Assembly (NCBI RefSeq): GCF_021026375.1
Contig: NZ_JAJNDB010000005.1
Location: 434,001-498,000 of the forward strand
From: Actinomycetospora endophytica
Lineage (GTDB): Bacteria; Actinomycetota; Actinomycetes; Mycobacteriales; Pseudonocardiaceae
Length of the DNA stretch: 64,000 nucleotides
Reading direction: 5' to 3'
Under the pieces are notes generated by a model, which was given only the letters and a program-made list of their open reading frames with translations, was not told where the DNA came from and ran no database searches. The position numbers were made by a program, and so were the translations under genes. Below, in pieces: positions 1 to 64,000 of the stretch (its first letter is position 1; the number at the start of each line of letters is the position of its first letter).

Positions 1-892
1 GCTCGGCCTTCGAGGAGTCCCCGATCAGCGAGTCCACCTCGGTCGGACGCAGATAACCCTCGTCGAACCGCACGTGGCGCTCCCAGTCCGCGCCCACGTG
101 CTCGAAGCAGTACTGCACCCACTGGCGCACCGTGGTCGCCGTGCCGGTGGCCAGCACGTAGTCGTCGCCCTGGTCGGCCTGCAGCATCCGCCACATGCCC
201 TCCACGTACTCCGGCGCATACCCCCAGTCGCGGACCGCATCCAGATTGCCCAGGTAGACGAACTCCTCCTTGCCCTGCGCGATCCGGGCGGCGGCGCGAG
301 CGATCTTGCGGGTCACGAAGGTCTCGCCGCGGCGCGGGGACTCGTGGTTGAACAGGATCCCGTTGACCGCGAACAGGCCGTGCGCCTCGCGGTAGTTCCG
401 GGCCATCCAATAGCCGTAGAGCTTCGCCGCCCCGTACGGCGAGCGCGGGTAGAACGGGGTCACCTCGGACTGCGGCGGCGGGGTCGCGCCGAACATCTCC
501 GAGCTCGAGGCCTGGTAGTAGCGGGTGTCGATCCCGACCATCCGGATCGCCTCGAGCAACCGGGCAGTGCCGAGCCCGGTGGTGTTGCCGGTGAACTCCG
601 GCTCGTCGAAGCTCACGCGCACGTGCGACTGCGCCGCCAGGTGATACACCTCGTCCGGGCGCACCTTCTCGATCAACGTCACCAGCCGGCTCGAATCGGT
701 CAGGTCGCCGTAGTGGAGAACGAGGCGCTGCTCCGGGTCGTGCGGATCCTGATACAGGTGCTCGATCCGACCGGTGTTGAACGTCGAGGAACGCCGGATG
801 ATCCCGTGCACCTCGTAACCCTTGGCCAACAACAACTCGGTCAGATACGAACCGTCCTGCCCGGTGATCCCGGTGATCAGCGCGCGCTTCAC
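1..892 (-). CDS. gmd: GDP-mannose 4,6-dehydratase (C-terminus beyond window edge)
   Basis: Converts GDP-D-mannose to GDP-4-keto-6-deoxy-D-mannose, the first step to GDP-L-fucose and related deoxysugars; a cytoplasmic short-chain dehydrogenase/reductase. The GTG start at 892 opens with a Rossmann motif ([12 protein letters not shown]), followed by [15 protein letters not shown] and DLTDS, all typical of Gmd. About 297 codons are present; the family is usually 320-345 residues, so only the end is missing. The start overlaps the fcl stop in a GTGA tetranucleotide, so the two are translationally coupled. The last visible residues (LIGDSSKAE) match the family C-terminal region. Confidence 0.95.
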
Positions 893-1848
893 GCCGTCGC
901 TCCTTCGCCAGAGACGTAGTTGTCGAGATACCAGCGGTACGTCGAGGCCAGACCCTCGGCCAGCCCGATCCGCGGCTTCCAGCCCGTCGCGGTGATCCGC
1001 GAGACGTCCAGCACCTTGCGCGGCGTGCCGTCCGGGCGCGACGTGTCGTACACGATCTCGCCGGTGAACCCGACCGTCCGCGCGACCAACGCCGCCAGCT
1101 CCGCGATCGTCACGTCCTCACCGGTACCCACGTTGATCGGCGACGGATCGTCATAGACGTCCAGCAGATGCACACACGCCGCCGCCAGATCATCCACATG
1201 CAGGAACTCCCGGCGCGGCGTCCCCGTCCCCCACACCGTCACCCGCGCATCACCGCGCACCGTCGCCTCGTGGAACTTCCGCATCAACGCCGGCAGCACG
1301 TGCGAGGACTCCAGATCGAAATTGTCCCCCGGCCCGTACAGATTCGTCGGCATCGCCGACACCCACGGCAGGCCGTACTCCCGCCGATACGACTGCACAC
1401 CCATGATCCCCGCGATCTTCGCGACCGCGTACGCGTCGTTCGTCGCCTCCAACGGACCCGTCAACAACGAGTCCTCCCGGATCGGCTGCTCCGCGAACTT
1501 CGGATAGATACACGACGACCCCAAGAACAGGAACCGCCCGGCCCCCGCCCCGGCCGCCGCATCCAACAGATTCGCCTGAATCCGCAGATTGTCGTGCAGG
1601 AACTCCACCGGCCGCGCCGCGTTCGCCGCGATCCCCCCGACCCGCGCCGCCGCGTCCACCACCGCCACCGGATCGACCCCGGCCACGAACTCCCGCGCCG
1701 CGGACGCATCCCGCAGATCCACCTGCGCCGACCGGGCCCCCACCACATCGGTGAAACCCGCGCCCCGCAGCGCCCGCACCACCGCGGACCCCACCAGTCC
1801 CCCCGAGCCCGCGACGAGAATCCGCGCGGAACGATCCAGCTCGCCCAT
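889..1848 (-). CDS. fcl: GDP-L-fucose synthase
   Basis: Epimerase-reductase that turns GDP-4-keto-6-deoxymannose, the product of the adjacent Gmd, into GDP-L-fucose. The 319-residue protein has an N-terminal [10 protein letters not shown] nucleotide-binding loop and the SDR catalytic Tyr-x3-Lys in AYAVAK; GSSCIYP and NLYGPGDNF are Fcl hallmarks. I chose the ATG at 1848 because it lies just before the Rossmann fold and gives the usual family length; longer in-frame extensions are Arg-rich and look non-coding. It is the first gene of a two-gene unit with gmd (GTGA overlap). The likely use is surface polysaccharide or glycosylation precursor supply. Confidence 0.94.
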
Positions 1849-2178
1849 ACCCCGAGACGGTAGCGGAGCGTGGCCGGATCTCCGATGGCTGCGCCGTCCG
1901 GTGATGGTCACAGTGGCGCCGGGTAACGCGACGGTGGCTCGCGCACCGGCGGTTGCGGCGGCCGGTCGGGCCGCTCGGACCACCGGAGGCTCGTCCCGCC
2001 CACGAACGGACCAGTCACGTCCGACGCCCGGTTCCTCCCGCCGGGCGCAGCGGACTGTGACGTGGCGTGTGTTCTGCGTGATCTCTCCGGCGCCCGGGTA
2101 TGACGCCGTTCGAGACAGCGCGAGAGAGAGCCGGTCCCGACGGCGTCACGCCCGGGACCGTGGTGGGAGGAGTGCCCC
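1849..2178. other. Intergenic region upstream of fcl and of a membrane protein gene
   Basis: A 330-bp divergent spacer between fcl (minus) and a plus-strand membrane protein gene. It must hold both promoters. I see no convincing -35/-10 pair, no RNA gene and no strong inverted repeat; frames open here are Arg/Pro-rich and look non-coding. Confidence 0.5.
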
Positions 2179-2769
2179 ATGCCGGCCGGAGAGTTCGCCC
2201 GGGACGATTCCACCCCGGACAGGAGCGGTCGTCCCGACCAGTACGACCCTCTCCGCCCGCAGCTCCCCCTCGAGTCCGTTCCGCGCGGGCGCTTCGACGT
2301 CCCCGGGATGGGCGGCCTGCGGCTGCGGTCGCGGTTCCTGATCGCGACCTGCAGCCCGACATCGCGCCCGTGGGCTGCTGTCGCGCTCTGCCTGACCGGG
2401 GTGGTCGGACTGTTCCTGCCGCTGCTGATCGGCGTGGGCGGGCACGGCTGGACCGCGGTCGAGCTGGCCAAGGGTCCGACCCTCGTCGCGCTGGGGCTCT
2501 TCGTCGTCCTGACCCTGCTGCCGGTGGTCGACCTCGTCCTCGGCCACGAGCGTGTCACCCCGTGGCTCGCGTTCCCGGCCGCGCTCGGCGTCCAGGTGAC
2601 CATCGCGCTGGCCGTCGTCGCCGCGGCGCGGGGCGCGGGTGCGCTGCACCCCGAGCTCTCGACGGGGGTCGCGGCGCCCGGCGCGGGCCTGGTCCTGATG
2701 GTGGTGGCCGAGATCGGGCTCGCGGTGATCGGCGGGATCGGCTTCGCACGTCGCCGCCAGGTGCGCTGA
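2179..2769 (+). CDS. Four-helix integral membrane protein of unknown function
   Basis: The 196-residue protein starts with about 55 polar, Pro/Arg-rich residues, followed by about four hydrophobic segments (roughly residues 62-82, 92-112, 125-148 and 163-188) and a short basic tail (ARRRQVR). That topology suggests a small plasma-membrane protein with a cytoplasmic N-terminus. No catalytic motif is recognisable. Its TGA stop lies inside the outer arm of a long inverted repeat shared with the convergent DUF1501 gene. The gene is monocistronic as far as can be seen. Confidence 0.72.
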   Translation: MPAGEFARDDSTPDRSGRPDQYDPLRPQLPLESVPRGRFDVPGMGGLRLRSRFLIATCSPTSRPWAAVALCLTGVVGLFLPLLIGVGGHGWTAVELAKGPTLVALGLFVVLTLLPVVDLVLGHERVTPWLAFPAALGVQVTIALAVVAAARGAGALHPELSTGVAAPGAGLVLMVVAEIGLAVIGGIGFARRRQVR

Positions 2770-2835
2770 CGCGCTTGTGAGCAGTAATTGACGCCCTGGC
2801 GTCAATTACTGCTCACGAGCGCGTCAGCGCACCTA
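2759..2835. repeat. Palindromic intergenic element, copy 1 (convergent gene ends)
   Basis: Inner arms GTGAGCAGTAATTGACGCC (2777-2795) and its exact complement (2798-2816) leave a 2-base loop. Outer arms read GTGCGCTGACGCGC on the left and its near-complement on the right. The stops of both flanking convergent genes fall in the outer arms. Related copies lie at 10726-10804 and 15836-15907. Probably a bidirectional terminator spread as a repeat. Confidence 0.85.
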
Positions 2836-4077
2836 CAAGGCGAACGTCCCGCCGGGATGCCCCGGCACCACGCGGTCGGGGTCGGCGCCGAGCACCTTGT
2901 CGACCAGTGACGCGTAGACGTCGCGGAAGTCGACGTGCGCGCGCAGGTCCCCCGCGTACAGATCGGTCAGGCTGGGCTGCTGGCCCGTGAACCCGCCGCG
3001 CATCCCCGCGCCGAGCAGCAGCACCGGGCTCGCGGTGCCGTGGTCGGTGCCCTCCGAGGCGTTGGCCTGGACCCGCCGTCCGAACTCGGAGTACACGAGC
3101 ACCGTCACCTGACGGCCCGCGTCCGATCCGCCGAGCCGCTGCACGAACCCGGTGAGCGCGGCGTCCAGCTGCCCGAGGAGACGTTCCTGGGTGCCGCGCT
3201 CGTCGGCGTGGGTGTCGAACCCGCCGAGCGAGGCCGAGTACACCCGCGTCGGCACCCGCGCCTCGACCAGCCCGGCGATCAGATCGAGCTGGTGCCCGAG
3301 GTCGCCGCCCTTCCCACCGGTCTTCGCGACGGCGGGCTTCACCGTGCCGCCCTCGATCGCCGGGTCGACCGCCGCGCGCAGCGTGCCCAGGTGCCCGATC
3401 GAGGCCGCGGCCTTCGCCCGCCACGGGTCGTCGGTCGGGTCGGGCGCCGCGAACCCGGCCACCGCCCGGCCGAGCGCCCCGCGGGGCAGGTCGAGCGTGC
3501 CGGGCGCGACCGTCGACCCCGCCCGGTCGGCGCCGACCAGCAAGGGCGGCAGCACCGTCTCCGTCGAGAGCGCCCGCAGCGGGTCCGCCGCCGACCCGTC
3601 GCTCACCGCGTCCAGCCAGCGCCCCAGCCAGCCGGCGCCGTTCGGGCTCGTCGGGGACGCGGTCTGCCAGATCGCCATCGAGCGGAAGTGGCTGTGGTCG
3701 GGCTCCGGGTAGCCGACCCCACGCACGATCGTCAGCGATTCGCCGCTGTCCCAGAGCCCCTTCAGCCCGGTCATCGCCGGGTTGAGCCCGATTCCCTCAC
3801 CGACGTCCAGGACGTCCTGGGCGCGGTAGGCGAGCTCCGGCCGCGCCTTCTGGTACGCCGGGTCCGACGCCGGGACCACGGTGTTCAGCCCGTCGTTGCC
3901 GCCGTAGAGGGTGACGACGACGAGCACGCCCGCGTTCGGGTCGAGGTCACCCGCCGAGGCGAAGAGGTCCTCCCACGGCACCGTCGTGGCCCCCACGACG
4001 GCGAGGGCGGCGGCCCCCGTCACCGCGGTCGCCGTCAGGAAGCGACGACGGGTCAGGGCCGGGACGGTCGTGCGCAT
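2833..4077 (-). CDS. DUF1501 family Tat-exported protein
   Basis: A 414-residue protein of the DUF1501 (sulfatase-like fold) family. It begins with a twin-arginine signal (RRRFLTATAV at residues 9-18, then an Ala/Val-rich core), so export by Tat is expected. LVVVTLYGGNDGLNTVVP and the central DHSHFRSMAIWQTA are typical of the family, as is the later GRRVQANASEGTDHGTAS. The enzymatic role is not known. The ATG at 4077 shares a base with the TGA of the upstream DUF1800 gene, the standard bacterial pairing, which implies they act together at the cell surface or in the periplasm-like space. Confidence 0.9.
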   Translation of the reverse strand: MRTTVPALTRRRFLTATAVTGAAALAVVGATTVPWEDLFASAGDLDPNAGVLVVVTLYGGNDGLNTVVPASDPAYQKARPELAYRAQDVLDVGEGIGLNPAMTGLKGLWDSGESLTIVRGVGYPEPDHSHFRSMAIWQTASPTSPNGAGWLGRWLDAVSDGSAADPLRALSTETVLPPLLVGADRAGSTVAPGTLDLPRGALGRAVAGFAAPDPTDDPWRAKAAASIGHLGTLRAAVDPAIEGGTVKPAVAKTGGKGGDLGHQLDLIAGLVEARVPTRVYSASLGGFDTHADERGTQERLLGQLDAALTGFVQRLGGSDAGRQVTVLVYSEFGRRVQANASEGTDHGTASPVLLLGAGMRGGFTGQQPSLTDLYAGDLRAHVDFRDVYASLVDKVLGADPDRVVPGHPGGTFAL

Positions 4078-5393
4078 CAGACGCTCACCACGTACTCCGG
4101 GCTCACCGCGGCCGCGGCGAGCAGCTGCCGGGGATCGCCGCCGGCGAGCGACTGCAGCGCCGTCCGGGTCCGACCGCTCCAGCCGTCGACGGCGAGGGTG
4201 GCGCGCGCCCACTCGACGCGCGCGTTGCTCCCCGACGGCGGGGGCTCGACCGGCCCGGACAGCGGCGCCGCCTTCAGCAACGTCTGCGCGAACCCGAGCC
4301 GCACCACCGTCGCGCTCGCCGTCAGGTAGGGCGCGCCCGCGGGCCAGCCGCCCACGTTCGGCGGGTCGAACGGGACCTGTCCGAGTCCCTTGAGCTGGTT
4401 CAGGGCCTTGCTCTGATCGGCCGCCGGCAGCGCCCCGAGTGGCCGCCCGAGCGCCCGCGACAACCCGACCGCCCACTCCACCGGCTGCTTCACCAGCGCC
4501 GTCGTCGGGTCCCGGAAGGCGGGCGTAGTCGCAATGGCCCGCAACAGTGGCCGCACGGCCGTGCCCGACCCGTAGGCGGCGACGAGCGCGTCGAGGTCGG
4601 CCTCCGACGGCGGGGTCGCCGACACCAGCCGGAACCACAGCCGGCTCGCGACGAACCGCGCCGACTCCGGCCGGGCCGCGAGCATCGAGACGAGCCCCTC
4701 GGCGTCGTAGTCGGCGGTCGTCCCGAGCACGGTCTTCGGCGCGTCGTCGAACTTGGTCGGCGCGAAGGTCACCGCCCGGTCCTCGTACGTCCAGCCGGTG
4801 AGCGCCCGGGCCGCCTCCCGGACGTCGGTCTCGGCGTAGTGCCCGACCCCGAGCGTGAACAGCTCCATCAGCTCACGGCCGAGGTTCTCGTTCGGGATGC
4901 CCTTGCGGTTGGTCTGGTTGTCCAACCAGAGCGTCAGCGCCGGGTCGACGACCATCGCGTGGGCGAGCGTCTCGAACGAGTCCTGCCCCAGAGTCCGGAA
5001 CGTCTGGTTCTGGACGATCATGTTCTGCGGGTCGCGGACCTTCTGGTTGCTGGTCGCGAAGTGGCCGTGCCAGAACCACGTCAGCTTCTCCGCCCGGGGT
5101 GCGGCGACGGTCGCCATCCGGTCCAGCCACCACGTCACCGACGCCTGTTCCTGGTCCCGACGAGCGGCCTCGACGGCGTCCTTGCGCGGGTCGTCGGCCT
5201 TCACGGCGGGCAGCGGCGGGAACGACGGCAGGTCGGTCGGCAGCGGCTCGTCGCGGGTCAGCAGCGCGTCGAGGGTGGCGTCGAATCCCGCGGTCGCCCC
5301 GGCGTCCACATCCGGGCGACGGGCCCCGGTCCCGAGCCGGTCGAGGAGCCGCCGGACGGCGGCACGCTCGTCGAGCGGCGGGGCGGCGGGCAC
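4077..5393 (-). CDS. DUF1800 family protein
   Basis: The 438-residue DUF1800 protein carries family motifs EKLTWFWHGHFATS, QNQTFRTLG, GRELMELFTLGVGHY and the late PFDPPNVGGWP. The family is regularly encoded immediately before DUF1501 proteins, as here (the stop and start share one base). I see no clear signal peptide at the GTG start used here (5393), so the protein may be exported with its Tat partner or a signal may have been lost. The reaction is unknown. The upstream region carries nested inverted repeats (5475-5534) that may regulate this operon and the divergent gene. Confidence 0.88.
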   Translation of the reverse strand: MPAAPPLDERAAVRRLLDRLGTGARRPDVDAGATAGFDATLDALLTRDEPLPTDLPSFPPLPAVKADDPRKDAVEAARRDQEQASVTWWLDRMATVAAPRAEKLTWFWHGHFATSNQKVRDPQNMIVQNQTFRTLGQDSFETLAHAMVVDPALTLWLDNQTNRKGIPNENLGRELMELFTLGVGHYAETDVREAARALTGWTYEDRAVTFAPTKFDDAPKTVLGTTADYDAEGLVSMLAARPESARFVASRLWFRLVSATPPSEADLDALVAAYGSGTAVRPLLRAIATTPAFRDPTTALVKQPVEWAVGLSRALGRPLGALPAADQSKALNQLKGLGQVPFDPPNVGGWPAGAPYLTASATVVRLGFAQTLLKAAPLSGPVEPPPSGSNARVEWARATLAVDGWSGRTRTALQSLAGGDPRQLLAAAAVSPEYVVSV

Positions 5394-5474
5394 GCGATCA
5401 AGTGTCGGCGGCGGCCGCGTGAAGTACTCGTGAAGTCCTTCAGGTCCATCAGGAAGCGGACCTACCGATAGCCC

Positions 5475-5534
5475 GGCCTTGACCCGCCCATGGTGAACGT
5501 GTCACCCACCACGGTGGTGATCCTCGTCAAGGCC
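5475..5534. promoter_or_regulatory. Nested inverted repeats in a divergent promoter region
   Basis: Outer arms GGCCTTGAC (5475-5483) and GTCAAGGCC (5526-5534) enclose a second perfect palindrome, CACCAC-G-GTGGTG (5507-5519). The structure lies between the divergent DUF1800 gene and the gene at 5623, where operators are expected. Both outer arms contain a TTGAC core that could also act as -35 hexamers. No regulator is identified. Confidence 0.4.
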
Positions 5535-5622
5535 CCCGATCATGCCGTTACCGACTTGTGATGGCACTGTCGGTCCGTACCCGCCCCGGGTGCCGACCAC
5601 GCGTCCCGAGAAGGGGTCGTCG

Positions 5623-6420
5623 ATGACCGCACTGGAGCCCACCATCCCCGCCGAGCCGGACGTGCCCGTCACGTCGCTGCTGCACGACGACGGCTTCGTC
5701 GCGCTCGCCGACGACCTGCAGCACCGCGGTGGGCTCCGGGGACGGGCGGCGCGGCTGGTCGCCCGGGCCCGGGTCGGTGCCGCCCGGACCGCCCTCGCCT
5801 CGCGCGTGGTCCCCGCCCTCGCGGACCTCCCCCACGTCCCGGTGACCGTGCCCGACACCGAGGGCGGCCGACGCCTCGCCGCGAAGTACGCCGGCCGGAA
5901 CCAGGGCGTGCCCCGCGACCTCGCGGTGTCGGTCCTGCGGCTGCCCGAGAAGCCGGAGGACTACCTGCGCGGGCGCTCCAAGCAGGCGCTGCGGACCAAC
6001 AGCCGCCGGGCCCGCGAGCAGGGCGTCACGTGCCGCGCCGTGGATCCCGTCGAGTCGGTCGCCCGGCTCGCGAAGGTCGTCCCCGAGCGCTGGTGGGACG
6101 ACATCGTGCCCGGCGCCCGCGCGGACCTCGAGGCCGGGCTGTGCACCGGCTGGATCGCCGAGGCCGCCGACGGCGCGACGGAGGTCCTCGCGCTCACCAG
6201 CGGCGCGGGCCCGCTCGCGCGACTGGACCTCATGCTCACCGCCCCCGACCGGGACGGCGACTCCCGCTACCTGCTCTCGGCCCACGTCGTCACCGAGCTC
6301 GCCGCCGCCGGGACCCGCCTGCTCGCCGTCGACGGGGCCCTGACGCTGGCTCCGGGGCTGCGGCACTTCCAGCACCTGCTCGGATTCGGCCAGGCGACGC
6401 TCGACGTCCAGGTGGCCTGA
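5623..6420 (+). CDS. GNAT-like / FemAB-type acyltransferase-fold protein
   Basis: A 265-residue protein of uncertain function. The segment DYLRGRSKQALRTNSRRAREQG (about residues 110-130) and the following alternation of strands and helices resemble acyltransferases of the GNAT/BioF2-like superfamily, but no acetyl-CoA loop is unmistakable. The ATG at 5623 is preceded by a GAGAAGGGG Shine-Dalgarno sequence. It stands alone between a divergent DUF1800 gene and a downstream DinB gene. An aminoacyl- or acyl-transfer role is inference only. Confidence 0.65.
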   Translation: MTALEPTIPAEPDVPVTSLLHDDGFVALADDLQHRGGLRGRAARLVARARVGAARTALASRVVPALADLPHVPVTVPDTEGGRRLAAKYAGRNQGVPRDLAVSVLRLPEKPEDYLRGRSKQALRTNSRRAREQGVTCRAVDPVESVARLAKVVPERWWDDIVPGARADLEAGLCTGWIAEAADGATEVLALTSGAGPLARLDLMLTAPDRDGDSRYLLSAHVVTELAAAGTRLLAVDGALTLAPGLRHFQHLLGFGQATLDVQVA

Positions 6421-6484
6421 CCGACCACCGCGCGGGTACACCGGGGGCGAACCGTGCTCGCCCCTCGATGAACGGGAGCTCCGC

Positions 6485-7015
6485 GTGAACAGCATCGACG
6501 TGCTCGTCGACGCCTTCGGCCGGGTCCGCAGCGACGTCCACCGCGCCGTCGAGGGTCTCGACGAGAAGGCGCTGAACCTGCGTCTCGACGCCGAGGCCAA
6601 CCCGGTCGGCTGGCTGGTCTGGCACCTGACGCGGGTGCAGGACGACCACCTCGCCGACCTCGCCGGGACGGAGCAGGCCTACACCGCTAGCCCGGGAGAA
6701 AACGGACGCCGCTGGGCCGACCGGTTCGGCTTCGATCTGGACCCGCGGTCCATGGGCTACGCGCACACCTCCGCGCAGGTCGCGGCGGTGCACGTCACCG
6801 ACCCGGCGTTGCTCACCGGCTACTACGACGCCGTGCACGAGCGGACCCTCGCCTACCTGCGCACCCTCTCCGACGACGACCTCGACGAGGTCATCGACGA
6901 CGCCTGGGACCCGCCGGTGACGCGCGGGGTGCGGATCATCAGCGTCGTCGACGACGACATCCAGCACGCCGGTCAGGCCGCGTACGTCGCCGGGATCGCC
7001 CGCCGCGCGTCCTGA
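6485..7015 (+). CDS. DinB / DUF664 family protein (mycothiol-transferase-like)
   Basis: A 176-residue member of the DinB-like four-helix bundle superfamily. The motif WLVWHLTRVQDDHLADL supplies one of the conserved metal-binding histidines, and DDIQHAGQAAYVAG near the C-terminus supplies another. In actinobacteria these proteins include mycothiol-dependent transferases and isomerases acting in detoxification; the substrate here is unknown. The GTG start has an upstream GGAG ribosome-binding site. It ends 33 bp from a convergent amidohydrolase gene, with a GC-rich hairpin (7021-7048) between them. Confidence 0.85.
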   Translation: MNSIDVLVDAFGRVRSDVHRAVEGLDEKALNLRLDAEANPVGWLVWHLTRVQDDHLADLAGTEQAYTASPGENGRRWADRFGFDLDPRSMGYAHTSAQVAAVHVTDPALLTGYYDAVHERTLAYLRTLSDDDLDEVIDDAWDPPVTRGVRIISVVDDDIQHAGQAAYVAGIARRAS

Positions 7016-7020
7016 CGACG

Positions 7021-7048
7021 GCCGGGCCGGCTCGATGGGGAGCCCGGC
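7021..7048. terminator. GC-rich hairpin between convergent genes
   Basis: GCCGGGC (7021-7027) pairs with GCCCGGC (7042-7048) around a 14-base loop. It lies exactly between the convergent DinB and amidohydrolase stops. No U-tract follows, as is common for actinobacterial terminators. Confidence 0.5.
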
Positions 7049-8305
7049 TCAGTGGCCGGCGCGCACCGGCCCGACGTCGTCGGAGCACGCCGCGTGGGCG
7101 GGGTGCGAGAGGTCGTGAGCGACGCCCGCGCGCCAGACCGTGCGCAGCGCGCGGGTCGCGGTGACGTCGACGGTCGGGTCGCCGTCGACGAGCAGCAGGT
7201 CCGCGCGCTTCCCGGCCGCGATCCGTCCACGGTCGGGCAGCGCGAACACGTCGGCGGCGCGGGAGGTGGCGGCCGCCAGGACGTCGGCCGGCGACATCCC
7301 GCACCCCGCGAGCAGCTCCAGCTCGAGGTGCAGCGAGGCCCCGTGCATCACCGCCGCGGGCCGGCCCGGTACGTCGTTGGCGTCGGTGCCCGCGACCACC
7401 GTCGCGCCGGCCGCCAGGAGCCGGCGCAGGTTGTCCGCCGCGTGCTCGTAGGCGGCGCCGGACGCGGAGCTGGTCGGCAGCCCGCCCCGGTCGCCCGCCC
7501 GCAGCCCCCGCACGACGTCGTCGGGCAGGCGTGCGATCAGCCGCGGGTCGGCGAGCAGCGCCCGCTGCGACGCGGCGTCGGTCAGCGCGGCCATCATCGT
7601 CATCGTCGGGACCACGGTGAGACCCGCGAGGCCGTCGTCGTCCAGCGGTCCGTCGAGGGGCAGGTGGGTGAGGACGTCGACGCCCGCGTCGCGCGCGGTG
7701 GTGAACGCCCAGCGGGTCGGCGCGTGTGCCACCGTCGCCAGCCCGTGTGCCCGGGCGGCCGCGCACACCGCGGTCACGGTCTCCGGGGAGAGCGTGGGCC
7801 GGGTGACGTCGGCGGCGTTCTCGACGAAGACCTTCAGGTAGTCGGAGCCCTCGCGGACCCGGTCGGCGACGTAGCGCTCGGCGTCCTCGGGACCGGACAG
7901 CCCCGGCATCCGCCAGCCGCCGGGATCGGGCGGCAGCATGACGGCGGGCCAGCCGTCCACGGCGCCCGCCATCAGCCCGGAGCTGCGCAGGTCGGCCTCG
8001 TCGTGCCGGTTCGCTGCCCGCCGACGCAGCATCGCGGTGAACTGCGGCGGCGCGGAGAACATGTCGAGGACGGTCGTCACGCCGTGGCGCAGGTCCTGAC
8101 CGAGGTTGCCGGCCCCACGCAGGTGCACGTGGCCGTCGACGAGTCCGGGGAGCAGGGTCGCGCCGCGCGCGTCGACGTCGTCGGCCGCGGGCTCGTGCTC
8201 CCCCGGCTCGACGGCCGTGATCACGTCGCCGTCGACGACGACGGTCGCCACCCCCACCGGACGCTCGCCGTCGAACACCCGGGCACCACAGATCCTCGTG
8301 CTCAC
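7049..8305 (-). CDS. Amidohydrolase family protein (imidazolonepropionase-like)
   Basis: A 418-residue metal-dependent hydrolase of the amidohydrolase superfamily. LLPGLVDGHVHLRG carries the HxH metal pair on strand 1, DYLKVFVEN holds the bridging Lys region, TVAHAPT and VLTHLPLDG supply further His ligands, and VVAGTDAND the catalytic Asp. The C-terminus GRIAAGKRADLLLVDGDP is the usual beta-sandwich return. The GTG at 8305 immediately precedes the beta-sandwich start (TRICGARVFDG). Substrate is undetermined; cyclic amides or dipeptides are possible. It is divergent from the acetyltransferase gene and convergent with the DinB gene. Confidence 0.9.
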   Translation of the reverse strand: MSTRICGARVFDGERPVGVATVVVDGDVITAVEPGEHEPAADDVDARGATLLPGLVDGHVHLRGAGNLGQDLRHGVTTVLDMFSAPPQFTAMLRRRAANRHDEADLRSSGLMAGAVDGWPAVMLPPDPGGWRMPGLSGPEDAERYVADRVREGSDYLKVFVENAADVTRPTLSPETVTAVCAAARAHGLATVAHAPTRWAFTTARDAGVDVLTHLPLDGPLDDDGLAGLTVVPTMTMMAALTDAASQRALLADPRLIARLPDDVVRGLRAGDRGGLPTSSASGAAYEHAADNLRRLLAAGATVVAGTDANDVPGRPAAVMHGASLHLELELLAGCGMSPADVLAAATSRAADVFALPDRGRIAAGKRADLLLVDGDPTVDVTATRALRTVWRAGVAHDLSHPAHAACSDDVGPVRAGH

Positions 8306-8395
8306 GACGCCGAGTGTGCGCGCCACCGGCCCGTGCCCGCGACGCCCGGGAGGGGCCTTCCGACGAGCGACGAGGTCGTGGGGATCATCGGGCGC

Positions 8396-8878
8396 GTGGC
8401 CACCCTGCACCGGATGCACCGCACCCGCATGGACGACGTCGTGATCCGCCTGGTCTACCTGCGCACCCGTGGCCTGCTCGGCCGGGCGGTCCGGCTCCTG
8501 CTCTTCGTGCTCGGCATCGACATCCCCCGCGGCGTGCCGATCGGGCCCGGGCTCACGCTGGTGCACGCCACCGCCGGTCTGGTGGTGCACCCGGACACCC
8601 GCATCGGCCGCGACGTGACGATCCTGCACGGCGTCACGCTCGGCCGGGCCGACCCGTGGGTCCCGCTGCACCGCGGCCCGATGGACCTCGTCGTCGAGGA
8701 CGGGGCGGTGATCGGCACGGGCGCGGTCGTCCTCGCCCGCAGCGGCCAGACCCTCACCATCGGGGCGGGCGCCGTGATCGGGGCGAACGCCGTCGTGACC
8801 CGGTCGGTCGGCGCCGGCGAGACGTGGGCGGGCAATCCCGCGAGGCAGGTGTTCCCGACGGATCGGGCAACCGGCTGA
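8396..8878 (+). CDS. Serine O-acetyltransferase-like left-handed beta-helix protein
   Basis: About 160 residues with hexapeptide repeats (IPRGVPIGPGLTLVHATAGLVVHPDTRIG, then VTILHGVTLG, GAVIGTGAVVL, GAVIGANAVV) and the NPAR closing motif, matching CysE-like acetyltransferases. The N-terminal helical domain of true CysE is short here, so this may be a cysteine-biosynthesis enzyme variant or an acyltransferase for sugars or other alcohols. Start is uncertain: GTG 8396 is used; GTG 8378 and ATGs at about 8414 and 8429 are alternatives. It is divergent from the amidohydrolase with a short spacer. Confidence 0.8.
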   Translation: MATLHRMHRTRMDDVVIRLVYLRTRGLLGRAVRLLLFVLGIDIPRGVPIGPGLTLVHATAGLVVHPDTRIGRDVTILHGVTLGRADPWVPLHRGPMDLVVEDGAVIGTGAVVLARSGQTLTIGAGAVIGANAVVTRSVGAGETWAGNPARQVFPTDRATG

Positions 8879-8947
8879 GGCCGTCGGCGGGTTACCGTCA
8901 CCTCGACGGACGGCCCGCGCCGTCCCGTCGTCGAGGAGGGACCGCCG

Positions 8948-10177
8948 ATGTCGACCCGTCGCGTGCGCCGCCAGCTCCCCCGCCCCCGCGACCTCGCGCC
9001 GCTGGTGCGGATGCGCCCGCCCCGGCTGGACGCCACGCGCCGCCGGCTGGAGTCGGCGTTCACGATCGCCGACCTGCGTGCGATCGCCCGGCGCCGGGTG
9101 CCGCGGGCGGTGTTCGACTACGTCGACGGGGCCGCCGAGCAGGAGATCAGCCTGCAGCGGGCCCGGGACGCGTACGCCCGCGTCGAGTTCTCGCCGCGGA
9201 TCCTGCGCGACGTCGGGTCGGTGGACACCGCGACGACGGTCCTGGGCGGGTCGGCGTCGTTGCCGATGGTCCTCGCGCCGACCGGGTTCACGCGGATGAT
9301 GCACCACGAGGGCGAGCGGGCGGTCGGCCGCGCGGCCGAGGCCGCTTCGCTGCCCTACGCGCTGTCGACGATGGGCACGACGTCGCCGGAGGAGCTCGCC
9401 GCCGAGGCACCGCTGGGCCGGCACTGGTTCCAGCTGTACCTGTGGCGCGACCGCGACGCCTCGAGCGACCTCGTCGACCGCGCCCGCAAGGCCGGCTACG
9501 ACACCCTCGTGCTCACCGTCGACACCCCCGTCGCCGGGGTGCGGCTGCGCGACTCCCACAACGGGCTGACGATCCCGCCGTCGCTGACCGTCCGGACGCT
9601 CTCGGACATGGCGCGGCACCCGGCCTGGTGGGTCAACGTGCTCACCACCGAGCCGTTGACCTTCGCGGCGCTGAACTCCTGGAGCGGCACCGTCGCCGAG
9701 CTCGTGGGGCACATGTTCGACCCCACCGCGGTCGCGGCCGACCTGACCTGGCTGCGTGAGCAGTGGCCCGGGCACCTCGTCGTGAAGGGCATCCAGCACG
9801 TCGACGACGCCCGCGCGGTCGTGGACCTGGGCGCCGACGGGATCGTCGTGTCCAACCACGGCGGGCGTCAGCTCGACCGGGCGCCGACTCCGTTGGAGCT
9901 GCTGCCGGACGCCGCCGCCGCCGTCGGGGAGCGTGCCGAGGTGTTCGTCGACACCGGGATCACCACCGGCGCCGACCTGATCGCCGCCCGCGCGCTCGGG
10001 GCCCGCGCGGCGCTCGTCGGCCGCGCCTATCTGTACGGGCTGATGGCCGGCGGTGAGGACGGGGTCACCCGCGCCCTGGACATCCTGCGCGCGGAGGCGG
10101 TGCGCACGCTGCAGCTGATCGGTGTCGAGCGGGTCGACGACCTCGACGCGTCCCACGCGCGGCTGCTCCCACGCTGA
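8948..10177 (+). CDS. lldD: FMN-dependent alpha-hydroxy-acid dehydrogenase (L-lactate dehydrogenase type)
   Basis: A 409-residue flavoenzyme of the glycolate oxidase/lactate dehydrogenase family, oxidising a 2-hydroxy acid (probably L-lactate) to the 2-oxo acid at the membrane or in the cytoplasm. The first 35 residues are a basic extension. FDYVDGAAEQE, APTGFTRMMHHEGE, WFQLYLWRD and TVDTPVAG line the FMN site; VVKGIQ (Lys about 279) and SNHGGRQLD (catalytic His about 302, substrate Arg about 305) are present. It has a GAGGAGGGA ribosome-binding site. Related actinobacterial paralogues such as MftD act on other substrates; no mycofactocin genes are nearby, so lactate is the default reading. 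Confidence 0.9.
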   Translation: MSTRRVRRQLPRPRDLAPLVRMRPPRLDATRRRLESAFTIADLRAIARRRVPRAVFDYVDGAAEQEISLQRARDAYARVEFSPRILRDVGSVDTATTVLGGSASLPMVLAPTGFTRMMHHEGERAVGRAAEAASLPYALSTMGTTSPEELAAEAPLGRHWFQLYLWRDRDASSDLVDRARKAGYDTLVLTVDTPVAGVRLRDSHNGLTIPPSLTVRTLSDMARHPAWWVNVLTTEPLTFAALNSWSGTVAELVGHMFDPTAVAADLTWLREQWPGHLVVKGIQHVDDARAVVDLGADGIVVSNHGGRQLDRAPTPLELLPDAAAAVGERAEVFVDTGITTGADLIAARALGARAALVGRAYLYGLMAGGEDGVTRALDILRAEAVRTLQLIGVERVDDLDASHARLLPR

Positions 10178-10314
10178 GCCGCCGGGTCGGGGAGCGCGCT
10201 CGGGGCGGGCCGGCTCCGGCCGCGGGATCTCCGCCGGCGTCCGCGGGGTGCTGGACCCGGACGCGGCGGCGGTCCACGATCGTCACACCGGGCAGACCGA
10301 CCCCAGGAGCCGTC

Positions 10315-10728
10315 ATGCTCTACCGCACGACCGTCGACGTCGACGCCCCCGCGGCCGCGGTGTGGGCGATCGTGCGCGACGTCGAGACCTGGCCGTCCTG
10401 GACCCCGACCATGAGCACCGTCGAGCTGCAGGACTCGGCGTTCGAGCCCGGCGCCACGGTCCGCGTCAGCCAGCCGGGACGGAAGCCCGACGTCTACACC
10501 GTCCTCGCGGTCGACGACCGGCGCTTCCTCTGGGCCGCCCGCAAGACCGGGTTCCGGCAGTGGGCCGACCACCGCGTCGAGGGCCTCGGACGCGACCGCT
10601 GCCGCGTCGAACTGGCCTTCGGCATCGACGGGACGCTCGGACCCGTCGTCGGGCCGCTCTCCCGGCGCACCGTCGTCCGGTTCGTCGACACCGAGGCCGC
10701 CGCGCTCAAGGCGCGCGCCGAGGGGTAG
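10315..10728 (+). CDS. SRPBCC (START-like) family protein
   Basis: A 137-residue helix-grip fold protein. The start TTVDVDAPAAAVWAIVRDVETWPSWTP is the classic polyketide-cyclase/dehydrase-like opening, with the strand-rich middle and a long C-terminal helix (TVVRFVDTEAAALKARAEG). Such proteins bind hydrophobic ligands; none is inferred here. Its TAG stop begins the second copy of the palindromic element shared with the convergent gene. Confidence 0.85.
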   Translation: MLYRTTVDVDAPAAAVWAIVRDVETWPSWTPTMSTVELQDSAFEPGATVRVSQPGRKPDVYTVLAVDDRRFLWAARKTGFRQWADHRVEGLGRDRCRVELAFGIDGTLGPVVGPLSRRTVVRFVDTEAAALKARAEG

Positions 10729-10804
10729 GTGCGCTGACGCGCTTGTGAGCACTAATTGACGCTATGGCGTCACTTAGTGCTCACGAGCGCCGGAGGCGCA
10801 CCTA
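10726..10804. repeat. Palindromic intergenic element, copy 2 (contains both stop codons)
   Basis: Reads TAGGTGCGC at both ends (10726 on plus, 10804 on minus), so it supplies the stop of each convergent neighbour. Inner arms GTGAGCACTAATTGACGC (10745-10762) and GCGTCACTTAGTGCTCAC (10767-10784) pair with one mismatch. Relative to copy 1, a G-C pair has become C-G, a compensatory change. Confidence 0.85.
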
Positions 10805-11401
10805 TGGCGCAGGGATCTCGAACGCGTTCAGCAGCGCCGACGTCGCGAGGTACATGCCGATCAGGTGGACCATGTCGAGCACGCCGTCGCGCCCGAACGC
10901 CTCCTCCGCCGTCGCGTACACGGCGTCGTCAACTCGGTGCGTGCGCACCAGCTGGTCGGTGAACCGGTACGCGGCGGCCTCGTCGTGGGTGAAGCCCTCG
11001 GTCGACCCCGTCCGCAGGCCCTCGAGCACCGTCTCGGAGAGCCCCACCGTCCGCCCCACCGCGACATGGGCGTAGATCTCGTAGTCCGCGTCCCAGGCGA
11101 GACCGACGGACAGGATGACGACCTCGCGGATCGTCGCCGACAACGACGAGTGCCGCTGGTCGTGCTGCACCCACTGGTTGAAGCCCTGCGCCTGTCCGGG
11201 GCGCAGCACGAAGGCGTTGAACGGGCCGATGAGCCCACCCTGGTCGTCCGTCGGCGCGAAGCCGGAGTGCTCGGCCCAGCGGGCGGTCCGGCCGCGGACC
11301 TGATCGGACGCCGCACGCTGGTCGTCGTCGAGCTCCAGCGTCTCGTTGCGCGGGAGGCGTCCGCCCCAGTTCTTCGCGTCCGCCGCGGGATGGGAGGTCA
11401 T
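10802..11401 (-). CDS. Carboxymuconolactone decarboxylase family protein
   Basis: A 199-residue all-helical protein of the AhpD/CMD-like superfamily. REVVILSVGLAWDADYEIYAHVAVGR matches the core helix pair and keeps the His, but the CxxC thiol pair of AhpD peroxidases is absent, so redox activity is unlikely. The later DMVHLIGMYLATSALLNAF is also family-typical. The ATG at 11401 gives the standard length. A lactone- or aromatic-degradation role is possible but not shown. It ends in the palindromic element at 10726-10804. Confidence 0.85.
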   Translation of the reverse strand: MTSHPAADAKNWGGRLPRNETLELDDDQRAASDQVRGRTARWAEHSGFAPTDDQGGLIGPFNAFVLRPGQAQGFNQWVQHDQRHSSLSATIREVVILSVGLAWDADYEIYAHVAVGRTVGLSETVLEGLRTGSTEGFTHDEAAAYRFTDQLVRTHRVDDAVYATAEEAFGRDGVLDMVHLIGMYLATSALLNAFEIPAP

Positions 11402-11421
11402 GCGGCGGACGCTAGACGCGA

Positions 11422-11910
11422 TCACCCGTCGTCGCGCGGCGGCTCCCAGCGGAAGAGCGTCGAGTCGCGGCGGCGGAACCCGACCCGCTCGTAGAGCCGG
11501 ATGGCGGCCTCCCGTGACGGGCGCGAGGTGAGGTCGACGGTGCGCGCCCCGACCTCGACCGCACGCTCCAGCGCGGCGCGCACCAGCGCCTCGCCCACCC
11601 CACGGCCCCGGACGTCGTCGTCGACCACGACGTCGTCGATGTGGGCCCGCAGGCCCGTCGGGAGCGGGTACATCACCAGCGTCAGGGCCCCGACGACGGC
11701 GTCGCCGAGCCGGGCGACGAACAGCGTCGTCGCCTCGTGCGCCACCACCCAGGCGAGCGTCTGCCCGTCGAAGGCCGCGCTGCGCGAGAGCTGCGGCAGG
11801 AGGCGTTCGACGGCGGCGCGGACGCCGTCGTCGAGCACGTCCACGATGTCGATCGTGACTTCCGCGTCGTTGCCCTCGGCCACGCGGCCACGGTAGCGGC
11901 CGGGGCTCAC
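11422..11910 (-). CDS. GNAT family N-acetyltransferase
   Basis: A 162-residue acetyl-CoA-dependent transferase. AHIDDVVVDDDVRGRGVGEALV is the motif A pyrophosphate-binding loop (R/Q-x-x-G-x-G), and YERVGFRRRDSTLFRW is the motif B end. The GTG start at 11910 overlaps the TGA of the cysteine hydrolase gene (GTGA); a GTG at 11883 is an alternative. It is the last gene of the MarR-MFS-hydrolase-GNAT chain, so a role in modifying the same toxic compound exported or degraded by its partners is plausible but inferred. Confidence 0.86.
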   Translation of the reverse strand: MSPGRYRGRVAEGNDAEVTIDIVDVLDDGVRAAVERLLPQLSRSAAFDGQTLAWVVAHEATTLFVARLGDAVVGALTLVMYPLPTGLRAHIDDVVVDDDVRGRGVGEALVRAALERAVEVGARTVDLTSRPSREAAIRLYERVGFRRRDSTLFRWEPPRDDG

Positions 11911-12491
11911 ACCGCCGCAGGCGCGCCGAGCGTCGCGAGCACCTCGGCCGTCGTCGTGGTCTCGCCGATCTTCGGGAAGATCGCGCCGACGCTGTGGTGG
12001 TGGGTGGCCTCGTCGGTGTCGGCCATGGCGTCGGTGACGAGCACGACGTGGTAGCCGTGGTCGTGCGCGGCGCGGGCGGTGCCCTCGACGCCCATCGAGG
12101 TCGCGACCCCGGTGAACAGCACCTGGGTGACGCCGCGGCGGCGCAGCTGCAGGTCGAGGTCGGTCCCGACGAAGCCCCCGACGTTGCGCTTGGTGACGAC
12201 GACGTCGGTCGGGTGCCCGGCGAGCTCGTCGACGATCTCGTCCCAGCCCTCGGGCGGGGTCCCGCCGGCGCGGGGCCGGTCGGACCGTCCGGGGCTGAAC
12301 CCGGCCCCGTCGAGGGTCACCCGCACCAGGATCACCGGCAGGCCGCGCGCCCGGAACGCGTCGGCGAGCTCGGCCGAGCGGGCGATCACGTCGGCGAGGG
12401 GGTGCGGGGTCGTCTCCCGGCCGGATGCGATGCCGCGCTGCAGGTCGATGGCGACGAGCGCCGGGACCGGGTCGAGGGTGGAGAGCGTCAC
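11907..12491 (-). CDS. Cysteine hydrolase, isochorismatase family
   Basis: A 194-residue alpha/beta protein of the isochorismatase-like family. ALVAIDLQRG supplies the catalytic Asp, VVTKRNVGGFVGTDL the Lys region, and LFTGVATSMGVEGTARAA takes the place of the usual GVxTxxCV segment, with Ser where many members have the nucleophilic Cys. If that alignment is right, the enzyme lacks the Cys and is either of the isochorismatase type or inactive as an amidase. GTG start, with GTGA overlap to the MFS gene upstream; it also overlaps the GNAT start downstream. Confidence 0.83.
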   Translation of the reverse strand: MTLSTLDPVPALVAIDLQRGIASGRETTPHPLADVIARSAELADAFRARGLPVILVRVTLDGAGFSPGRSDRPRAGGTPPEGWDEIVDELAGHPTDVVVTKRNVGGFVGTDLDLQLRRRGVTQVLFTGVATSMGVEGTARAAHDHGYHVVLVTDAMADTDEATHHHSVGAIFPKIGETTTTAEVLATLGAPAAV

Positions 12492-13903
12492 GCGGGGTCC
12501 TCCTGGGTTGCGCGGTCCTGGGTCGCGGTGAGCCGGCCGAGGGAGCGGTCGGCGACGGTGATGACGAGGAAGAGGGCGCTCGCGACGAGCATGACCAGCG
12601 CGAGGTCGTGCAGGCCCGGGGTCGTCGCGCCGTGGGCGAAGGCGATGCCGCCGGTGGTCGAGGCGGCGATCGCGCCGAGGTAGAAGAAGGTGCGCATCAG
12701 TCCGGCGGAGGACGCGACGCGGGCCGGGTCGCTCTGGCGGTAGGTGGCGTTCTGCACGGCGAGGGTGTTGAGGCCCTGCGGCACCCCGGCGATCAGGGTG
12801 ACCACGACGATGAACCAGATCGCGCTGGTGTCGCCCAGGAAGAACAGCAGGACCGAGACGATCACCTGGCCGGCCGCCCCCACCAGCAGCTTGCCCCGGA
12901 GCTCGCGGCGACGTCCGCTGATCGCCGCCACCCCGATCCCCGTGATGAAGATCGGCAGCAGCACCAGGCCGGCCACGGACGGGGAGAGCCCGCGGCCCTG
13001 CTCGAGCCACTGGGTGAAGCCGTAGAGCAGGCAGTAGGTGACGGTGGCGGCCAGCAGCGCCCGCAGGAACGTCACGAGCAGCGGGACGTTGCCGCCGAGC
13101 ACGCGCAGGTCGAGGAACGGGTGGGCCGCGCGCAGCTCCCACACCGCCAGCGCCGTCCCGGCCGCGACGACGACGGCGAGCAGCGGCCACCAGGCCGGGT
13201 GCAGGAGCACGAGCAGCAGGGCGACCAGCGTGACCGCGAAGAGGACGATGCCCGCCGGGTCGAGGGTGGCGGCGAGGCCAGTGGTGCGGTCGCGCCGTGT
13301 CCCCCGCGGGAGCCGGCGGGCGCCGAGGACCAGACAGGCCAGCGCGAGCGGGACGTTGACGGTGAACGTGGTCCGCCAGCCGCCCAGGCCGATGAGCAGG
13401 CCGCCGAGCGTCGGGCCGATGACGGCGATGGTCTGGGTCGAGATGGAGAGCAGCGTCAGGATGCCCTCGGGGCTGTCCCGGCCGGTGCGCCGTGCCTCGC
13501 CGCGGATCATCGACATCGCCGCGGGGTAACCGGCGCAGGTCCCGAGCCCGAGCAGCACCCGGGCCCCGACCAGCGTCCAGATGTCCGGCGCGAGCGCCCC
13601 GAGCAGGCCGCCGATCCCGACGAGCGCGGTGCCGACGAGGTAGAGCGGGCGCGGTCCGTAGAGGTCGACGAGGCGCCCGGTCACCGGCTGGCCGACCGCC
13701 GTCGCGATGTAGAGCCCGGCCACCAGCCACGCCGTCTCCGAGGCCGGGGCGCCGAGGGCGATGCCGATCGGGACCAGGGCGACCGCGATCAGCGACGAGT
13801 TGACCGGGTTGAGGATCGACCCGAGGATCATCGGGGCGATCAGGCGGCGGTCGAAGGCGTTCGCGTCGCCCGAGGGCCGCAGCCGCGCGAGCAGCGCCGT
13901 CAT
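12488..13903 (-). CDS. MFS transporter (DHA2-like multidrug efflux)
   Basis: A 471-residue polytopic protein with about 12-14 membrane segments. LVDLYGPRPLYLVG is the A-motif loop between helices 2 and 3, and VLLGLGTCAGYPAAMSMI and GPTLGGLLIGLGGWRTTFTVNVPLAL the motif C/B regions of drug:H+ antiporters. It sits directly after a MarR gene with an ATGA overlap, the classical arrangement for a repressor controlling a drug pump. Substrate is unknown. Confidence 0.9.
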   Translation of the reverse strand: MTALLARLRPSGDANAFDRRLIAPMILGSILNPVNSSLIAVALVPIGIALGAPASETAWLVAGLYIATAVGQPVTGRLVDLYGPRPLYLVGTALVGIGGLLGALAPDIWTLVGARVLLGLGTCAGYPAAMSMIRGEARRTGRDSPEGILTLLSISTQTIAVIGPTLGGLLIGLGGWRTTFTVNVPLALACLVLGARRLPRGTRRDRTTGLAATLDPAGIVLFAVTLVALLLVLLHPAWWPLLAVVVAAGTALAVWELRAAHPFLDLRVLGGNVPLLVTFLRALLAATVTYCLLYGFTQWLEQGRGLSPSVAGLVLLPIFITGIGVAAISGRRRELRGKLLVGAAGQVIVSVLLFFLGDTSAIWFIVVVTLIAGVPQGLNTLAVQNATYRQSDPARVASSAGLMRTFFYLGAIAASTTGGIAFAHGATTPGLHDLALVMLVASALFLVITVADRSLGRLTATQDRATQEDPA

Positions 13904-14343
13904 CGCTGCACCACCCGTTCCAGCAGTGCCATCGCCTCGACGACGGTGGCGCACTCGGCCTCGGTCAGCCGCTCGGTGAGCGCCGCGGCCAGCCAGCCCT
14001 CACCCGCCGTCCGGGAGCTCTCCAGGAAGTCGCGGCCGGCCGGACTGACGGTGACGACCTGGCGGCGGCCGTCGTGCGGGTCCTTCGTCCGCGTCACCAG
14101 CCCGCGCTCGTCGAGCGCCGCGACCGACATCGCCACCGACTGCGGCCGGACCCCCTCGGCGGCGGCGAGCTCGCTCGCGCTGGCCGGTCCCTCGCGCCCG
14201 AGCCGGCTCAGCAGCCCCGTCTGCGAGGCGGTCAGCTCCGCGCGGTCGTAGTTCTCGCGGAAGCGGCGCCGCAACCGGCCGAGCCCGACGCGGACGGCGC
14301 GCGCGGCCTCGACGGCCGTGGCGGTCGGCTCAGCGGTGGTCAT
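13900..14343 (-). CDS. MarR family transcriptional regulator
   Basis: A 147-residue winged-helix protein. LTASQTGLLSRLGREGPASASELAAAEGVRPQSVAMSVAALDERGLVTR is the HTH, and DPHDGRRQVVTVSPAGRDFL the wing. It heads a four-gene operon (MFS, cysteine hydrolase, GNAT). Its promoter is leaderless: TTGAAC, 17 bp, TAGGCT, ending a few bases before the ATG at 14343. A 14-bp dyad overlapping the spacer is a good candidate operator, so autorepression relieved by a small molecule is expected for this family. Confidence 0.9.
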   Translation of the reverse strand: MTTAEPTATAVEAARAVRVGLGRLRRRFRENYDRAELTASQTGLLSRLGREGPASASELAAAEGVRPQSVAMSVAALDERGLVTRTKDPHDGRRQVVTVSPAGRDFLESSRTAGEGWLAAALTERLTEAECATVVEAMALLERVVQR

Positions 14344-14350
14344 GGTGGCC

Positions 14351-14379
14351 AGCCTAGAAGCACAGTCCAAACTGTTCAA
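14351..14379 (-). promoter_or_regulatory. Leaderless promoter and candidate MarR operator
   Basis: On the minus strand TTGAAC (14379-14374), a 17-bp spacer and TAGGCT (14356-14351) form a near-consensus promoter. The expected start is at or next to the ATG (14343), so the mRNA is probably leaderless. The dyad ACAGT-TTGG-ACTGT (14362-14375) covers the spacer and the edge of the -35. Confidence 0.65.
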
Positions 14380-14418
14380 CTCAGACTGCCTATCTCGGCC
14401 GTCACCGCGCTCTGCCGT

Positions 14419-14460
14419 CACCCCGTTCTGAGCACCCCGTTCTGAGCACCCCGTTCTGAG
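14419..14460. repeat. Three perfect 14-bp tandem repeats
   Basis: The unit CACCCCGTTCTGAG occurs three times head to tail (14419-14432, 14433-14446, 14447-14460) with a degenerate partial copy just before. It lies upstream of the marR promoter, next to a long imperfect palindrome. Confidence 0.8.
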
Positions 14461-14461
14461 C

Positions 14462-14578
14462 GAAGGGCCCCTTCGGTCGATCTACTCGAGCGAAGGCGCC
14501 CCCCGCTCGAAACGTGGTCGGCCCGGGATTCCGGCGAAGGGCGCCCCCGGCCGGGTAGACCGACCGACGGGGCCCTTC
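14462..14578. repeat. Long imperfect inverted repeat (GAAGGG family)
   Basis: Arms 14462-14485 and 14555-14578 match at 22 of 24 positions (GAAGGGCCCC...GTCTAC type). A second, smaller repeat of GAAGG(G)CGCCCC lies inside. The same CTTCGGTCG core forms a perfect 24-bp palindrome at 35689-35743, so this is a dispersed family. Between 14344 and 15051 no gene is visible; the region holds this element, the tandem repeats, the marR promoter and the leader of the NlpC gene. Confidence 0.7.
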
Positions 14579-14908
14579 GGTCGGAACGGCGGGCCGTCCC
14601 GACACGGACAACCGCCCACCGCGTCACACGGACGGCTCACCGCGCGGCCATCGCGACGATCGGCGGGTCGAACCTGGACGAATCGCCCACGCTCCGCGGC
14701 GCGTGGCCCTGCCCCTGGCGGACGATCACTGCTCCGTCAGGCCGTACAGCAGGGCGTTCACCGCGATCGGCGCGGGACACACCACGACGGGCGGTCCCAT
14801 AGGACGGCGCGGGCCAGGCGACCGTCCGCCGTCCCACGCCCCGGAGCACGTCCTGTCGGTCACGAAAAGGTCTCGGTACGGTCTCGACCGGCTCGCCTCC
14901 CGGTGGGC

Positions 14909-14933
14909 CGACCCGGTTCCTGTACCCGGGTCG
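14909..14933. other. Leader hairpin upstream of the NlpC/P60 gene
   Basis: CGACCCGG (14909-14916) pairs with CCGGGTCG (14926-14933) across a 9-base loop, 119 bp before the ATG. Cell-wall hydrolase genes in actinobacteria can carry c-di-AMP riboswitches, but I could not match that consensus here. Confidence 0.35.
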
Positions 14934-15051
14934 CCGTGCCCGTCCGGCGACCCGCTCCCCAGGGTGCGGACCGGGCCACGTGCGAGTTGCGCGGTCGAGG
15001 ACGGGAGCGGCGTCACCCCGAGGCGCCGTGGACGACCGAGAAAGTGCCGCC

Positions 15052-15831
15052 ATGCCCGGACGTCATGTCGCCGCCGCTGGTCCAGCGTCGCTGCCGGTGT
15101 CCCTCCCCAGCTCCCTCACCGACGGCACGCTGACCCGGGCCGGGATCGCCGCCGCCCTCGTCACCGCGAGCGCCGCGGCCGTCGCCGGCTCCACCGGGGC
15201 CTTCGCCGCGGTCGGCAACGCCGACGTCTCGCATGCCGCGACGAACATGTCGTACGCCCCCGCGGCGGCGCACACCTCGCTGCCGACGCAGCACGCTTCG
15301 GTGACCCCGATCGCCGCCAGCGCGCCGTCCGCGGCCCCCGCCGTCAAGCACACCTCGCCCGCGGCCGAGACCGCGAAGAAGGCCGCCGCCGACCAGGCCT
15401 CCGCGGCCAAGGCCGCCGCGCAGAAGGCCGCCGCCCAGAAGGCCGCCAGCGCGAAGCAGGCGTCGGCCGCGGCGAGCCTCGGCGCGATGGGCGACCGGAT
15501 CGTCAACACCGCCTCCGGGTTCGCCGGCACGCCCTACGTCTGGGGCGCCACCGGGCCGGACTCGTTCGACTGCTCCGGGTTCACCCAGTACGTGTTCAAG
15601 AAGATGGGCATCAGCCTCCCGCGTACCGCGCAGCAGCAGTACGACGCCGCGGACCACATCAGCAAGAGCCAGGCGCAGCCCGGCGACCTGGTGTTCATCG
15701 GGAGCCCGGGCGACATCTACCACGTCGCGATCTACGCCGGGAACAACAAGATCTGGACCGCGCCGGAGCCCGGCCAGTCGGTCAAGCTCGGCAACATCTT
15801 CGGCGACGCGAGCTACGGCCGGATGCGGTAA
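15052..15831 (+). CDS. Secreted NlpC/P60 family peptidoglycan endopeptidase
   Basis: A 259-residue hydrolase that would cleave peptide cross-links in peptidoglycan (gamma-D-glutamyl-diaminopimelate type in this family). A hydrophobic segment at about residues 28-56 serves as signal/anchor after an unusually long polar N-terminus. An Ala/Lys-rich low-complexity linker (about 105-140) precedes the catalytic domain: GTPYVWGATGPDSFDCSGF with nucleophile Cys174, PGDLVFI, and IYHVAIYAG with His224. The ATG at 15052 is preceded by GAGAAAG. Long leader with a hairpin upstream. Confidence 0.9.
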   Translation: MPGRHVAAAGPASLPVSLPSSLTDGTLTRAGIAAALVTASAAAVAGSTGAFAAVGNADVSHAATNMSYAPAAAHTSLPTQHASVTPIAASAPSAAPAVKHTSPAAETAKKAAADQASAAKAAAQKAAAQKAASAKQASAAASLGAMGDRIVNTASGFAGTPYVWGATGPDSFDCSGFTQYVFKKMGISLPRTAQQQYDAADHISKSQAQPGDLVFIGSPGDIYHVAIYAGNNKIWTAPEPGQSVKLGNIFGDASYGRMR

Positions 15832-15835
15832 GTCG

Positions 15836-15907
15836 GTGCGCTTCCGCGCTCGTGAGCAGTAAGTGACGCCAGGGCATCACTTACTGCTCACGAGCGCGTA
15901 GCGCACC
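15836..15907. repeat. Palindromic intergenic element, copy 3
   Basis: Outer arms GGTGCGC (15836-15842) and GCGCACC (15901-15907). Inner arms 15846-15870 and 15873-15897 (GCGCTCGTGAGCAGTAAGTGACGCC type) pair with one C-A mismatch. The convergent acyl-CoA ligase runs into the element and ends at the TAA inside it. Confidence 0.85.
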
Positions 15908-17368
15908 TCGGCGCACCTTCCCCGCGTCGTCGCGCAGCGGGTGGTCGACCAGCTCCACCGCGCGCGGGATCTTGTGCCGGGCGAGCCGCCCCGCGAGGTC
16001 GGTCGGCAGCCGCTCGGCCAGGTCAGGCCCAGCGTCCGGTGCCGGCTGCACGACGGCGTGCACCACCCGCCCGAGGTCGGGGTCCGGCACGCCCACGACG
16101 ACGGCGTCGGCCACCTCGGGATGCGCGAGGAGCGCCGCCTCCACCTCCGCCGGGTACACGTTCGCGCCGCCGACGAGGATCATGTCCGCGCGACGGTCGG
16201 CGAGATACAGGTAGCCCTCGTCGTCGAACGAGCCCATGTCGCCCAGCGACTCCCATCCGTCGACGGCGCGCGCCCGCGCCCCCAGGTAGTGGTAGGTCGG
16301 CGAGGCCTCGGGCCGCATCCAGATCTCCCCGACGACGCCGGGCGGGCACTCGCCGCCGTCGTCGTCCCGGACCGACATCAGCCCGCGGGTGACCCGCCCG
16401 ACCGACCCGGGATGGGCCAGCCACTCCCGCCCGTCGATCATGGCGCTCGCCTGCGACTCGGTCCCGGCGTACAGCTCGACGAGGACCTCCGGCGCGGGCA
16501 GCCGCTCGAGCCAGCCGCGCTTGACCTCGGGCGGGCACGGGGCGCCGACGTGCAGGGCGGTGCGCAGGCTCGACAGGTCCGCGTCGCGCCACGCCTCCTG
16601 GGGCAGGCGCAGCATCCGGCCCATCATCGTCGGCACCAGGTAGAGCCAGGTGACGCCGCACTCCCCCACCAGCGCCAGCGCGCGGGCCGCGTCGAACCGC
16701 TGCATCAGCACCACGTGGTGTCCCTGTAGCAACGCCATCAGCGAGAACATGTACGGCGCGTTGTGGTGCAGCGGCGCGGTCGCCAGGAAGACGCCGTCCC
16801 GGTCGATCCGGAGGCCGTCGGCGCGCGCCAGCACGTGCTCGGTGCACGCCGCCTGCCCGGCGACGATCACCTTCGGCCGGCCGGTGCTGCCTCCGGACGT
16901 CGGCGCCTTCCACGACGGCCCGACGACGTCCGGCAACGGGCCGCCGTCGTCGTCGGCCTCGGGGAGTTGCAGGTCCGCGAGGTCGAGCCACGGCCGGTCG
17001 GCGGGCCGCAGGCCCACCGTCAGAGCGGGCTCGGCGACGGCGAGGACCGCCTCGAGCTCGCCGTCGGGCAGCCGGGCCGAGAGCGGCTGCGGGACGGCTC
17101 CGAGCTTCCACGCGGCCACCGAGCACGCGACGTGCTCGACGACGTTCGGCAGCGCGATCGACACCAGGTCGCCGCGCCCGACCCCGCGCGCCGCGAACGC
17201 CCGCGCGAGCCGGTCGGTGCGGGCGTCCATCTCGGCGCGGGTCAGGACGACGTCGCCGTCGGACACCGCGGGGGCGTCGGGTGCGGCCTGCGCGAGCGCC
17301 CGCAGCCGGGCCGGGAGCGAGGTGGCGCCGGCGGGAACGTCGGGCTCGGGGAAGCGTGGGGTCGGCAC
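15881..17368 (-). CDS. AMP-dependent acyl-CoA synthetase/ligase
   Basis: A 495-residue ANL-superfamily ligase activating a carboxylic acid via acyl-AMP. TSGGSTGRPK (residues 156-165) is the phosphate-binding loop, YAGTES (300-305) the A5 motif, GDMGSFDDEGYLYLADRRADMI (about 375-396) the A7-A8 hinge, and a C-terminal GKVRR carries the catalytic-type Lys (484). The chain is slightly short for the family. The last seven or so residues (ALRAREQ) and the TAA stop are encoded by the palindromic element, so the original C-terminus may have been replaced. Substrate unknown; start GTG at 17368. Confidence 0.9.
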   Translation of the reverse strand: MPTPRFPEPDVPAGATSLPARLRALAQAAPDAPAVSDGDVVLTRAEMDARTDRLARAFAARGVGRGDLVSIALPNVVEHVACSVAAWKLGAVPQPLSARLPDGELEAVLAVAEPALTVGLRPADRPWLDLADLQLPEADDDGGPLPDVVGPSWKAPTSGGSTGRPKVIVAGQAACTEHVLARADGLRIDRDGVFLATAPLHHNAPYMFSLMALLQGHHVVLMQRFDAARALALVGECGVTWLYLVPTMMGRMLRLPQEAWRDADLSSLRTALHVGAPCPPEVKRGWLERLPAPEVLVELYAGTESQASAMIDGREWLAHPGSVGRVTRGLMSVRDDDGGECPPGVVGEIWMRPEASPTYHYLGARARAVDGWESLGDMGSFDDEGYLYLADRRADMILVGGANVYPAEVEAALLAHPEVADAVVVGVPDPDLGRVVHAVVQPAPDAGPDLAERLPTDLAGRLARHKIPRAVELVDHPLRDDAGKVRRGALRAREQ

Positions 17369-17415
17369 CCGGCCACGATCCCCGGCGGGCGCGGGCCGCG
17401 CTCGGCGACGACGGG

Positions 17416-18144
17416 TCAGCGGCGCAGGCGCTGCTGCCAGCGCTCGATGTCCTCCGGCGCGACGCCGTTCTCGCGGTGGAAGGCCACCGGGTCCGGCCCG
17501 ACGTGGTCGAGCACGGCCGTCATCGCCGGGATGGACACATCGAGCAGATGCTCGATCGCGGCCAGGTCGGTCCCGTCGAGCCCGAGCCTCGGCCGCAGGT
17601 TCGGCAGGGCGTCGCGGGTGGCGAGGTAGTCGGCGACGATCTCCGACCGCGGCACGCCGGCCAGGGTGAGCAACAGCGCGACGGCAACGCCGGTGCGGTC
17701 CTTACCCGCGGCGCAGTGCACCAGCGTGGGCCCGTCGGCCTGCGCGGCGCGGGCGACGAGGACCGGCAGCCACCTCGGGGCCGTCCCCAACAGCTGCAGG
17801 TAGAGCTCGCCGAGGCTGGTCCGACCCTCCCGCATCCGCAGCTGCTCCGCGGGGGCGAGCGAACCGGCCAGCGGGAGCGCCACGATCTCCACCCCGCGCC
17901 CCGTCAACGGGTGGGGCTGGTCGCGGAGCTCCTTCGGGTCCCGGAGGTCGATGACGACCCGCGGCGGCCAGCTGCCGTCACCGAGGGTCTCGACGACGGG
18001 CTCCTCCGCGTCGCCCGGGTGCGGAGCGTCCGATCGCCACAGCACGCCCGGGCGGACCCAGCGGCTCATCGCGGAGCCCGGCGCGCCGACGTCGCGCAGG
18101 TTCACCATCTGGTTCGGCGTCACGCCCGGGTGCTGGAGGCTCAC
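17416..18144 (-). CDS. Tyrosine-protein phosphatase (lipid/protein, DSP-like)
   Basis: A 242-residue phosphatase with the P-loop HCAAGKDRTG (residues 143-152; nucleophile Cys144, Arg150), VIDLRDPKELRDQPHP as the upstream aspartate region, and the opening NLRDVGAP typical of PtpB-like enzymes. Mycobacterial PtpB homologues dephosphorylate Tyr, Ser/Thr and phosphoinositides. The GTG at 18144 is used; the ATG at 18108, directly before NLRDVG, is an alternative. Monocistronic by appearance. Confidence 0.9.
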   Translation of the reverse strand: MSLQHPGVTPNQMVNLRDVGAPGSAMSRWVRPGVLWRSDAPHPGDAEEPVVETLGDGSWPPRVVIDLRDPKELRDQPHPLTGRGVEIVALPLAGSLAPAEQLRMREGRTSLGELYLQLLGTAPRWLPVLVARAAQADGPTLVHCAAGKDRTGVAVALLLTLAGVPRSEIVADYLATRDALPNLRPRLGLDGTDLAAIEHLLDVSIPAMTAVLDHVGPDPVAFHRENGVAPEDIERWQQRLRR

Positions 18145-18243
18145 CGCATCCAGGGTGGACGCGCGGACGGCTGGAGACGATGAACTCGGGACGAAGAATC
18201 CCCGCTCCGGACGCGATCTGCGTCACGGCGGCCGGAAACGACG

Positions 18244-18513
18244 TCAGCAGCCCTCCGCCCGATCGCGCCCGAGGACGCGTCGGCCCGGGAGCCGGGACAG
18301 TTCCTCGGTCACGCACAGCTCGCGGGTCAGCGAGAGCTCGCCGTAGATGACCTGCTGAGCGACCTCGTGCAGCGCGGTGCCGGTCATGGCGGCGTAGGTG
18401 CGCAGCCCCCGGTCGGCCTCGCCGACGTCCACGGTGAGGACCTCGGCGAGCACCCCCTGGGCGCGCAGGATCTGGATGTCGCGCCAGTCGCGCGGGTTCA
18501 GTCCCTCGGCCAT
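18244..18513 (-). CDS. ANTAR-like domain protein 1 (degenerate)
   Basis: An 89-residue protein consisting of little more than an ANTAR-like three-helix segment: RAQGVLAEVLTVD, then LRTYAAMTGTALHEVAQQV, aligned with the AKGILM...L+EVA pattern of RNA-binding antiterminators. The ATG at 18513 has a GGGAGG ribosome-binding site five bases upstream; a GTG at 18585 would add 24 polar residues. No receiver or GAF sensor is present. It is the first of nine ANTAR-like genes in the next 11 kb. Confidence 0.7.
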   Translation of the reverse strand: MAEGLNPRDWRDIQILRAQGVLAEVLTVDVGEADRGLRTYAAMTGTALHEVAQQVIYGELSLTRELCVTEELSRLPGRRVLGRDRAEGC

Positions 18514-18668
18514 CGGACCTCCCGGGTCCGGCCTCTCGCGCTTCTCGGGCGAAGCGACGACAGGGTCCGGGCCGTCACTGCTCACCGGGATGGTCCTCCG
18601 GCCGGGCGCCGGGATCCACCCTCGGAGCGAGGCTCGCAGTCCGGTGAGAGCCGACGCGCAGGGTGCTC

Positions 18669-18863
18669 TCAGGCCCCGGTCCGCCCGGCCTCGAGGACGA
18701 CCAGGTCAGCCAGCTCGAGCACCGGGATACCGGTCAGGCTGGACCCGTCCATGATCCACTCGAACGCCCGGCCCGCGGGCAGTCCGAGCGCGTCCATCAC
18801 CACACCCGCCGCGGCGGCGACCCGCGCCTCGTTGGCGAGGACGGGTTCCGGTGGATCGACCAT
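18669..18863 (-). CDS. ANTAR-like domain protein 2 (minimal, degenerate)
   Basis: A 64-residue protein that is nearly all ANTAR-like: AAAGVVMDALGLP, AFEWIMDGSS and VLELADLVV. The aromatic and basic positions thought to contact RNA in canonical ANTARs are largely missing, so RNA binding may be lost or altered. The ATG at 18863 is preceded by GGAG; longer in-frame starts up to 18974 exist but add unstructured residues. It may act by dimerising with other ANTAR proteins; that is inference. Confidence 0.6.
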   Translation of the reverse strand: MVDPPEPVLANEARVAAAAGVVMDALGLPAGRAFEWIMDGSSLTGIPVLELADLVVLEAGRTGA

Positions 18864-18994
18864 CGGGGCTCCGATCGAGATCGGCGTGGGTGCCAGGCCA
18901 CGCGGCACGGCAAACGGCTGTCCCCCCGGATCGTTGACGACGGTACCGGTCGGGCTCGGCCGCCTCCCGGGCACCGCCTCGGTCAGCTCAGACC

Positions 18995-19159
18995 TCAGGC
19001 GAGCGCACGGAGATGCCGCCCGAAGGACCCGCCGGCCAGGCGCGCGCTGCGGGCCACCTCCGCGAGCGCGGTGACGTCGTGGTCACGGAGCCAGTCGGAC
19101 AGCGTGGTGTCCGTGAGCGGCGGGTCGTCGAGGACGCTCAGGTCGGTGCCGGGTGTCAT
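18995..19159 (-). CDS. Small protein of unknown function (54 residues)
   Basis: A 54-codon frame with a good ribosome-binding site (GGAG five bases before the ATG at 19159). The protein begins MTPGTDLSVLDDPPL and continues as one or two amphipathic helices (LSDWLRDHDVTALAEVARSA). No family recognised. It lies between two ANTAR-like genes on the same strand and may belong to the same regulon. Confidence 0.5.
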   Translation of the reverse strand: MTPGTDLSVLDDPPLTDTTLSDWLRDHDVTALAEVARSARLAGGSFGRHLRALA

Positions 19160-19233
19160 GGGTTCTCCGTAGGACCGGTCGAGCCGACCCGGAGCAATCT
19201 CCGGGCTTCTCGCCGTCGGGTGTGTCGGCGGGG

Positions 19234-19503
19234 TCAGCGCCACCGGCGGGCGGCGAGCCGACGGGGTGAGGCGCAGGACGTGGAGCGGGGTCCGTCCGGC
19301 CGCGCCGCGGCGGTCTCCGGGTCCGCGCGTCCGTTCACCTCGCTCACGATCTGCTCGGCCATCGCCGCCACGCTCAGTCCCGCGTGCTGGGCGTGCCGGG
19401 CCAACAGCATCGGCGCGAGGTGTATCGGCACCTCGAAACGCGCGCTGAGCACTCCCTCGGCCTGGCAGACGGTCGGGTTGAAGGGTTCCCACGGGGCTGG
19501 CAT
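19234..19503 (-). CDS. ANTAR-like domain protein 3 (degenerate)
   Basis: An 89-residue protein: VCQAEGVLSARFEVP, APMLLARHAQHAG and VAAMAEQIVSEV follow the ANTAR helix pattern, then a basic, Ser/Arg-rich tail of about 35 residues that could contact nucleic acid. The ATG at 19503 has only a weak ribosome-binding site. Related in design to the small ANTAR-like proteins at 18244 and 18669. Confidence 0.6.
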   Translation of the reverse strand: MPAPWEPFNPTVCQAEGVLSARFEVPIHLAPMLLARHAQHAGLSVAAMAEQIVSEVNGRADPETAAARPDGPRSTSCASPRRLAARRWR

Positions 19504-19853
19504 GTGACGTCCGATCGGAAGAGGCTGAGGGTGTCCCCGCTCCCGCTGGGGGGCCGCGGGAGCGGGGGCACCCGGGCCGGGGCACGCAGTGTCGCGACAC
19601 CACAGGGGGATTGGAGGCCGCGGCGCACACCCGGGACTCGGGGGCGCACACATGGCGCCCGGGAGCGTTGCTCTCCCAGCGGGTCTCAGCGGCCGCCGTC
19701 GGACCGTCCCCGCAACATTGGCGAATGACTGCGGAACAGCCGACCGCTCGTCCAGCAGACCGGATGAGCATATCCCCCGATCCGGAGCATTCCTAGCGCT
19801 CAGCGGATATATCTTGCGCTCTACGTACAGTGATGTGGTATGCCAAGAAGTAG
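19504..19853. other. Intergenic region with an AT-rich patch
   Basis: A 350-bp gap between two minus-strand ANTAR genes. Bases 19780-19860 are markedly AT-rich for this genome (GGATATATCTTGCGC and surroundings) and probably contain a promoter or terminator. No clear gene or strong hairpin was found. Confidence 0.4.
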
Positions 19854-20606
19854 TCAACGGCCGATGCCCGGGATGTCCGCGTCGTCGACCACGTGCCCGC
19901 CACTTCGCCGCACTGTCTCGTCGTGGACCCACCGCGCCACCTCGGCGAGCTTCATGTTCGTCTCCTGCGAGGATCTGACCAACATCTGGAACGCGGCGTC
20001 GTCGTCGACCCGGAAACGCTCCATGAGGATGCCCTTGGCCTGCCCGATCAGATCCCGGCTGTCGACCGCACGCTGCAGCGACTGCGTCTGTTCGCTGCCG
20101 TAGAGGAGCATCGCGGCCTGCAGGGCGAACAGCCCGGCGGTCAGCCGCGACTCGGCGTCGAAGGCATCGGGCCCGGCGGCGTACAGGTTGAGCGCGGCGC
20201 GCATCCCGCCGCCGGTGTGCAGCTCGCTGGAGAGCATCGAGCGGTAGCCGGACTCCGTGGCGTGCGGGGCGAACCGGGGCCAGCGCGCCGCGTCCTCGCC
20301 GGCGAGATCGCGCACCAGCACGCTGCCGTCCTCCGGCGGATCCACGATCGCGGTGACGCAGGGCCCCTCCTGGAGCTCGCCCTGCAGCTGGTCGAGCTTG
20401 GTGACCGCGTCGCTGGTGGGGTTGCGGGAGACGACCTGGCCGCTGTCGGTCATGGAGATCCCGCCCGCGTCGGCGGCCGGCACCGTGCTCACGGCCGCTG
20501 CGACGATGTTGCTGAGCGTCTGGTCCAGGTCGCGGATGCTGCGCTTGGCGGTCAGGTCATGCGCCGCGCGGCGCAGTGCGGTGGTCAGGTCGTGGCTGGT
20601 ATCCAT
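19854..20606 (-). CDS. GAF and ANTAR domain-containing regulator
   Basis: A 250-residue antiterminator-type regulator. Residues about 15-170 form a GAF sensor (IVAAAVSTVPAADAGGISM, then a hydrophobic beta-sheet core ending LNLYAAGPDAFD). Residues about 185-240 are a canonical ANTAR domain: GQAKGILMERFRVD, AFQMLVRSSQETNMKLAEVARWV. The ATG at 20606 is clear. Such proteins bind paired hexaloop hairpins in leader RNAs to prevent termination, usually in response to a ligand. No histidine kinase partner is nearby. Confidence 0.9.
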   Translation of the reverse strand: MDTSHDLTTALRRAAHDLTAKRSIRDLDQTLSNIVAAAVSTVPAADAGGISMTDSGQVVSRNPTSDAVTKLDQLQGELQEGPCVTAIVDPPEDGSVLVRDLAGEDAARWPRFAPHATESGYRSMLSSELHTGGGMRAALNLYAAGPDAFDAESRLTAGLFALQAAMLLYGSEQTQSLQRAVDSRDLIGQAKGILMERFRVDDDAAFQMLVRSSQETNMKLAEVARWVHDETVRRSGGHVVDDADIPGIGR

Positions 20607-20767
20607 CAGGTCCCGATTCCTCCGTCCTGCGGGTCCACAGGGCGAGGTGCGGTGTCGGCTCTCCCCGGCGAATCACCGGCAAGCTTCGTCGGGCGGACTT
20701 CCCGTGCGCTCGGTGGACAAAACCCGCCGGGAGTCCGCCTGTCGGATGCACTGCGGCCGGATTGCCG

Positions 20768-20962
20768 TCAGGGGCCGGCGAGTCGTGCGCGCAGCGCGGC
20801 CTCGGTCCCGGGCGTGATGACAGCCGGCTCGGACCGTCGCCGCCGCAGCTGCATCTCGAGCTTGATCTGTTCGCTGCGCTCCCTCGTCGCCTCCGCGGCG
20901 GCGACGGCTGCCTGCGCCCGTTGGAGCGCGAGTGCGACGCGACCCGTCTTCTCGCTGGCCAT
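20768..20962 (-). CDS. Small charged helical protein (64 residues)
   Basis: A 64-residue, mostly helical protein (MASEKTGRVALALQRAQ..., rich in Ala, Arg and Glu) with no recognised family. The ribosome-binding site AGGAAGG stands five bases before the ATG at 20962. It resembles, in composition, the other charged coiled-coil proteins of this block and sits between two ANTAR genes. Confidence 0.55.
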   Translation of the reverse strand: MASEKTGRVALALQRAQAAVAAAEATRERSEQIKLEMQLRRRRSEPAVITPGTEAALRARLAGP

Positions 20963-21121
20963 CGGCGCCTTCCTCAGGTGAGCGGCTACGGCTCGAGCCA
21001 GGACGCGGCGCCGGAAACGCATCGAGAGGGTGGGTGGTACCCGGACGACCACCGACAGCAAACCCCGGTCGGCGATGTGGGCAGGGTCCTCGAGCCCGGT
21101 TCGGCCGCCGCGCGCGCCGGA

Positions 21122-21607
21122 TCAGCGGAAGTGCTCGCCGTGATGACGGCCCATCGAAGCCAGCAGCCGGGTGAGCTCGTCGCGGTGCGGCTGGCCGGTG
21201 TCGATGTCGCGCAACTCGATCAGGAAGCGGTCGGCGACGACGGCCAGCTTGACGTTCGCCTGTTGGGAGACCCAGACCAGGGCGTCGAACGCCGCCTCCG
21301 CGCTGATGTCGAAGGCGCCCATGATGACGCCCTTGGCCTGGTCGATCTGGGCGCGGGAGTCGAGCGCACGGAGCAGCGCCTCGATGCGTCGCTCACCCGC
21401 CTCGGCGCGCTCCTCCGCCTGCTCGGCCCGACCCTCGGCGCTCGAGGCGCGTGCCTCGGCCTGGTTCGCGCGGTCTTCGGCGTCGCGGACCCGCTCGTCC
21501 CCCGCCGCGGCGCCTCCGCCGTTCTCGGCCGAGCGCGGCCTGGTCGCGTGGTGACGGTGCGCGGACGGCGGTTCGGCGCCCGGGACGGTGTGGGTCAGCT
21601 CGGTCAT
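21122..21607 (-). CDS. Coiled-coil ANTAR protein A
   Basis: A 161-residue protein with a disordered N-terminus (1-45), a charged heptad coiled coil (about 46-80: repeated A-E-x-R-A patterns) and a canonical ANTAR domain from about 84 (DSRAQIDQAKGVIMGAF, AFDALVWVSQQANVKLAVVADRF). GGAGAG precedes the ATG at 21607. It is a close paralogue of the protein at 28622-29098 (same layout, same DSRA-IDQAKGV-MG junction). The coiled coil replaces a sensor domain, so oligomerisation rather than ligand binding may control it. Confidence 0.85.
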   Translation of the reverse strand: MTELTHTVPGAEPPSAHRHHATRPRSAENGGGAAAGDERVRDAEDRANQAEARASSAEGRAEQAEERAEAGERRIEALLRALDSRAQIDQAKGVIMGAFDISAEAAFDALVWVSQQANVKLAVVADRFLIELRDIDTGQPHRDELTRLLASMGRHHGEHFR

Positions 21608-21826
21608 GACGCTCTCCGGTGCGGTCTGCCGCGTTGGAGCCGGAGCAGCGTCGTGTTGTGAGCCGCCGGGGCCTGCTCGTTCCCTGCCGTCGCGTCGCAA
21701 TCTTGATCCGGAAAACGATGCGACAGGCCATTATGCGAGCACGTGGCCTCGGCGGTGGTCAACCGACCGGCACGAGGAATCCAGGCCCGTCACGAACCCG
21801 CGCCTGACGGGTCGCGGCAGAACCCG

Positions 21827-22525
21827 TCAGTCGGGTTCCGGGGTCTCGACGTCGTCGGTGTGGCACGTGAGGCGGTCCGCCACGACCATCGGGTCCGCCG
21901 ACCATTCGAGGTTGACCAGCAGGAGCCGCTCCGCCGCCGACGGCTCGATTCCGAGGCGTCGGCCGATGGTTGTGATCGCGAGGTCGTAGCGGGCGCTGAC
22001 CCGGTCGTCCGGGGTGTAGAGCAGGGTGCTCACGCGCGTGGCGAACATGTCGACCAGCACCGTCGTGTCCACGCCGAAGGCTCGAGGGGTCCTGGCGTAG
22101 AGGTCCAGCGCAGTGCGTTCACCGCACGCGCTGCGCAGCGTGGTCGAGTGCAGCGACCGGAAGAGCGGGGCGGCCGGGAGCGGCGTGTCGGCGCCCCAGA
22201 CGGCGTCCGCGGCCAGGTCCGCCACCGCGAAGAACGACCGTCGCCACGGCTGGATGAACGCCGCGTCGAGCAACGGCCCGCGACCCCGCTCGGTGTGCCA
22301 ACGGTCGAACTCGGCGATCGCCGGGTCCGTGCGATGCGTGGAACGCACCCGCCCGGCCCTGACATAGGAGATCGCCACCGCCTCGGCCGCCGGCACGCTG
22401 GCCAGGCACACCTCGACGGTGGCCTCCAGGGGGTCGTAACCCCGGGGGCGGTGTCCGGCACCGCCGGCCAGGACCCGATGCAGAGCCTCGTCGAGACTGC
22501 TCGGGTCATCGCCGTCCGCCGCCAT
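21827..22525 (-). CDS. GAF-like protein with degenerate C-terminal ANTAR segment
   Basis: A 232-residue protein. The middle resembles a GAF sensor (VEVCLASVPAAEAVAISYVRAGR, then RSACGERTALDLYARTPRAFG), close in plan to the GAF-ANTAR protein at 19854. The last 50 residues (LAITTIGRRLGIEP, AERLLLVNLEW, VVADRL) occupy the ANTAR position but lack the AKG-M motif. The ATG at 22525 follows GGGAGG. Possibly a sensor that has lost RNA binding. Confidence 0.7.
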   Translation of the reverse strand: MAADGDDPSSLDEALHRVLAGGAGHRPRGYDPLEATVEVCLASVPAAEAVAISYVRAGRVRSTHRTDPAIAEFDRWHTERGRGPLLDAAFIQPWRRSFFAVADLAADAVWGADTPLPAAPLFRSLHSTTLRSACGERTALDLYARTPRAFGVDTTVLVDMFATRVSTLLYTPDDRVSARYDLAITTIGRRLGIEPSAAERLLLVNLEWSADPMVVADRLTCHTDDVETPEPD

Positions 22526-22645
22526 CGTGGACCTCCCGCGAGGTTCGGCCGCGGCCACCGGGCGGACCGTGATCGGAACTCCCGGGACAGACGGGCTTCA
22601 GCCGCAGCTTGTCCGAGGAACGTACCGGTTGATCATTCAGCGAAA

Positions 22646-23029
22646 TTAGGCGGTCCGGCGGCAACAGCCGGGTTCGTCCTGCGACTCGGCGGACGACGGC
22701 AGTGCCCGCAGCCCGAGGTCGGCAGCCCGGGCGGTGTCGCCGTATCCGTCGGCGGGCCCGTCATTGCCGACGGGCTCGTCGTCCTCCTCGCCCCATCGGG
22801 TCACCATCAGCCCGTCCGGGCCGCACCACACCAGGAACGACGCCGTTCCCGGGTGGATCGTGTCGGTCGAGTAGTCCTTGTAGAGCACGACGGCCATGGA
22901 CCCGTCCGGGGAGTTCCGGACGAATCCCTTCGCCCACTCCAGCGCCGTCACCAGGTCGCGGAAGCGCTGAATCTCGGTGCCGGCGCACGGGTCGGCGCTG
23001 AGCACCTGCCAGTGAAGCCCCAGCGCCAT
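22646..23029 (-). CDS. Stand-alone HWQVL-domain protein, function unknown
   Basis: A 127-residue protein containing a compact alpha/beta domain: [52 protein letters not shown]. The same domain forms the N-terminus of the ANTAR-AraC fusion at 26004-26972, sharing most of these motifs. I do not recognise a named family. Start taken at ATG 23029 by alignment with that paralogue; ATG 23050 is also in frame. No good ribosome-binding site is visible at either. Confidence 0.65.
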   Translation of the reverse strand: MALGLHWQVLSADPCAGTEIQRFRDLVTALEWAKGFVRNSPDGSMAVVLYKDYSTDTIHPGTASFLVWCGPDGLMVTRWGEEDDEPVGNDGPADGYGDTARAADLGLRALPSSAESQDEPGCCRRTA

Positions 23030-23178
23030 GACGCGACCGTACTCAACCATCGCCGCACGTCCCGGCGTCGTGCAGTCGGTCTCAGGACGCGGGCCTGATG
23101 ACTCATCGCCCACACCGGCGCCGCCCGTACCGGGTCGCGACGGCCGTGCCCGGGAGAAACTCGACCGATCCCGGGCCG

Positions 23179-23412
23179 TCAGACACTCCGAGCGGATGGA
23201 GGCCGTTGGCTTGTCTCCCCGATGCGCCGAAGCTCCTCGTCCGCGAGTCGGGCACCTGCCGTCGAGGCGTTGTGCCGGCGACGGTCGACGTCATCCTTCG
23301 CGGCCTGGGCGCGATGCTGGTGCAACTCCGCCGTCTGGCGCATGTGGCGGGCTCGGGCGACGACCTGGCAGACCTCCCTCGCGAGTTCGAGTCTCCGGGA
23401 GGCGGAGTACAT
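23179..23412 (-). CDS. Small coiled-coil protein A (77 residues)
   Basis: A 77-residue, strongly basic helical protein (MYSASRRLELAREVCQVV..., RRHNASTAGARLADEELRR). Paralogue of the protein at 27682-27975: both begin M-x-S-x-x-RR-x-ELA and share the LADE segment. GGGAGGAG stands six bases before the ATG, and the upstream region, including a GTTT-N17-GAGTAC promoter-like motif, is also conserved between the two. Function unknown. Confidence 0.65.
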   Translation of the reverse strand: MYSASRRLELAREVCQVVARARHMRQTAELHQHRAQAAKDDVDRRRHNASTAGARLADEELRRIGETSQRPPSARSV

Positions 23413-23468
23413 GACGGTCTCCTCCCGCCGGGCAGCGCTCCGGCGGCGTCAGGGCCAGTCGACTGACG

Positions 23469-23495
23469 GTACTCGCGCTGTCTCGCTCCGTAAAC
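23469..23495 (-). promoter_or_regulatory. Stress-sigma-like promoter (GTTT-N17-GAGTAC)
   Basis: On the minus strand GTTT (23495-23492), 17 bp, GAGTAC (23474-23469), about 50 bp before the small gene starting at 23412. The spacing and sequence resemble SigF/SigB-type promoters (GTTT-N15-17-GGGTA). The same motif with the same spacing precedes the paralogue at 27975. Confidence 0.5.
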
Positions 23496-23547
23496 AGATT
23501 TCGCCTCGACTGACGCTCGGCGCCGCTGGGGCGGGCGCACAGCCGGG

Positions 23548-24240
23548 TCAAGCCGGTGGCAAGTGCCATTTCTCGCGCAGCCGATGACCTTCGCGACGCT
23601 CGTCGTCGGCCTTGTCGCGGGCCCGCTGCGCGGACTCGCGCGTGTCGTCGGATTCAGCCGCACGGGCTTGATCCGCTCGAGCTTCCCTGGCGTCGGCGAC
23701 GTGGTCGAGTGTCGAGGCGACCTCGTCCGCCATGTGAGCAAGTCGGCCGGCCAGATGTCGAGCATGTGCACCGGCTTCTGCGGTTCGCACAGACACCACG
23801 TCGGCCTTGCGGACGATCTCATCGTGCTGGCGATCGATCAGCGAGCCGACCCGGTACAGCGCGGCGTCGAGGCGAGCGACACGGCTGTCAGCTCGAGCCA
23901 CCGCTTGGGAGGCGCGGTCTCGCGCGGCCCTCGACCGGCCGAGGACGTCCGCCAGGGTCCGGCCCCGAGCCCGAGACCGCCGGTCCAGAGCGGCCTCACG
24001 CGCATCGACCCGCCACTCGCGGGCGTCGGCGTCATGCTCCCGCTGATCGGCTTCGGCCTCCCGCCGGTCGGCCTCGTAGTCGCGCTGATCAGCGGCTCGG
24101 TCCCGAGCATCCGCACGTGCATCCCGCTGATCAGCGATCGACTCTCCGCGCCCGGTCGGCATGGGACGAGGGCCGGGGACCGTTCCGGGCTCGAGGCCGG
24201 CGCCAAGAGTCGGTACCTGATGCATCGGGCCGCTGTTCAT
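23548..24240 (-). CDS. Charged heptad-repeat protein A
   Basis: About 230 residues. After about 35 Pro/Gly-rich residues comes a run of seven-residue D-x-R-x-x-A-D type repeats (ADARDRAADQRD...) predicted to form a long, highly charged helix, then a moderately hydrophobic helical region (DRASQAVARADSR, MADEVASTLDHVADAR) and a conserved tail ERREGHRLREKWHLPP. Paralogue of 24395-25225, sharing the repeats and the tail. Start ATG 24240 chosen over TTG 24252. No enzymatic motif; probably a structural or scaffold protein. Confidence 0.65.
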   Translation of the reverse strand: MNSGPMHQVPTLGAGLEPGTVPGPRPMPTGRGESIADQRDARADARDRAADQRDYEADRREAEADQREHDADAREWRVDAREAALDRRSRARGRTLADVLGRSRAARDRASQAVARADSRVARLDAALYRVGSLIDRQHDEIVRKADVVSVRTAEAGAHARHLAGRLAHMADEVASTLDHVADAREARADQARAAESDDTRESAQRARDKADDERREGHRLREKWHLPPA

Positions 24241-24292
24241 GATGTCCGCCAAGCCAGAGGGGAGAACTCAGGTCGTCTCCATGTCCCGGACC

Positions 24293-24320
24293 AGTGTGCG
24301 CCACCCGGACGTGGGTTGGG
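24293..24320 (-). promoter_or_regulatory. Conserved upstream box of heptad-repeat gene A
   Basis: AGTGTGCGCCACC followed by GGTTGGG-type sequence is shared almost unchanged with 25278-25305, at a similar distance from the paralogous gene. Everything between box and gene is diverged, so the box is probably functional (promoter or operator). Confidence 0.45.
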
Positions 24321-24394
24321 GCGCTCGTTCGGCGACTGCGCCATTGCGGTCGGGCGCCACCCGAGCACCGTGTTGCGGAGCGGAGGGGGCCGGG

Positions 24395-25225
24395 TCAGTC
24401 CGGTGGCAGGCCCCAGCTCTCCCGCAACTCCTGGCTCTCACGGCGCTCACCAGCCGCCAGGTCACGGGCCCGTTGCGCGGCCTCCCGCCTCGAGTCGGAA
24501 TCAGCGAGGTCGGCCTGCTCAGCCCGTGGTTCCCTCGTCTCGGCGACACGGTCGAATGTCGTAGCGATGTCATCGGCGGTGGATGCGAGCTTCGCTGCCG
24601 CGCCCTGGGCACCGTCCCGCGCGTCGACCCCCCGAGCCGTCATCCTGATCTCACGTTCGATCTCGCGCTGCTCGCGCTCGGACTGCCGACGGTCCCGGTG
24701 CAGCGCCTCGCGCGAGCGCTTGAGGTGCTCCTCGGCCCGGGCCACCGTCTCGGCCGCGCGCTTCAATGCTGCGTCCGCTCGACTGAAGCGATCGGCCGTC
24801 GGCACTCCGCTGGCCCGCGCCAGCTCGTCCAAGGACGCCTCGCGCACGTCGGCCCATCCCTCGCGCACATCGGCCTGGTGCTCTCGCCGGTCGGCACCGG
24901 CCTGCCGCTGCTCGGCGGCCTCCTCCTGCTCGTCGGCCGCCATTTCCCGCTCGTCGGCGGCGCGGTCCCGGGCATCAGCGGCCCGGTCCCGGGCGTCCGC
25001 GCGCGCCTCCCGCTCATCGGCGGCCCGGTCCCGCTCATCGGCGGCCCGGTCCCGCTCATCGGCGGCCCGGTCCCGCTCGTCAGCGGCGCTCGCCCGGGCA
25101 TCGTCTATCGCCTGCCGCGCCTCCGGGTCCGCGTCCGGCCGGCCGACGGGCTCGGGACCGTCCGACGGGACCGGTCCGAGCGTGGACGACTCGTCAGCCA
25201 CCGGAACCTCCGGGCCCTTCCTCAT
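24395..25225 (-). CDS. Charged heptad-repeat protein B
   Basis: About 276 residues. The repeat unit DERDRAA occurs several times in exact tandem (residues about 48-75) and then in degenerate form to about residue 130, followed by a second charged helical stretch and a tail ERRESQELRESWGLPP matching its neighbour's. The DNA under the exact repeats is a 21-bp direct repeat (25021-25083), open to slippage. Start ATG 25225; an ATG at 25258 is in frame. Long solvent-exposed helix, no known family; likely architectural. Confidence 0.65.
   Translation of the reverse strand: MRKGPEVPVADESSTLGPVPSDGPEPVGRPDADPEARQAIDDARASAADERDRAADERDRAADERDRAADEREARADARDRAADARDRAADEREMAADEQEEAAEQRQAGADRREHQADVREGWADVREASLDELARASGVPTADRFSRADAALKRAAETVARAEEHLKRSREALHRDRRQSEREQREIEREIRMTARGVDARDGAQGAAAKLASTADDIATTFDRVAETREPRAEQADLADSDSRREAAQRARDLAAGERRESQELRESWGLPPD
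25021..25083. repeat. 21-bp coding direct repeats
   Basis: Units 25021-25041 and 25042-25062 are identical and 25063-25083 differs at two positions; each encodes D-E-R-D-R-A-A on the minus strand. More degenerate units lie on both sides. Copy number could vary without frameshift. Confidence 0.85.
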
Positions 25226-25277
25226 GATCTCCACCAGGCCACGAGGAACCACCCACATCGCGGCCGGGTCGCGAGCA

Positions 25278-25305
25278 AGTGTGCGCCACCTGGAACGCGG
25301 TTGGG
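25278..25305 (-). promoter_or_regulatory. Conserved upstream box of heptad-repeat gene B
   Basis: Counterpart of the box at 24293-24320: AGTGTGCGCCACC plus GGTTGGG, immediately upstream of the paralogous gene. The region from 25226 to 25660 otherwise holds only the micro-ORF remnant at 25418-25501. Confidence 0.45.
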
Positions 25306-25417
25306 TAACCCTCTCAGGGGCGGCCTGAAGACGGCCTGCCGACTACCTACCGTCTTCGCGGCCGCTCTCGCGTTGTGCCGTGTCGGTGAAGTGCCAGACG
25401 ATCATGCGCTGTCGTGG

Positions 25418-25501
25418 TCAGGACCGGCCACGGGCGACGACCATGAGGCCGAGGCGCCGGCCGTCGCGTCGGAGCGCCATTCAGATCCGCAGGGTCTTCA
25501 T
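25418..25501 (-). pseudogene. Micro-ORF remnant with in-frame TGA
   Basis: A 27-codon frame plus stop that aligns without gaps to the intact micro-ORF at 27602-27685 (MKT-R start, DGR-LGL, VARG-S end). Codon 7 is TGA where the intact copy has TGG (Trp). DNA similarity continues past the stop for about 40 bp. Probably inactivated, or translated by readthrough if at all. Confidence 0.45.
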
Positions 25502-25660
25502 GACGACGTAGCGTGCCCGTTCGGAGCTGGCCCGCGGCCCTACCCGACCGACCAGCCGTCGCACGCCGCTGCCCGCTCGCGTCAGAAGGGAGTGCGGCTC
25601 GACCGGAGGCCCGAACGTTTACTCTGGCGCAGGACATCGGTCGGGCGCAGGCTGACTGTC

Positions 25661-25972
25661 ATGCGCGAGGACGGCAGAGTCGGCGCACTCGTCAGGCTGT
25701 GCACCGAACTCAATTTCAAGAACTCTGTCGCCGAGGACGCCTACCAGCTCCGGGCCAGGGTCGTGGACGTGCTGTCAGAAAGCGCGGGAATCCTCGATAC
25801 CGTTGCGTCGAGCCTCCGACAGCGCGCCGAGGACTGTCGATCGAGCGATGATCGCGTCCTGCTCCTCCGCAACGCCGACCGAGCGGGTATTCAGGCCGAC
25901 TCCGGCCGCAGGCGCGCCGAGAAGCTGGCGGCGAAGGCCATCGAAGCGCCTCGTCCCGCTTCGCGGCCCTGA
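25661..25972 (+). CDS. Hypothetical helical protein (103 residues)
   Basis: The only convincing plus-strand gene in the ANTAR block. Residues about 8-75 (VRLCTELNFKNSVAEDAYQL, VVDVLSESAGILDTVASSL, DRVLLLRNADRAGI) form three or four amphipathic helices; the tail is basic. No family recognised. No strong ribosome-binding site before the ATG at 25661, so the start is provisional. It is convergent with the ANTAR-AraC fusion gene. Confidence 0.5.
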   Translation: MREDGRVGALVRLCTELNFKNSVAEDAYQLRARVVDVLSESAGILDTVASSLRQRAEDCRSSDDRVLLLRNADRAGIQADSGRRRAEKLAAKAIEAPRPASRP

Positions 25973-26003
25973 CTCACGGCGTCACCCAGGCGGCGCGGGC
26001 AGG

Positions 26004-26972
26004 TCACCTGCGCAGCGTGTGACTCGGGGAGTTCCCATAGGTCGCGCGGTACTCGACGGAGAACCGTCCGGGGTGGTTGAACATCCACTGCGCAGCCACC
26101 GAGGCCACGGTGGCGCCGTTCGTCGAGTCCGCATCGACGAGGTCGCGGTGTGCGCCCTCGAGACGGACCTCGCGCAGGTAGGCCGACGGTGTCTGTCCGA
26201 GATGTTTCTGGAATGCGTACTCCAAAGCGCGACGACTGGCCCCGGCCGCCTCGGCGATCTCCTCCACGGAGATCTCCCGTCGCGCGTGCTCGTCGATGAA
26301 GGCCACCGCTCGACGGACCATGGCGGGCTCGGGCGGGCCGAACTCGTCGACGGTGTCCTCCAGCGTCCGCTCGATCACCCCGTGGGCGATCTCGTCGATC
26401 CCGACCCCGCGCTCGGCGGCCATGTCGAACAGCATCGTCGACGCCTCGCCCACGGTCTGGGAGTAGCGCTCGATCAGGACACCGACCGCCGCGGACACCG
26501 GATCGTGGATCGCTCGTAGTGCGACCTCCGCACCCCGGGAGACAGCGCGCGACCGGTCGTCCTCGAGAGGATCGCACTGCAGCGGTTCCGGAGGGGCGGG
26601 CTCGGTCCCGTTCTCGCGGTCCGAGTGGTTCCCGGTGCCCGGCACGGCTCGGAGGCCGAGATCAGCCGCGTGGACGGTCCGGGCCAGGACCTCGGAGCGG
26701 GCCGCCGCGACGTCGTCGGGGGTGTCCCGTCCCTGCCACTCGGTGACCATGAGGCCTTCCGCGCCGGACCAGACCATGAACGCGGGCACGGCGGGATCGG
26801 TCTCGTCCGTGGCGCCGTCCTTGCACAGCACCACCGCCGTCGACCCGCCAGGAGCGCTCCGGACGTGGCCCTTGGCCCACTCCACGGCGGTCACCTCGTC
26901 GGCGAACCGGTGAATCTCGGTCCCCACGAGCCGATCGGCGCTGAGCACCTGCCAGTGGTGGTCGACCCGCAT
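26004..26972 (-). CDS. Three-domain regulator: HWQVL domain, ANTAR-like segment, AraC-type HTH
   Basis: A 322-residue protein with an unusual architecture. Residues 1-112 repeat the stand-alone domain of 22646-23029 ([30 protein letters not shown]). Residues about 150-205 follow the ANTAR pattern ([33 protein letters not shown]). Residues about 213-322 are an AraC-type double HTH ([41 protein letters not shown]) closely resembling the regulators at 52.5-59.6 kb. It could couple RNA and DNA recognition. The ATG at 26972 aligns with the paralogue's start. Confidence 0.82.
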
Positions 26973-27601
26973 GCCCCGCCCCGATCCGCTCGGTTCGCTC
27001 GGTGCTCACCCAGCCGAGGATCTCGGCTCGGGGCTCCTCTCCCGAGCACGGGCGGGAAGCGTCCAGGGTGCGGGGGTCGGTTCCTGCCCCAGGATCAGGG
27101 GCCGGGTCTCCCCGCCGGCTGCCCGGACGAGCGGGTCACCGCTACGTCCGGCCAGCCAGGTTCGCGACTGTCCCACACGGGGGCCTTGACCGCGCCTGTC
27201 GGTCGGTCTTCTCACTCCTCGACGACGACGTACGGGCCTGTCCGTACGTCCCCCGGGTGTTCTCCCGCTCGGCTCCAACGACGAATCCGGAGCCGGACGA
27301 GCCCGCTCACCAACCCGACGCCGCCCCGGGGCCCGACGAGGGCAACCAACACAGCCCATCGGCCCGTCCCGCCCGCACCCTGCAGACCTGTGACCTGCAC
27401 AGATGGAGGGCAGGTCGGGTTCGAACCGACGACCTGACGAATCGTTGCCGGGGCCGTCCGGAGCGCTCGCGCCTGACTTCGGAATCGACCGCTGAACTGC
27501 AGAAACCGCCCTTGGTCGTCAGCGGCTATCCACCGTCCCGATGGGCAGTCTCACGCCGTTTCGTGTCCGTCAAGTGCCCAAACGATCATGTGCTCTGGCG
27601 G
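26973..27601. other. Gap containing a tRNA-flank duplication
   Basis: About 630 bp without a supported gene. From about 27320 to 27439 it duplicates the downstream flank and 3' half of the tRNA at 31302-31379. From about 27562 it enters the duplicated micro-ORF cassette (similar to 25378-25510). The rest (26973-27320) shows nothing recognisable. Confidence 0.6.
27408..27439 (-). repeat. 3' fragment of the CAT-anticodon tRNA (possible att repeat)
   Basis: Thirty-two bases identical to 31307-31338, covering the T arm, variable loop and part of the acceptor and anticodon stems. Similarity continues for about 80 bp into the downstream flank, including a GCCCGTCCCGCCCGCACCC-type stretch. Not a functional tRNA. 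Typical of the displaced tRNA end at one side of an integrated element. Confidence 0.75.
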
Positions 27602-27685
27602 TCAGGACCAACCACGGGCGACGGCGAACAAGGTGAGTCCGCGGCCCTCGCCGCGCAGGACGAGCCACGTTCTGATCGTCTTCAT
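27602..27685 (-). CDS. Coupled micro-ORF (27 residues)
   Basis: MKTIRTWLVLRGEGRGLTLF and seven more residues. Its ATG overlaps the TGA of the upstream small coiled-coil gene (ATGA at 27685-27682), which argues for translational coupling. A gap-free homologue with one nonsense codon lies at 25418-25501. The peptide is basic and amphipathic. No family known; whether it is translated needs direct evidence. Confidence 0.45.
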   Translation of the reverse strand: MKTIRTWLVLRGEGRGLTLFAVARGWS

Positions 27686-27975
27686 GACGGCGCGTCCATC
27701 GAACTCGCGTCCGGAACTGCTGTGGGCGACAACCTCGGGGCTTCGCATGGAGCGAGTCGACGGGGCCGCAGATCGTCCCTGTCGTTGCGTTGGGTCTCGT
27801 CTGCCAGCAGCCCGGCTGCATCCGCGGACGCCTGCTCCTGGCGTCGGCAGGCGTCGCGCCTCGCCGCACATGCGCGCCGGTCGAAGCTTTCTGCCGCGTG
27901 CCTCAGCTCGGCGGCCCGCTCGGAGGCCCACCAGGCCCGTTTGGCGAGTTCGCGTCGTCGCAAGGGGGAGGACAT
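27682..27975 (-). CDS. Small coiled-coil protein B (97 residues)
   Basis: A 97-residue Ala/Arg-rich helical protein (MSSPLRRRELAKRAWWASERA..., ASADAAGLLADETQRN) with a disordered 30-residue tail. Paralogue of 23179-23412, with the same GGGAGGAG ribosome-binding site and a matching upstream promoter motif. The stop overlaps the start of the micro-ORF at 27602-27685. Function unknown. Confidence 0.65.
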   Translation of the reverse strand: MSSPLRRRELAKRAWWASERAAELRHAAESFDRRACAARRDACRRQEQASADAAGLLADETQRNDRDDLRPRRLAPCEAPRLSPTAVPDASSMDAPS

Positions 27976-28031
27976 CGGGGTCTCCTCCCGCCGAGCGTCG
28001 CCCCGGCGGTCTTGGGGTCAATCAAGGAACG

Positions 28032-28058
28032 GTACGCCCGCGGTGTCGCTCCGTAAAC
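28032..28058 (-). promoter_or_regulatory. Stress-sigma-like promoter (GTTT-N17-GCGTAC)
   Basis: On the minus strand GTTT (28058-28055), 17 bp, GCGTAC (28037-28032), about 57 bp upstream of the small coiled-coil gene B. Flanking bases (GTTTACGGAGCGA) are identical to those at 23483-23495, although the genes themselves have diverged. Confidence 0.5.
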
Positions 28059-28128
28059 GGACGATTGCAGCGGGCGCTCTGTCGACGTCCTCGGCTTTTC
28101 TCTGTTGGACCATTCGCTCTCGCACAAT

Positions 28129-28353
28129 TCACCACGCTGGGCTCCAACGAAGCGTGGGCAATTCGTCGCGACAGAGACGGGACCGCAGGACGAGCTCGGC
28201 GACTCCGTCGAGCGTCGGCGGCTGCCAGGTGATCGCTCGGAGCATCGTGTTGACGGCCTGCTCTTCGGCGAGATGCGCTTCGAAGTCCGGCTCGGGTACC
28301 GCCTTGGCGGGCGGACACCGGTCAAGTGACAGTAGGTCGCACGTGTGGCACAT
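28129..28353 (-). CDS. Small CxxC protein (74 residues), unknown function
   Basis: Begins MCHTCDLL, a CxxC motif three residues in, followed by Pro-rich sequence and an amphipathic stretch FEAHLAEEQAVNTMLRAITW and LDGVAELVLRSRL, faintly like the last helices of an ANTAR domain. The ATG at 28353 has a strong ribosome-binding site (TGGAGG, six bases). Metal or redox binding by the CxxC pair is possible. No homologue recognised. Confidence 0.55.
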   Translation of the reverse strand: MCHTCDLLSLDRCPPAKAVPEPDFEAHLAEEQAVNTMLRAITWQPPTLDGVAELVLRSRLCRDELPTLRWSPAW

Positions 28354-28621
28354 GGCGTGCCTCCAGACTCACCCGGCGCGGGGCACATGGCTGCCCGCCG
28401 ACGGGCTCGGGGGTGGCGACCTCGGCTTCTGGAGTGAACCGCCTTCTGATCGCAGAGCAGCTCTCGTGATGCCCAGCCGCCCCCGAGGGGCACACGTCCA
28501 TGGCACCGCGATTTCGATCAATCCGGAGCGGGTCCCCTCTCTCTGGGCCGGTCCCGCCACCTCTGTGGGGGGTGCCCTGATCCAGGGCGGAGCGCCCGGC
28601 CGCTGGAGGCGAAGGGCCTGG

Positions 28622-29098
28622 TCAGGGCAGGTGGGGTCCCCGGCGTCGTCCTTGGGCCGCCAGGACGCGGGTCACCTCTTCGCGCAGTCGCCCACCGAAC
28701 TCGGTGTGCCGGACGTCGGCGAGGAACCGCTCGGCGATGGTGGCGAGCTTGATGTTGGCGTGTTGAGACACCCACGCCAGTGCCTGGAAGGCCGGCTCCG
28801 GCTCGAGGTCGAACACGCCCATCAGCACGCCCTTGGCCTGATCGATCGGGGCTCGGGAGTCGAGGGCGTACTCGAGGTCGGCGATCCGGCGCTCCGCGGC
28901 CTCGGCGCGGTCCTCGGCTCGGATGGCGCGTTGCTCGGCATGGATACGTCGTTGCTCGGCGATGTAGGTGGTCCGGTGCGGGTCTCGCTCGTCGCCGACG
29001 CCGTCGTCGTGACGCGCCGCGATGATCGAGTGCACCCTGGCGAGCGGGAGTTCGTCGGCGGGGCTGCCTGTCGTAGCGGACCTGGAAGTGCTGTTCAC
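28622..29098 (-). CDS. Coiled-coil ANTAR protein B
   Basis: A 158-residue paralogue of 21122-21607: disordered start, charged coiled coil (about residues 45-75, IAEQRRIHAEQRAIRAEDRAEA), then ANTAR (DSRAPIDQAKGVLMGVFDLE, FQALAWVSQHANIKLATIAERF). GTG start at 29098 with an excellent AGGAGGG site. Upstream on the minus strand a TATAGT -10-like sequence lies inside an inverted repeat TCCGATGG (29188-29195 and 29223-29230), a candidate operator. Confidence 0.85.
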   Translation of the reverse strand: MNSTSRSATTGSPADELPLARVHSIIAARHDDGVGDERDPHRTTYIAEQRRIHAEQRAIRAEDRAEAAERRIADLEYALDSRAPIDQAKGVLMGVFDLEPEPAFQALAWVSQHANIKLATIAERFLADVRHTEFGGRLREEVTRVLAAQGRRRGPHLP

Positions 29099-29187
29099 GG
29101 CACTTCCCTCCTGCTGGAAGTGGTGCCTGGGCGGCCTCGTTCCCTTGAACCGCCGAGGCATGACCCGGAAGCACCCTCGTAGGAGTA

Positions 29188-29230
29188 TCCGATGGACGCA
29201 TCCGACATCCACTATACGAACACCATCGGA
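29188..29230. promoter_or_regulatory. Inverted repeat around a -10-like box upstream of ANTAR gene B
   Basis: TCCGATGG (29188-29195) and CCATCGGA (29223-29230), 27 bp apart, flank the minus-strand TATAGT at about 29211-29216. Probably the promoter and operator of the gene starting at 29098. Confidence 0.45.
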
Positions 29231-29291
29231 CGTCGGGGGTCAACACTGCCGGCCTCGACTGACCAGGTTGTTACTTCCAGCGTCTCCGGGG

Positions 29292-29501
29292 TCAGTCTCC
29301 GCGCTGACACCTGCGGATGACGTCTGCTTCGGCGACGACCAGCTCGGCGACATCGACGAGAGTCATCTGGAGCCTGTCGGACCACAGCACGAGTCGCTCG
29401 AAGCCCTCGGGGCCGAGAACCCCGGTCCGTTCGATGAGTCTGTCGAGCCTGCGACCGAGAGGGTCGTATGGATCGCCTGCGCTCGGCTCGGAAGGTGTCA
29501 T
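29292..29501 (-). CDS. ANTAR-like domain protein 4 (minimal, degenerate)
   Basis: A 69-residue protein: LDRLIERTGVLGPEGFERLVLW and LQMTLVDVAELVVAEADV align with the helices of ANTAR, with the first AKG motif lost. ATG 29501 is preceded by GAGGA; ATG 29513 is also in frame. It is the ninth ANTAR-like frame of the block and, like those at 18244-19503, lacks a sensor. Confidence 0.6.
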   Translation of the reverse strand: MTPSEPSAGDPYDPLGRRLDRLIERTGVLGPEGFERLVLWSDRLQMTLVDVAELVVAEADVIRRCQRGD

Positions 29502-29597
29502 TGCCGTCCTCATTCCGACTGCTCGGGTGATTGGTGCGGGTGCGCAGGCTCTGGTCCACCCGTAGGTGCGGCCGGCGGCGCGACCTCGAACTCGGCG

Positions 29598-29867
29598 CTA
29601 GAGGGGCCTGTCGTCGGAGTTGTCGCGGGTCTCGTCGGCTCGCAGCGACGCCAGCTCCCGCTCCTCCTCGCGCTTGTGCCGCAGCCCGAGGACCAGGAGC
29701 ACCGCCCCTCCGATGAGGAGCACGGCGCCGACGACGACCGGCCATCCGAGCCCTTCGGAGCTGGTGGACGAGTCGCTGAGGCCGCTGGTGAGCAGCCCGA
29801 CGACGATCACGACGACGCCGACCACGATGCCGGCGATACCGGCACGAACACGGGCGAGAGATTCCAT
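29598..29867 (-). CDS. Small two-helix membrane protein
   Basis: An 89-residue protein with two hydrophobic segments (about residues 10-30, IVVGVVVIVVGLL, and 43-62, VVVGAVLLIGGAVLLVLGL) joined by a polar Ser-rich loop, and a charged cytoplasmic tail (HKREEERELASLR). ATG 29867 is favoured because GAAGGG lies six bases upstream; ATG 29873 is the alternative. Function unknown. Confidence 0.65.
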   Translation of the reverse strand: MESLARVRAGIAGIVVGVVVIVVGLLTSGLSDSSTSSEGLGWPVVVGAVLLIGGAVLLVLGLRHKREEERELASLRADETRDNSDDRPL

Positions 29868-30504
29868 GGTCATCCCTTCGGGGAGCGAGTGTCGGCGCGG
29901 CTACCCGATGCCCATGGCACGCAACCTAACTTTTGTAGATTTGGTTCTGGTCGACGAGATCGCCGTCGGTCAGAGCACCTCGCGGTACTGCGCGGTGGCG
30001 CCGGGGCGGACGGCTTCCTGCCGGTCCAGGTCCCGGATGAAGGAACCCCGGGCAGCCTGGCCGCTGGTGCTGGCGGACAAGATGGTTTGCGGCCCTTGCC
30101 GGGAGGGACGGCCGGTCGAACTCGTCGGGCAGGGCTTCTATCGCCATCTGGCCGGAAGGTCGCTAGGCACGACCCCGCGCCGTCGGTCACGCCGCAGGGC
30201 GACCCAAACCGCCGCCACCTCGCCGCTGACGCGAGCAGGTCCCGCTCCTGGGGGCTCCCCAGCACCAGGAGCGGGACCGCTCGAGAGAAGGGCCCCGCCG
30301 CTGCTCCCCCGAGAGCGCTCGTGCCCTGTGAGCCCCGGGGTGGCTCGTCGGTGACCAGCGCAAACCCCTCGGTTGAGGCAAGATCGGTTCAGGACCTCGA
30401 TGAGACCGGAACTGGATCCCAAGTCGCGCGACGCAGCCGCCTGGCGGGCGCTTCCTCGAAGACGACGTCGTCGTCAGGCGCCCATCACCACGACGCGCGG
30501 ACGC
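29868..30504. other. Gap with one strong hairpin
   Basis: About 640 bp without a convincing gene. It contains a hairpin at 30241-30275 (CCCGCTCCTGG paired with CCAGGAGCGGG, 13-base loop), which could terminate the minus-strand gene at 30505-30861. Frames in this region have no ribosome-binding sites and poor codon character. Confidence 0.5.
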
Positions 30505-30861
30505 TCACGATGAAGGCTCGGAGTCTCCGGAACGCTCGAGGCAGCACACATGGTGGTCGCCCTGGTACGGGTCATGGCGAGCGTCGGCGACGAGAGCTTC
30601 ATCCAGCCACCAGACCACCGTCCGTGCGGTCAGGCCGCGGACCGGCCGAAGGAGCGCGACCAGCTGCTCGATCGTTGACCGCGTCGCCGGACCTTCGAGG
30701 TGCGGTCCGCGTGCGCCCCAGCCGCTGAGCCTGGTGGCGAGCCCGACGACCTGTTCGCGGTTGGCACCGGCCAGGCCGCCGGCGACCAGGCTCTCCAGGT
30801 TCGCCAGTACGGAACGAGCGGCCACCCGCGCCTGCTCCGCCGCACGGCTGTCGTCGCGCAT
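30505..30861 (-). CDS. Hypothetical helical protein (118 residues)
   Basis: Residues about 8-40 (EQARVAARSVLANLESLVAG) and 60-95 are helical, and a Trp-Trp pair sits at about residue 92; the C-terminus contains a Cys-Cys pair. No family recognised. The ATG at 30861 follows a TATAAC -10 box by about five bases to the expected transcript start, suggesting a leaderless or nearly leaderless mRNA. Confidence 0.5.
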   Translation of the reverse strand: MRDDSRAAEQARVAARSVLANLESLVAGGLAGANREQVVGLATRLSGWGARGPHLEGPATRSTIEQLVALLRPVRGLTARTVVWWLDEALVADARHDPYQGDHHVCCLERSGDSEPSS

Positions 30862-30956
30862 CCGGCGCACGTTATACAACCGCGGTCGGGACGACGGCCT
30901 CCTGCCCGGAAATCGTGGACGAAAACGGGATCCTGCGCGTTCGGGCCGAACAGGAA

Positions 30957-30991
30957 GGAGGGCTCTGCTCCTCGATGGAACAGAGCCCTCC
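30957..30991. terminator. Perfect 11-bp hairpin in the 30862-31301 gap
   Basis: GGAGGGCTCTG (30957-30967) pairs perfectly with CAGAGCCCTCC (30981-30991) across 13 bases. The 440-bp gap holds no supported gene; this hairpin could end transcription coming from the tRNA side or isolate the leaderless gene at 30861. Confidence 0.45.
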
Positions 30992-31301
30992 CCGGCCGGC
31001 TGCCCGGCGGGCGAGCAACCGCCGTCGCTGGGGAGCCAGGCCGGTCACTGTTCCACGCGCTCGTGTGGATCACTCGCCCCGGTCCATCGAGCGCGGATCT
31101 CTCTCATGAGACCTTCACCCCGGAGCGCGCACATATCGCGTCGATCCTGCATTGACGGCGCCAAGGGGTGGGTTGGCAGTTCTCGGACGCGTAAGCCACC
31201 CGGTTGTGCACGGCCCCGTAACCCAGAGGCACGACGAGGGGAACGAACAGTGCCCATTGGCCCGCCCCGCCCGCACCCGGCAAGTCGCTGACCTGCGGAG
31301 A

Positions 31302-31379
31302 TGGTGGGGCAGGTCGGGTTCGAACCGACGACCTGACGGATTATGAGTCCGCTGCTCTGACCGGCTGAGCTACTGCCCC
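31302..31379 (-). tRNA. tRNA with CAT anticodon (tRNA-Met, or tRNA-Ile2)
   Basis: Read on the minus strand from 31379: acceptor GGGGCAG pairs with CTGCCCC (31312-31306), D arm GCTC...GAGC, anticodon loop CTCATAA (anticodon CAT), T arm GTCGG-TTCGAAC-CCGAC, discriminator A, and encoded CCA (31304-31302). Elongator Met, initiator Met and lysidine-modified Ile2 all carry CAT; sequence alone does not settle which, though no mismatch typical of initiators is seen at the acceptor end. Confidence 0.9.
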
Positions 31380-31471
31380 CATGCGGCCGACCCTGCGCCT
31401 CACCCGGTCGTGCGCCGCGAGCGGGAGCCTACGGGAGCGCTCGGGGCGGTCCGCGACGGTCCCGACGCTGC

Positions 31472-31858
31472 TCAGAGGTACGGGCGCGTCGTCAGTTCCA
31501 GGTAGTGGCCCGACGGGTCGAGCAGGTACACGCCGCGGCCGCCGTGCTCGGTGTTGGTCTCCCCCGGACGGGTGCGCTGCGGGTCGGCCCAGTGCGCGAG
31601 GTCGGTGTCCCGGATCCGGGTGAGCGCGCGGTCGAACAGCTCCTCGTCGACCAGGAACGCGTAGTGCTGCGGCTGAATCTCGGGGAACGCCTCGGGCGAC
31701 AGCGTCGCGAACTGGAAGAGCACGCCGCCGTCGAGGGTGATGTTGGTGAACGGACCCCAGCCGGGTGCCTCGTCGGCCTCGACGAGCCAGCGGTAGAAGC
31801 GGGCCGAGGCGTCGCGGTCGCGGGAGGCGACGATCGTGTGGTTGAAGCTGGCGGGCAC
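31472..31858 (-). CDS. VOC family protein (glyoxalase/dioxygenase fold)
   Basis: A 128-residue vicinal-oxygen-chelate protein: FNHTIVASRDRDASARFYRWLVE opens the first beta-alpha-beta-beta-beta unit with a metal-type His, HYAFLVDEELFDRALTRI the second, and GVYLLDPSGHYLELTTRP supplies the terminal Glu. Metal ligands H...E look intact. It may be a dioxygenase or lyase for an unknown substrate, or a resistance protein. GTG start at 31858. Confidence 0.88.
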   Translation of the reverse strand: MPASFNHTIVASRDRDASARFYRWLVEADEAPGWGPFTNITLDGGVLFQFATLSPEAFPEIQPQHYAFLVDEELFDRALTRIRDTDLAHWADPQRTRPGETNTEHGGRGVYLLDPSGHYLELTTRPYL

Positions 31859-32219
31859 TGCGGTGAGCGTAGCCGGGGCGGGCCGGTCAGCGATGGGCCG
31901 TTGCTGTCATCTGACGAGCGGACGGCGCCATCCACGCGCAAGCGCCGGGAGGCCGCGCGTGAACGACACGTTTCCCGGACATCAGGCGGAGATCACCGCG
32001 CGTGCGGAGCGCCGGAATCGTCCGTATCCGGTCATGAGCTGGGCGCAGGCGGCGATCACGAGCACGTCCGGTCCGAGTACGGATGATCTTCGTGTTACGG
32101 ATGTCCGATCTGCGTGATCCCGGTTGGTGACGGTTCGTTGCGCCGGATGACACCCCCGCGGTGTCGTCCGGAGCAGCGGCGCTCCGGGACCGACCGTCCT
32201 GATCGGGAAGGACCCCCAC
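31859..32219. other. Divergent spacer and structured leader
   Basis: A 361-bp spacer between the VOC gene and the small secreted protein gene. Its last 80 bases hold two overlapping hairpins (32143-32171 and 32168-32187). Nothing else recognisable was seen. Confidence 0.5.
32143..32187 (+). promoter_or_regulatory. Overlapping leader hairpins, one with an ANTAR-type hexaloop
   Basis: Hairpin 1: CCGGATGACACC (32143-32154) with GGTGTCGTCCGG (32160-32171), one wobble. Hairpin 2: CCGGAGC (32168-32174) with GCTCCGG (32181-32187), perfect, enclosing the hexaloop AGCGGC, which has the A1 and G4 required in ANTAR target loops. The two share 32168-32171, so they exclude each other. Confidence 0.45.
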
Positions 32220-32420
32220 ATGCAGAAGCCCTCCGCCCGCTCCCTCCGGTTCGCGTTCGCGGCCGTCGCCGGCCCGGCGCTCGCCATCGGGATCGCGGCG
32301 CCGGCCGCCAACGCCGCGGAGGTCACACCCGTCGCGAAGTACCTCGACCACAGCGTCTCGGACACCGAGCACGAGGTCGGCGCGGCGATCGACGATCTCG
32401 GCCTGGAGGCCGCGAAGTAG
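32220..32420 (+). CDS. Small secreted protein (66 residues)
   Basis: Signal peptide MQKPSARSLRFAFAAVAGPA with a likely AxA cleavage site (ANA-AEV, about residue 32), leaving a mature peptide of about 34 acidic residues (VTPVAKYLDHSVSDTEHEVG). GGGAAGGA stands seven bases before the ATG. Two overlapping hairpins precede it and a strong terminator follows (32460-32507), so it is an independently regulated single gene. Function unknown. Confidence 0.7.
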   Translation: MQKPSARSLRFAFAAVAGPALAIGIAAPAANAAEVTPVAKYLDHSVSDTEHEVGAAIDDLGLEAAK

Positions 32421-32459
32421 CACCCACGGGGCCGGCGGACTCGGACACCGCCGACCCCA

Positions 32460-32507
32460 CGAGGACCCGACCCGGACCGCTCCCCTGGAGCCCGGGCCGG
32501 GTCCTCG
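32460..32507 (+). terminator. Terminator hairpin of the small secreted protein gene
   Basis: CGAGGACCCG-A-CCCGG (32460-32475) pairs with CCGGG-C-CGGGTCCTCG (about 32492-32507) with one mismatch and a loop of about 16 bases. No U-tract follows. Confidence 0.6.
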
Positions 32508-32646
32508 TACCCGTCCGGGACACATCTGAGCACCGCATTCGCCCGCGACGATCTCGTGACGACCCGTCCCGCCCTCTGGACACGGACGTGACCGGCGCCG
32601 ACCATCGGATCCGCGTCACCGCCACGCACCGCCACGGGAGGCAGAC

Positions 32647-32805
32647 ATGCGACTGGGCCGCCGACTCACGTCCGGGATCGCCGAAGACCCGCCCGCCCCG
32701 ACTCCCGTCACGCCCGCCGTCGCGGACGACGACGCGCCGACGCCGGTCGTCGAGGCCCGGGCGACGTCCGACCGCGTCCCGGACCCGGCCGTCTCCGGGA
32801 ACTGA
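32647..32805 (+). CDS. Short acidic, Pro-rich reading frame (52 residues)
   Basis: MRLGRRLTSGIAEDPPAPTP and continuing Pro/Asp/Val-rich disordered sequence, ending at TGA 32803. Codon third positions are G/C-rich. It may be an independent small gene, or the N-terminus of the next gene, which continues in the +1 frame directly after this stop and lacks a start codon of its own. I cannot distinguish these. Confidence 0.4.
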   Translation: MRLGRRLTSGIAEDPPAPTPVTPAVADDDAPTPVVEARATSDRVPDPAVSGN

Positions 32806-32914
32806 GCTGAGCGCGTTCGGAGGACGCGCTCTCTTCGGCCGCCGGGCCGACCGGCCCGAGCCGGACGTCCCGGCCGACCGTCCCGCCCTGCCCGGGTGGA
32901 AGATCGCGTACCCC

Positions 32915-33574
32915 ATGCTCTCGGCCGACGGCGGCGCCGTCGGCTTCAACGGCGTCGCGCTGGGCCGCAGCCAGGTCTACGGCGCCGTCGCGGAGGCGGT
33001 GTGCGTGCAGTCCACGCGGCACCGCTGCCCGTCGACGTGGTGCGACTGCGGGTTCTACTGCTTCCACGACGCCGACCAGGCGCGCGCCCTGGCCTGCGAC
33101 GAGCAGTACGACCGCAGCGTCCTGCTCGAGATCCTCGCGTCCGGGCGCTACGTCTCCTACGAGCTCGGGCTGCGCTACCAGCGCCAGACGGTGCGCTCGG
33201 TGCGGATCGGGCGCTGCCGGTGCGGACGGACGTCGGCCGCGCTCGACGACGTCGGGGGTGGCATCGTCGGATGGCGGCGGCTCGAGCCGGTGTGCCGGGA
33301 GTGCGCCGGGCGCCGCGCGGTGCTGTCGCTGGAGACCTTCGGCGCGCTGTCCGGCGTGCCGGTGCGGGTCGACCACGGCACCGGGCACGCCCCGATGGCT
33401 CCGCTCGCCCCGCTCGACGAGGCGGACCGTGCGGATCTCGAGCCGCACGAGAGTGCCGTCCCCGATCTCTCCCCCGACGCCGAGATCCCGCTCCTGACCG
33501 CGGAGGTCACCCTCCTCCAGGCCCGGCTCGACGAGCTGCAGCGACGACTCGGGCGACTCACCGACCGCCCGTAG
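32915..33574 (+). CDS. Cys-rich protein of unknown function (start uncertain)
   Basis: Coding sequence clearly extends upstream of the ATG used here, to about 32807 (FGRRADRPEP..., LPGWKIAYPM), but no ATG, GTG or TTG is in frame there. The protein has several cysteine clusters that suggest zinc binding: HRCPSTWCDCGFYC, GRCRCG and CRECAGRR. The C-terminus is a short coiled coil (LTAEVTLLQARLDELQRRL). No family recognised. A CTG start at 32807 or a lost base joining it to the preceding 52-codon frame would explain the missing start. Confidence 0.65.
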   Translation: MLSADGGAVGFNGVALGRSQVYGAVAEAVCVQSTRHRCPSTWCDCGFYCFHDADQARALACDEQYDRSVLLEILASGRYVSYELGLRYQRQTVRSVRIGRCRCGRTSAALDDVGGGIVGWRRLEPVCRECAGRRAVLSLETFGALSGVPVRVDHGTGHAPMAPLAPLDEADRADLEPHESAVPDLSPDAEIPLLTAEVTLLQARLDELQRRLGRLTDRP

Positions 33575-33611
33575 CGGGGCACACCCGGCGTCGTGGGGTA
33601 GATCTGCGGGC

Positions 33612-35282
33612 GTGACGGCGACCGGTAGGCAATCCCCCGGCCTGGTGCTGGGCCCGATTCTGCGGCACGTGGGGACGAGGACCGCGACGGTATGGGTGGA
33701 GACCGCCGGTCCCGGCGTGGTCGAGGTGCTCGGGCACCGGGCGCCGACCTTCGCCGTGCAGGAGCAGCACTACGCGCTCGTCGTCGTGCGGGATCTCGAC
33801 CCGGGCACGTGCCGGACCTACGACGTACACGTCGACGGACGGCGGGTGTGGCCCCTCGAGGGCTCCGGGATGCCGCCGAGCCGGATCCGCACGCGCCCGA
33901 CGTCGTCCGTCGTCGCCGACCCGGCGCCGCAGCGGATCGTCTTCGGATCGTGCCGCTACCCTCCGACGGGCGACCCGGAGCTGGAGCGCGGCCTCGGCGT
34001 CGACGCCCTCGACGCCTACGCCGCGCGGCTGCTGGCGCGTCTGGAAGGCCTGGCCGACGACGACGGCGCCGCCGCGGAGCTGCCCGACGCGGTCTGCCTG
34101 CTCGGCGATCAGATCTACGCGGACGAGACCACGCCGCGCACCCAGGAGTGGATCCGCTCGCGGCGCGGCGTGGACTCCGGGGCGGGGCTGGAGATCGCCG
34201 ACTATCCGGAGTATGCGCACCTCTACTCCGAGACCTGGTCGGATCCCGAGGTCCGCTGGCTGCTCTCGACGGTGCCGACGTCGATGATCTTCGACGACCA
34301 CGACATCCGCGACGACTGGAACACCTCGCAGGCCTGGCGCGCGCAGATGGCTCAGCAGGACTGGTGGCCGGCCCGGATCCGGGCCGGGCTGGCCTCGTAC
34401 TGGGTCTACCAGCACCTGGGCAACCTCGACCCGGACACGCTGGCCTCGGACGCTCTGTACCAGGCGGTGATCTCGGCCGACGGCGACGTCTGGCCGCTGC
34501 TCGGGGAGTACGCGGCGCGGGCCGACGCGGCCGTCGGGAACCCGGAGGGCATCCGCTGGAGCTACCGCTGGGACCTCGGCCGGACGCGGCTGCTCATGAT
34601 CGACTCGCGGTGCGGGCGGGTGCTGAACGACGACGAGCGCCTGATGGTCAACGACGCCACGTTCACGTGGATCGAGGAGCAGGCCGCCGAGGGACCGGAC
34701 GAGGTCGACCACCTGCTCCTGGGGTCCTCGATCCCGTGGCTGATGCCGCCCGCGGCGACCCAGGTGCAGGCGATGAACGAGCGCTCGGCCGCGGCGGGGA
34801 GCGGGGTGGCCGAGCGGCTGCGCCAGGCCGTGGACCTCGAGCACTGGCCGGCGTTCCGCGCGTCGTTCGACCGGCTGGCCCGGCTCGTGGAGCGGGTGGC
34901 CTCGTCGTCGTCGGCGCCCGAGACGATCTGCGTGCTCTCCGGCGACGTCCACCACTGCTACGCCGCGCGCGCCGGGTTCGCGACGCCGACGCGCTCGCGG
35001 GTCTACCAGCTGACCTGCTCGCCGGTGCGCAACGGCGTCCCGTGGTTCATGGAGTACGTGTTCGCGCTCGGGTGGGTGCGCCCCGTCGTCGCGCTGGTCC
35101 GCCGGCTGGGGCGCTGGTGGGGCGTGCCGGAGGAGCCCGTGACCTGGGATCCGATCGGCGGCCCGTGGTTCGGCAACGCGGTCGCGACGCTGGAGATCAC
35201 CGGCCGGACCGCCCGGGTGCGCTGGGAGCGCTCCGGGCGGGACGGGCGGTTGGAGCCGGTGGCGGACCTGCCGTTGACGTAG
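33612..35282 (+). CDS. PhoD-like phosphatase / phosphodiesterase
   Basis: A 556-residue metallophosphatase of the PhoD family. An N-terminal fibronectin-like domain (about 10-100; GPILRHVGTRTATVWVET) precedes the catalytic domain: FGSCRYP (about 111-117), LLGDQIYADE (about 164-173), IFDDHDIRDDWN (about 225-236), SGDVHHCY (about 443-450). Unlike secreted PhoD there is no signal peptide at the GTG start, so it is probably cytoplasmic and may act on nucleotide-type or phosphodiester substrates. No PHO box precedes it. Confidence 0.88.
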   Translation: MTATGRQSPGLVLGPILRHVGTRTATVWVETAGPGVVEVLGHRAPTFAVQEQHYALVVVRDLDPGTCRTYDVHVDGRRVWPLEGSGMPPSRIRTRPTSSVVADPAPQRIVFGSCRYPPTGDPELERGLGVDALDAYAARLLARLEGLADDDGAAAELPDAVCLLGDQIYADETTPRTQEWIRSRRGVDSGAGLEIADYPEYAHLYSETWSDPEVRWLLSTVPTSMIFDDHDIRDDWNTSQAWRAQMAQQDWWPARIRAGLASYWVYQHLGNLDPDTLASDALYQAVISADGDVWPLLGEYAARADAAVGNPEGIRWSYRWDLGRTRLLMIDSRCGRVLNDDERLMVNDATFTWIEEQAAEGPDEVDHLLLGSSIPWLMPPAATQVQAMNERSAAAGSGVAERLRQAVDLEHWPAFRASFDRLARLVERVASSSSAPETICVLSGDVHHCYAARAGFATPTRSRVYQLTCSPVRNGVPWFMEYVFALGWVRPVVALVRRLGRWWGVPEEPVTWDPIGGPWFGNAVATLEITGRTARVRWERSGRDGRLEPVADLPLT

Positions 35283-35351
35283 CTGGTCAGGCGGTCTTGC
35301 GCTGACGCAGCAGGAAGGCGCGCCGCCAGAGGAGCTTGCCGGGTCCCTTGA

Positions 35352-35675
35352 CCATGCTTCCACGAGCACGTCCCGACGGTGCTGCCGTTCCGCCCGGAGA
35401 TGCGCGAGGTGCTCGAGGAGAACGACGGGATGCGTGAGCACATGTCGACCTACGGCTCCACCCTGCAGGTCGCGTACTTCATCCTCGGCGTGCGCGCGCA
35501 GGGCCTCGCCGCGGGTCCGATGGCCGGGTTCGACGGCGAGGCGATCGACCGCGAGTTCTTCGCCGACGGCCGGTACCGCACCAACCTCGTCGTGAACATC
35601 GGGCACCCCGGCGAGGACCCGTGGTTCGGCCGGCTGCCCCGCCTCGACGCGGACGAGGTCCTCACCTGGGCCTGA
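35352..35675 (+). pseudogene. Truncated RutE/HadB-type nitroreductase-fold remnant
   Basis: The frame begins abruptly after a TGA (35349) with FHEHVPTVLPFRP, then STLQVAYFILGVRAQGLAAGPMAGFD and NLVVNIGHPG, which match the C-terminal half of malonic semialdehyde reductase (RutE, about 196 residues). The FMN-binding N-terminal half is missing. A 22-codon minus-strand fragment (35354-35287) abuts the break point, so two decayed genes meet here. GTG 35379 could start a 98-residue peptide, but it would lack half the fold. Confidence 0.75.
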
Positions 35676-35688
35676 TCCCGTTCCGGTT

Positions 35689-35743
35689 CTGCGCGAGGGG
35701 ACCCTTCGGTCGGATAGAGCGACCGAAGGGTCCCCTCGCGCAG
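35689..35743. repeat. Perfect 24-bp inverted repeat (GAAGGG family)
   Basis: Arms 35689-35712 and 35720-35743 are exact complements around the 7-base loop GATAGAG. The core CTTCGGTCG is shared with the imperfect palindrome at 14462-14578. It lies between the rutE remnant and the convergent crotonase gene and probably terminates both. Confidence 0.85.
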
Positions 35744-35769
35744 TTCCGGGCGGCGCCGTTCCGGGCGGC

Positions 35770-36570
35770 TCAGCGGCCGGTGAAGGTGGCCTTCCCGTGG
35801 CCCTGCTCGACGAACGAGTCCATCGCGCCGCGGAGATCCTCGGTCCCGAACAGGGCGCCGGCGATCTCCGCGGTACGGGCGTTCGCCTGGCCGAGACCCC
35901 CGACGGCGAGCTCGCGCAGGATTTCCTTCGTGGCGGCGTGCGCCTGCGTCGGTCCGGCCGCCAGCGAGCGGGCGAGCTCGCGCGACACCGTCTCCACCTC
36001 GTCGTCGGGAACCATCCGGTCCACCGCGCCCCAGCGCTCCATCTCGGCCGCCCCGAATCGTCCCGCCGTCATGACGAACCACTTCGCGCGGCCCTGCCCG
36101 ACCCGCTCGGCGAGCCGCTGCGTGCCGCCCATCGCCGGGGTGAGGCCGACGGTCGCCTCGATCAGCCCGAAGCTCGCGGACTCGCCCGCGACGATGAGGT
36201 CGCACGCCAGCGCCAGCTCGAACGCCCAGGTCAGGGTGAGTCCGTGCGCGGCGAAGACCGTCGGGAACGGCAGCAGATGCACTCGCTCCCCCAGCTCGAC
36301 CAGCTCGGCGAAGTAGCGGCGGCCGCCCTCGACGTCGTGCGTCTGCGCCAGCGGGAGGAACGTCTCGCGGACGTCGACCCCGCCCGAGACGACCTTCCCC
36401 TCCGCGCGGAACAGCGCCCCGCGCGGACGCTGCTGCTCCAGCGCCGTGACCGCCTCGTTCAGCGAGGTGTGGAGATCGCGGTCGTAGAGGTTGAGCGGCG
36501 GGTGGTTCACGGTCACGACGGCGAGCTCGGGGTCGCTGCCGGTCTCGACGCGCACAGGTGGGGTGCTCAC
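35770..36570 (-). CDS. Enoyl-CoA hydratase/isomerase family protein
   Basis: A 266-residue crotonase-fold protein. VVTVNHPPLNLYDRDLHTSL opens the fold, KVVSGGVDVRE takes the position of the first oxyanion-hole loop, and LALACDLIVAGESASFGLIEATVGLTPAMGGTQRL is the second oxyanion loop and catalytic region, with Glu at the usual place (GLIE). Substrate could be an enoyl-CoA in fatty acid or aromatic degradation; no pathway partners are adjacent. GTG start at 36570 chosen for family length. Confidence 0.88.
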   Translation of the reverse strand: MSTPPVRVETGSDPELAVVTVNHPPLNLYDRDLHTSLNEAVTALEQQRPRGALFRAEGKVVSGGVDVRETFLPLAQTHDVEGGRRYFAELVELGERVHLLPFPTVFAAHGLTLTWAFELALACDLIVAGESASFGLIEATVGLTPAMGGTQRLAERVGQGRAKWFVMTAGRFGAAEMERWGAVDRMVPDDEVETVSRELARSLAAGPTQAHAATKEILRELAVGGLGQANARTAEIAGALFGTEDLRGAMDSFVEQGHGKATFTGR

Positions 36571-36598
36571 CCGTCGGACCCTGCCACTTCGCCTGCGG

Positions 36599-36644
36599 CA
36601 TGTGCGTGCGTTTCCGTGTCCCAGCACGGAAACGCACGCACATG
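36599..36644. repeat. Perfect 20-bp inverted repeat in a divergent spacer
   Basis: CATGTGCGTGCGTTTCCGTG (36599-36618) pairs exactly with 36625-36644 around the loop TCCCAG. Unlike the other palindromes here it lies between two divergent gene starts (crotonase and SbcD-like), so it may be a mobile repeat or an operator rather than a terminator. Confidence 0.8.
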
Positions 36645-36764
36645 CGCGGCAGCGCGAAGGCTGTCAGGGGGCCGTGCTCTCCTGATCACGACGGCGGCGG
36701 GGTGTCGCCGTCGGGTCGTCGGTCCGGACGGCCTACGGTCGGGGCCGGCGTTCGGGAGGTGAGC

Positions 36765-37907
36765 ATGCGCTTCGTCCACACGGCCGACTGGCAACTGGGC
36801 ATGACGCGGCGCTTCCTCGGCGCCGGACGCCCCGGTCAGGCGGCCGGCGAGGCGCAGGCCCGGTTCGCGCAGGCGCGCCTGGACGCGGTGGCGGCGCTCG
36901 GGCGGGTGGCCGCCGACGAGGGCGCCGCGTTCGTCGTCGTGTGCGGGGACGTGTTCGAGTCGAACCTCGTCGGGCCGGACGTCGTCGGCCGGGCGTGCGA
37001 GGCGCTGCGGGCGTTCACCGTGCCGGTGCTGCTCCTGCCGGGGAACCACGATCCGGCGGATGCCGCGCTCGTGATGCGCCGGGCGGACTTCGCGCGCCGC
37101 GCTCCGTCGCACGTCACGGTGCTCGACCAGCCGGGGATCCACGAGGTCGCGCCCGGCATCGAGGTCGTGGCGGCTCCGTGGCCGTCGAAGCGCCCGCTCT
37201 CGGACCTCGTGGCCGACCAGCTGCGGGCGCTCGAACCGGCCGGGCCCGGCGTCGTTCGGGTGCTGGCGGGCCACGGCGCGGTCGACGTGCTGTCCCCCGA
37301 CGCGCACGATCCCGCGGTGATCCACACCGACCAGTGCCGTGCGGCGCTCGCGGACGGCCGCGTGCACTACGTGGCGCTGGGCGACCGGCACTCCACCTGG
37401 GCGCTGCCCGGGGAGTCGCGCATCAGGTACTCCGGCGCACCCGAGGTCACCGCGCACGACGAGACCGATCCCGGCAACGTGCTCGTCGTCGACGCCGACG
37501 CGGGTGGGGCCGCCGTCCGGCCGGTGCGGGTGGGCCGGTGGGCGTTCACCCGGGAGCGCGCGGTGCTCGACACCGACGAGGACCTGGCGGCGCTGGACAC
37601 CCGCCTGGGCGCGCTCGCCGGTCCGGAGCGCACCGCACTGCGCCTGACCTGCGAGGGCACGCTGACGCTGCGGCAGCGGTCCCGGCTGGACGACGTTCTC
37701 GCCGGCCACACGCCGGTGCTCGCCTCGCTCGAGGTCGACACCGCCGAGCTGGTCACCCGCCCGGACGACGCGGACGTCGAGGCCCTCGGGCTGTCGGGTT
37801 TCGCCGCCTCCGCCGCGGCCGAGCTGGCGTCCGAGGTCGAGGACCCCGAGGCGCTCGACGCCCTCGCCCTGCTGCACCGGCTCGCCGCCACCGGGGGTGA
37901 GCGGTGA
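36765..37907 (+). CDS. SbcD/Mre11-like DNA repair exonuclease
   Basis: A 380-residue calcineurin-type nuclease, partner of the SbcC-like ATPase that follows. HTADWQLG (residues 5-12) is motif I with Gln where Mre11/SbcD have the metal His; VVCGDVFESN (about 58-67) is motif II, LLPGNHDP (about 90-97) motif III, LAGHGAV motif IV, and ALGDRHSTW replaces the usual GHxH. A GGGAGG site precedes the ATG at 36765. The stop overlaps the sbcC-like GTG start (GTGA). Role: processing of DNA ends or hairpins, possibly including the many palindromes of this genome. Confidence 0.88.
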   Translation: MRFVHTADWQLGMTRRFLGAGRPGQAAGEAQARFAQARLDAVAALGRVAADEGAAFVVVCGDVFESNLVGPDVVGRACEALRAFTVPVLLLPGNHDPADAALVMRRADFARRAPSHVTVLDQPGIHEVAPGIEVVAAPWPSKRPLSDLVADQLRALEPAGPGVVRVLAGHGAVDVLSPDAHDPAVIHTDQCRAALADGRVHYVALGDRHSTWALPGESRIRYSGAPEVTAHDETDPGNVLVVDADAGGAAVRPVRVGRWAFTRERAVLDTDEDLAALDTRLGALAGPERTALRLTCEGTLTLRQRSRLDDVLAGHTPVLASLEVDTAELVTRPDDADVEALGLSGFAASAAAELASEVEDPEALDALALLHRLAATGGER

Positions 37908-40768
37908 GGCTGCTGCGCATCCGCCTGACGAACTTCCGCGGGGTCCACGACCGCGAGGTCCAGCTCGCCGAGCAGGGCGTCACGGTGCTCGAGGGCGACA
38001 ACGAGGTCGGGAAGACGTCCACCGTCTCGGCGCTCGACCTGCTCGTCGACTTCCGGGACTCCTCGACGGCGGCCGAGGTCCGCGCGGCCGCTCCGGCGGG
38101 GCGCGACGCGGGGCCCGAGGTCGAGGCGGAGATCGTCAGCGGGCCGTACCGCGTCGTCTACCGCAAGCGCTGGGTGCGGCGGAAGCTCACCGAGCTGACC
38201 GTTCTCGCCCCCACGGCCGAGCAGCTGACCGGCCGCGAGGCCCACGACCGGATGCTGGCGATCCTCGACGAGACGATGGACCGCAGCCTCTGGCGGGCGC
38301 TGCGGGTGGAGCAGCACACCCCGCTCGGGCAGGCCGACCTCGGCGGCCAGGACGCGCTCACGCGGGCGCTCGACCGGGCGGCCTCCGGAGTCTCCGGCGC
38401 GGGCGCCCCGCCGGGTGCCGACGCCGCCGCCGAGGACCTCGTCGAACGGGCCCTCGCCGAGGTCCGGCGCTACCACGGCGGCAACAACCGCCCGGTCGGT
38501 CCGCTGCGCGAGGCGAACGAGCGGCTCACGGCGGCCCGTGCCGAGGCCGAGGCGGCCGAGGCATCGGTCGCCGAGGTGGAGCGCGACGTCGCACTGCGCG
38601 CCGACCTGGACCGCGAGGCGTCCTCACTCGCCGTGGAGCGCCGCAGCCACTCCGAGCGGGCACACGAGCTGGAGGACCGCTGGTCGGCGTTCGAGGCCCG
38701 CCGGCTCGAGGTCACGGCGGCGGCCGAGCGGGCCAAGGCGGCGCGCGAGCGCTCGCGGCGGGCGACCGACCGGCAGGCCGAGCGCGCCCGGCTCGTCGAG
38801 CGCGCCGGGGATGCCGCGCGGGCCGCGGAGACCGCCGACGCCGCCATCGCCACGCACGAGGAGCGCGACGCCGCGCGTCGCTCCGACCGCGACGACCAGC
38901 AGGCCGCGTGGGAGACCGCGCGCGCCGCCGCCACCGAGGCCGACACCGCGTCGCGGACCGCCGACGATGCGCTGGCCACCGCGCGCGACCGCGCCGAGCT
39001 GGCCGACCTCTCCGAGCGCCTCCGTCGCGCCGAGGCCGCCGAGTCGGCCCGCCGCGAGGTGGAGCGCGCGGCCGCCGGTCCCACGGTGGACGCCGCGGCG
39101 GTGGAGTCGTTGGAGGAGCTCGACCGTGGGGTGGTGCGCGCGGAGGCCGAGCTCGCCGCGGGCGCGGGCACGGTCGAGGTCGTGGGGCTCGACGGGGCCT
39201 CCGGGGTGACCGCCGACGGTGAGGCGGTCGCGCCCGGGGAGACGCGCAGCGTTCCCGTCGCCGGACCGGTGACGGTCGGGGTGCCGGGTGTGGTCGAGGT
39301 CCGGGTGCGCCCCGGGCTCGACGGCGCGGAGGCCCGACGCCGGGTGGAGCAGGCCCGCGAGGAGCGCGACCGGGGCTGTGCCGAGCTCGGGGTGGCCGAC
39401 CTCGCCGCGGCCCGCGCCGCACGCCACGCCGCCGAGGACGCCGCGGGACGGATCCGCGAGCTGACCGCGGTGCTCGACCGCGAGCTGGGTGGGCGCACCA
39501 CCGCCGACGTCCGCGCCGAGGTCGACCGGCTGGTCGAGCGGCTGCGCCCGGAGCCGGCCGCCGACCCGCGCTCCGCGAAGCGCAAGGGCCGCCAGGCACC
39601 GGACGGCCCGGCGCTGTTCGACGACCCGGCGCACGTCGAGGATGCCGACGGGCCGGACGCCGAGGCGCGGACGGCCCGGGCCGCCGAGCTGGAGGCGCTG
39701 CGACGGGAGGCGGCGCAGGCCCGGGAGGCGGCCGGCGAGGCCCGCCGCGCGGCCGAGGAGGCGGAGCAGGCCTGGCGGCGGTACGACGACGCGGTCCGGG
39801 CGGCCGAGTCCGAGATCGCCGCGGCCCGCACCACCGGGGCCGTCGCCCGCAACGACGCCGACCGCCTCGCCGCCGAGCTCGCCGACGCCCGGACCGCGCA
39901 GCCCGACGACGCGCTCGACGCCGAGGCCACCGACACGCTCGCCCGCGCCCGGCGCACGGAGGCCGACCACGAGCAGCGGGCCGCCGCGCTCGCCGCCGAC
40001 GACCCGGACACCGTCGAGGCCCTCGTCGTCTCCGCCCGCCGGGCGACCGAGGCGATGACCGAGCGCAGCGGCGAGGTCGAGCGGCGACGCGCCGAGGTCA
40101 CCGGACGACTGCAGATGGCCGGGGGCGAGGGCCGGCACGACCGGCTGACCGCCGCGCGCGACGAGCTCGCCGCCGCCGAGCGCGACCACACCTCGGTCAC
40201 CCGGCGCGCGGCCGCCGCGACCCGGCTGCACTCGACGCTGGCGCGGCACCGCGACGAGGTCCGACAGGCCTACGTCGCGCCGTTCCGCCGGGAGGTCGAG
40301 CGTCTCGCACGGATCGTGTTCGGGCCCTCGCTGGCGTTGGAAGTCGACCCCGGGCTGCGGATCGTCGCCCGGACGCTCGGCGGGGTGACGGTGCCGTTCG
40401 AGGCGCTCTCCAGCGGCGCGAAGGAGCAGCTCGGACTGTGCGCGCGGCTGGCGGTCGCCGCGCTGGTCGACGCCGAGGACGGCGTGCCGGTGATGATCGA
40501 CGACGCGCTCGGGCACTCCGACCCCGCCCGCCTCGAGCGCCTCGCCGCCGTGTTCACCGCCGCGACCACGGGGACCACCCATCAGGTCGTCGTGCTGACC
40601 TGCAGCCCGGCGCGCTACCGCGGGATCGGCGCTGCGCGCACCGTCCCGCTGTCCCCCTCGCTCCCGCCGCCCGCTGCGGTGCCGTCGGCCGAGCCCGCGC
40701 CGGCGGAGGACGCCATGTCGGATGAGGCGACCGGGTCGGCCGAGGACCCGCTGCGCGACGCCGGCTGA
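37904..40768 (+). CDS. SbcC/Rad50-like (YhaN-type) ATPase
   Basis: A 954-residue SMC-like ATPase. Walker A is GDNEVGKT (residues 31-38), long Ala/Arg/Glu coiled coils fill the middle, the signature LSSGAKEQLGL lies at about 835-845 and Walker B VPVMIDDAL at about 861-869. There is no CxxC zinc hook at the coiled-coil apex; instead a beta-rich segment (about 421-471, GTVEVVGLDG...VVEVRVRPG) separates the arms. This matches the YhaN type more than classical SbcC. GTG start in GTGA overlap with the nuclease gene: a nuclease-ATPase complex. Confidence 0.88.
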   Translation: MRLLRIRLTNFRGVHDREVQLAEQGVTVLEGDNEVGKTSTVSALDLLVDFRDSSTAAEVRAAAPAGRDAGPEVEAEIVSGPYRVVYRKRWVRRKLTELTVLAPTAEQLTGREAHDRMLAILDETMDRSLWRALRVEQHTPLGQADLGGQDALTRALDRAASGVSGAGAPPGADAAAEDLVERALAEVRRYHGGNNRPVGPLREANERLTAARAEAEAAEASVAEVERDVALRADLDREASSLAVERRSHSERAHELEDRWSAFEARRLEVTAAAERAKAARERSRRATDRQAERARLVERAGDAARAAETADAAIATHEERDAARRSDRDDQQAAWETARAAATEADTASRTADDALATARDRAELADLSERLRRAEAAESARREVERAAAGPTVDAAAVESLEELDRGVVRAEAELAAGAGTVEVVGLDGASGVTADGEAVAPGETRSVPVAGPVTVGVPGVVEVRVRPGLDGAEARRRVEQAREERDRGCAELGVADLAAARAARHAAEDAAGRIRELTAVLDRELGGRTTADVRAEVDRLVERLRPEPAADPRSAKRKGRQAPDGPALFDDPAHVEDADGPDAEARTARAAELEALRREAAQAREAAGEARRAAEEAEQAWRRYDDAVRAAESEIAAARTTGAVARNDADRLAAELADARTAQPDDALDAEATDTLARARRTEADHEQRAAALAADDPDTVEALVVSARRATEAMTERSGEVERRRAEVTGRLQMAGGEGRHDRLTAARDELAAAERDHTSVTRRAAAATRLHSTLARHRDEVRQAYVAPFRREVERLARIVFGPSLALEVDPGLRIVARTLGGVTVPFEALSSGAKEQLGLCARLAVAALVDAEDGVPVMIDDALGHSDPARLERLAAVFTAATTGTTHQVVVLTCSPARYRGIGAARTVPLSPSLPPPAAVPSAEPAPAEDAMSDEATGSAEDPLRDAG

Positions 40769-40797
40769 CGCTCGTCGCCGACCCACCCCCACTCTCA

Positions 40798-40862
40798 GCT
40801 GATCAAGAGCACACCTGACAGCTTCTGCCGCGAAATTCCTGCGCAGTGTGCTGTTGATCAGC
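40798..40862. terminator. 17-bp inverted repeat between convergent genes
   Basis: GCTGATCAAGAGCACAC (40798-40814) pairs with GTGTGCTGTTGATCAGC (40846-40862) with one mismatch, across a 31-base loop. It separates the convergent sbcC-like and pptT genes. The sequence TGATCAAGAGCA recurs just after the AraC gene at 59575, without a matching second arm. Confidence 0.65.
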
Positions 40863-40883
40863 GAGGCGAGCCGCGAGAGCCCC

Positions 40884-41555
40884 TCAGCGAGCCGGCAGCG
40901 CGATCGCCGTCACGAGGATCCCGCCCTCCACGGCCCACCGCCCGGAGAACGACGACACCACCGCCCCGTCGACCACTGGCCCCTGAACCAGCAGCCGCGC
41001 GAGGAACGTCCCGTCCGGCGACGGCTCGAGCTCGGCCTCCTCGAACCCGAGCCAGCGGCCGGTCAGCGGGAACCAGGTCTTGTAGACGGACTCCTTCGCC
41101 GAGAACAGCAGCCGATCCCAGGACACCTCGGGCGAGGCAGCCGACAGGCGCGCCAGCCCGGCCCGCTCCGACTCCGAGGACACCGCGTCGAGGACCCCGT
41201 CGGGCAGGGCGTCGTGGGCCTCGGCGTCGATCCCCACCGAGCGCACCACCGATCGCCACGCCACCGCGGCACCACGGAACCCGCGGGTGTGCGTGATCGA
41301 GCCGACCACCCCGTCGGGCCAGACGGGCGCCCGCTTCTCCCCCACCGGCACGGCCGCAACAGGAGCCCCGAGCGACGCCAACGCCGACCGCGCGCACGAA
41401 CGCCCCGTCGTGAACTCCGCGCGCCGCGATTCGACGGCCCGCTCGACGGCGGGCTCCTCGCTCGGGTGCAGTGGCCCGGCGTCGTCGTCCGACACGCACG
41501 CCACCGCGACCACGGGCGCCGGGAGCACCGACGACAGCAGCTCTACCGCCCCCAC
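40884..41555 (-). CDS. pptT: 4'-phosphopantetheinyl transferase
   Basis: A 223-residue Sfp/EntD-type transferase that activates acyl- and peptidyl-carrier proteins by adding CoA-derived phosphopantetheine. VGSITHTRGFRGAAVA, SVGIDAEAHD (metal Asp/Glu) and LLFSAKESVYKTWFPL are the three family signatures. It overlaps the upstream metallophosphoesterase by 13 bp, the same order as mycobacterial pptH-pptT. GTG start at 41555 follows an AAGGGGG sequence. Likely essential for fatty acid, polyketide and siderophore synthases. Confidence 0.9.
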   Translation of the reverse strand: MGAVELLSSVLPAPVVAVACVSDDDAGPLHPSEEPAVERAVESRRAEFTTGRSCARSALASLGAPVAAVPVGEKRAPVWPDGVVGSITHTRGFRGAAVAWRSVVRSVGIDAEAHDALPDGVLDAVSSESERAGLARLSAASPEVSWDRLLFSAKESVYKTWFPLTGRWLGFEEAELEPSPDGTFLARLLVQGPVVDGAVVSSFSGRWAVEGGILVTAIALPAR

Positions 41556-42445
41556 GGCGCCCCCTTGGAGATGGCCCACGCCGTGAACGGATCGTGCTCC
41601 TCCACCGGCGGCGCCGGGAGGATCTGGCGCAACGGCCCGCGCACCAGTTCGTGGTTCTGCCATTCGCGCGGGTAGCCGACCGAGACCTCCTCGAAGCGCA
41701 CCCCGTCCTCCCAGGTGGTCCGCGGCAGGTGGAGGTGGCCGTAGACCACGCAACAGGCGTCGTGCTCGACATGCCACCGGGCCGTCTGCCGGGAGCCGCA
41801 CCACAGGGCGAACTCCGGGTGGCGGAGGATGCGCAGCGGCAACTCGGTGAGCGGCCAGTGGTTGATCAGCACCGTCGGCATCCCGGCGGGCCGCTCCGCC
41901 AGCCGGGCCCGCGAGATCTCGAGCCGCTCGGCGCACCAGGCGGACGCGCCCGGATGCGGATCCGACGACATGAGGAACTCGTCGGTGCACACCACCCCGG
42001 CCTCGCGGGCGACGTCGAGCGCCGCCTTCTCGTCCAGCCCGACCATGTCCGGGCGGACGCGCCACGAGTAGTCGTAGAGCAGGAACAGCGGGCAGATCAG
42101 AGCGGGTCCGCCGTCGCCCTGCCAGACCGGCCACTCGTCCTCCGGGGTCAGCACCCCCAGCGAGCGACAGATCTCCACCAGATACGCGTAGCGCGCGGGC
42201 CCGACCGCGTCGACCTCCTCGTCCGACGGGGTCCACAGCTCGTGGTTGCCCGGCACCCAGATCACCCGCTCGAAGCGGCCGGCGAGGATCGAGAGCGTCC
42301 ACCGCAGGTGCTCCACCCGGTCGCCGACGTCGCCCGCGACGATGAGCCAGTCGCCCGGGTCGGTGGGATGCAGGTCCTCCACCACCGCCTCGTTCTCGGT
42401 GCGGTTGACGTGGAGGTCGCTGGTCGCGAGCAGGCGGGGGGCCAT
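41543..42445 (-). CDS. pptH: Metallophosphoesterase (PptH-like)
   Basis: A 300-residue calcineurin-like phosphoesterase. LLATSDLHVN, IVAGDVGDR, WVPGNHELW, LINHWPL and VVYGHLHLPR give the complete metal-ligand set. In Mycobacterium tuberculosis the homologue Rv2795c (PptH), encoded with pptT, removes phosphopantetheine from carrier proteins and opposes PptT; gene order and overlap here support the same role. The ATG at 42445 has no Shine-Dalgarno site, suggesting a leaderless mRNA. Confidence 0.85.
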   Translation of the reverse strand: MAPRLLATSDLHVNRTENEAVVEDLHPTDPGDWLIVAGDVGDRVEHLRWTLSILAGRFERVIWVPGNHELWTPSDEEVDAVGPARYAYLVEICRSLGVLTPEDEWPVWQGDGGPALICPLFLLYDYSWRVRPDMVGLDEKAALDVAREAGVVCTDEFLMSSDPHPGASAWCAERLEISRARLAERPAGMPTVLINHWPLTELPLRILRHPEFALWCGSRQTARWHVEHDACCVVYGHLHLPRTTWEDGVRFEEVSVGYPREWQNHELVRGPLRQILPAPPVEEHDPFTAWAISKGAPWGR

Positions 42446-42528
42446 CAAGTGATCACGATAGTCCGCCCCGGCGGTGACCACCGAGGCCTTCGCGAGCCAT
42501 CGGGCGACGCCTTTGTCACGATGACGAG

Positions 42529-43713
42529 GTGCCGCCCCGTCACTCGACCTCGCTCCCGATCCCGCAACGCCTGCGCTCGGCGATGGCGGAGACCGAGTAC
42601 GACCGCGCCGGTCTGCTCGAGGGCCTGTCGGGGGCGCAGCGGCGCACGCGGGTCGAGGTGCTGCACGCGCTGGCCGGGGACGGGGTCGGCCTGGAGACGA
42701 TGCGCGACGCGATCGAGCGCGACCGGCTGGGGCTGCTGCTGCTCGAGCGCACCCTGAATCCCGAGGACGGCTGGTCGATGACCTCGATCTGCGCCCACAC
42801 CGGCCAGGACCCCGAGGTCGTCGCGAAGTGGTTCCGCGCGCTCGGCCGTCCGGTGTCCGCCGAGCCCGACGAGCCGATCTACACCGACGAGGACGCCGAG
42901 ATCGCCCAGCGGATCGAGCACTACCGCGCCCTCGGGTTCGACGACGAGGACATGATGCCGGTGGTCCGCGCGATCGGCCGCGGCGTGCTCAACATGGCCG
43001 ACGCCCTCGGCTCGATGATCGGGGAGGCGCTGCTCGCGGCCGGCGAGCCCGAGCCGGAGTCGGCGCTGCGCTACGCGATCGAAGCGCGCCGGTTCGCCGA
43101 GGAGGACGCGCTGCACCTGACCCACCTCGTGGCCGTGGCGCTCGCGGACCGCATCCGCTCGCACGCCGTCGCCGTCGAGGAGTCCTCGGCGGGCCGGATG
43201 CAGGGCGCGCAGGAGGTGGCGGTGTGCTTCGCCGACCTGGTCGGGTTCACCGACCTCGGCGAGAACGTCTCGGCCACCGAGCTCTCCGAGGTCGCCGAGC
43301 AGCTCGCGGCGTGCGCGACCGAGGTCGTCACGCGGCCGGTGCGGCTCGCCAAGACGATCGGCGACGCGGTCATGCTGGTCTCCTCGGACACCGTCGCGCT
43401 GGTCCGGGCGGCGGTGGAGCTGGCCCGCCGGTGGGCCGAGTCCGACGACGGGCGCCCGGACGTGCGCGTCGGGTGCGCGACGGGCATCGGCGTGCCGCAT
43501 GCCGGCGACTGGTTCGGCCCGCCGGTCAACCTCGCCTCCCGGGTGACGGCGACGGCGCGGCCGGGCCAGGTCGTCGTGACGGCGGCGGTGCACGACGCGG
43601 TCGTCGAGCGCATCGGCGAGGACACCGAGTTCCGGTGGCGGGTCGCCGCGCCGCGGCGGTTCAAGGGCATCCGGGGGGCGCAGCGCCTCTACCGGGTGTC
43701 CGCCGCGACCTGA
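42529..43713 (+). CDS. Class III adenylate cyclase
   Basis: A 394-residue cyclase with an N-terminal helical regulatory region (about 1-220) and a C-terminal cyclase homology domain: VCFADLVGFTDLG (metal Asp 1), LAKTIGDAVMLVS (metal Asp 2 and substrate Lys region), GVPHAGDWFGPPVNLASRVTA (Asn and transition-state Arg). All canonical residues appear present, so it should make cAMP. The layout resembles mycobacterial Rv2212. GTG start at 42529; the pptH gene diverges 83 bp away. Confidence 0.9.
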   Translation: MPPRHSTSLPIPQRLRSAMAETEYDRAGLLEGLSGAQRRTRVEVLHALAGDGVGLETMRDAIERDRLGLLLLERTLNPEDGWSMTSICAHTGQDPEVVAKWFRALGRPVSAEPDEPIYTDEDAEIAQRIEHYRALGFDDEDMMPVVRAIGRGVLNMADALGSMIGEALLAAGEPEPESALRYAIEARRFAEEDALHLTHLVAVALADRIRSHAVAVEESSAGRMQGAQEVAVCFADLVGFTDLGENVSATELSEVAEQLAACATEVVTRPVRLAKTIGDAVMLVSSDTVALVRAAVELARRWAESDDGRPDVRVGCATGIGVPHAGDWFGPPVNLASRVTATARPGQVVVTAAVHDAVVERIGEDTEFRWRVAAPRRFKGIRGAQRLYRVSAAT

Positions 43714-43754
43714 CAGAGCCCGACCTGACCGCACGTGGCCCGACAGAAAGAGAG

Positions 43755-43801
43755 CCGAGGTCGACGGCGATCCGCTCCCCAGCGACCGCCGCCGACCTCG
43801 G
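43755..43801 (+). terminator. Terminator hairpin after the adenylate cyclase gene
   Basis: CCGAGGTCG (43755-43763) pairs with CGACCTCGG (43793-43801); CGGCG/CGCCG extend the stem inwards after a one-base bulge. It lies about 40 bp past the cyclase stop, before the convergent small membrane protein gene. Confidence 0.6.
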
Positions 43802-43922
43802 CCCGTCAGCGTTCCCCGAACGCCGACACCAACCGTCCGTCGGTGAAGCAACGGTGAGGCACAGAACACGTCCGCGTCCAGCTAATACCCTCGATCACCA
43901 CACGAGTTCACCCACTGGAGTG

Positions 43923-44150
43923 CTACTCGGGCTGCCTCGTCGCGTGTTCGGCCGCCCGGAGGCGCAAGAGGTTGACGGCGACGGTCATCGACGTGATCAC
44001 GCCGAGCATGAACACGACCGCGCCCACGATGGTCGAGTTGCTCAGGACGAGCAGCAGGCCGACCACCAGCAGGACGGCGGCCAGGGCCCAGCCGCCGAGC
44101 AACAGACGCATCTGCGAGATACCGAGCCTCGCCGCGAGGCGCTCCACCAT
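43923..44150 (-). CDS. Small two-helix membrane protein
   Basis: A 75-residue protein with two transmembrane segments (about 20-38, WALAAVLLVVGLLLVL, and 42-62, VGAVVFMLGVITSMTVAVNLL) and a polar C-terminal tail. N-terminus MVERLAARLGISQMRL is amphipathic. No family recognised. It has the same strand as the following SRPBCC gene, but a 50-bp gap separates them. Confidence 0.65.
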   Translation of the reverse strand: MVERLAARLGISQMRLLLGGWALAAVLLVVGLLLVLSNSTIVGAVVFMLGVITSMTVAVNLLRLRAAEHATRQPE

Positions 44151-44200
44151 GAATGCACCCTACGTCAGGTCCGTGCCCACTTTCCGGGAGAGAACGCGCA

Positions 44201-44662
44201 TCACACCGGGCTGCGGCCGTGGGCGGCGAGCCGGCGCTCGAGGTTCTCGAGGACGCCGTCGTGGATCCGCGCCAGCCCCTTCGGCGCGAACATCCGCTCG
44301 AAGAACCCGCCGATCCCGCCCGCGCCGTTCCAGTGCGTGTCGACCTCGACGGTCGCGGCGCTCGGCCCCTCGGGCCGGACCCGCCACGTCGTGACCATGC
44401 TGGAGTTGCGGTCGGTCTCGACGAGACCGCCCGCGGGATCGGCGGCGACGTCGACGAGCTGGTCCCGCTGCCGCTTCGAGGTCGCCTGCAGCACCCACCC
44501 GACGACGGTGCCCTCCCCGCCGCCCCCGGACTCGACGCGGTAGTCCCGGTAGTGCTCGGTCAGGATCGCCGGCCGGGTCTCGCGGTAGTCCGAGAGCGCA
44601 CCCAGCACCTTCTCCGGGTCGGCGGCGATCGTGCGGCTGACCGTGGCCCTCACCTGCGCCAT
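44201..44662 (-). CDS. SRPBCC family protein
   Basis: A 153-residue START-like protein: VRATVSRTIAADPEKVLGALSDYRET opens the fold, TVEVDTHWNGAGGIGGFFERMF the later strands, and GVLENLERRLAAHG the long C-terminal helix. Similar proteins occur widely in actinobacteria as small lipid- or polyketide-binding proteins. The ATG at 44662 is preceded by GGAGGGAGGAG-type sequence. Ligand unknown. Confidence 0.85.
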   Translation of the reverse strand: MAQVRATVSRTIAADPEKVLGALSDYRETRPAILTEHYRDYRVESGGGGEGTVVGWVLQATSKRQRDQLVDVAADPAGGLVETDRNSSMVTTWRVRPEGPSAATVEVDTHWNGAGGIGGFFERMFAPKGLARIHDGVLENLERRLAAHGRSPV

Positions 44663-44748
44663 GGCGGCTCCTCCCTCGGGGGCTCCCCGCTGGGCCCCGT
44701 CGTGGTGCCCTGCCTACTCCCCCGCGGCGACCCGCGCACCGGCCGGGC

Positions 44749-46107
44749 TCAGCCGGCGGCGATCCCCGCCGGTCGCGGAGACAGCCCGACGAGACGGTGC
44801 CGGCCGCGCCGGCCGGCCGCGGACGGCGACGGGGACGGGGAGGGCGAAGACGAGGGCGACGGCCGGGACTCCGCCACCGCCGTCGTCGGGCGGGCGGCCG
44901 GAACCGAGTCCGGTGTGCCCGCCGGGTCGAGGGCCCGGACGAGGTCCGCGAACCGGGCCACCCGCACGGTGCGCCCGTCGGGTTCGGTGAGCACGGTGTC
45001 GTCGTAGCGCCGCCCCGGATCCCCGTCGAGCCGTTCCCGCACAGCGTCGCGGACCCGGGTCGTCGTCGGGCGCAGCGTCGGCTCGTCGGCGAGGCGGGCC
45101 GCGGTGCGGTGGGCGAACACCGCGCGCCCGTAGGGGCTGGCGATCGTGAGCAGGAACCGGTTGCGGTCCACGTAGCCGGTCGGCCGGCCCTGCCCGTCGA
45201 TGAGCACGACGCCCGCGCAGTCCTGGTCGTCGGCCAGCGCGTTGCGCACGTCGTCGCCGGTGGCGGTGTCCGGCACGACGGTGGCCGTGCGGGCGACGTC
45301 GCCGAGGGTCACCTCGCGGTCGGGGCCACCCGCGACGGCGTCGACGACCTCGACCTCCGGCTCGGTGGCCCGCAGCCGCGACGACAGACCGGGCGCGAGG
45401 GTCGCCTGCGCGGGCAGCGCGGAGGACTGGTCGGCGGCCAGGATCGGGCCGGACCCCACCTGCGCTCCCCGGCGGCGGAGCTCGCGCAGCAGCCCCTCGT
45501 CACGCACCCCGTCGGCGACGAGCACCGCGACCCCGGCGCGGGCGAGCGTCGTCGTCGCCTCCAGCGTCGCGAGCGCGCAGGGGTCCCCCGCCGCGACGCC
45601 CGCGAGACAGGCCGGGTCGAGCACCAGTTCGTCGGGGGCCAGCCGGACGATCTCGGGCGGCGCGAACCCCGAGGCCGGCAGGGCGATGCCGAACCCGTCC
45701 CGGCGGGCCTGCCCGATCCCCTGCTCCAGCGCCGCCGTGGACGCCGACCGGGCGCGGGGGCTGAGCAGCAGCGACACCCCGGCGCCGCGACCCGCGCCGT
45801 GCAGCATCGCGGGCCGGACGGCCCGGAGCCGGTGCGGCGCCCACGCGACGGCGTCCGCGGCGACCGGGAGGTGGACGGTGGCCGACGAGGTCCCCGCCGC
45901 CCGGGCGGCGTCGAGGACGTCGCCGATCTCCCGGTCGATGCGGTCCTGGAACGGCTCCTCCTCCCCGGCACCTCGGCCGGGCCGGCGCTCCGGGAGAACC
46001 GCCAGGAAGCCGACGATGCGTCCCGAGGTGAGGTCGAGTCGCGGGACGAACGAGCTCGCCCCGGTGGACAGGTGCGGCGGCGCCGCCGGCGTCGAACTCG
46101 CCGTCAC
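44749..46107 (-). CDS. Degenerate EAL-domain protein with C-terminal CBS/SPOR-like module
   Basis: A 452-residue protein. Residues about 15-235 follow the EAL (c-di-GMP phosphodiesterase) fold, but the signature is FLAVL where active enzymes have x-E-A-L, and other acidic residues are missing, so catalysis is unlikely. Residues about 270-410 (TVVPDTATGDDVRNAL, CAGVVLIDGQGRPTGYVDRNRFLL) resemble a CBS-like module often fused to EAL/GGDEF in actinobacteria; no GGDEF follows. A Ser/Pro-rich tail ends the chain. GTG start with a GGGGGAGG site. Possibly a c-di-GMP receptor or scaffold. Confidence 0.75.
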   Translation of the reverse strand: MTASSTPAAPPHLSTGASSFVPRLDLTSGRIVGFLAVLPERRPGRGAGEEEPFQDRIDREIGDVLDAARAAGTSSATVHLPVAADAVAWAPHRLRAVRPAMLHGAGRGAGVSLLLSPRARSASTAALEQGIGQARRDGFGIALPASGFAPPEIVRLAPDELVLDPACLAGVAAGDPCALATLEATTTLARAGVAVLVADGVRDEGLLRELRRRGAQVGSGPILAADQSSALPAQATLAPGLSSRLRATEPEVEVVDAVAGGPDREVTLGDVARTATVVPDTATGDDVRNALADDQDCAGVVLIDGQGRPTGYVDRNRFLLTIASPYGRAVFAHRTAARLADEPTLRPTTTRVRDAVRERLDGDPGRRYDDTVLTEPDGRTVRVARFADLVRALDPAGTPDSVPAARPTTAVAESRPSPSSSPSPSPSPSAAGRRGRHRLVGLSPRPAGIAAG

Positions 46108-46304
46108 GGTGGCCTCCCCCGAGTAGTCGGTTCGGTCGCACCGGAGTGGACCGTTTGACGCAACCACTGTCACCCGACGTGGCGTGAACAGCGGCCAACG
46201 GTCCATCACCCGCGACCAACGGCCGAGCAACACCAAGGTGTCACCCACCGTGTTCCCCGCGGCCACGCAGAGCAGTCGGCCGCGCCCGCTGATAGGCATC
46301 TCCC

Positions 46305-46952
46305 ATGGCGCGTGAGCTGACCCGACTGGACGAAGCACGGCAGACCGTGGCGGAGCATTCCCGACGACTGGTCGCCGACCGCCTCGTCGCCGGGACCGCG
46401 GGCAACCTCTCGGTGCGCGTCGGCGACCTGCTGGCGGTGACTCCGTCGGGCGTCGCCTACGACACCCTGACCGGCGACGACGTGTGCGTGGTCGATCTCG
46501 ACGGGTCGGTCGTCGACGGGACCCTGAAGCCGACCAGCGAACTGCCGCTGCACCTGCTCTGCTACGCCCGCCACGACGCGGGCGCGGTCGTGCACACCCA
46601 CTCCGGGGCCGCCGTCGCGCTGTCCCTGCTGCGTGACGATGTGCCCCTCGTCCACTACCAGACCGCGATCTTCGGCGGCACCGTTGCGGTGGCCGAGTAC
46701 GCGCCGTTCGGGACCGACGAGCTCGCCGCGAACGTCTCCGCCGCGCTCGCCGGACGTACCGCCGCCGTCATGCGGCACCACGGCACCGTCGTGCTCGCCG
46801 GCTCGCTGCGCGCCGCCTACGACGGCGCCGCTCACCTCGAGTGGCTCTGCGAGGTCTGGCTGCGCGCCGCGGCCGTGGGCTCGCCGCGGCTGCTCTCGAC
46901 CGAGCAGGTCGACGACGTCGCCGAGCGCCTCCGGGACTACGGCCAGCGCTGA
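46305..46952 (+). CDS. Class II aldolase (L-fuculose-phosphate aldolase-like)
   Basis: A 215-residue zinc aldolase. GTAGNLSVRVGD and PSGVAYD bind phosphate; SELPLH carries the catalytic Glu (79), VVHTHSG the zinc His pair (97, 99), and MRHHGTVV the third His (158 or 159). The family cleaves fuculose-1-phosphate, ribulose-phosphate or related sugars. No sugar-degradation genes are adjacent, so the physiological substrate is open. Clean ATG at 46305. Confidence 0.9.
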   Translation: MARELTRLDEARQTVAEHSRRLVADRLVAGTAGNLSVRVGDLLAVTPSGVAYDTLTGDDVCVVDLDGSVVDGTLKPTSELPLHLLCYARHDAGAVVHTHSGAAVALSLLRDDVPLVHYQTAIFGGTVAVAEYAPFGTDELAANVSAALAGRTAAVMRHHGTVVLAGSLRAAYDGAAHLEWLCEVWLRAAAVGSPRLLSTEQVDDVAERLRDYGQR

Positions 46953-46979
46953 GGCGACGGCGGGTGGCAGGCTCGCCGC

Positions 46980-47873
46980 GTGGGCCGTGCCGGAACCGTC
47001 CTGCGCCAGGCCGGGCCACCGCTCCTCGCCGCGGCGATGCTGCTGGCGGCGAGCGTGACCGGCCGGCGGGCCGTGCTCTTCCCCGAGGCGGTCGCCCTCG
47101 GGTACGGCGTGTGGACGCTGCGCCGCGAGGCGTGGGCGCGACCGGTGCCGCTGGTCGCGGTCCCCACCGCGTGCGCCGTCGTGGGGGCCGCGTGCGCCTG
47201 GGGCCCCGGCCCGCGCTGGGTGTGGGTGGCCGTGGCGCTGACGATCGCGGTCGGGCTCCTGCAGTGCGTGCACAGCCCGCTGATCCCGGCGGTCTCGGCG
47301 GCGGTGCTCCCGGTGGTGTTCGGCGTCCGGGACCTCACCTATCCGCTGGCGGTCCTCGCCTGGTGCGGGGTGCTGGCGCTGACCGTGCTGCCCCGCCCGG
47401 GACCGCGTCGCCCGACGACGTGGCCCGCGGGCCGGGTCGTCGGGTTCCTCGCCGGGGCGGTCGTCTGGATCCTCGGCGTCGGGGTGCTCGGGGCGCCCGC
47501 GCTCGCCGTCGCACCTCCGCTGCTGGTCGCGGGCCTCGAGTTCACCGTGACCGGCGGGACGGTGTGGTCCTGGCGAGCCGCGCGGCGGGTCCTGCTCATG
47601 GGCGTGGCGGGCGCGGTCGGCGCGCTCGCCCTCGCCTCGGGCGGGCCGGCACCGGTGACGGGAGGGCTCGCCGTCGTCGTCGTGATGGCCTTCGCGACGG
47701 TGCTCGCGGAGCCGCTCACGCCCGCCGTCGCACTCGCCGTCGTCCCGTTCGTCGCCGACGTGGGCGATCCGCTGCTCGTCGCCCTGGCCTTCCTGACCGG
47801 CGGGGCGGCGCTGACGGTGCTGCCCGCCGCGGCCGCGCGGCTGGCATCCGGGCGCTCCACGGCGTCGGGCTGA
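46980..47873 (+). CDS. Polytopic membrane protein of unknown function
   Basis: A 297-residue protein with about eight to nine hydrophobic segments (for example LLAAAMLLAAS, VWVAVALTIAVGLLQ, VVVVMAFATVLAEPLTPAVALAVVPF). A region FPEAVALGYGVWTL and the later PLTPA resemble HPP-type membrane proteins, but the match is weak. It follows the aldolase gene by 27 bp on the same strand, so they may form a transcription unit. GTG start. Confidence 0.65.
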   Translation: MGRAGTVLRQAGPPLLAAAMLLAASVTGRRAVLFPEAVALGYGVWTLRREAWARPVPLVAVPTACAVVGAACAWGPGPRWVWVAVALTIAVGLLQCVHSPLIPAVSAAVLPVVFGVRDLTYPLAVLAWCGVLALTVLPRPGPRRPTTWPAGRVVGFLAGAVVWILGVGVLGAPALAVAPPLLVAGLEFTVTGGTVWSWRAARRVLLMGVAGAVGALALASGGPAPVTGGLAVVVVMAFATVLAEPLTPAVALAVVPFVADVGDPLLVALAFLTGGAALTVLPAAAARLASGRSTASG

Positions 47874-47875
47874 AC

Positions 47876-47909
47876 CGCCCGCCGACGACCGGCCGGCCGT
47901 CGGCGGGCG
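47876..47909. terminator. Bidirectional terminator hairpin
   Basis: CGCCCGCCGACG (47876-47887) pairs perfectly with CGTCGGCGGGCG (47898-47909), loop 10 bases, starting two bases after the stop of the membrane protein gene and ending before the convergent DUF1097 stop. Confidence 0.7.
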
Positions 47910-47919
47910 TCCACCTCGT

Positions 47920-48456
47920 TCAGGCCACCGCCTTCGCGGGCGCCGCGGCCGGCGTCCTGGTCGTCGCGCCGATCAGCTTCCCGACGAGGATGCTGCCCAC
48001 CCAGCCGTAGAGACCGCCGATCACGAACGAGATCAGCATGACGGTGAACGGGCCGGTCTTGAACGCGAAATCCGTACCCGACGCCGAACTGAGCAGGCCC
48101 CATCCGACGGTCATGGCGAATGCGACGACCGCGCCGGGAACGAATTCGAGCAGCGGCACGAGCGCCCCGAGGATCAGCACGAGTGTCCCGGCGCCGACCA
48201 CGACCCCGGTCATCGCCGCGCCGGAGACCGTTCCCACCACGATCAGCGTGACGGTTCCCATCACGACGCCCCAGACGGTCGCGGGTACCGACTTCTTCAG
48301 CGCCGGCAGGTCGCCACCTGCGGCGAAGTACAGCGCAGCCCCCATGAAGGTCGCGGGGACGAACAGGCCGAGCGCGGCCAGGGGACCGACGTAGAGCCAG
48401 GTCAGCACACCACCGACGACGCCGATGACGATCGCGAGGGCAACAGGCAGTTTCAC
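47920..48456 (-). CDS. DUF1097-like membrane protein
   Basis: A 178-residue protein with about five membrane helices (LPVALAIVIGVVGGVLTWLYVGPLAALGLFVPATFMGAALYFA, then VWGVVMGTVTLIVVGTVSG, VLILGALVPLLEFVPGAVVAFAMTVGW). The order and Gly-rich helices fit DUF1097 (E. coli YcdZ-type) proteins, of unknown function. GTG start at 48456 preceded by GGAAGGAA. About 380 bp of upstream sequence separates it from the Clp-N gene. Confidence 0.75.
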   Translation of the reverse strand: MKLPVALAIVIGVVGGVLTWLYVGPLAALGLFVPATFMGAALYFAAGGDLPALKKSVPATVWGVVMGTVTLIVVGTVSGAAMTGVVVGAGTLVLILGALVPLLEFVPGAVVAFAMTVGWGLLSSASGTDFAFKTGPFTVMLISFVIGGLYGWVGSILVGKLIGATTRTPAAAPAKAVA

Positions 48457-48835
48457 GGGAACGGTTCCTTCCGACGTCTGCCACGCGTGCGCTGGGTGGC
48501 GGAACAACGAGGGGTCGGACAGCAGAGTGCTGGGAGTCCGAATTCCCCACAACAGCTCCGCGGTGTCGTCATTCAACGTTTTCCGGATGACACCGCCCTG
48601 ACATTTCCCGCCGATCGGTCGTGGCCGGTGTAACTGCTTCGGCTCGCCGGCGACGTTTCCATTCCAGGGTGGTTGCACACGGACCGCGAACACGTGACGA
48701 ATGTGTCGGCGCACGGCGTCGTCGACCCGCCCGGGCCTCGTCACGGCCCGCGCCCGGCCGACCACCCCGGGTTTCGTGACCGGATCGAGTCCGGATCCGG
48801 GGTCATGATCAGCCCGTCTCGCGCGATGGACAGGT

Positions 48836-49324
48836 GTGGCTCGGGGACGGACGGGGAGCGCGTGGTGGCCCGCGCTGGTGCTCGCGCGGGCGAGCGCGGC
48901 GGCGGCGGGCACCCGGACGGTGGGGACCCAGCACGTCCTCCTGGCGCTCCTCGCGACCGACGGAGACGCCGCGGCGGTCCTCCGCCGGGCGGGCGTCGAC
49001 CGCGCCACGGTGCAGGCCGCACTGCAGGGGATCACCGGCGTCGGAGCCAGGCCGGGCGTGATCCCCGTCGAGCGGGTGTCGGTCTCACCACGGGTGGGAG
49101 CGCTGATCCGGCGCGCCTCACAGGGGACGCTGGGCGAGATCTCCGACCTGGCCGTCCTGGGCGCGCTCCTCGACGACGGCGGCGAACCGTCGGTCGTCCA
49201 GCTCGCACTGACCTCGCTGGGTGCGCGACGCCGCGTCCTGAACGCCTACGGGTCCGCCACCGCTGCCACCGCGGTCGCTCCGACGCGGATCGGCCATTCG
49301 GACGGAGATCTCGTCGCGGGGTGA
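48836..49324 (+). CDS. Clp N-domain (ClpR-type) protein
   Basis: A 162-residue protein whose core is a double Clp-N repeat: VLARASAAAAGTRTVGTQHVLLALLATDG (first) and SPRVGALIRRASQGTLGEISDLAVLGALLDDG (second). It lacks the AAA+ modules of ClpA/ClpC, so it is a stand-alone adaptor-like domain that could compete for or deliver substrates to ClpC. The GTG at 48836 is the assumed start. Followed by a long palindrome. Confidence 0.82.
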   Translation: MARGRTGSAWWPALVLARASAAAAGTRTVGTQHVLLALLATDGDAAAVLRRAGVDRATVQAALQGITGVGARPGVIPVERVSVSPRVGALIRRASQGTLGEISDLAVLGALLDDGGEPSVVQLALTSLGARRRVLNAYGSATAATAVAPTRIGHSDGDLVAG

Positions 49325-49386
49325 GGGCTCTGGGCCGTCACCTGCAGCCCTGTCGCCTCCGCCCGACCGACACCCCTCCGCACTGC

Positions 49387-49451
49387 CTAGGCAGATGATC
49401 TTCGCGAGCGCGGCGGGGTCCGGGCCGCACTCGGCAAGATCATCTGCCTAG
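49387..49451. terminator. 16-bp perfect inverted repeat with nested hairpin
   Basis: CTAGGCAGATGATCTT (49387-49402) pairs exactly with AAGATCATCTGCCTAG (49436-49451). The loop itself folds (GAG-GCGGC with GCCGC-CTC). Located after the Clp-N gene and before a same-strand gene pair, so it acts as terminator or insulator. Confidence 0.75.
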
Positions 49452-49615
49452 CGAGACAGACACCGGCGGAGCCCTCGAACGCAACCGGACGGCCGTTCAC
49501 CCACTCGGACACCACACCGGTGGTACACAACCGGCCTCGCAGTGGTGTGAACCTGTGCGATACCGTGACCTGGCGTAAACGGTACAAGCCGGAACAGCAA
49601 GCCGGGGGGGCCGCC

Positions 49616-49801
49616 ATGGCCGAGGACGTCGACGAGGAGCGGCCGGTCGCGCCCGACCCGACCGACGCTCCGGGTGGTCGCACCGCCGTCGACCGCGGTT
49701 GCACCTGCTCCGTGCTCGCGAACGCCGCGTTCCGCGCCGGCGCGCCCGGGGAGGAAGCCTTCGTCGATCCCCTGTGCCCGGTCCACTCCGCCGCGTCGTG
49801 A
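49616..49801 (+). CDS. Small Cys/His protein coupled to a STAS gene (61 residues)
   Basis: An acidic, disordered N-terminus (about 1-28) followed by GCTCSVLANAAFRAG and FVDPLCPVHSA: a CxC and a CxxH that could together bind zinc. Its TGA overlaps the GTG start of the STAS gene (GTGA), so the two are co-translated. A GGGGGGG run stands upstream of the ATG. No named family recognised; possibly a modulator of the STAS protein. Confidence 0.65.
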   Translation: MAEDVDEERPVAPDPTDAPGGRTAVDRGCTCSVLANAAFRAGAPGEEAFVDPLCPVHSAAS

Positions 49802-50199
49802 CCGCGACCTTCGTGACGCGGGCGCTCTACGGCCCGCCGCGTCCGGTCCTCGTGCTCTCCGTCAGCGGTGAGGTCGACCGCGGCAACGACGACGAGCTGC
49901 GGCGACAGCTCCGCCGGACCGCGGACATCCGCGGCAACCCGTACTTCCACGAGCACTACGGCTGCCGCGAACTGGCGACGGCGGTGGTGGTCGACCTGCG
50001 CGAGGCGACCTTCGTCGCGGGCCACGCGCTGGCCTGTCTCGCCCGCGAGCGCGACGGCTCCGGGCGGCCGCTGCGCCTGGTCGTGGGCGCGCGGGGGGCG
50101 GTGCGCCGGGCCCTGACGGCGGCGGGGCTCGACGACGCCGTGGAGCTCTACGACGACGTCGCCGACGCCGTCCTCGCCGACAGCGCCGCGTCGGACTGA
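49798..50199 (+). CDS. STAS domain protein (anti-sigma factor antagonist type)
   Basis: A 133-residue STAS protein: VLVLSVSGEVDRGNDDELRRQL, AVVVDLREATFVAGHALACLARE, LRLVVGARGAVRRALTAAGLDD. The phosphorylatable Ser of SpoIIAA-type proteins (in the D-x-S-G motif) is replaced by Thr/Phe-Val-Ala here (REATFVAG), so it may not be phosphorylated. An 18-residue insertion (TADIRGNPYFHEHYGCREL) is unusual. Co-translated with the small Cys/His protein. Likely part of a partner-switching pathway; no kinase is adjacent. Confidence 0.85.
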   Translation: MTATFVTRALYGPPRPVLVLSVSGEVDRGNDDELRRQLRRTADIRGNPYFHEHYGCRELATAVVVDLREATFVAGHALACLARERDGSGRPLRLVVGARGAVRRALTAAGLDDAVELYDDVADAVLADSAASD

Positions 50200-50227
50200 C
50201 CGCCGGCGCGGCTCACCGCCGGAGCGC

Positions 50228-51409
50228 TCACGCGACCGCGAACGGACCGCCCGGCCCGAACGCATGATCACCGAACCGCTCCCCCATCAGCCGGTGGGTC
50301 GCGGCGTCGGGGTGCAGCCGGTCGGGCAGCGGGTGCTCGGCCGCGTCGGCCTCGCCGTACAGCGTCAGGCCGTCGAGCAGGTGCAGGTGCGGGTCGTCGG
50401 CCGCGCGTTCGGTGACGATGCGGGTGAGCTCCTCGCGGATCGTGCGCAGCGTGAGCCGGCCCGCCGCCACGTCCGCGGGGTCGCCGGTCGCGCGGAAGCG
50501 CATCGTGCCGTCGCCGAAGTCGGCGGCGCCCGGCCCCGGGGTGTCCTCGTGGATCGGGCAGAGCACCGGGGTGATCACCAGCAGCGGCGTCGTGGGGTGG
50601 CCGTCGCGGACGGTGTCGAGGAACCCGTGCACCGCGGGGGTGAAGGCCCGCATGCGCATGACGTTGCCGTTGACCAGATTGATCCCGATCTTGACGCTCA
50701 CGACGTCGGCGGGCTGGTCGCGCATGGTGCGCGCGACGGAGGAGTCGAGCATCGCGCTGCCGCTGAACCCGAGGTTGACCAGGTCGACCCCGCCACGCGC
50801 GGCGGCGAGCGCGACCCACGTCGTCGTCGGGCTCGCGGCGTTCGAGCCCTGGCTGATGGAGCTGCCGTGGTGCAGCCACACCCGACGCGCTCCGGGCGGC
50901 TCGGCCGCGACCGGAGCATCGGTGCGCACGACGGCGAGCTCGGTCGCCTCCTGGTGCGGGAGCCACACCTCGACGAGCTTGTCGCCCGCGGCGAGGCCGG
51001 CGAACCGGACGGTGCCGACCGGCCCGACCCGGGTCTCGGTCACGCCGGTGGCGAGGTCCGTGACCAGCGCGATGCCGCCGCTCGAGGTCTGCTGCGCGAC
51101 GAAGTCGCCGTCGACGACCAGGTCGTACCGGCCGTCGGGCCGCGGCGGCACGCCGTGGAAGGCGAGGGTGGTCCGGCGCGCGTCGACCTCGATCCACGTG
51201 GCGGCGGTCCGGAAGACCAGCCGCACCCCCGAGGGCTGCGACTGCGCGAGCCGGAGCTGCTGGTCGGCCCGCGCCCGGGCCCGGGCGGGGAGCCGGTGCG
51301 GCCGCAGCCCGACCTCACCGCGCTCGGCGTCGAGCGCTCCGCGCAGGAGATCGGGGACGATCTCCGTCGTGATGGTCGGGCCGCCGTCGGAGTCGATCAC
51401 GGGGCACAC
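50228..51409 (-). CDS. SGNH/GDSL-like hydrolase
   Basis: A 393-residue esterase-like protein. The N-terminal 150 residues are a beta-rich (jelly-roll) domain (AATWIEVDARRTTLAFHGV). The C-terminal SGNH domain has WLHHGSSISQGSNA (nucleophile Ser block I), NLGFSGSAMLD (Gly block II), KIGINLVNG (Asn block III) and DRLHPDAATH (Asp-x-x-His block V). No signal peptide. Probable acyl- or acetyl-esterase on a sugar or small ester; substrate unknown. GTG start at 51409. Confidence 0.88.
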   Translation of the reverse strand: MCPVIDSDGGPTITTEIVPDLLRGALDAERGEVGLRPHRLPARARARADQQLRLAQSQPSGVRLVFRTAATWIEVDARRTTLAFHGVPPRPDGRYDLVVDGDFVAQQTSSGGIALVTDLATGVTETRVGPVGTVRFAGLAAGDKLVEVWLPHQEATELAVVRTDAPVAAEPPGARRVWLHHGSSISQGSNAASPTTTWVALAAARGGVDLVNLGFSGSAMLDSSVARTMRDQPADVVSVKIGINLVNGNVMRMRAFTPAVHGFLDTVRDGHPTTPLLVITPVLCPIHEDTPGPGAADFGDGTMRFRATGDPADVAAGRLTLRTIREELTRIVTERAADDPHLHLLDGLTLYGEADAAEHPLPDRLHPDAATHRLMGERFGDHAFGPGGPFAVA

Positions 51410-51486
51410 CCTGGCGCGTCCGGCCCGCGCGGCGCATCCCCGATTCCCGGTCGGCGACGGCGTTCCCGACGCCCCATGATGACCGC

Positions 51487-51945
51487 GTGGAGTTCACCTA
51501 CACCGACTCGATCCACGTCGCGGCCGCCCCGCAGGCGGTCTACGACGTCGTCTCCGACGTCACGCGCACCGGCGAATGGAGTCCGATCTGCGCGCGCTGC
51601 GAGTGGGACGACGGCGACGGCCCCCGGGTGGGCGCGCACTTCACCGGCTTCAACGTCAAGCCCGACCGGGAGTGGGAGACCCGCAGCGAGGTGGTCGCCG
51701 CCGAGCCGGGCCGGCTCTTCCGGTGGACGGTGAGCGGCGGGCGCGTGTTCTGGGGATTCGAGATCGCCCCCGACGGCGAGGGCAGCCGCCTGACCGAGAC
51801 GTGGGAGTTCCCCCAGGTGGGCCGCGACTTCTTCCGGGAGCGCTACGGCGACCGGGCCGAGGAAGAGATCGCCATCCGGGTCGCCGACGCCCGCGCGGGG
51901 ATTCCCGAGACGCTCGCGGCGATCAAGCGTGTGATCGAGGTCTGA
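51487..51945 (+). CDS. SRPBCC family protein
   Basis: A 152-residue START-like protein. DSIHVAAAPQAVYDVVSDVTRTGEWSPICARCEW opens the helix-grip fold; FRWTVSGGRVFWGFEIAPDG and TETWEFP form the sheet; the terminal helix is AGIPETLAAIKRVI. GTG start at 51487, divergent from the SGNH hydrolase with a 77-bp spacer. Ligand unknown. Confidence 0.87.
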   Translation: MEFTYTDSIHVAAAPQAVYDVVSDVTRTGEWSPICARCEWDDGDGPRVGAHFTGFNVKPDREWETRSEVVAAEPGRLFRWTVSGGRVFWGFEIAPDGEGSRLTETWEFPQVGRDFFRERYGDRAEEEIAIRVADARAGIPETLAAIKRVIEV

Positions 51946-52174
51946 GACGGGACGGTCCCGCCGCCCGAGGGGGACCGGGCAGCGGGACCTCGCCGGGTCT
52001 CCTGGGGGGCAAGAGACGACGACGTGACGCAGAGGATGGCAGGTTCGTCCGAGCCCGAACAGCGTTACGCGCTCGAAGTTTTTGTCTCAGTTTGCTGGGC
52101 CGGACGGACGGTCGGGTGCTCGCGGCGGCTGACTCCTGCGCGGTGCGACCGCCGAACGGCGGCGTGCGGCGAAC

Positions 52175-52354
52175 TCACGCGATCCGGGGGCGGTACCCCA
52201 GGACGCTGGCGGCGCCGTCGAGGTAGGCGTCCCGGTGCTCGGCCGGCACCCACGCGGCGGCCTGGTCCACGGTCAGCGGCAGCACGACGTCGCCCTCGGC
52301 GGCTCGCGCGACGGCCTGCTCACCCGGGGCTCGTGCTTCCTCGACGGCGGTCAT
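52175..52354 (-). CDS. Small hypothetical protein (59 residues)
   Basis: MTAVEEARAPGEQAVARAAE followed by DVVLPLTVDQAAAWVPAEHRDAYLDGAASVLGYRP: an acidic, mainly helical peptide. The ATG at 52354 has only a weak ribosome-binding site; an in-frame TTG at 52495 would add 47 basic, Pro-rich residues. AT-rich sequence at 52497-52508 (minus strand CATATATTAG) may be its promoter. No family recognised. Confidence 0.45.
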   Translation of the reverse strand: MTAVEEARAPGEQAVARAAEGDVVLPLTVDQAAAWVPAEHRDAYLDGAASVLGYRPRIA

Positions 52355-52542
52355 GGGATCGAGGCTCGTCGTGGGCACCCGCCCTTGTCCAGCAGGTTTC
52401 CTGGCACCGGGCTCGGCGAACCGCCCGGTACCCGGAGACGCCCGGTTCTGTTGCTGGCCAGTGCGCCGCTTGGTGGATAGGTTGTGCGCGGTCAATGGCT
52501 AATATATGCGTTTCCCGGGGCCGATTCTGACGGGGGGATGTC

Positions 52543-53523
52543 GTGCTGGACGTGTCAGCGGTGTCGCACGCCGAGGTCGACACCACCGATCCCGAGTTCG
52601 CCCATCAATGGATCTCCGACACGTACACCGAACACACCCCGCTCCTCCGCGGCGACCGTGCGGACTTCCGCATGCGGGTGGCTTCCCTGGAGACCGACCG
52701 CTTCCGGATCGACGATCTCGTGCACACGATGAGCGTGGAGACCGCCGTCGCGCCGTACCAGCGCCTGATCGTCAACCGGGTCCGCTCCGGGCGCTACCGG
52801 ATGGAGATGGGCGGCCGATCGCTGTCTCCCGGCCCCGGGGACCTGACCGTGATGGACCCGCTGAGTGCGGGCTGGACCACCTGGGACCTGCTCGACGTCG
52901 AGGTCGTGGCCCTCGACCTCCACGCCGCGCAGGTCGTCGCCGGGGGGCTCAGCGGGCTCATGCCCGAACGGGTGCGGTTCCACCTGGACGTGCCCATCGA
53001 CGCGGCCCACGAGCAGTACTGGAACCGCACCGTCGACCACATGCGGCGACACGTCCTCGCCGACGCCGAACTGATCGCCCAGCCCCTGGTGCGGGCCGAG
53101 GCGTTCCGCCAGCTCGCGTCCGCCGTCGTCGTCGTGTTCCCGAACAACGCGCTCGACTCGCTGCGGGATCCCACCGCGCCGCCTGCGGGCAACGGCGAGC
53201 CGGCCATGGTGCGCCGGGCCGTCGAGTTCATGGACGCCAACGCCCATCGCGGCATCGACATCAGCGAGATCGCCACCGCCGCCCGGATCGGTCCCCGAGG
53301 ACTGCAGGCCGCATTCCGCAAGCACCGGGGCCAGTCGCCGCTGACCTACCTGCGGCGGGTGCGGCTGGAACGGGCCCACCGCGACCTCCAGGCCGCCGAC
53401 CCGACGCGGGGCGACACCGTCGCGGCGATCGCCGCGCGGTGGGGCTTCAGCCACGCCGGCCGGTTCTCCATCCTCTACCAGGGCCAGTTCGGCCGGCCAC
53501 CGAGCACGACGTTGCGGGTGTGA
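52543..53523 (+). CDS. AraC family regulator, array member 1
   Basis: A 326-residue regulator: N-terminal AraC-binding-like domain (PF14525-type; ISDTYTEHTPLLRG, YQRLIVNRVRSGRYRME, LSPGPGDLTVMDPLSAGW) and C-terminal double HTH ([42 protein letters not shown]). Intact. GTG start at 52543 with a GGGGGGA site. First of five paralogues between 52.5 and 59.6 kb. An AT-rich hairpin (53691-53717) follows at some distance. Confidence 0.9.
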   Translation: MLDVSAVSHAEVDTTDPEFAHQWISDTYTEHTPLLRGDRADFRMRVASLETDRFRIDDLVHTMSVETAVAPYQRLIVNRVRSGRYRMEMGGRSLSPGPGDLTVMDPLSAGWTTWDLLDVEVVALDLHAAQVVAGGLSGLMPERVRFHLDVPIDAAHEQYWNRTVDHMRRHVLADAELIAQPLVRAEAFRQLASAVVVVFPNNALDSLRDPTAPPAGNGEPAMVRRAVEFMDANAHRGIDISEIATAARIGPRGLQAAFRKHRGQSPLTYLRRVRLERAHRDLQAADPTRGDTVAAIAARWGFSHAGRFSILYQGQFGRPPSTTLRV

Positions 53524-53834
53524 GCCACCCGATCGCCCGCCGCTCTCCTGCTCACCACCGTTCGGTGGACGACGGTTCCCGCAGGCCGCCATTCCGTCCG
53601 GAGGAGGACAGCGAGAGCGCACGAAACGATCTCCGCGAGTTCCGTCGCGCCGAGGACCGGCGGGTCTACACTTCGTTCGCTCAGTGGACTGCTTTTTCGA
53701 CATTCGGCTGAAAAAGCCGTGACCCGTCGTCGCGAAGGCGTAGAGATCCGATCCCGTCGGGCAGTTCTTCGCCCGGCGTCGGAGGATCTCGCAGCGAGTG
53801 CGGGACGACGAGCTCGGTCGGGAAGGGTCGACGG
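53524..53834. other. Spacer between AraC genes 1 and 2
   Basis: A 311-bp gap without a gene. It contains the hairpin GCTTTTTC (53691-53698) with GAAAAAGC (53710-53717), unusually AT-rich for this genome and probably a terminator, and then the promoter of the next gene. Confidence 0.5.
53691..53717 (+). terminator. AT-rich hairpin between AraC genes 1 and 2
   Basis: An 8-bp stem GCTTTTTC/GAAAAAGC with an 11-base loop, about 170 bp after the first AraC gene's stop. The run of T residues in the stem differs from the GC-rich terminators elsewhere in the window. Confidence 0.5.
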
Positions 53835-54808
53835 ATGACATCTCCGGTGCAGCGTCTGAACTACGCGACCACCGACGCGGACGAGGGCACCGAGCAGATC
53901 CGGTCGCTCTACACGGACCACGCACCGTCGTTCTCGGGCAGCGCCCGTCAGTACCGCCTGGAGTTGAGCTCGGCGGCGGTCGAGAGTGGCTACGGGCGGC
54001 TCAGCGTGGACCTCCTGAGCAACACCATGCGGCTGACGGCCCCGTGCGACCCGGTCTCGGCGCTGATCATCGTCTCGGTCACCTCGGGCTACGCGAGCTA
54101 CCGCGTCGGCCGGGAGCAGACCGGACCGATCTTCCTGGCGCCGTACTGGTCGGAGTTCCAGTGCGAGTGGGACGACATGTCCTGCGCGCTGGGCGTGCTC
54201 GACCTCGACGGGGCGCGTCGGGTCGCCGCCGAGGTGACCGGGCTCGACGAGCGGTCGGTCACCTTCACGGGTATGGAGCCGGTGACGGCCGAGCGGGCGC
54301 GCCACGTGTCCACGGTGGTGCACCACATCGCGGGGAACGTGCTCAGCAACGACGAGGTCATGGCGAGCCCGCTCGCGCGCGGCGAGGCCTTCCGAGAGCT
54401 GGCCGCCGCAGCGGTGCTGACGTTCCCGAACACCGCCCTGGAGCAGCTGACCGACCCGAGCGCGCCGCCGCCCGGGTACGCCGAGCCCGCCACGGTGCGT
54501 CGCGCGGTGGAGTTCATCGATGCACACGCCCAGGAGGACATCGACATCACCCGGATCGCCGAGGCCTCCGGGATCGGCCCACGCGGGTTGCAGCAGGCGT
54601 TCCGCAGGTATCGCGACGAGACGCCCTGGAGTACCTGCGACGGGTGCGGATGGAGGGCGCCCACCGCGACCTGGAGGCCGCCGACCCGACCCGCGGTGAC
54701 ACCGTCGGAGCCATCGCCGCCCGGTGGGGCTTCGCCCATCCCGGACGGTTCGCGATCGACTACCGGCGGTCCTACGGCCGCTCACCCGGCGAGACGCTGC
54801 GGTGGTGA
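53835..54808 (+). pseudogene. AraC family regulator, array member 2 (single-base frameshift)
   Basis: The ATG at 53835 (GGGAAGGG site) opens the same ligand-binding domain ([30 protein letters not shown]) and the first HTH ([21 protein letters not shown]). At about 54625-54627 (CCC in gacgccctgg) one base appears to be missing: the original frame runs into unrelated sequence, while the next frame continues perfectly ([35 protein letters not shown]) to TGA 54808. Either a real inactivation of the second HTH or a homopolymer sequencing error. Gene 3 starts six bases later. Confidence 0.8.
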
Positions 54809-54814
54809 GGCTCG

Positions 54815-55816
54815 ATGAGCGACGACGCCATGAGCAGTGCGGTCGTCCGCGGCGGATTCGCCACCGCCGATCCGCGGAAGGCCGAGGAGTTCCTCAGCAC
54901 CACGTACGTCGACCAACGCCTCCAGCTCACCGGCCCGCGGGAGGGCTTCACCGCCGCCGTGTCCTCGCTGTGCACCCCCGACCTCGCGGTGAGCCGGCTC
55001 GAGACGAGTGCCGGGTTGATACACACCGTGGACGAGGTGCCCGCCGACGTCCTGATCGTCTCCGCTCCGACGAGGGGGCACATCGGCTACTTCGACAACG
55101 CGTATCACGATGTGCAGACGGTGGTCGCGGATGCTGTGCTCAGTCCGCCGCTCGGTCGCGTGCACGTGGAGTCGGACAACCTCGACATCACCATCGTCAC
55201 CCTCGACCGGGGCCGGGTCGCCGACTACGCCGCCAGCCTGACGGGGCTCGACCCGCGCACCCTGGCCTTCGACGGCCTGGCGCCCCTGACCCCGGCGATG
55301 GCCCGGTACTGGACCGACGCCGTGGCCCACGTCCGTGAGGACGTGCTCGCCGACCCCTGGGCCGGCGAGCAGCCGATCCTGCTCGACCAGGCGTTCCGCA
55401 CGTTGGCCGCCGCGCTGGTGTCGACCTTCGCCAACAACGCCCTCGCCCGCACCACCGACCCCCAGGCACCGCCGGTGCGCGGTGACGTCTCCGCGGCGAC
55501 CGTCCGCGAGCTCGCCGACTATCTCGACACCCACGCCGACCGGGCGATCGGGCCGGCCGACATCGCCGCCGTCGGGGACGCGCCCTACCGCGAGCTCGCC
55601 GAGGGGGTCCGGCGACGGTACGGACGCCACCCCGCCGAGCTCCTCTGGCGGGCGCGGCTGCACGGGGTGCACCGTGATCTCCTCGACGCCGACCCGCACG
55701 CCGGCGTCATCGTCACCCACGTGGCCGCCCGCTGGGGGTTCGGCCGGCCCGCCCGGTTCCGGATCGCCTACGCCCGGGCGTTCGACGAGTCGCCGGAGGA
55801 CACGCTGCTCCGCTGA
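54815..55816 (+). CDS. AraC-like regulator, array member 3 (divergent HTH)
   Basis: A 333-residue paralogue starting six bases after gene 2, so in one operon with it. The ligand domain is kept (AEEFLSTTYVDQRLQLTG, GHIGYFDNAYHD). The HTH region is shortened and altered (IGPADIAAVGDAPYRELAEGVRRRYGRH), although the final VAARWGFGRPARFRIAYARAF-DESPEDTL is typical. Very close in length and HTH variant to array member 5 (58574-59575), so these two form a subtype. Confidence 0.85.
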   Translation: MSDDAMSSAVVRGGFATADPRKAEEFLSTTYVDQRLQLTGPREGFTAAVSSLCTPDLAVSRLETSAGLIHTVDEVPADVLIVSAPTRGHIGYFDNAYHDVQTVVADAVLSPPLGRVHVESDNLDITIVTLDRGRVADYAASLTGLDPRTLAFDGLAPLTPAMARYWTDAVAHVREDVLADPWAGEQPILLDQAFRTLAAALVSTFANNALARTTDPQAPPVRGDVSAATVRELADYLDTHADRAIGPADIAAVGDAPYRELAEGVRRRYGRHPAELLWRARLHGVHRDLLDADPHAGVIVTHVAARWGFGRPARFRIAYARAFDESPEDTLLR

Positions 55817-55912
55817 CCCGGTGTCGACAGAGCTGCGCTCTGCGGACAATGCCGCGTTCTACGGCTAATCTGTTGCCCACGTCCGGACTGTCGGGGAGGC
55901 GGGAGGGGAGTC

Positions 55913-56898
55913 ATGGCGGAGACCGGCGGCCCGGCGGTCGAGCGTCTGCTGCTGGAGACCGGGGACGTCGAAACGGGGCACGACCTGCCGCGTCAGCTCT
56001 ACGCCGACCACACCCCGCGCCTGTCCGGGAACGCCGAGAACTACCGGTTCCGCTAGCCGTCAACACCCTCGGCGGGCTCGGCGTGGACCACATGAAGCAT
56101 TCGCTGCTGCTGCACGCCGACCTGGAGCCCTACGAGCTGTTATTGGCCGTGAGCATCGACGGCGGGCGGCTGACGGTCAGCTCCGGCGGCTTGACCGCGC
56201 AGGCCGGGCCCGGCGAGGTGCTGCTGGTCGATCCGCTCCGGCCGGTCAGCGTCGAGCAGGACGACCTGAGCCTGACGCCGATCCGCATGGACCTGACAGC
56301 CACGTGCGCGATCGCCGAGGAGATCACCGGCGTGCCCGCCGCCGACGTCCGTTTCCATCTGTCGCGCCCGCTCAGCGACGCACACGGCCGCCGGTGGCAG
56401 GCCGCGGTGGAGCACGTCAGCCGGGACGTGCTGGCTCATGACGAGATCGCCACGAACCCGCTGGTACGCGCCGAGACCTTCCGCTACCCGGCCACCACGC
56501 TGCTGACGACGTTCCCCAACACCGCACTCGAGGCCGCCTCCGACCGGCCCGCGCCACACACCTTCGGGGCCGAGTCCGCCGCGCTGCGGCGAGCGACGAC
56601 CTTCATCGACGGCAACGCCCACCGCGACATCGGCCTCGCCGACATCGCCCAGGCCGCCCGCATCGGACCCCGCGGGCTCCAGCACCTGTTCCGCCAGCAC
56701 CGCAGCCAGACCCCGCTCGGCTACCTCCGCCAGGTCCGCATGGCCGGGGCGCACCGCGACCTGCAGTCCGCCGACCCCACCGGCGGCGACACCGTGAGCA
56801 CGATCGCCGCCCGCTGGGGGTTCGCCCACCCTGGCCGGTTCTCGGTCGAGTACCGGCGCCTGTATGGCTGTCCGCCGAGCACGACACTGCGTTCCTGA
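55913..56898 (+). pseudogene. AraC family regulator, array member 4 (early frameshift)
   Basis: ATG 55913 has an excellent GGGAGGGGAG site and starts a normal paralogue (LPRQLYADHTPRLSGNAENYRFR), but a TAG follows directly (56054). The adjacent frame continues the homology from LAVNTLGGLGVDHMKH through the full ligand domain and HTH (IGLADIAQAARIGPRGLQHLF, ISTIAARWGF-type) to TGA 56898. Adding one base at about 56053 restores the gene. Real inactivation or sequencing error; the rest is well preserved, so the event is recent if real. Confidence 0.8.
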
Positions 56899-56935
56899 GC
56901 CTTCGACCGTGCGGCACCGGCCGGCCCTGGCCCTC

Positions 56936-56984
56936 CCATCTATGTGCGTCTAGTCTTACCGTTCGTGGAGTCGAACATAGATGG
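56936..56984. promoter_or_regulatory. 10-bp inverted repeat spanning the ArsR promoter and start
   Basis: CCATCTATGT (56936-56945) and ACATAGATGG (56975-56984) are exact complements 29 bp apart. They bracket the expected promoter and the GTG start at 56965. Candidate autoregulatory operator for the ArsR protein, or a hairpin hiding the translation start. Confidence 0.5.
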
Positions 56985-57321
56985 TGCGATCGGGCTCCTG
57001 GGTGACCCGAACCGGCGCGCCATCTTCGAGTTGCTCGCGCGGCGCCCGAGCGCCGTGGGCGAGATCGCCGACCAGCTCCCGATCAGCCGACCGGCCGTCT
57101 CCCAGCACCTCAAGGTCCTCAAGGACGGCGGTCTGGTCGTGTCCCGTCCCGAGGGCAACCGGCGGGTCTACAGCCTCGACCCGCGGGGCGTCTCCGCGCT
57201 GCGGGCCTGGCTCGACGGCCTCTGGGAGCACGCGCTGACCGGCTTCCACAAGTTCGCCGAGCAGACCGTCGCCGACGAGACGGCAGCCGACATCGAACAC
57301 CCCGACGAGGAGCAGCCATGA
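56965..57321 (+). CDS. ArsR family winged-helix regulator
   Basis: A 118-residue regulator: NRRAIFELLARRPSAVGEIADQLPISRPAVSQHLKVLKDGGLVVSRPEGNRRVYSLDP is the full HTH and wing. No metal-binding ELCVCDL motif, so it belongs to the non-metal group usually paired with AHSA1 proteins. GTG 56965 fits a leaderless promoter; GTG 56944 would add seven residues. The stop overlaps the downstream AHSA1 start (ATGA). A 10-bp inverted repeat spans its start. Confidence 0.9.
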   Translation: MESNIDGAIGLLGDPNRRAIFELLARRPSAVGEIADQLPISRPAVSQHLKVLKDGGLVVSRPEGNRRVYSLDPRGVSALRAWLDGLWEHALTGFHKFAEQTVADETAADIEHPDEEQP

Positions 57322-57812
57322 CCACTCCGATCCCGCCCATCGAGGGCAAGACCACCGTCAACCTCAACCGTGAGCGCGCCTTCGAGCTGTTCACCGGATC
57401 GATCGGGTCGTGGTGGCCGCGCCAGTACCACATCGGCGCCGCCGAGGTCGCCGACATCATCCTCGAGCCCCACGAGGGCGGGCGCTGGTTCGAGCGCGGG
57501 GTCGACTGCAGCGAGTGCGACTGGGGCCGCGTACTGGCCTGGGAGCCGCCCGAGCGGGTGCTGTTCACCTGGCAGATCGGCGGCGACTGGCAGTCCGACC
57601 CCGACCCCGCCCACGCCAGTGAGATCGAGGTCCGCTTCCACGCCGACGGGCCCGAGCAGACCACCGTCGAGGTCGAGCAGCGCCACTTCGAGCGCCTCGT
57701 CGGCGGCGAGAGCGTCTACGGCGCCATCGAGCACGGCGGCGGCGGATGGGTCGCACTGCTGCAGGCCTACTCGCAGATGGTGGCCACCCGGATCGCCCAG
57801 GCCCAGCCGTGA
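57318..57812 (+). CDS. AHSA1/SRPBCC domain protein
   Basis: A 164-residue AHSA1-type START protein (FELFTGSIGSWWPRQYHIG, GGRWFERGVDCSECDWGRVLAWEPPERVLFTWQI, YSQMVATRI). It is co-translated with the ArsR regulator through an ATGA overlap, a very common pairing. The partner-ligand relationship is unknown, but the pair probably senses and binds a hydrophobic compound. Confidence 0.9.
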   Translation: MTTPIPPIEGKTTVNLNRERAFELFTGSIGSWWPRQYHIGAAEVADIILEPHEGGRWFERGVDCSECDWGRVLAWEPPERVLFTWQIGGDWQSDPDPAHASEIEVRFHADGPEQTTVEVEQRHFERLVGGESVYGAIEHGGGGWVALLQAYSQMVATRIAQAQP

Positions 57813-57861
57813 CCGTGTTCCGGACGAGCTGACCTTTCCCCGTCGCGGGGAGGAGTCGGGG

Positions 57862-58425
57862 TCAGCGCCGCGTCTCGTACCTGGCCAGGGTCACGCCGCC
57901 GGGAAACGTCCGTGTCTCCACCAGGTCCAGGTTCGCCCAGCCGTCCAGCGGGTGGAAGAACGGGGCGCCGCCACCGACCAGGACCGGATGGGTGACGATC
58001 GCGTACTCGTCGATCAGCCCGGCCCGCATCGCCGCCCCGGCGAGCGCCGCGCCACCGACCCTCATCGGCCCACCGTCCCCGGACCTGAGCCGGGCGATCT
58101 CCGCGACCGCGTCGCCGGCGACCAGGTGGGCGTTCCAGTCGACCTCGTCGACGGTCGAGGAGAACACCACCTTCGGGGTGTCCCGCCAGTTCCGCGCGAA
58201 CTCGATCTGCGCCGGGGTGGCGCCCGGCTGCTGGTCGCCGGTCGGCCAGTAGGCGCTCATCGTCTCCCACAGCCTGCGCCCGTACAGGAACAGGCTGATC
58301 GCCCGCTCCTCGTCGAGCCACCACTCGAACAGCTCGTCGCTGGGCGCGCTCCACCCGAGGTCGTCGCCGGGCGCGGCGATGTAGCCGTCGACGGACAGGT
58401 TCATGCCGTAGCAGAGTCTCCGCAC
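57862..58425 (-). CDS. Dihydrofolate reductase family (RibD C-terminal-like) protein
   Basis: A 187-residue reductase-fold protein: CYGMNLSVDGYIAAPGDDLGW, ISLFLYGRRLWETMSAYW, KVVFSSTV, MRVGGAALAGAAMRAGLIDEYAIVTHPVLVGGG. These are the NADPH-binding motifs of the YwjB/RibD-C group rather than of true FolA. Substrate unknown; often found next to ArsR/AHSA1 pairs, as here (convergent, 49 bp, with a CCCCG/CGGGG hairpin at 57838-57850). GTG start at 58425. Confidence 0.9.
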   Translation of the reverse strand: MRRLCYGMNLSVDGYIAAPGDDLGWSAPSDELFEWWLDEERAISLFLYGRRLWETMSAYWPTGDQQPGATPAQIEFARNWRDTPKVVFSSTVDEVDWNAHLVAGDAVAEIARLRSGDGGPMRVGGAALAGAAMRAGLIDEYAIVTHPVLVGGGAPFFHPLDGWANLDLVETRTFPGGVTLARYETRR

Positions 58426-58573
58426 GGCGCCAGTCTTCCGTCAGTCGGTCCCGGAAGCCTCATCCTCGGATCAGCACGCCCGACTCCGCCTCGCTGCTTT
58501 CGCTGGGTGTCCAGGTGTGTCGCGGCGGGAGTATCGTCCGAGGCCCTCACTCGGCAGTACCGCATGGAGTGAC

Positions 58574-59575
58574 ATGGCCGACGACGTCGACTGCAGGGTG
58601 GTCCGTAGCGAGTTCTCCACGACCGACACCGACATCGCCGAGGACTTCCTGGGCCGCGGCTACACCTCCGAGACCAGGGCCACCATCACCGGGTTCGCCG
58701 ACGACTTCCGGCTCGATCTCCAGGCTCTCACTGCCCCCCGGTTCTCCCTCGGCCGCGTGCAGGTGGCGGTCGACCTCATCTTCGACGGCGCGGCCGGACC
58801 GGACGACCCGCTCTCGGTGGTCCAACCTGTGGGTGGCCGCTTCGCCTACTCCGACACCTCCTACCCCGACGTCCACGTGGACACCGGTGACGTCGTCCTG
58901 ATCCCACCGCGGGGCGGGATGCGCACCGTCTGCGAACGCTTCGACCTCGCCATGGTCCAGCTCGACCGCAGCGCCGTGACCGCCTATGCCGCGGCTGTCA
59001 CCGGTCTCGATCCCGACCAACTGGCCTTCGCCGCGATCACCCCGCTGACCCCGACCCTGGCCCGGTACTGGATCGACACCATCACCCACGTCCGCGACGA
59101 CGTGCTCACCGATCCCTGGGCCGCCCGGAGCCCGACCCTGCTCGACCAGGCGTTCCGAACCCTGGCTGCGGCGCTGCTCTCGACCTTCCCCAACACCGCG
59201 CTCGCCCGGACCACCGACCCGGAGGCCCCGTCGGTGCGCGGTGAGGTGTCCGCGGCGACCTTGCGTGAGGTCACCGCCTATCTCGATGCCTTCGCCGACC
59301 GACCGATCGGGCCCGAGGACATCGCCGACCTCGCCGGCACGCCCTACCGCGAGGTCGTCGAAGGCCTGCGTCGCCGCGACGGCCTCCACCCTGCTCAGAC
59401 GCTCTGGGCTGCCCGGCTCCGTGGGGCATTCAGCGATCTTCTGAACGCCGATCCCGCCACCGAGACCATCGCGGCGGTCGCTGCCCGGTGGGGGTTCGTC
59501 AGTAGGCACTCGTTCCGGATCGCCTACACCGACGCAACCGGCGGTGAATCGCCGGAGGACACCCTGCGCCGATGA
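58574..59575 (+). CDS. AraC-like regulator, array member 5 (divergent HTH)
   Basis: A 333-residue paralogue of array member 3 (54815-55816): same length, the same altered HTH (IGPEDIADLAGTPYREVVEGLRRRDG) and the same end (IAAVAARWGFVSRHSFRIAY, ESPEDTLRR). Ligand domain FLGRGYTSETRATITG. GGAG lies four bases before the ATG at 58574. It is separated from the main array by the ArsR/AHSA1 and DHFR genes, so the array was probably broken by insertion of that module. Confidence 0.85.
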   Translation: MADDVDCRVVRSEFSTTDTDIAEDFLGRGYTSETRATITGFADDFRLDLQALTAPRFSLGRVQVAVDLIFDGAAGPDDPLSVVQPVGGRFAYSDTSYPDVHVDTGDVVLIPPRGGMRTVCERFDLAMVQLDRSAVTAYAAAVTGLDPDQLAFAAITPLTPTLARYWIDTITHVRDDVLTDPWAARSPTLLDQAFRTLAAALLSTFPNTALARTTDPEAPSVRGEVSAATLREVTAYLDAFADRPIGPEDIADLAGTPYREVVEGLRRRDGLHPAQTLWAARLRGAFSDLLNADPATETIAAVAARWGFVSRHSFRIAYTDATGGESPEDTLRR

Positions 59576-59591
59576 TCAAGAGCAGAGCTCG

Positions 59592-59608
59592 GCCACGCGA
59601 AAGTGGCG
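59592..59608 (+). terminator. Short hairpin after the AraC array
   Basis: GCCAC and GTGGC around the loop GCGAAA form a compact hairpin shortly after the last AraC stop, upstream of the convergent tRNA-Asn. The flanking GAG...CTC bases may extend it. Confidence 0.4.
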
Positions 59609-59655
59609 TGATCTCGAGGAGAAGGAGGCCGTAAGTCGCTGACCTGCGGCGGGAG

Positions 59656-59728
59656 CTCCTCCGACTGGACTCGAACCAGTAACCCTGCGATTAACAGTCG
59701 CATGCTCTGCCGATTGAGCTACGGAGGA
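59656..59728 (-). tRNA. tRNA-Asn (anticodon GTT)
   Basis: Read on the minus strand from 59728: acceptor TCCTCCG pairs with CGGAGGA (59663-59657); D arm GCTC...GAGC, anticodon loop CTGTTAA (GTT), T arm CTGG-TTCGAGT-CCAG, discriminator G (59656). CCA is not encoded. Directly downstream lies CCGCAGGTCAGCGACTT (59649-59633), identical to the sequence after the other tRNA. Confidence 0.95.
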
Positions 59729-59831
59729 CCGTCACGAACCCGTCGGCGCCGGGTTCGGAGAAGACCGTACCTGACCGACCCGAAGCGTCGTGCGGCAGGA
59801 TGGGTCAACGCCGTCGTCGGAAGGTTCGATC

Positions 59832-60104
59832 ATGAAGATGCTGCCGTTCCTGCTGGGTATGGGCGTGGGGTACGTCCTCGGGACGAGGGCGGGACGCGAG
59901 CGCTACGAGCAGCTCTCGCAGGCCTACCGACGGGTCGCCGACAACCCGCAGGTCCAGGCCGCGGCCGGCGTGGCCCGAGCCAAGGCGGGCGAGGCGGTGC
60001 AGGCCGGCGTGGCCGTCGCGAAGGACAAGGTCGCCCCGACGTCGTCGGGACACCAGCCGACGGCGCCGGGCCGCGCCGCCGGGACCAACGGGGCCGGTCG
60101 CTGA
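59832..60104 (+). CDS. Small YtxH-like membrane-associated protein (90 residues)
   Basis: A short hydrophobic N-terminus with a Gly-rich helix (LPFLLGMGVGYVLGTRAGRERYEQL) followed by an Ala-rich helix (VQAAAGVARAKAGEAVQAGVAVA) and a disordered tail. The GxGxxxGTRAGRERYE motif is common in small actinobacterial proteins of the YtxH type, associated with stress. GGAAGG precedes the ATG at 59832. Function unknown. Confidence 0.7.
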   Translation: MKMLPFLLGMGVGYVLGTRAGRERYEQLSQAYRRVADNPQVQAAAGVARAKAGEAVQAGVAVAKDKVAPTSSGHQPTAPGRAAGTNGAGR

Positions 60105-60163
60105 TCCCGGCGTAACGGACGAACAGGATCATTCGGGCCGACTTCACGGTCCGGATGATCGCT

Positions 60164-60185
60164 GTTCACCTCATGTTCCACTCCG
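60164..60185 (+). promoter_or_regulatory. Putative PHO box upstream of pit
   Basis: Two 11-bp direct-repeat units, GTTCACCTCAT (60164-60174) and GTTCCACTCCG (60175-60185), match the actinobacterial PhoP-binding consensus (GTTCACC repeated every 11 bp). It lies 112 bp before the pit ATG, so phosphate-starvation control is likely. Confidence 0.55.
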
Positions 60186-60296
60186 TGTGGCGGGCCAGGA
60201 CGCGGGCGCTCCGTAGCGTCCCCGCCGTCCTGACACGACAGTGCGGGCCGCGCCGTCACTCGGCGTGCGCGCCCGACGGAGGGAATCGGACGGTCC

Positions 60297-61448
60297 ATGG
60301 GAATCTCCCTGATCGTCATCGTCGTCATCGTGACGGCGTTGGCGTTCGACTTCACCAACGGCTTTCACGACACCGCGAACGCCATGGCGACGTCGATCGC
60401 GACCGGGGCGCTGAAGCCCAAGATCGCGGTCCTCATCTCCGGCGTCCTGAACATCGTCGGCGCCTTCCTCTCGGTCGAGGTCGCCAAGACGATCTCCAGC
60501 GGGCTCGTCGACGAGACGAAGATCAACCCGTACATCATCTTCGCGGGCCTGGTCGGCGCCATCCTCTGGAACCTGCTGACCTGGCTGCTCGGTCTGCCGT
60601 CGAGCTCGTCGCACGCGCTGTTCGGCGGGCTCATCGGCGCCGTCGTCGTCGCGGCGGGCGCGGGTGCGGTGCACTTCAACACGTTGATCTCGAAGATCAT
60701 CCTGCCGGCGGTGATCTCGCCGATCCTGGCCGGGATCATCGCGATGGTCGGCACGATCATCGCCTACCGCAGCACCGCGAAGTCCGACAACGAGAGCACC
60801 AAGCGCGGCTTCAAGCTGGGCCAGATCGCCTCGGCGTCGATGGTCTCGCTGGCGCACGGCACCTCGGACGCGCAGAAGACGATGGGCGTCATCACGCTGA
60901 CCCTGATCGCCTCCGGCGTGCTGGCCCCCAACGCCGGCCCGCCCGTCTGGGTGATCCTCGCGGCGGGCCTCGCGATCGGCCTCGGGACCTACCTCGGCGG
61001 CTGGCGCATCATCCGCACGCTCGGCAAGCGGGTCAGCGAGATCGAGACCCCGCAGGGCTTCGCGGCGGAGACCGCGACGACGGCGGTCATCCTCGCCTCG
61101 TCGCACCTGGGCTTCGCGCTCTCGACGACGCAGGTCGCCACCGGCTCCATCTTCGGTGCGGGCGCCGGCCGCCGGATCGCCGGCGTGCAGTGGGGCGTCG
61201 CGGGCCAGATGGCCGTCGCCTGGATCCTGACGCTGCCCGCCGCGGCCATCGTCGGGGCGGTCGCCGCGTTCGCGGCCTCGCAGGGCGTCATCGGGACCGT
61301 CCTCGTCGCGATCGTCGCCATCGGCGTCGCCGCGGGCATCTACGCGGCCTCGCGCCGCACGCCGGTCACGGCGGAGAACGTCAACGACGTCCCGGCGCCG
61401 CTCGCGCCGGACGAGGTCCGTACCGAGAGCGGGGTGGCGCAGGCATGA
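60297..61448 (+). CDS. pit: Inorganic phosphate transporter, Pit family
   Basis: A 383-residue low-affinity phosphate permease with about 10 membrane helices. The two PHO-4 family signatures are present: FTNGFHDTANAMATSIATGAL (about residues 18-38) and SLAHGTSDAQKTMGVITL (about 182-199), each with the conserved Asp and Asn/Asp. The stop overlaps the next gene's start (ATGA). A PHO box lies upstream; regulation by PhoP is inferred. Ends with VPAPLAPDEVRTESGVAQA in the cytoplasm. Confidence 0.93.
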   Translation: MGISLIVIVVIVTALAFDFTNGFHDTANAMATSIATGALKPKIAVLISGVLNIVGAFLSVEVAKTISSGLVDETKINPYIIFAGLVGAILWNLLTWLLGLPSSSSHALFGGLIGAVVVAAGAGAVHFNTLISKIILPAVISPILAGIIAMVGTIIAYRSTAKSDNESTKRGFKLGQIASASMVSLAHGTSDAQKTMGVITLTLIASGVLAPNAGPPVWVILAAGLAIGLGTYLGGWRIIRTLGKRVSEIETPQGFAAETATTAVILASSHLGFALSTTQVATGSIFGAGAGRRIAGVQWGVAGQMAVAWILTLPAAAIVGAVAAFAASQGVIGTVLVAIVAIGVAAGIYAASRRTPVTAENVNDVPAPLAPDEVRTESGVAQA

Positions 61449-61675
61449 GCATCGCGTGGGGTTCGCTGGGTCTGGTGGCGATCGTGTCCTTCGCGGCAGC
61501 GGTCGTGGTGACGGCGCTGGTGTCGTTCGGGATCGTCGGGCTCGCCGCGCGGGCACCGCGACCCGACGGGCCCGAGCCGGCGCTCTCGCCGTCGACGGGC
61601 ACCGCGGTCGGAGTGGTGTCCCTGGTGGCCGCCGCCGCGATCGTGATCTACGGGCTGTACATCATCGTGGCCTGA
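61445..61675 (+). CDS. Small membrane protein co-translated with pit
   Basis: A 76-residue protein with two hydrophobic helices (LVAIVSFAAAVVVTALVSFGIVGLA and VGVVSLVAAAAIVIYGLYIIVA) separated by a Pro-rich loop. The ATG overlaps the pit stop, and the strong terminator follows 20 bp after its own stop, so pit and this gene form a two-gene operon. Probably a Pit accessory subunit. Confidence 0.85.
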   Translation: MSIAWGSLGLVAIVSFAAAVVVTALVSFGIVGLAARAPRPDGPEPALSPSTGTAVGVVSLVAAAAIVIYGLYIIVA

Positions 61676-61694
61676 GCACTCGAGCAGTGCGGCG

Positions 61695-61733
61695 CGCGGC
61701 GTCGCGGACCCTCCCTCGGTCCGCGGCGCCGCG
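61695..61733 (+). terminator. Terminator of the pit operon
   Basis: A 16-bp stem, CGCGGCGTCGCGGACC (61695-61710) with GGTCCGCGGCGCCGCG (61718-61733), one G-T wobble, loop CTCCCTC, then TTTCGTCGTT. The most conventional intrinsic terminator in the window. Confidence 0.8.
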
Positions 61734-61772
61734 TTTCGTCGTTAGGGGGCTGATCGAGGATGTGGAGCTGCT

Positions 61773-61820
61773 GACGTTGAGCGTCAGCCATGCCGCATCG
61801 ATGACAAAAGGGGCTAGCCC
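61773..61820 (-). terminator. Two small hairpins at the end of the dnaG operon
   Basis: On the minus strand GGGGCTAGCCCC followed by TTTT (about 61806-61817) includes the TAG stop of the PH-like gene; downstream GCTGACG and CGTCAGC (61773-61791) form a second hairpin. Together they face the pit terminator from the other side. Confidence 0.6.
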
Positions 61821-62338
61821 CGCGCCCGGCCCAGCTTCTCCCCCACCCCGGCCGCGAGGGTGCGGATCTCGTCCGGGTCGGTGCCGGGGTCGGGGCGCAC
61901 GTGCAGCACGACGCCGTCGCGGGTCCGGCGCTGGACGAACCACGCTCCCCCGCTGGGCAGGTCGTGGTGCTGGCGGGAGTGGATGACGCCGGTGACGCGG
62001 CGGTGCACCGTCTCGGGGATCTTGCCCGGCTCGGGCAGCGGCAGCTTCTGCGGCGACGCGTCGGCCAGCAGGACCACGCCGCCCTCGAGGTGCTCGGCCT
62101 CGCTCGCCTCGATCACCTCGAGCGTCCCCGAGGCCCAGGTCGCCTTCGAGACGAGGTGCCAGGGCACGTGGTGGTCGTCGATCCAGAGCCCGCGGTCGGT
62201 GGCGAGCACGACCTCGCCGCGTCGGGTCCGGGAGTCGGCCAGCACCCGCTCGTCGGGCTGCAGCGTGCCGGTGAACCCCTCGGGCGTGATCTCCCGGCCG
62301 GTGAGCAGCGCCGCGAGCCGGCCGGTCAGGCCGACCAC
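61814..62338 (-). CDS. PH-like protein downstream of dnaG
   Basis: A 174-residue protein: LAALLTGREITPEGFTGTLQPDERVLADSRTRRGEVVLATDRGLWI and VPWHLVSKATWASGTLEVIEA are typical of small bacterial PH-like (YokE-type) domains. The C-terminal half has further strands and a helix (EIRTLAAGVGEKLGRARG). GTG start at 62338 overlaps the dnaG stop by 13 bp, so it is co-expressed with primase. The same neighbour occurs in related actinobacteria; function unknown. Confidence 0.75.
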   Translation of the reverse strand: MVGLTGRLAALLTGREITPEGFTGTLQPDERVLADSRTRRGEVVLATDRGLWIDDHHVPWHLVSKATWASGTLEVIEASEAEHLEGGVVLLADASPQKLPLPEPGKIPETVHRRVTGVIHSRQHHDLPSGGAWFVQRRTRDGVVLHVRPDPGTDPDEIRTLAAGVGEKLGRARG

Positions 62339-64000
62339 TGGCCGCCGATCGCCTGGTCGCGCAGCGCCTTCTTGTACTGCTCGAGCGCGACGAGGTCGCC
62401 GAAGAGCTCGTGGTACTCGTCGGCGTCGGTGACCGGCGAGATCCGCTGCAGCCGCGACTTGATCTCGGCGACCTGCCGCTCGACCAGCGCCCCCTGCAAC
62501 GCGGTGAGCATCGAGGAGACGTAGCGGGCGTCGTCGGCCTCGCGCGACTGCATCGGCTCGACCGCGAGCTCCGCCACCAGCCGGCCGTACCCGGGCGGGG
62601 TCACCTGCTCGGTCACCACCGACACCCAGCCCGACCCGGAGTGGCCGCTCGACGTCCCGCCCGCGGCGAGGATCGCGCGGTGCACCGCCAGGTAGCCGTC
62701 GTGGCTGAAGGCGTCCTCGGGCAGCGTGTCGTAGACCGGCCCGGCGAGCCCCGGGACCTGCAGGGCCGCCTTGAGCACCTCGCGCTGCACGCGCAGCCGC
62801 GGGTCGTCCCGGGCGGGCATCGAGGGGCCCTCCGGCGAACCACCGGACGACGGCGCGACCGGCCGCACCTGCCGTCGTCGGGACCCTTGCTGGCGAGCGT
62901 CCGCGGGCCGGCCCGCCGTCTCGCGCACCCGGCGCACGACCTGCGCCTCGTCCGCCCACCCGGTCCAGCCGGCGAGGCGGCGGGCGTAGCCGTCGCGCAG
63001 GTCGTCGCGGCGGATCTGGGCGACGAGCGGGACGCAGCGCTGCAGCGCGGCGGTCTGGCCCTCGACGGTGCCGAGGTCGTGGTCGTCGAGGATCGAGCGG
63101 ATCGCGAAGGTGAACAGCGGCGAGCGCTGGGCCACGAGGTCGCGCACCGCGACGTCGCCTCGGGCCTGGCGCAGCTCGCACGGGTCCATGCCCTCGGGCG
63201 CGGTCGCGATGTAGGTCTGCGCGGAGAACTGCTGGTCGCCGTCGAAGGCCTTGAGCGCCGCGGCCTGGCCCGCCGCGTCGCCGTCGAAGACGTAGATGAC
63301 CTCGCCGCGGTCGAACGAGTCGTCCATGAGCAGGCGGCGCAGCACCGCGACGTGCTCGTCCCCGAACGCGGTGCCGCAGCTCGCGACGGCCGTCGGGACG
63401 CCCGCGAGGTGCATCGCCATGACGTCGGTGTAGCCCTCGACGATGACCGCCTGGCGGGTCTTCGCGATCTCCCGCTTGGCCTTGTCGAGCCCGAAGAGCA
63501 CCTTCGACTTGTGGTAGACGGGCGTCTCGGGGGTGTTGAGGTACTTGGCCTCGATGCGGTCGTCGTCGAACAGCCGCCGCGCGCCGAACCCGACGACGTC
63601 GCCGCCCAGGTCCCGGATCGGCCACAGCAGCCGGCGCTGGAACCGGTCGCGGTGGCCCCGCTGGCCGGGGACCGAGAGCCCGGCCTTCTCCAGCTCGTCG
63701 AGGGTGAAGCCCTGGGCGAGGAGGTGCTTGGTCAGCTTCTCCCAGCCGCCGGGCGCGAAGCCGCAGCCGAACGACTCGGCGGCCGCCTGGTCGAACCCGC
63801 GCTCGGCGAGGAACTGCCGCGCGGTGTTGGCCTCACCGGGCTTGGCCAGCTCGGCGGCGTAGAACTCGGCGGCGAGCTTGTTGGCGGCCAGGAGCCGCGA
63901 GCGGGTGCCGCGGTCGCGCTGGACGCTCGACCCGCCGCCCTCGTAGGTCAGCCGGAACCCGACGCGGTCGGCCAGCTTCTCGACGGCCTCGACGAACCCC
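62326..64000 (-). CDS. dnaG: DNA primase (N-terminus beyond window edge)
   Basis: About 558 codons of DnaG. The zinc-binding N-terminus lies off the right edge. Visible from 64000 inward: VEKLADRVGFRLTYE, GCGFAPGGWEKLTKHLL, GLSVPGQRGHRDRFQRRLLWPI and DLGGDVVGFGARRL; then the TOPRIM core AVIVEGYTDVMAMHLAG (catalytic Glu) and VIYVFDGDAAGQAAAL (DxD-type Asp pair). The C-terminal helical domain (VLKAALQVPGLAGPVYDTLPEDAFSHDGYLAVHRAIL) binds DnaB helicase. Synthesises RNA primers for replication; essential. Confidence 0.95.
   Translation of the reverse strand, partial: GFVEAVEKLADRVGFRLTYEGGGSSVQRDRGTRSRLLAANKLAAEFYAAELAKPGEANTARQFLAERGFDQAAAESFGCGFAPGGWEKLTKHLLAQGFTLDELEKAGLSVPGQRGHRDRFQRRLLWPIRDLGGDVVGFGARRLFDDDRIEAKYLNTPETPVYHKSKVLFGLDKAKREIAKTRQAVIVEGYTDVMAMHLAGVPTAVASCGTAFGDEHVAVLRRLLMDDSFDRGEVIYVFDGDAAGQAAALKAFDGDQQFSAQTYIATAPEGMDPCELRQARGDVAVRDLVAQRSPLFTFAIRSILDDHDLGTVEGQTAALQRCVPLVAQIRRDDLRDGYARRLAGWTGWADEAQVVRRVRETAGRPADARQQGSRRRQVRPVAPSSGGSPEGPSMPARDDPRLRVQREVLKAALQVPGLAGPVYDTLPEDAFSHDGYLAVHRAILAAGGTSSGHSGSGWVSVVTEQVTPPGYGRLVAELAVEPMQSREADDARYVSSMLTALQGALVERQVAEIKSRLQRISPVTDADEYHELFGDLVALEQYKKALRDQAIGGQWSA

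Follow-up and report, generated by a model that had tools for sequence, protein, structure and literature searches.

An AraC-type regulator of Actinomycetospora carrying an ANTAR-derived segment devoid of RNA-contact residues

The gene at positions 26004-26972 (minus strand) of the window, which is the whole 64-kb stretch of Actinomycetospora endophytica DNA that was analysed, encodes a protein of 322 amino acids in an unbroken frame running from an ATG at 26972 to a stop codon. Its codon signal is coding-like, with a GC3 of 0.88. Residues 1-113 (26634-26972, minus strand) form an orphan N-terminal domain that matches no Pfam family over the cut-off. A linker with a weak codon signal follows (residues 114-154; 26511-26633, minus strand), and then an ANTAR-derived segment that lacks the RNA-contact residues (residues 155-203; 26364-26510, minus strand) and an AraC-type double helix-turn-helix (HTH; residues 217-322; 26007-26324, minus strand). 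An earlier note on this DNA had described a 322-residue protein combining an N-domain, an ANTAR-like stretch and a full AraC double HTH, and all of these parts are indeed present. It had also pointed to an occurrence of the N-domain on its own, which is borne out by residues 3-118 aligning at 51% identity (E 4.0e-32) with the product of a separate gene at 22646-23113 (minus strand). These two are the only strong copies of the orphan domain found among 61 relatives and 298 genomes of the order, and both lie in the window; eight further order genomes give weak partial matches (E 0.002-0.005). A mobile origin of the domain was considered and rejected, as it matches no PHROGs family and none of 37 pattern matches in viral contigs was confirmed. 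Among plasmid and phage records, none aligns over 80% of the fusion protein. A Rhizobium plasmid protein (L215), whose alignment begins at residue 109, lacks an ANTAR match and was discarded as a fusion.

The surroundings are rich in ANTAR proteins. Three canonical ones served for comparison in the Pfam scans and the contact table: a GAF-ANTAR protein at 19854-20606 and ANTAR proteins at 21125-21700 and 28625-29212, all on the minus strand. Eight ANTAR-like matches at E ≤ 1 fall between 18346 and 29438, within about 11 kb. Between the fusion gene and the paralogue of its N-domain lie two genes (23548-24252 and 24395-25258, both minus strand) whose proteins carry long charged repeats such as ADERDRAADERD; neither has a Pfam match at E ≤ 1.

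The AraC region is complete. Pfam scans return HTH_18 with 72.6 bits at residues 239-322 and HTH_AraC with 49.6 bits in two stretches, as expected of the full double HTH that had been proposed, and the best solved relative, 3mn2, aligns with residues 219-322 (E 6.6e-13). We take this region to bind DNA, as predicted from what is known of the family. In its double HTH the protein is like other AraC/XylS regulators (PF12833, PF00165). It differs from them in what stands in front, which is not AraC_binding_2 or another known ligand domain but an ANTAR-derived bundle preceded by the orphan domain.

The origin of the middle segment is less obvious from a single profile match. Positions 13-54 of the Pfam ANTAR profile (PF03861) align with residues 159-200 at 19.8 bits (E 7e-4), which is below the curated cut-off of 27.3 bits. 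An ANTAR profile search of the organism's own genome finds the same place at E 7.4e-4; at E ≤ 1 this search also gives matches in 13 of 14 control genomes, and at E ≤ 0.001 in none of the 14. Related proteins from other genomes of the genus make the assignment much stronger. Sister proteins gathered from Actinomycetospora genomes fall into several architectures in an alignment (A1) of 31 rows, 26 of them fusion candidates and five AraC-only. In type I, to which the fusion protein belongs, the ANTAR part is immediately N-terminal to the AraC region (nine copies in four genomes, the fusion protein included). Type II has GAF, ANTAR and AraC in that order (ten rows), and type III has an N-terminal region without an assigned family followed by ANTAR and AraC (six rows). 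A protein of A. endophytica itself (L060) represents a fourth architecture. When eight type I segments (A7) are compared by hhalign with a set of canonical ANTARs (A8; nine sequences, three each from the window, the remainder of the same genome and other genomes of the genus), the probability is 96.9% (E 1.6e-10) over 51 ungapped columns, against 0.2% for segments of the same size and place from eight ordinary AraC proteins. The ANTAR ancestry of the type I segment, as judged by sequence comparison, is thus firm despite the Pfam score, and the ANTAR-like character proposed for the middle of the protein stands. Scanned singly, the seven type I sisters score 19.0-35.0 bits; three exceed the cut-off (L005 32.2, L035 30.2 and L040 35.0) and one (L002) lies at it. 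Pfam ANTAR matches at E ≤ 0.05 occur in 21 of the 31 rows of A1: in all eight of type I, the fusion protein included, in 8 of 10 of type II and in three of six of type III, the remaining three having no match at E ≤ 1. The value for L060 is E 0.0037. Through the alignment, an ANTAR ancestry is likely for all fusion types.

The type I segments have nevertheless diverged far, since a PDB search with their profile barely reaches EutV (E 0.23, ranked after PE proteins at 0.07-0.09), whereas canonical ANTARs of the genus used as query find five ANTAR structures. Among themselves the eight segments share ten invariant positions, with a mean column identity of 57%, and at the place of the canonical ANTAR aromatic residue they carry an A-S/I-x-M-L stretch.

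What has changed is above all the face that touches RNA. As described for EutV, the contacts are made by R142, K143, K147, K149, E160, Y164, R168, M172, N173, R175 and R177; alanine changes at the sites tested there reduce or abolish RNA binding, and the affinity reported for RNA is low micromolar (PMC8934654). In the mutagenesis described for NasR the contact residues likewise form one cluster (PMC7496416). The numbering of structure 6wsh is that of EutV plus 2, as deduced from the sequence letters. Five core sites are conserved in the canonical ANTARs considered here: R142, K149, the aromatic at 164, N/R/K175 and K/R177. The fusion protein keeps none of these five, all 11 EutV contact positions are changed, and only one of them (Asp at 143) is shared with the genus's own canonical ANTARs. 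On average 4.86 of the five core sites are kept in 21 canonical rows, 18 of which were picked by a high profile score that favours conserved sites, so that only EutV, NasR and PAL are independent. The means are 0.12 for type I (eight rows, leaving out L044, a near-copy of L040), 2.30 for type II (10 rows) and 1.33 for type III (six rows); L060 keeps two sites, and a Pseudonocardia fusion (G175) none. By contrast, the five scaffold positions are preserved, with means of 4.6-5.0 in the fusion types and 4.4-5.0 across all groups. In type II, R142, K/R149 and the aromatic at 164 are each present in seven or eight of the 10 rows, so the RNA face partly survives there. The loss of contact residues is real, yet it is not specific to fusions, because seven standalone divergent ANTAR-like proteins of the same genome keep a mean of only 0.71 of the five core sites. 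RNA-contact residues are also lost in three short divergent ANTAR-like matches in the window, at 18247-18705, 18672-19082 and 29295-29597, the last being a control row that is probably one position out of register in the contact table. Compared with ANTAR antiterminators in general (PF03861; EutV, NasR, AmiR, Rv1626 and PAL), the fusion protein is alike in its predicted helical pattern and its scaffold positions; it differs in the lost contacts, in the unmatched first 12 positions of the profile and in the DNA-binding domain that follows the ANTAR part.

These features bear directly on the suggestion of the earlier note that a single regulator contacts leader RNA through its ANTAR part and promoter DNA through its AraC part. 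The firm ANTAR ancestry, the contact residues retained in type II relatives and the sheer number of ANTAR proteins in the genus (6-25 matches per genome at E ≤ 0.001, 303 over all 18 genomes) speak for such dual contact. Against it stand the complete change of the EutV contact positions, a segment charge of -4, where canonical ANTARs average +0.9, and a profile match that begins only at position 13 of 54. The window itself has no dual hexaloop with stems of at least 5, and with stems of 4 it has two, against 2.08 per shuffled strand, which is the level of chance. An Rfam scan of the window returns only two tRNA genes, at 31305-31379 and 59656-59728 (both minus strand). Dual contact is therefore highly improbable for this protein, and the suggestion is not supported; the changed face could still bind some other RNA. 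A more general point follows for annotation: a PF03861 match by itself does not mean RNA binding. Some type I proteins without RNA-contact residues have Pfam ANTAR E-values below 1e-4, the limit given in a survey of actinobacterial ANTAR proteins (PMC8164766).

The fusion architecture is real and recurrent. Among the matches listed, fusions with a direct Pfam ANTAR match (E ≤ 0.05) occur in 11 of 18 Actinomycetospora genomes (G000-G004, G006, G009, G011-G013 and G017, with G011 being A. succinea, G012 A. lutea and G013 A. sp. NBRC 106375), and in 15 of 18 when the aligned sub-threshold type II and III proteins of G005, G007, G015 and G016 are added. The matches listed include no fusion in G008, G010 and G014, of which G008 is 84% and G014 59% complete. 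In a collection of named records, a clear ANTAR-like segment ahead of AraC is found at 7 of 77 loci, all of them from Actinomycetospora. Outside the genus, two Pseudonocardia genomes carry ANTAR-AraC fusions: Pseudonocardia sp. EC080619-01 (G175; NZ_CP012185.1), with an ANTAR score of 21.5 bits (E 2e-4), and G916, with 16.0 bits (E 0.01). Matches were found in three of the 60 Pseudonocardia genomes searched, the third being weak and at a locus without an AraC frame. In overlapping sets of genomes from the family (249), the order (397) and the phylum (396), no more fusions are present among the matches listed and checked; rarer or more divergent forms outside the genus can be missed by such searches. 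Several early-starting matches outside the genus, taken up as candidate fusions, turned out to be ordinary AraC proteins. In A. endophytica, a locus on contig C16 (L059) has the reverse order, unfused: an AraC frame, one stop codon, and then a frame whose ANTAR-like segment is divergent (23.2 bits, E 4.5e-4), the frames being 1807-2253 and 2257-3672 (both minus strand).

The combination had been thought new, and no report of an ANTAR-AraC fusion was found in a literature search, a result that leaves room for an older record in a domain-architecture database. In the portions consulted, ANTAR domain and AraC figure as separate genes in two papers (PMC11854999; PMC4818103). The main text of a survey with 106 companion domains of AraC/XylS regulators does not mention ANTAR (PMC5882156), and one figure shows 17 ANTAR architectures (PMC3369931). 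What recurs is a seemingly unreported kind of AraC protein in which an ANTAR bundle has been recycled. Among the closest counterparts of the fusions are the actinobacterial GAF-ANTAR proteins such as that at 19854-20606: type II fusions, in which a GAF domain is present in the rows scanned, keep the GAF-then-ANTAR order. The fusions differ from these proteins by the added AraC region, and type I lacks a GAF match, the fusion protein having none at E ≤ 1.

The fusion had also been proposed as an evolutionary link between the ANTAR block and an array of AraC genes at 52.5-59.6 kb that its AraC region was said to resemble closely. The resemblance holds in part: identity to the AraC part is 35-62% in four array rows, but the best AraC-only row comes from another species, with 67% identity. 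In trees of the AraC region (104 columns), the remaining eight type I rows form a group of weak support (SH-aLRT 82-92) together with AraCs of the same genus, including the array members 52531-53520 and 55678-56895; the fusion protein lies outside this group in the free tree search. Constraining type I to one group improves the likelihood by 26, and the AU test allows type I as a single clade (p 0.83). Types I and III as one clade are likewise allowed (p 0.55), and the test does not reject a common origin of all fusions (p 0.26). Judging from their sequences, the AraC halves of type I could thus share a lineage with some of the array, and to this extent the proposed link is possible; an origin of the fusion from the two loci of the window finds no support, and fusions occur genus-wide. 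One AraC gene of the array seems to be split across two frames, 53712-54815 and 53744-54805 (both plus strand), with a partial match of 53.9 bits in one and 94.9 in the other.

If the ANTAR part has lost its RNA face, it might simply be a decaying, functionless linker in front of an AraC region that acts alone. The ANTAR part does evolve faster than the AraC part, dN being higher in eight of nine pairs and dN/dS in six of nine, though the counts are small and sequences are shared among the pairs. A. succinea carries a broken second type I copy next to an intact one (L032, 5980-7611, minus strand), and the absence of a Pfam ANTAR match from three type III rows would also agree with decay. Yet dN/dS of the ANTAR part is below 1 in all pairs (0.10-0.82 in eight, with dN 0 in the ninth), and the ten invariant positions and the A-S/I-x-M-L stretch have persisted across the eight type I segments. 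Some constraint acts on the ANTAR part, and its dismissal as a functionless linker is unlikely to be right. In the pair L035/L040, dS is 0.11 in the AraC part and 0.56 in the ANTAR part; the lower value is the outcome expected if the AraC part had undergone gene conversion.

The start region of the type I genes suggests how the three-part protein arose. Each of the remaining eight type I genes has a purine-rich Shine-Dalgarno-like stretch followed by ATG (seven) or GTG (one), situated five codons ahead of a D/N-P motif in seven and four codons ahead of its equivalent in L031. These start codons are our own reading: a stop codon lies six codons upstream of the proposed start in the near-copies L040 and L044, and the other six of the eight frames remain open upstream. 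In the fusion gene, GCGGAGG (26525-26531, minus strand) lies at the sister spacing, where the sisters have their Shine-Dalgarno stretch, and a CTA codon (26517-26519, minus strand) occupies the place where most of them start with ATG or GTG; the frame continues upstream into the linker and the orphan domain. The 41 codons of the linker have a GC3 of 0.78, below their GC1 of 0.83, while the AraC part has a GC3 of 0.83, and the linker is probably former leader DNA. The simplest history that we infer from these sequences is that the gene lost its start codon and was joined to an upstream gene resembling 22646-23113. If so, this apparent relic of a start codon would be one of the rare cases in which the assembly of a three-part regulator has left a visible trace. 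The same features might mean that internal initiation yields two separate products, one with the orphan domain and one with the ANTAR-AraC part, the three-part frame being merely open. The SD-like GCGGAGG ahead of the ANTAR part, an in-frame GTG (V158) about 24 bases downstream and the weak codon signal of the linker would suit this reading. It is, however, very unlikely, given that CTA is not a bacterial start codon, that the GTG is too distant from the relic and that the open reading frame is unbroken from the ATG at 26972.

Taken together, the protein is likely to be an AraC-type predicted DNA-binding regulator in which a worn ANTAR bundle has become a structural or protein-contact module. 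In the minimal type I gene, most of the ANTAR domain, from within helix 1, directly precedes the AraC double HTH, with an apparently normal start site ahead of the ANTAR part. The ANTAR part has retained the packing residues of a predicted helical bundle and shed its RNA-contact face; after this loss the bundle most likely has a structural or protein-contact function, be it dimer formation, contact with a partner or relay of a signal to the HTHs. In A. endophytica the start codon would have been lost, making the ANTAR-AraC gene the C-terminal part of a longer protein, to which the orphan N-terminal domain probably supplies the input. On this interpretation an RNA-binding output domain that had lost its RNA face has been re-used in DNA-binding regulators, and a single genus shows this in several architectures.

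A bolder version of the protein-contact role is that the ANTAR bundle couples canonical GAF-ANTAR signalling proteins to AraC promoter control in Actinomycetospora and Pseudonocardia. In line with it, a canonical ANTAR gene is the tail-to-tail neighbour of five of the six type III genes, at gaps of about 34-67 bases in four and about 860 in one. This idea is tentative and rather doubtful; if true, one sensory system would act on nascent RNA and on DNA via separate, partnered proteins. For type I no conserved neighbour gene was seen in eight contexts, and we therefore put forward no target. Both A. succinea and NBRC 106375 have a type I fusion, a GAF-ANTAR gene and a full AraC gene within several kb of one another.
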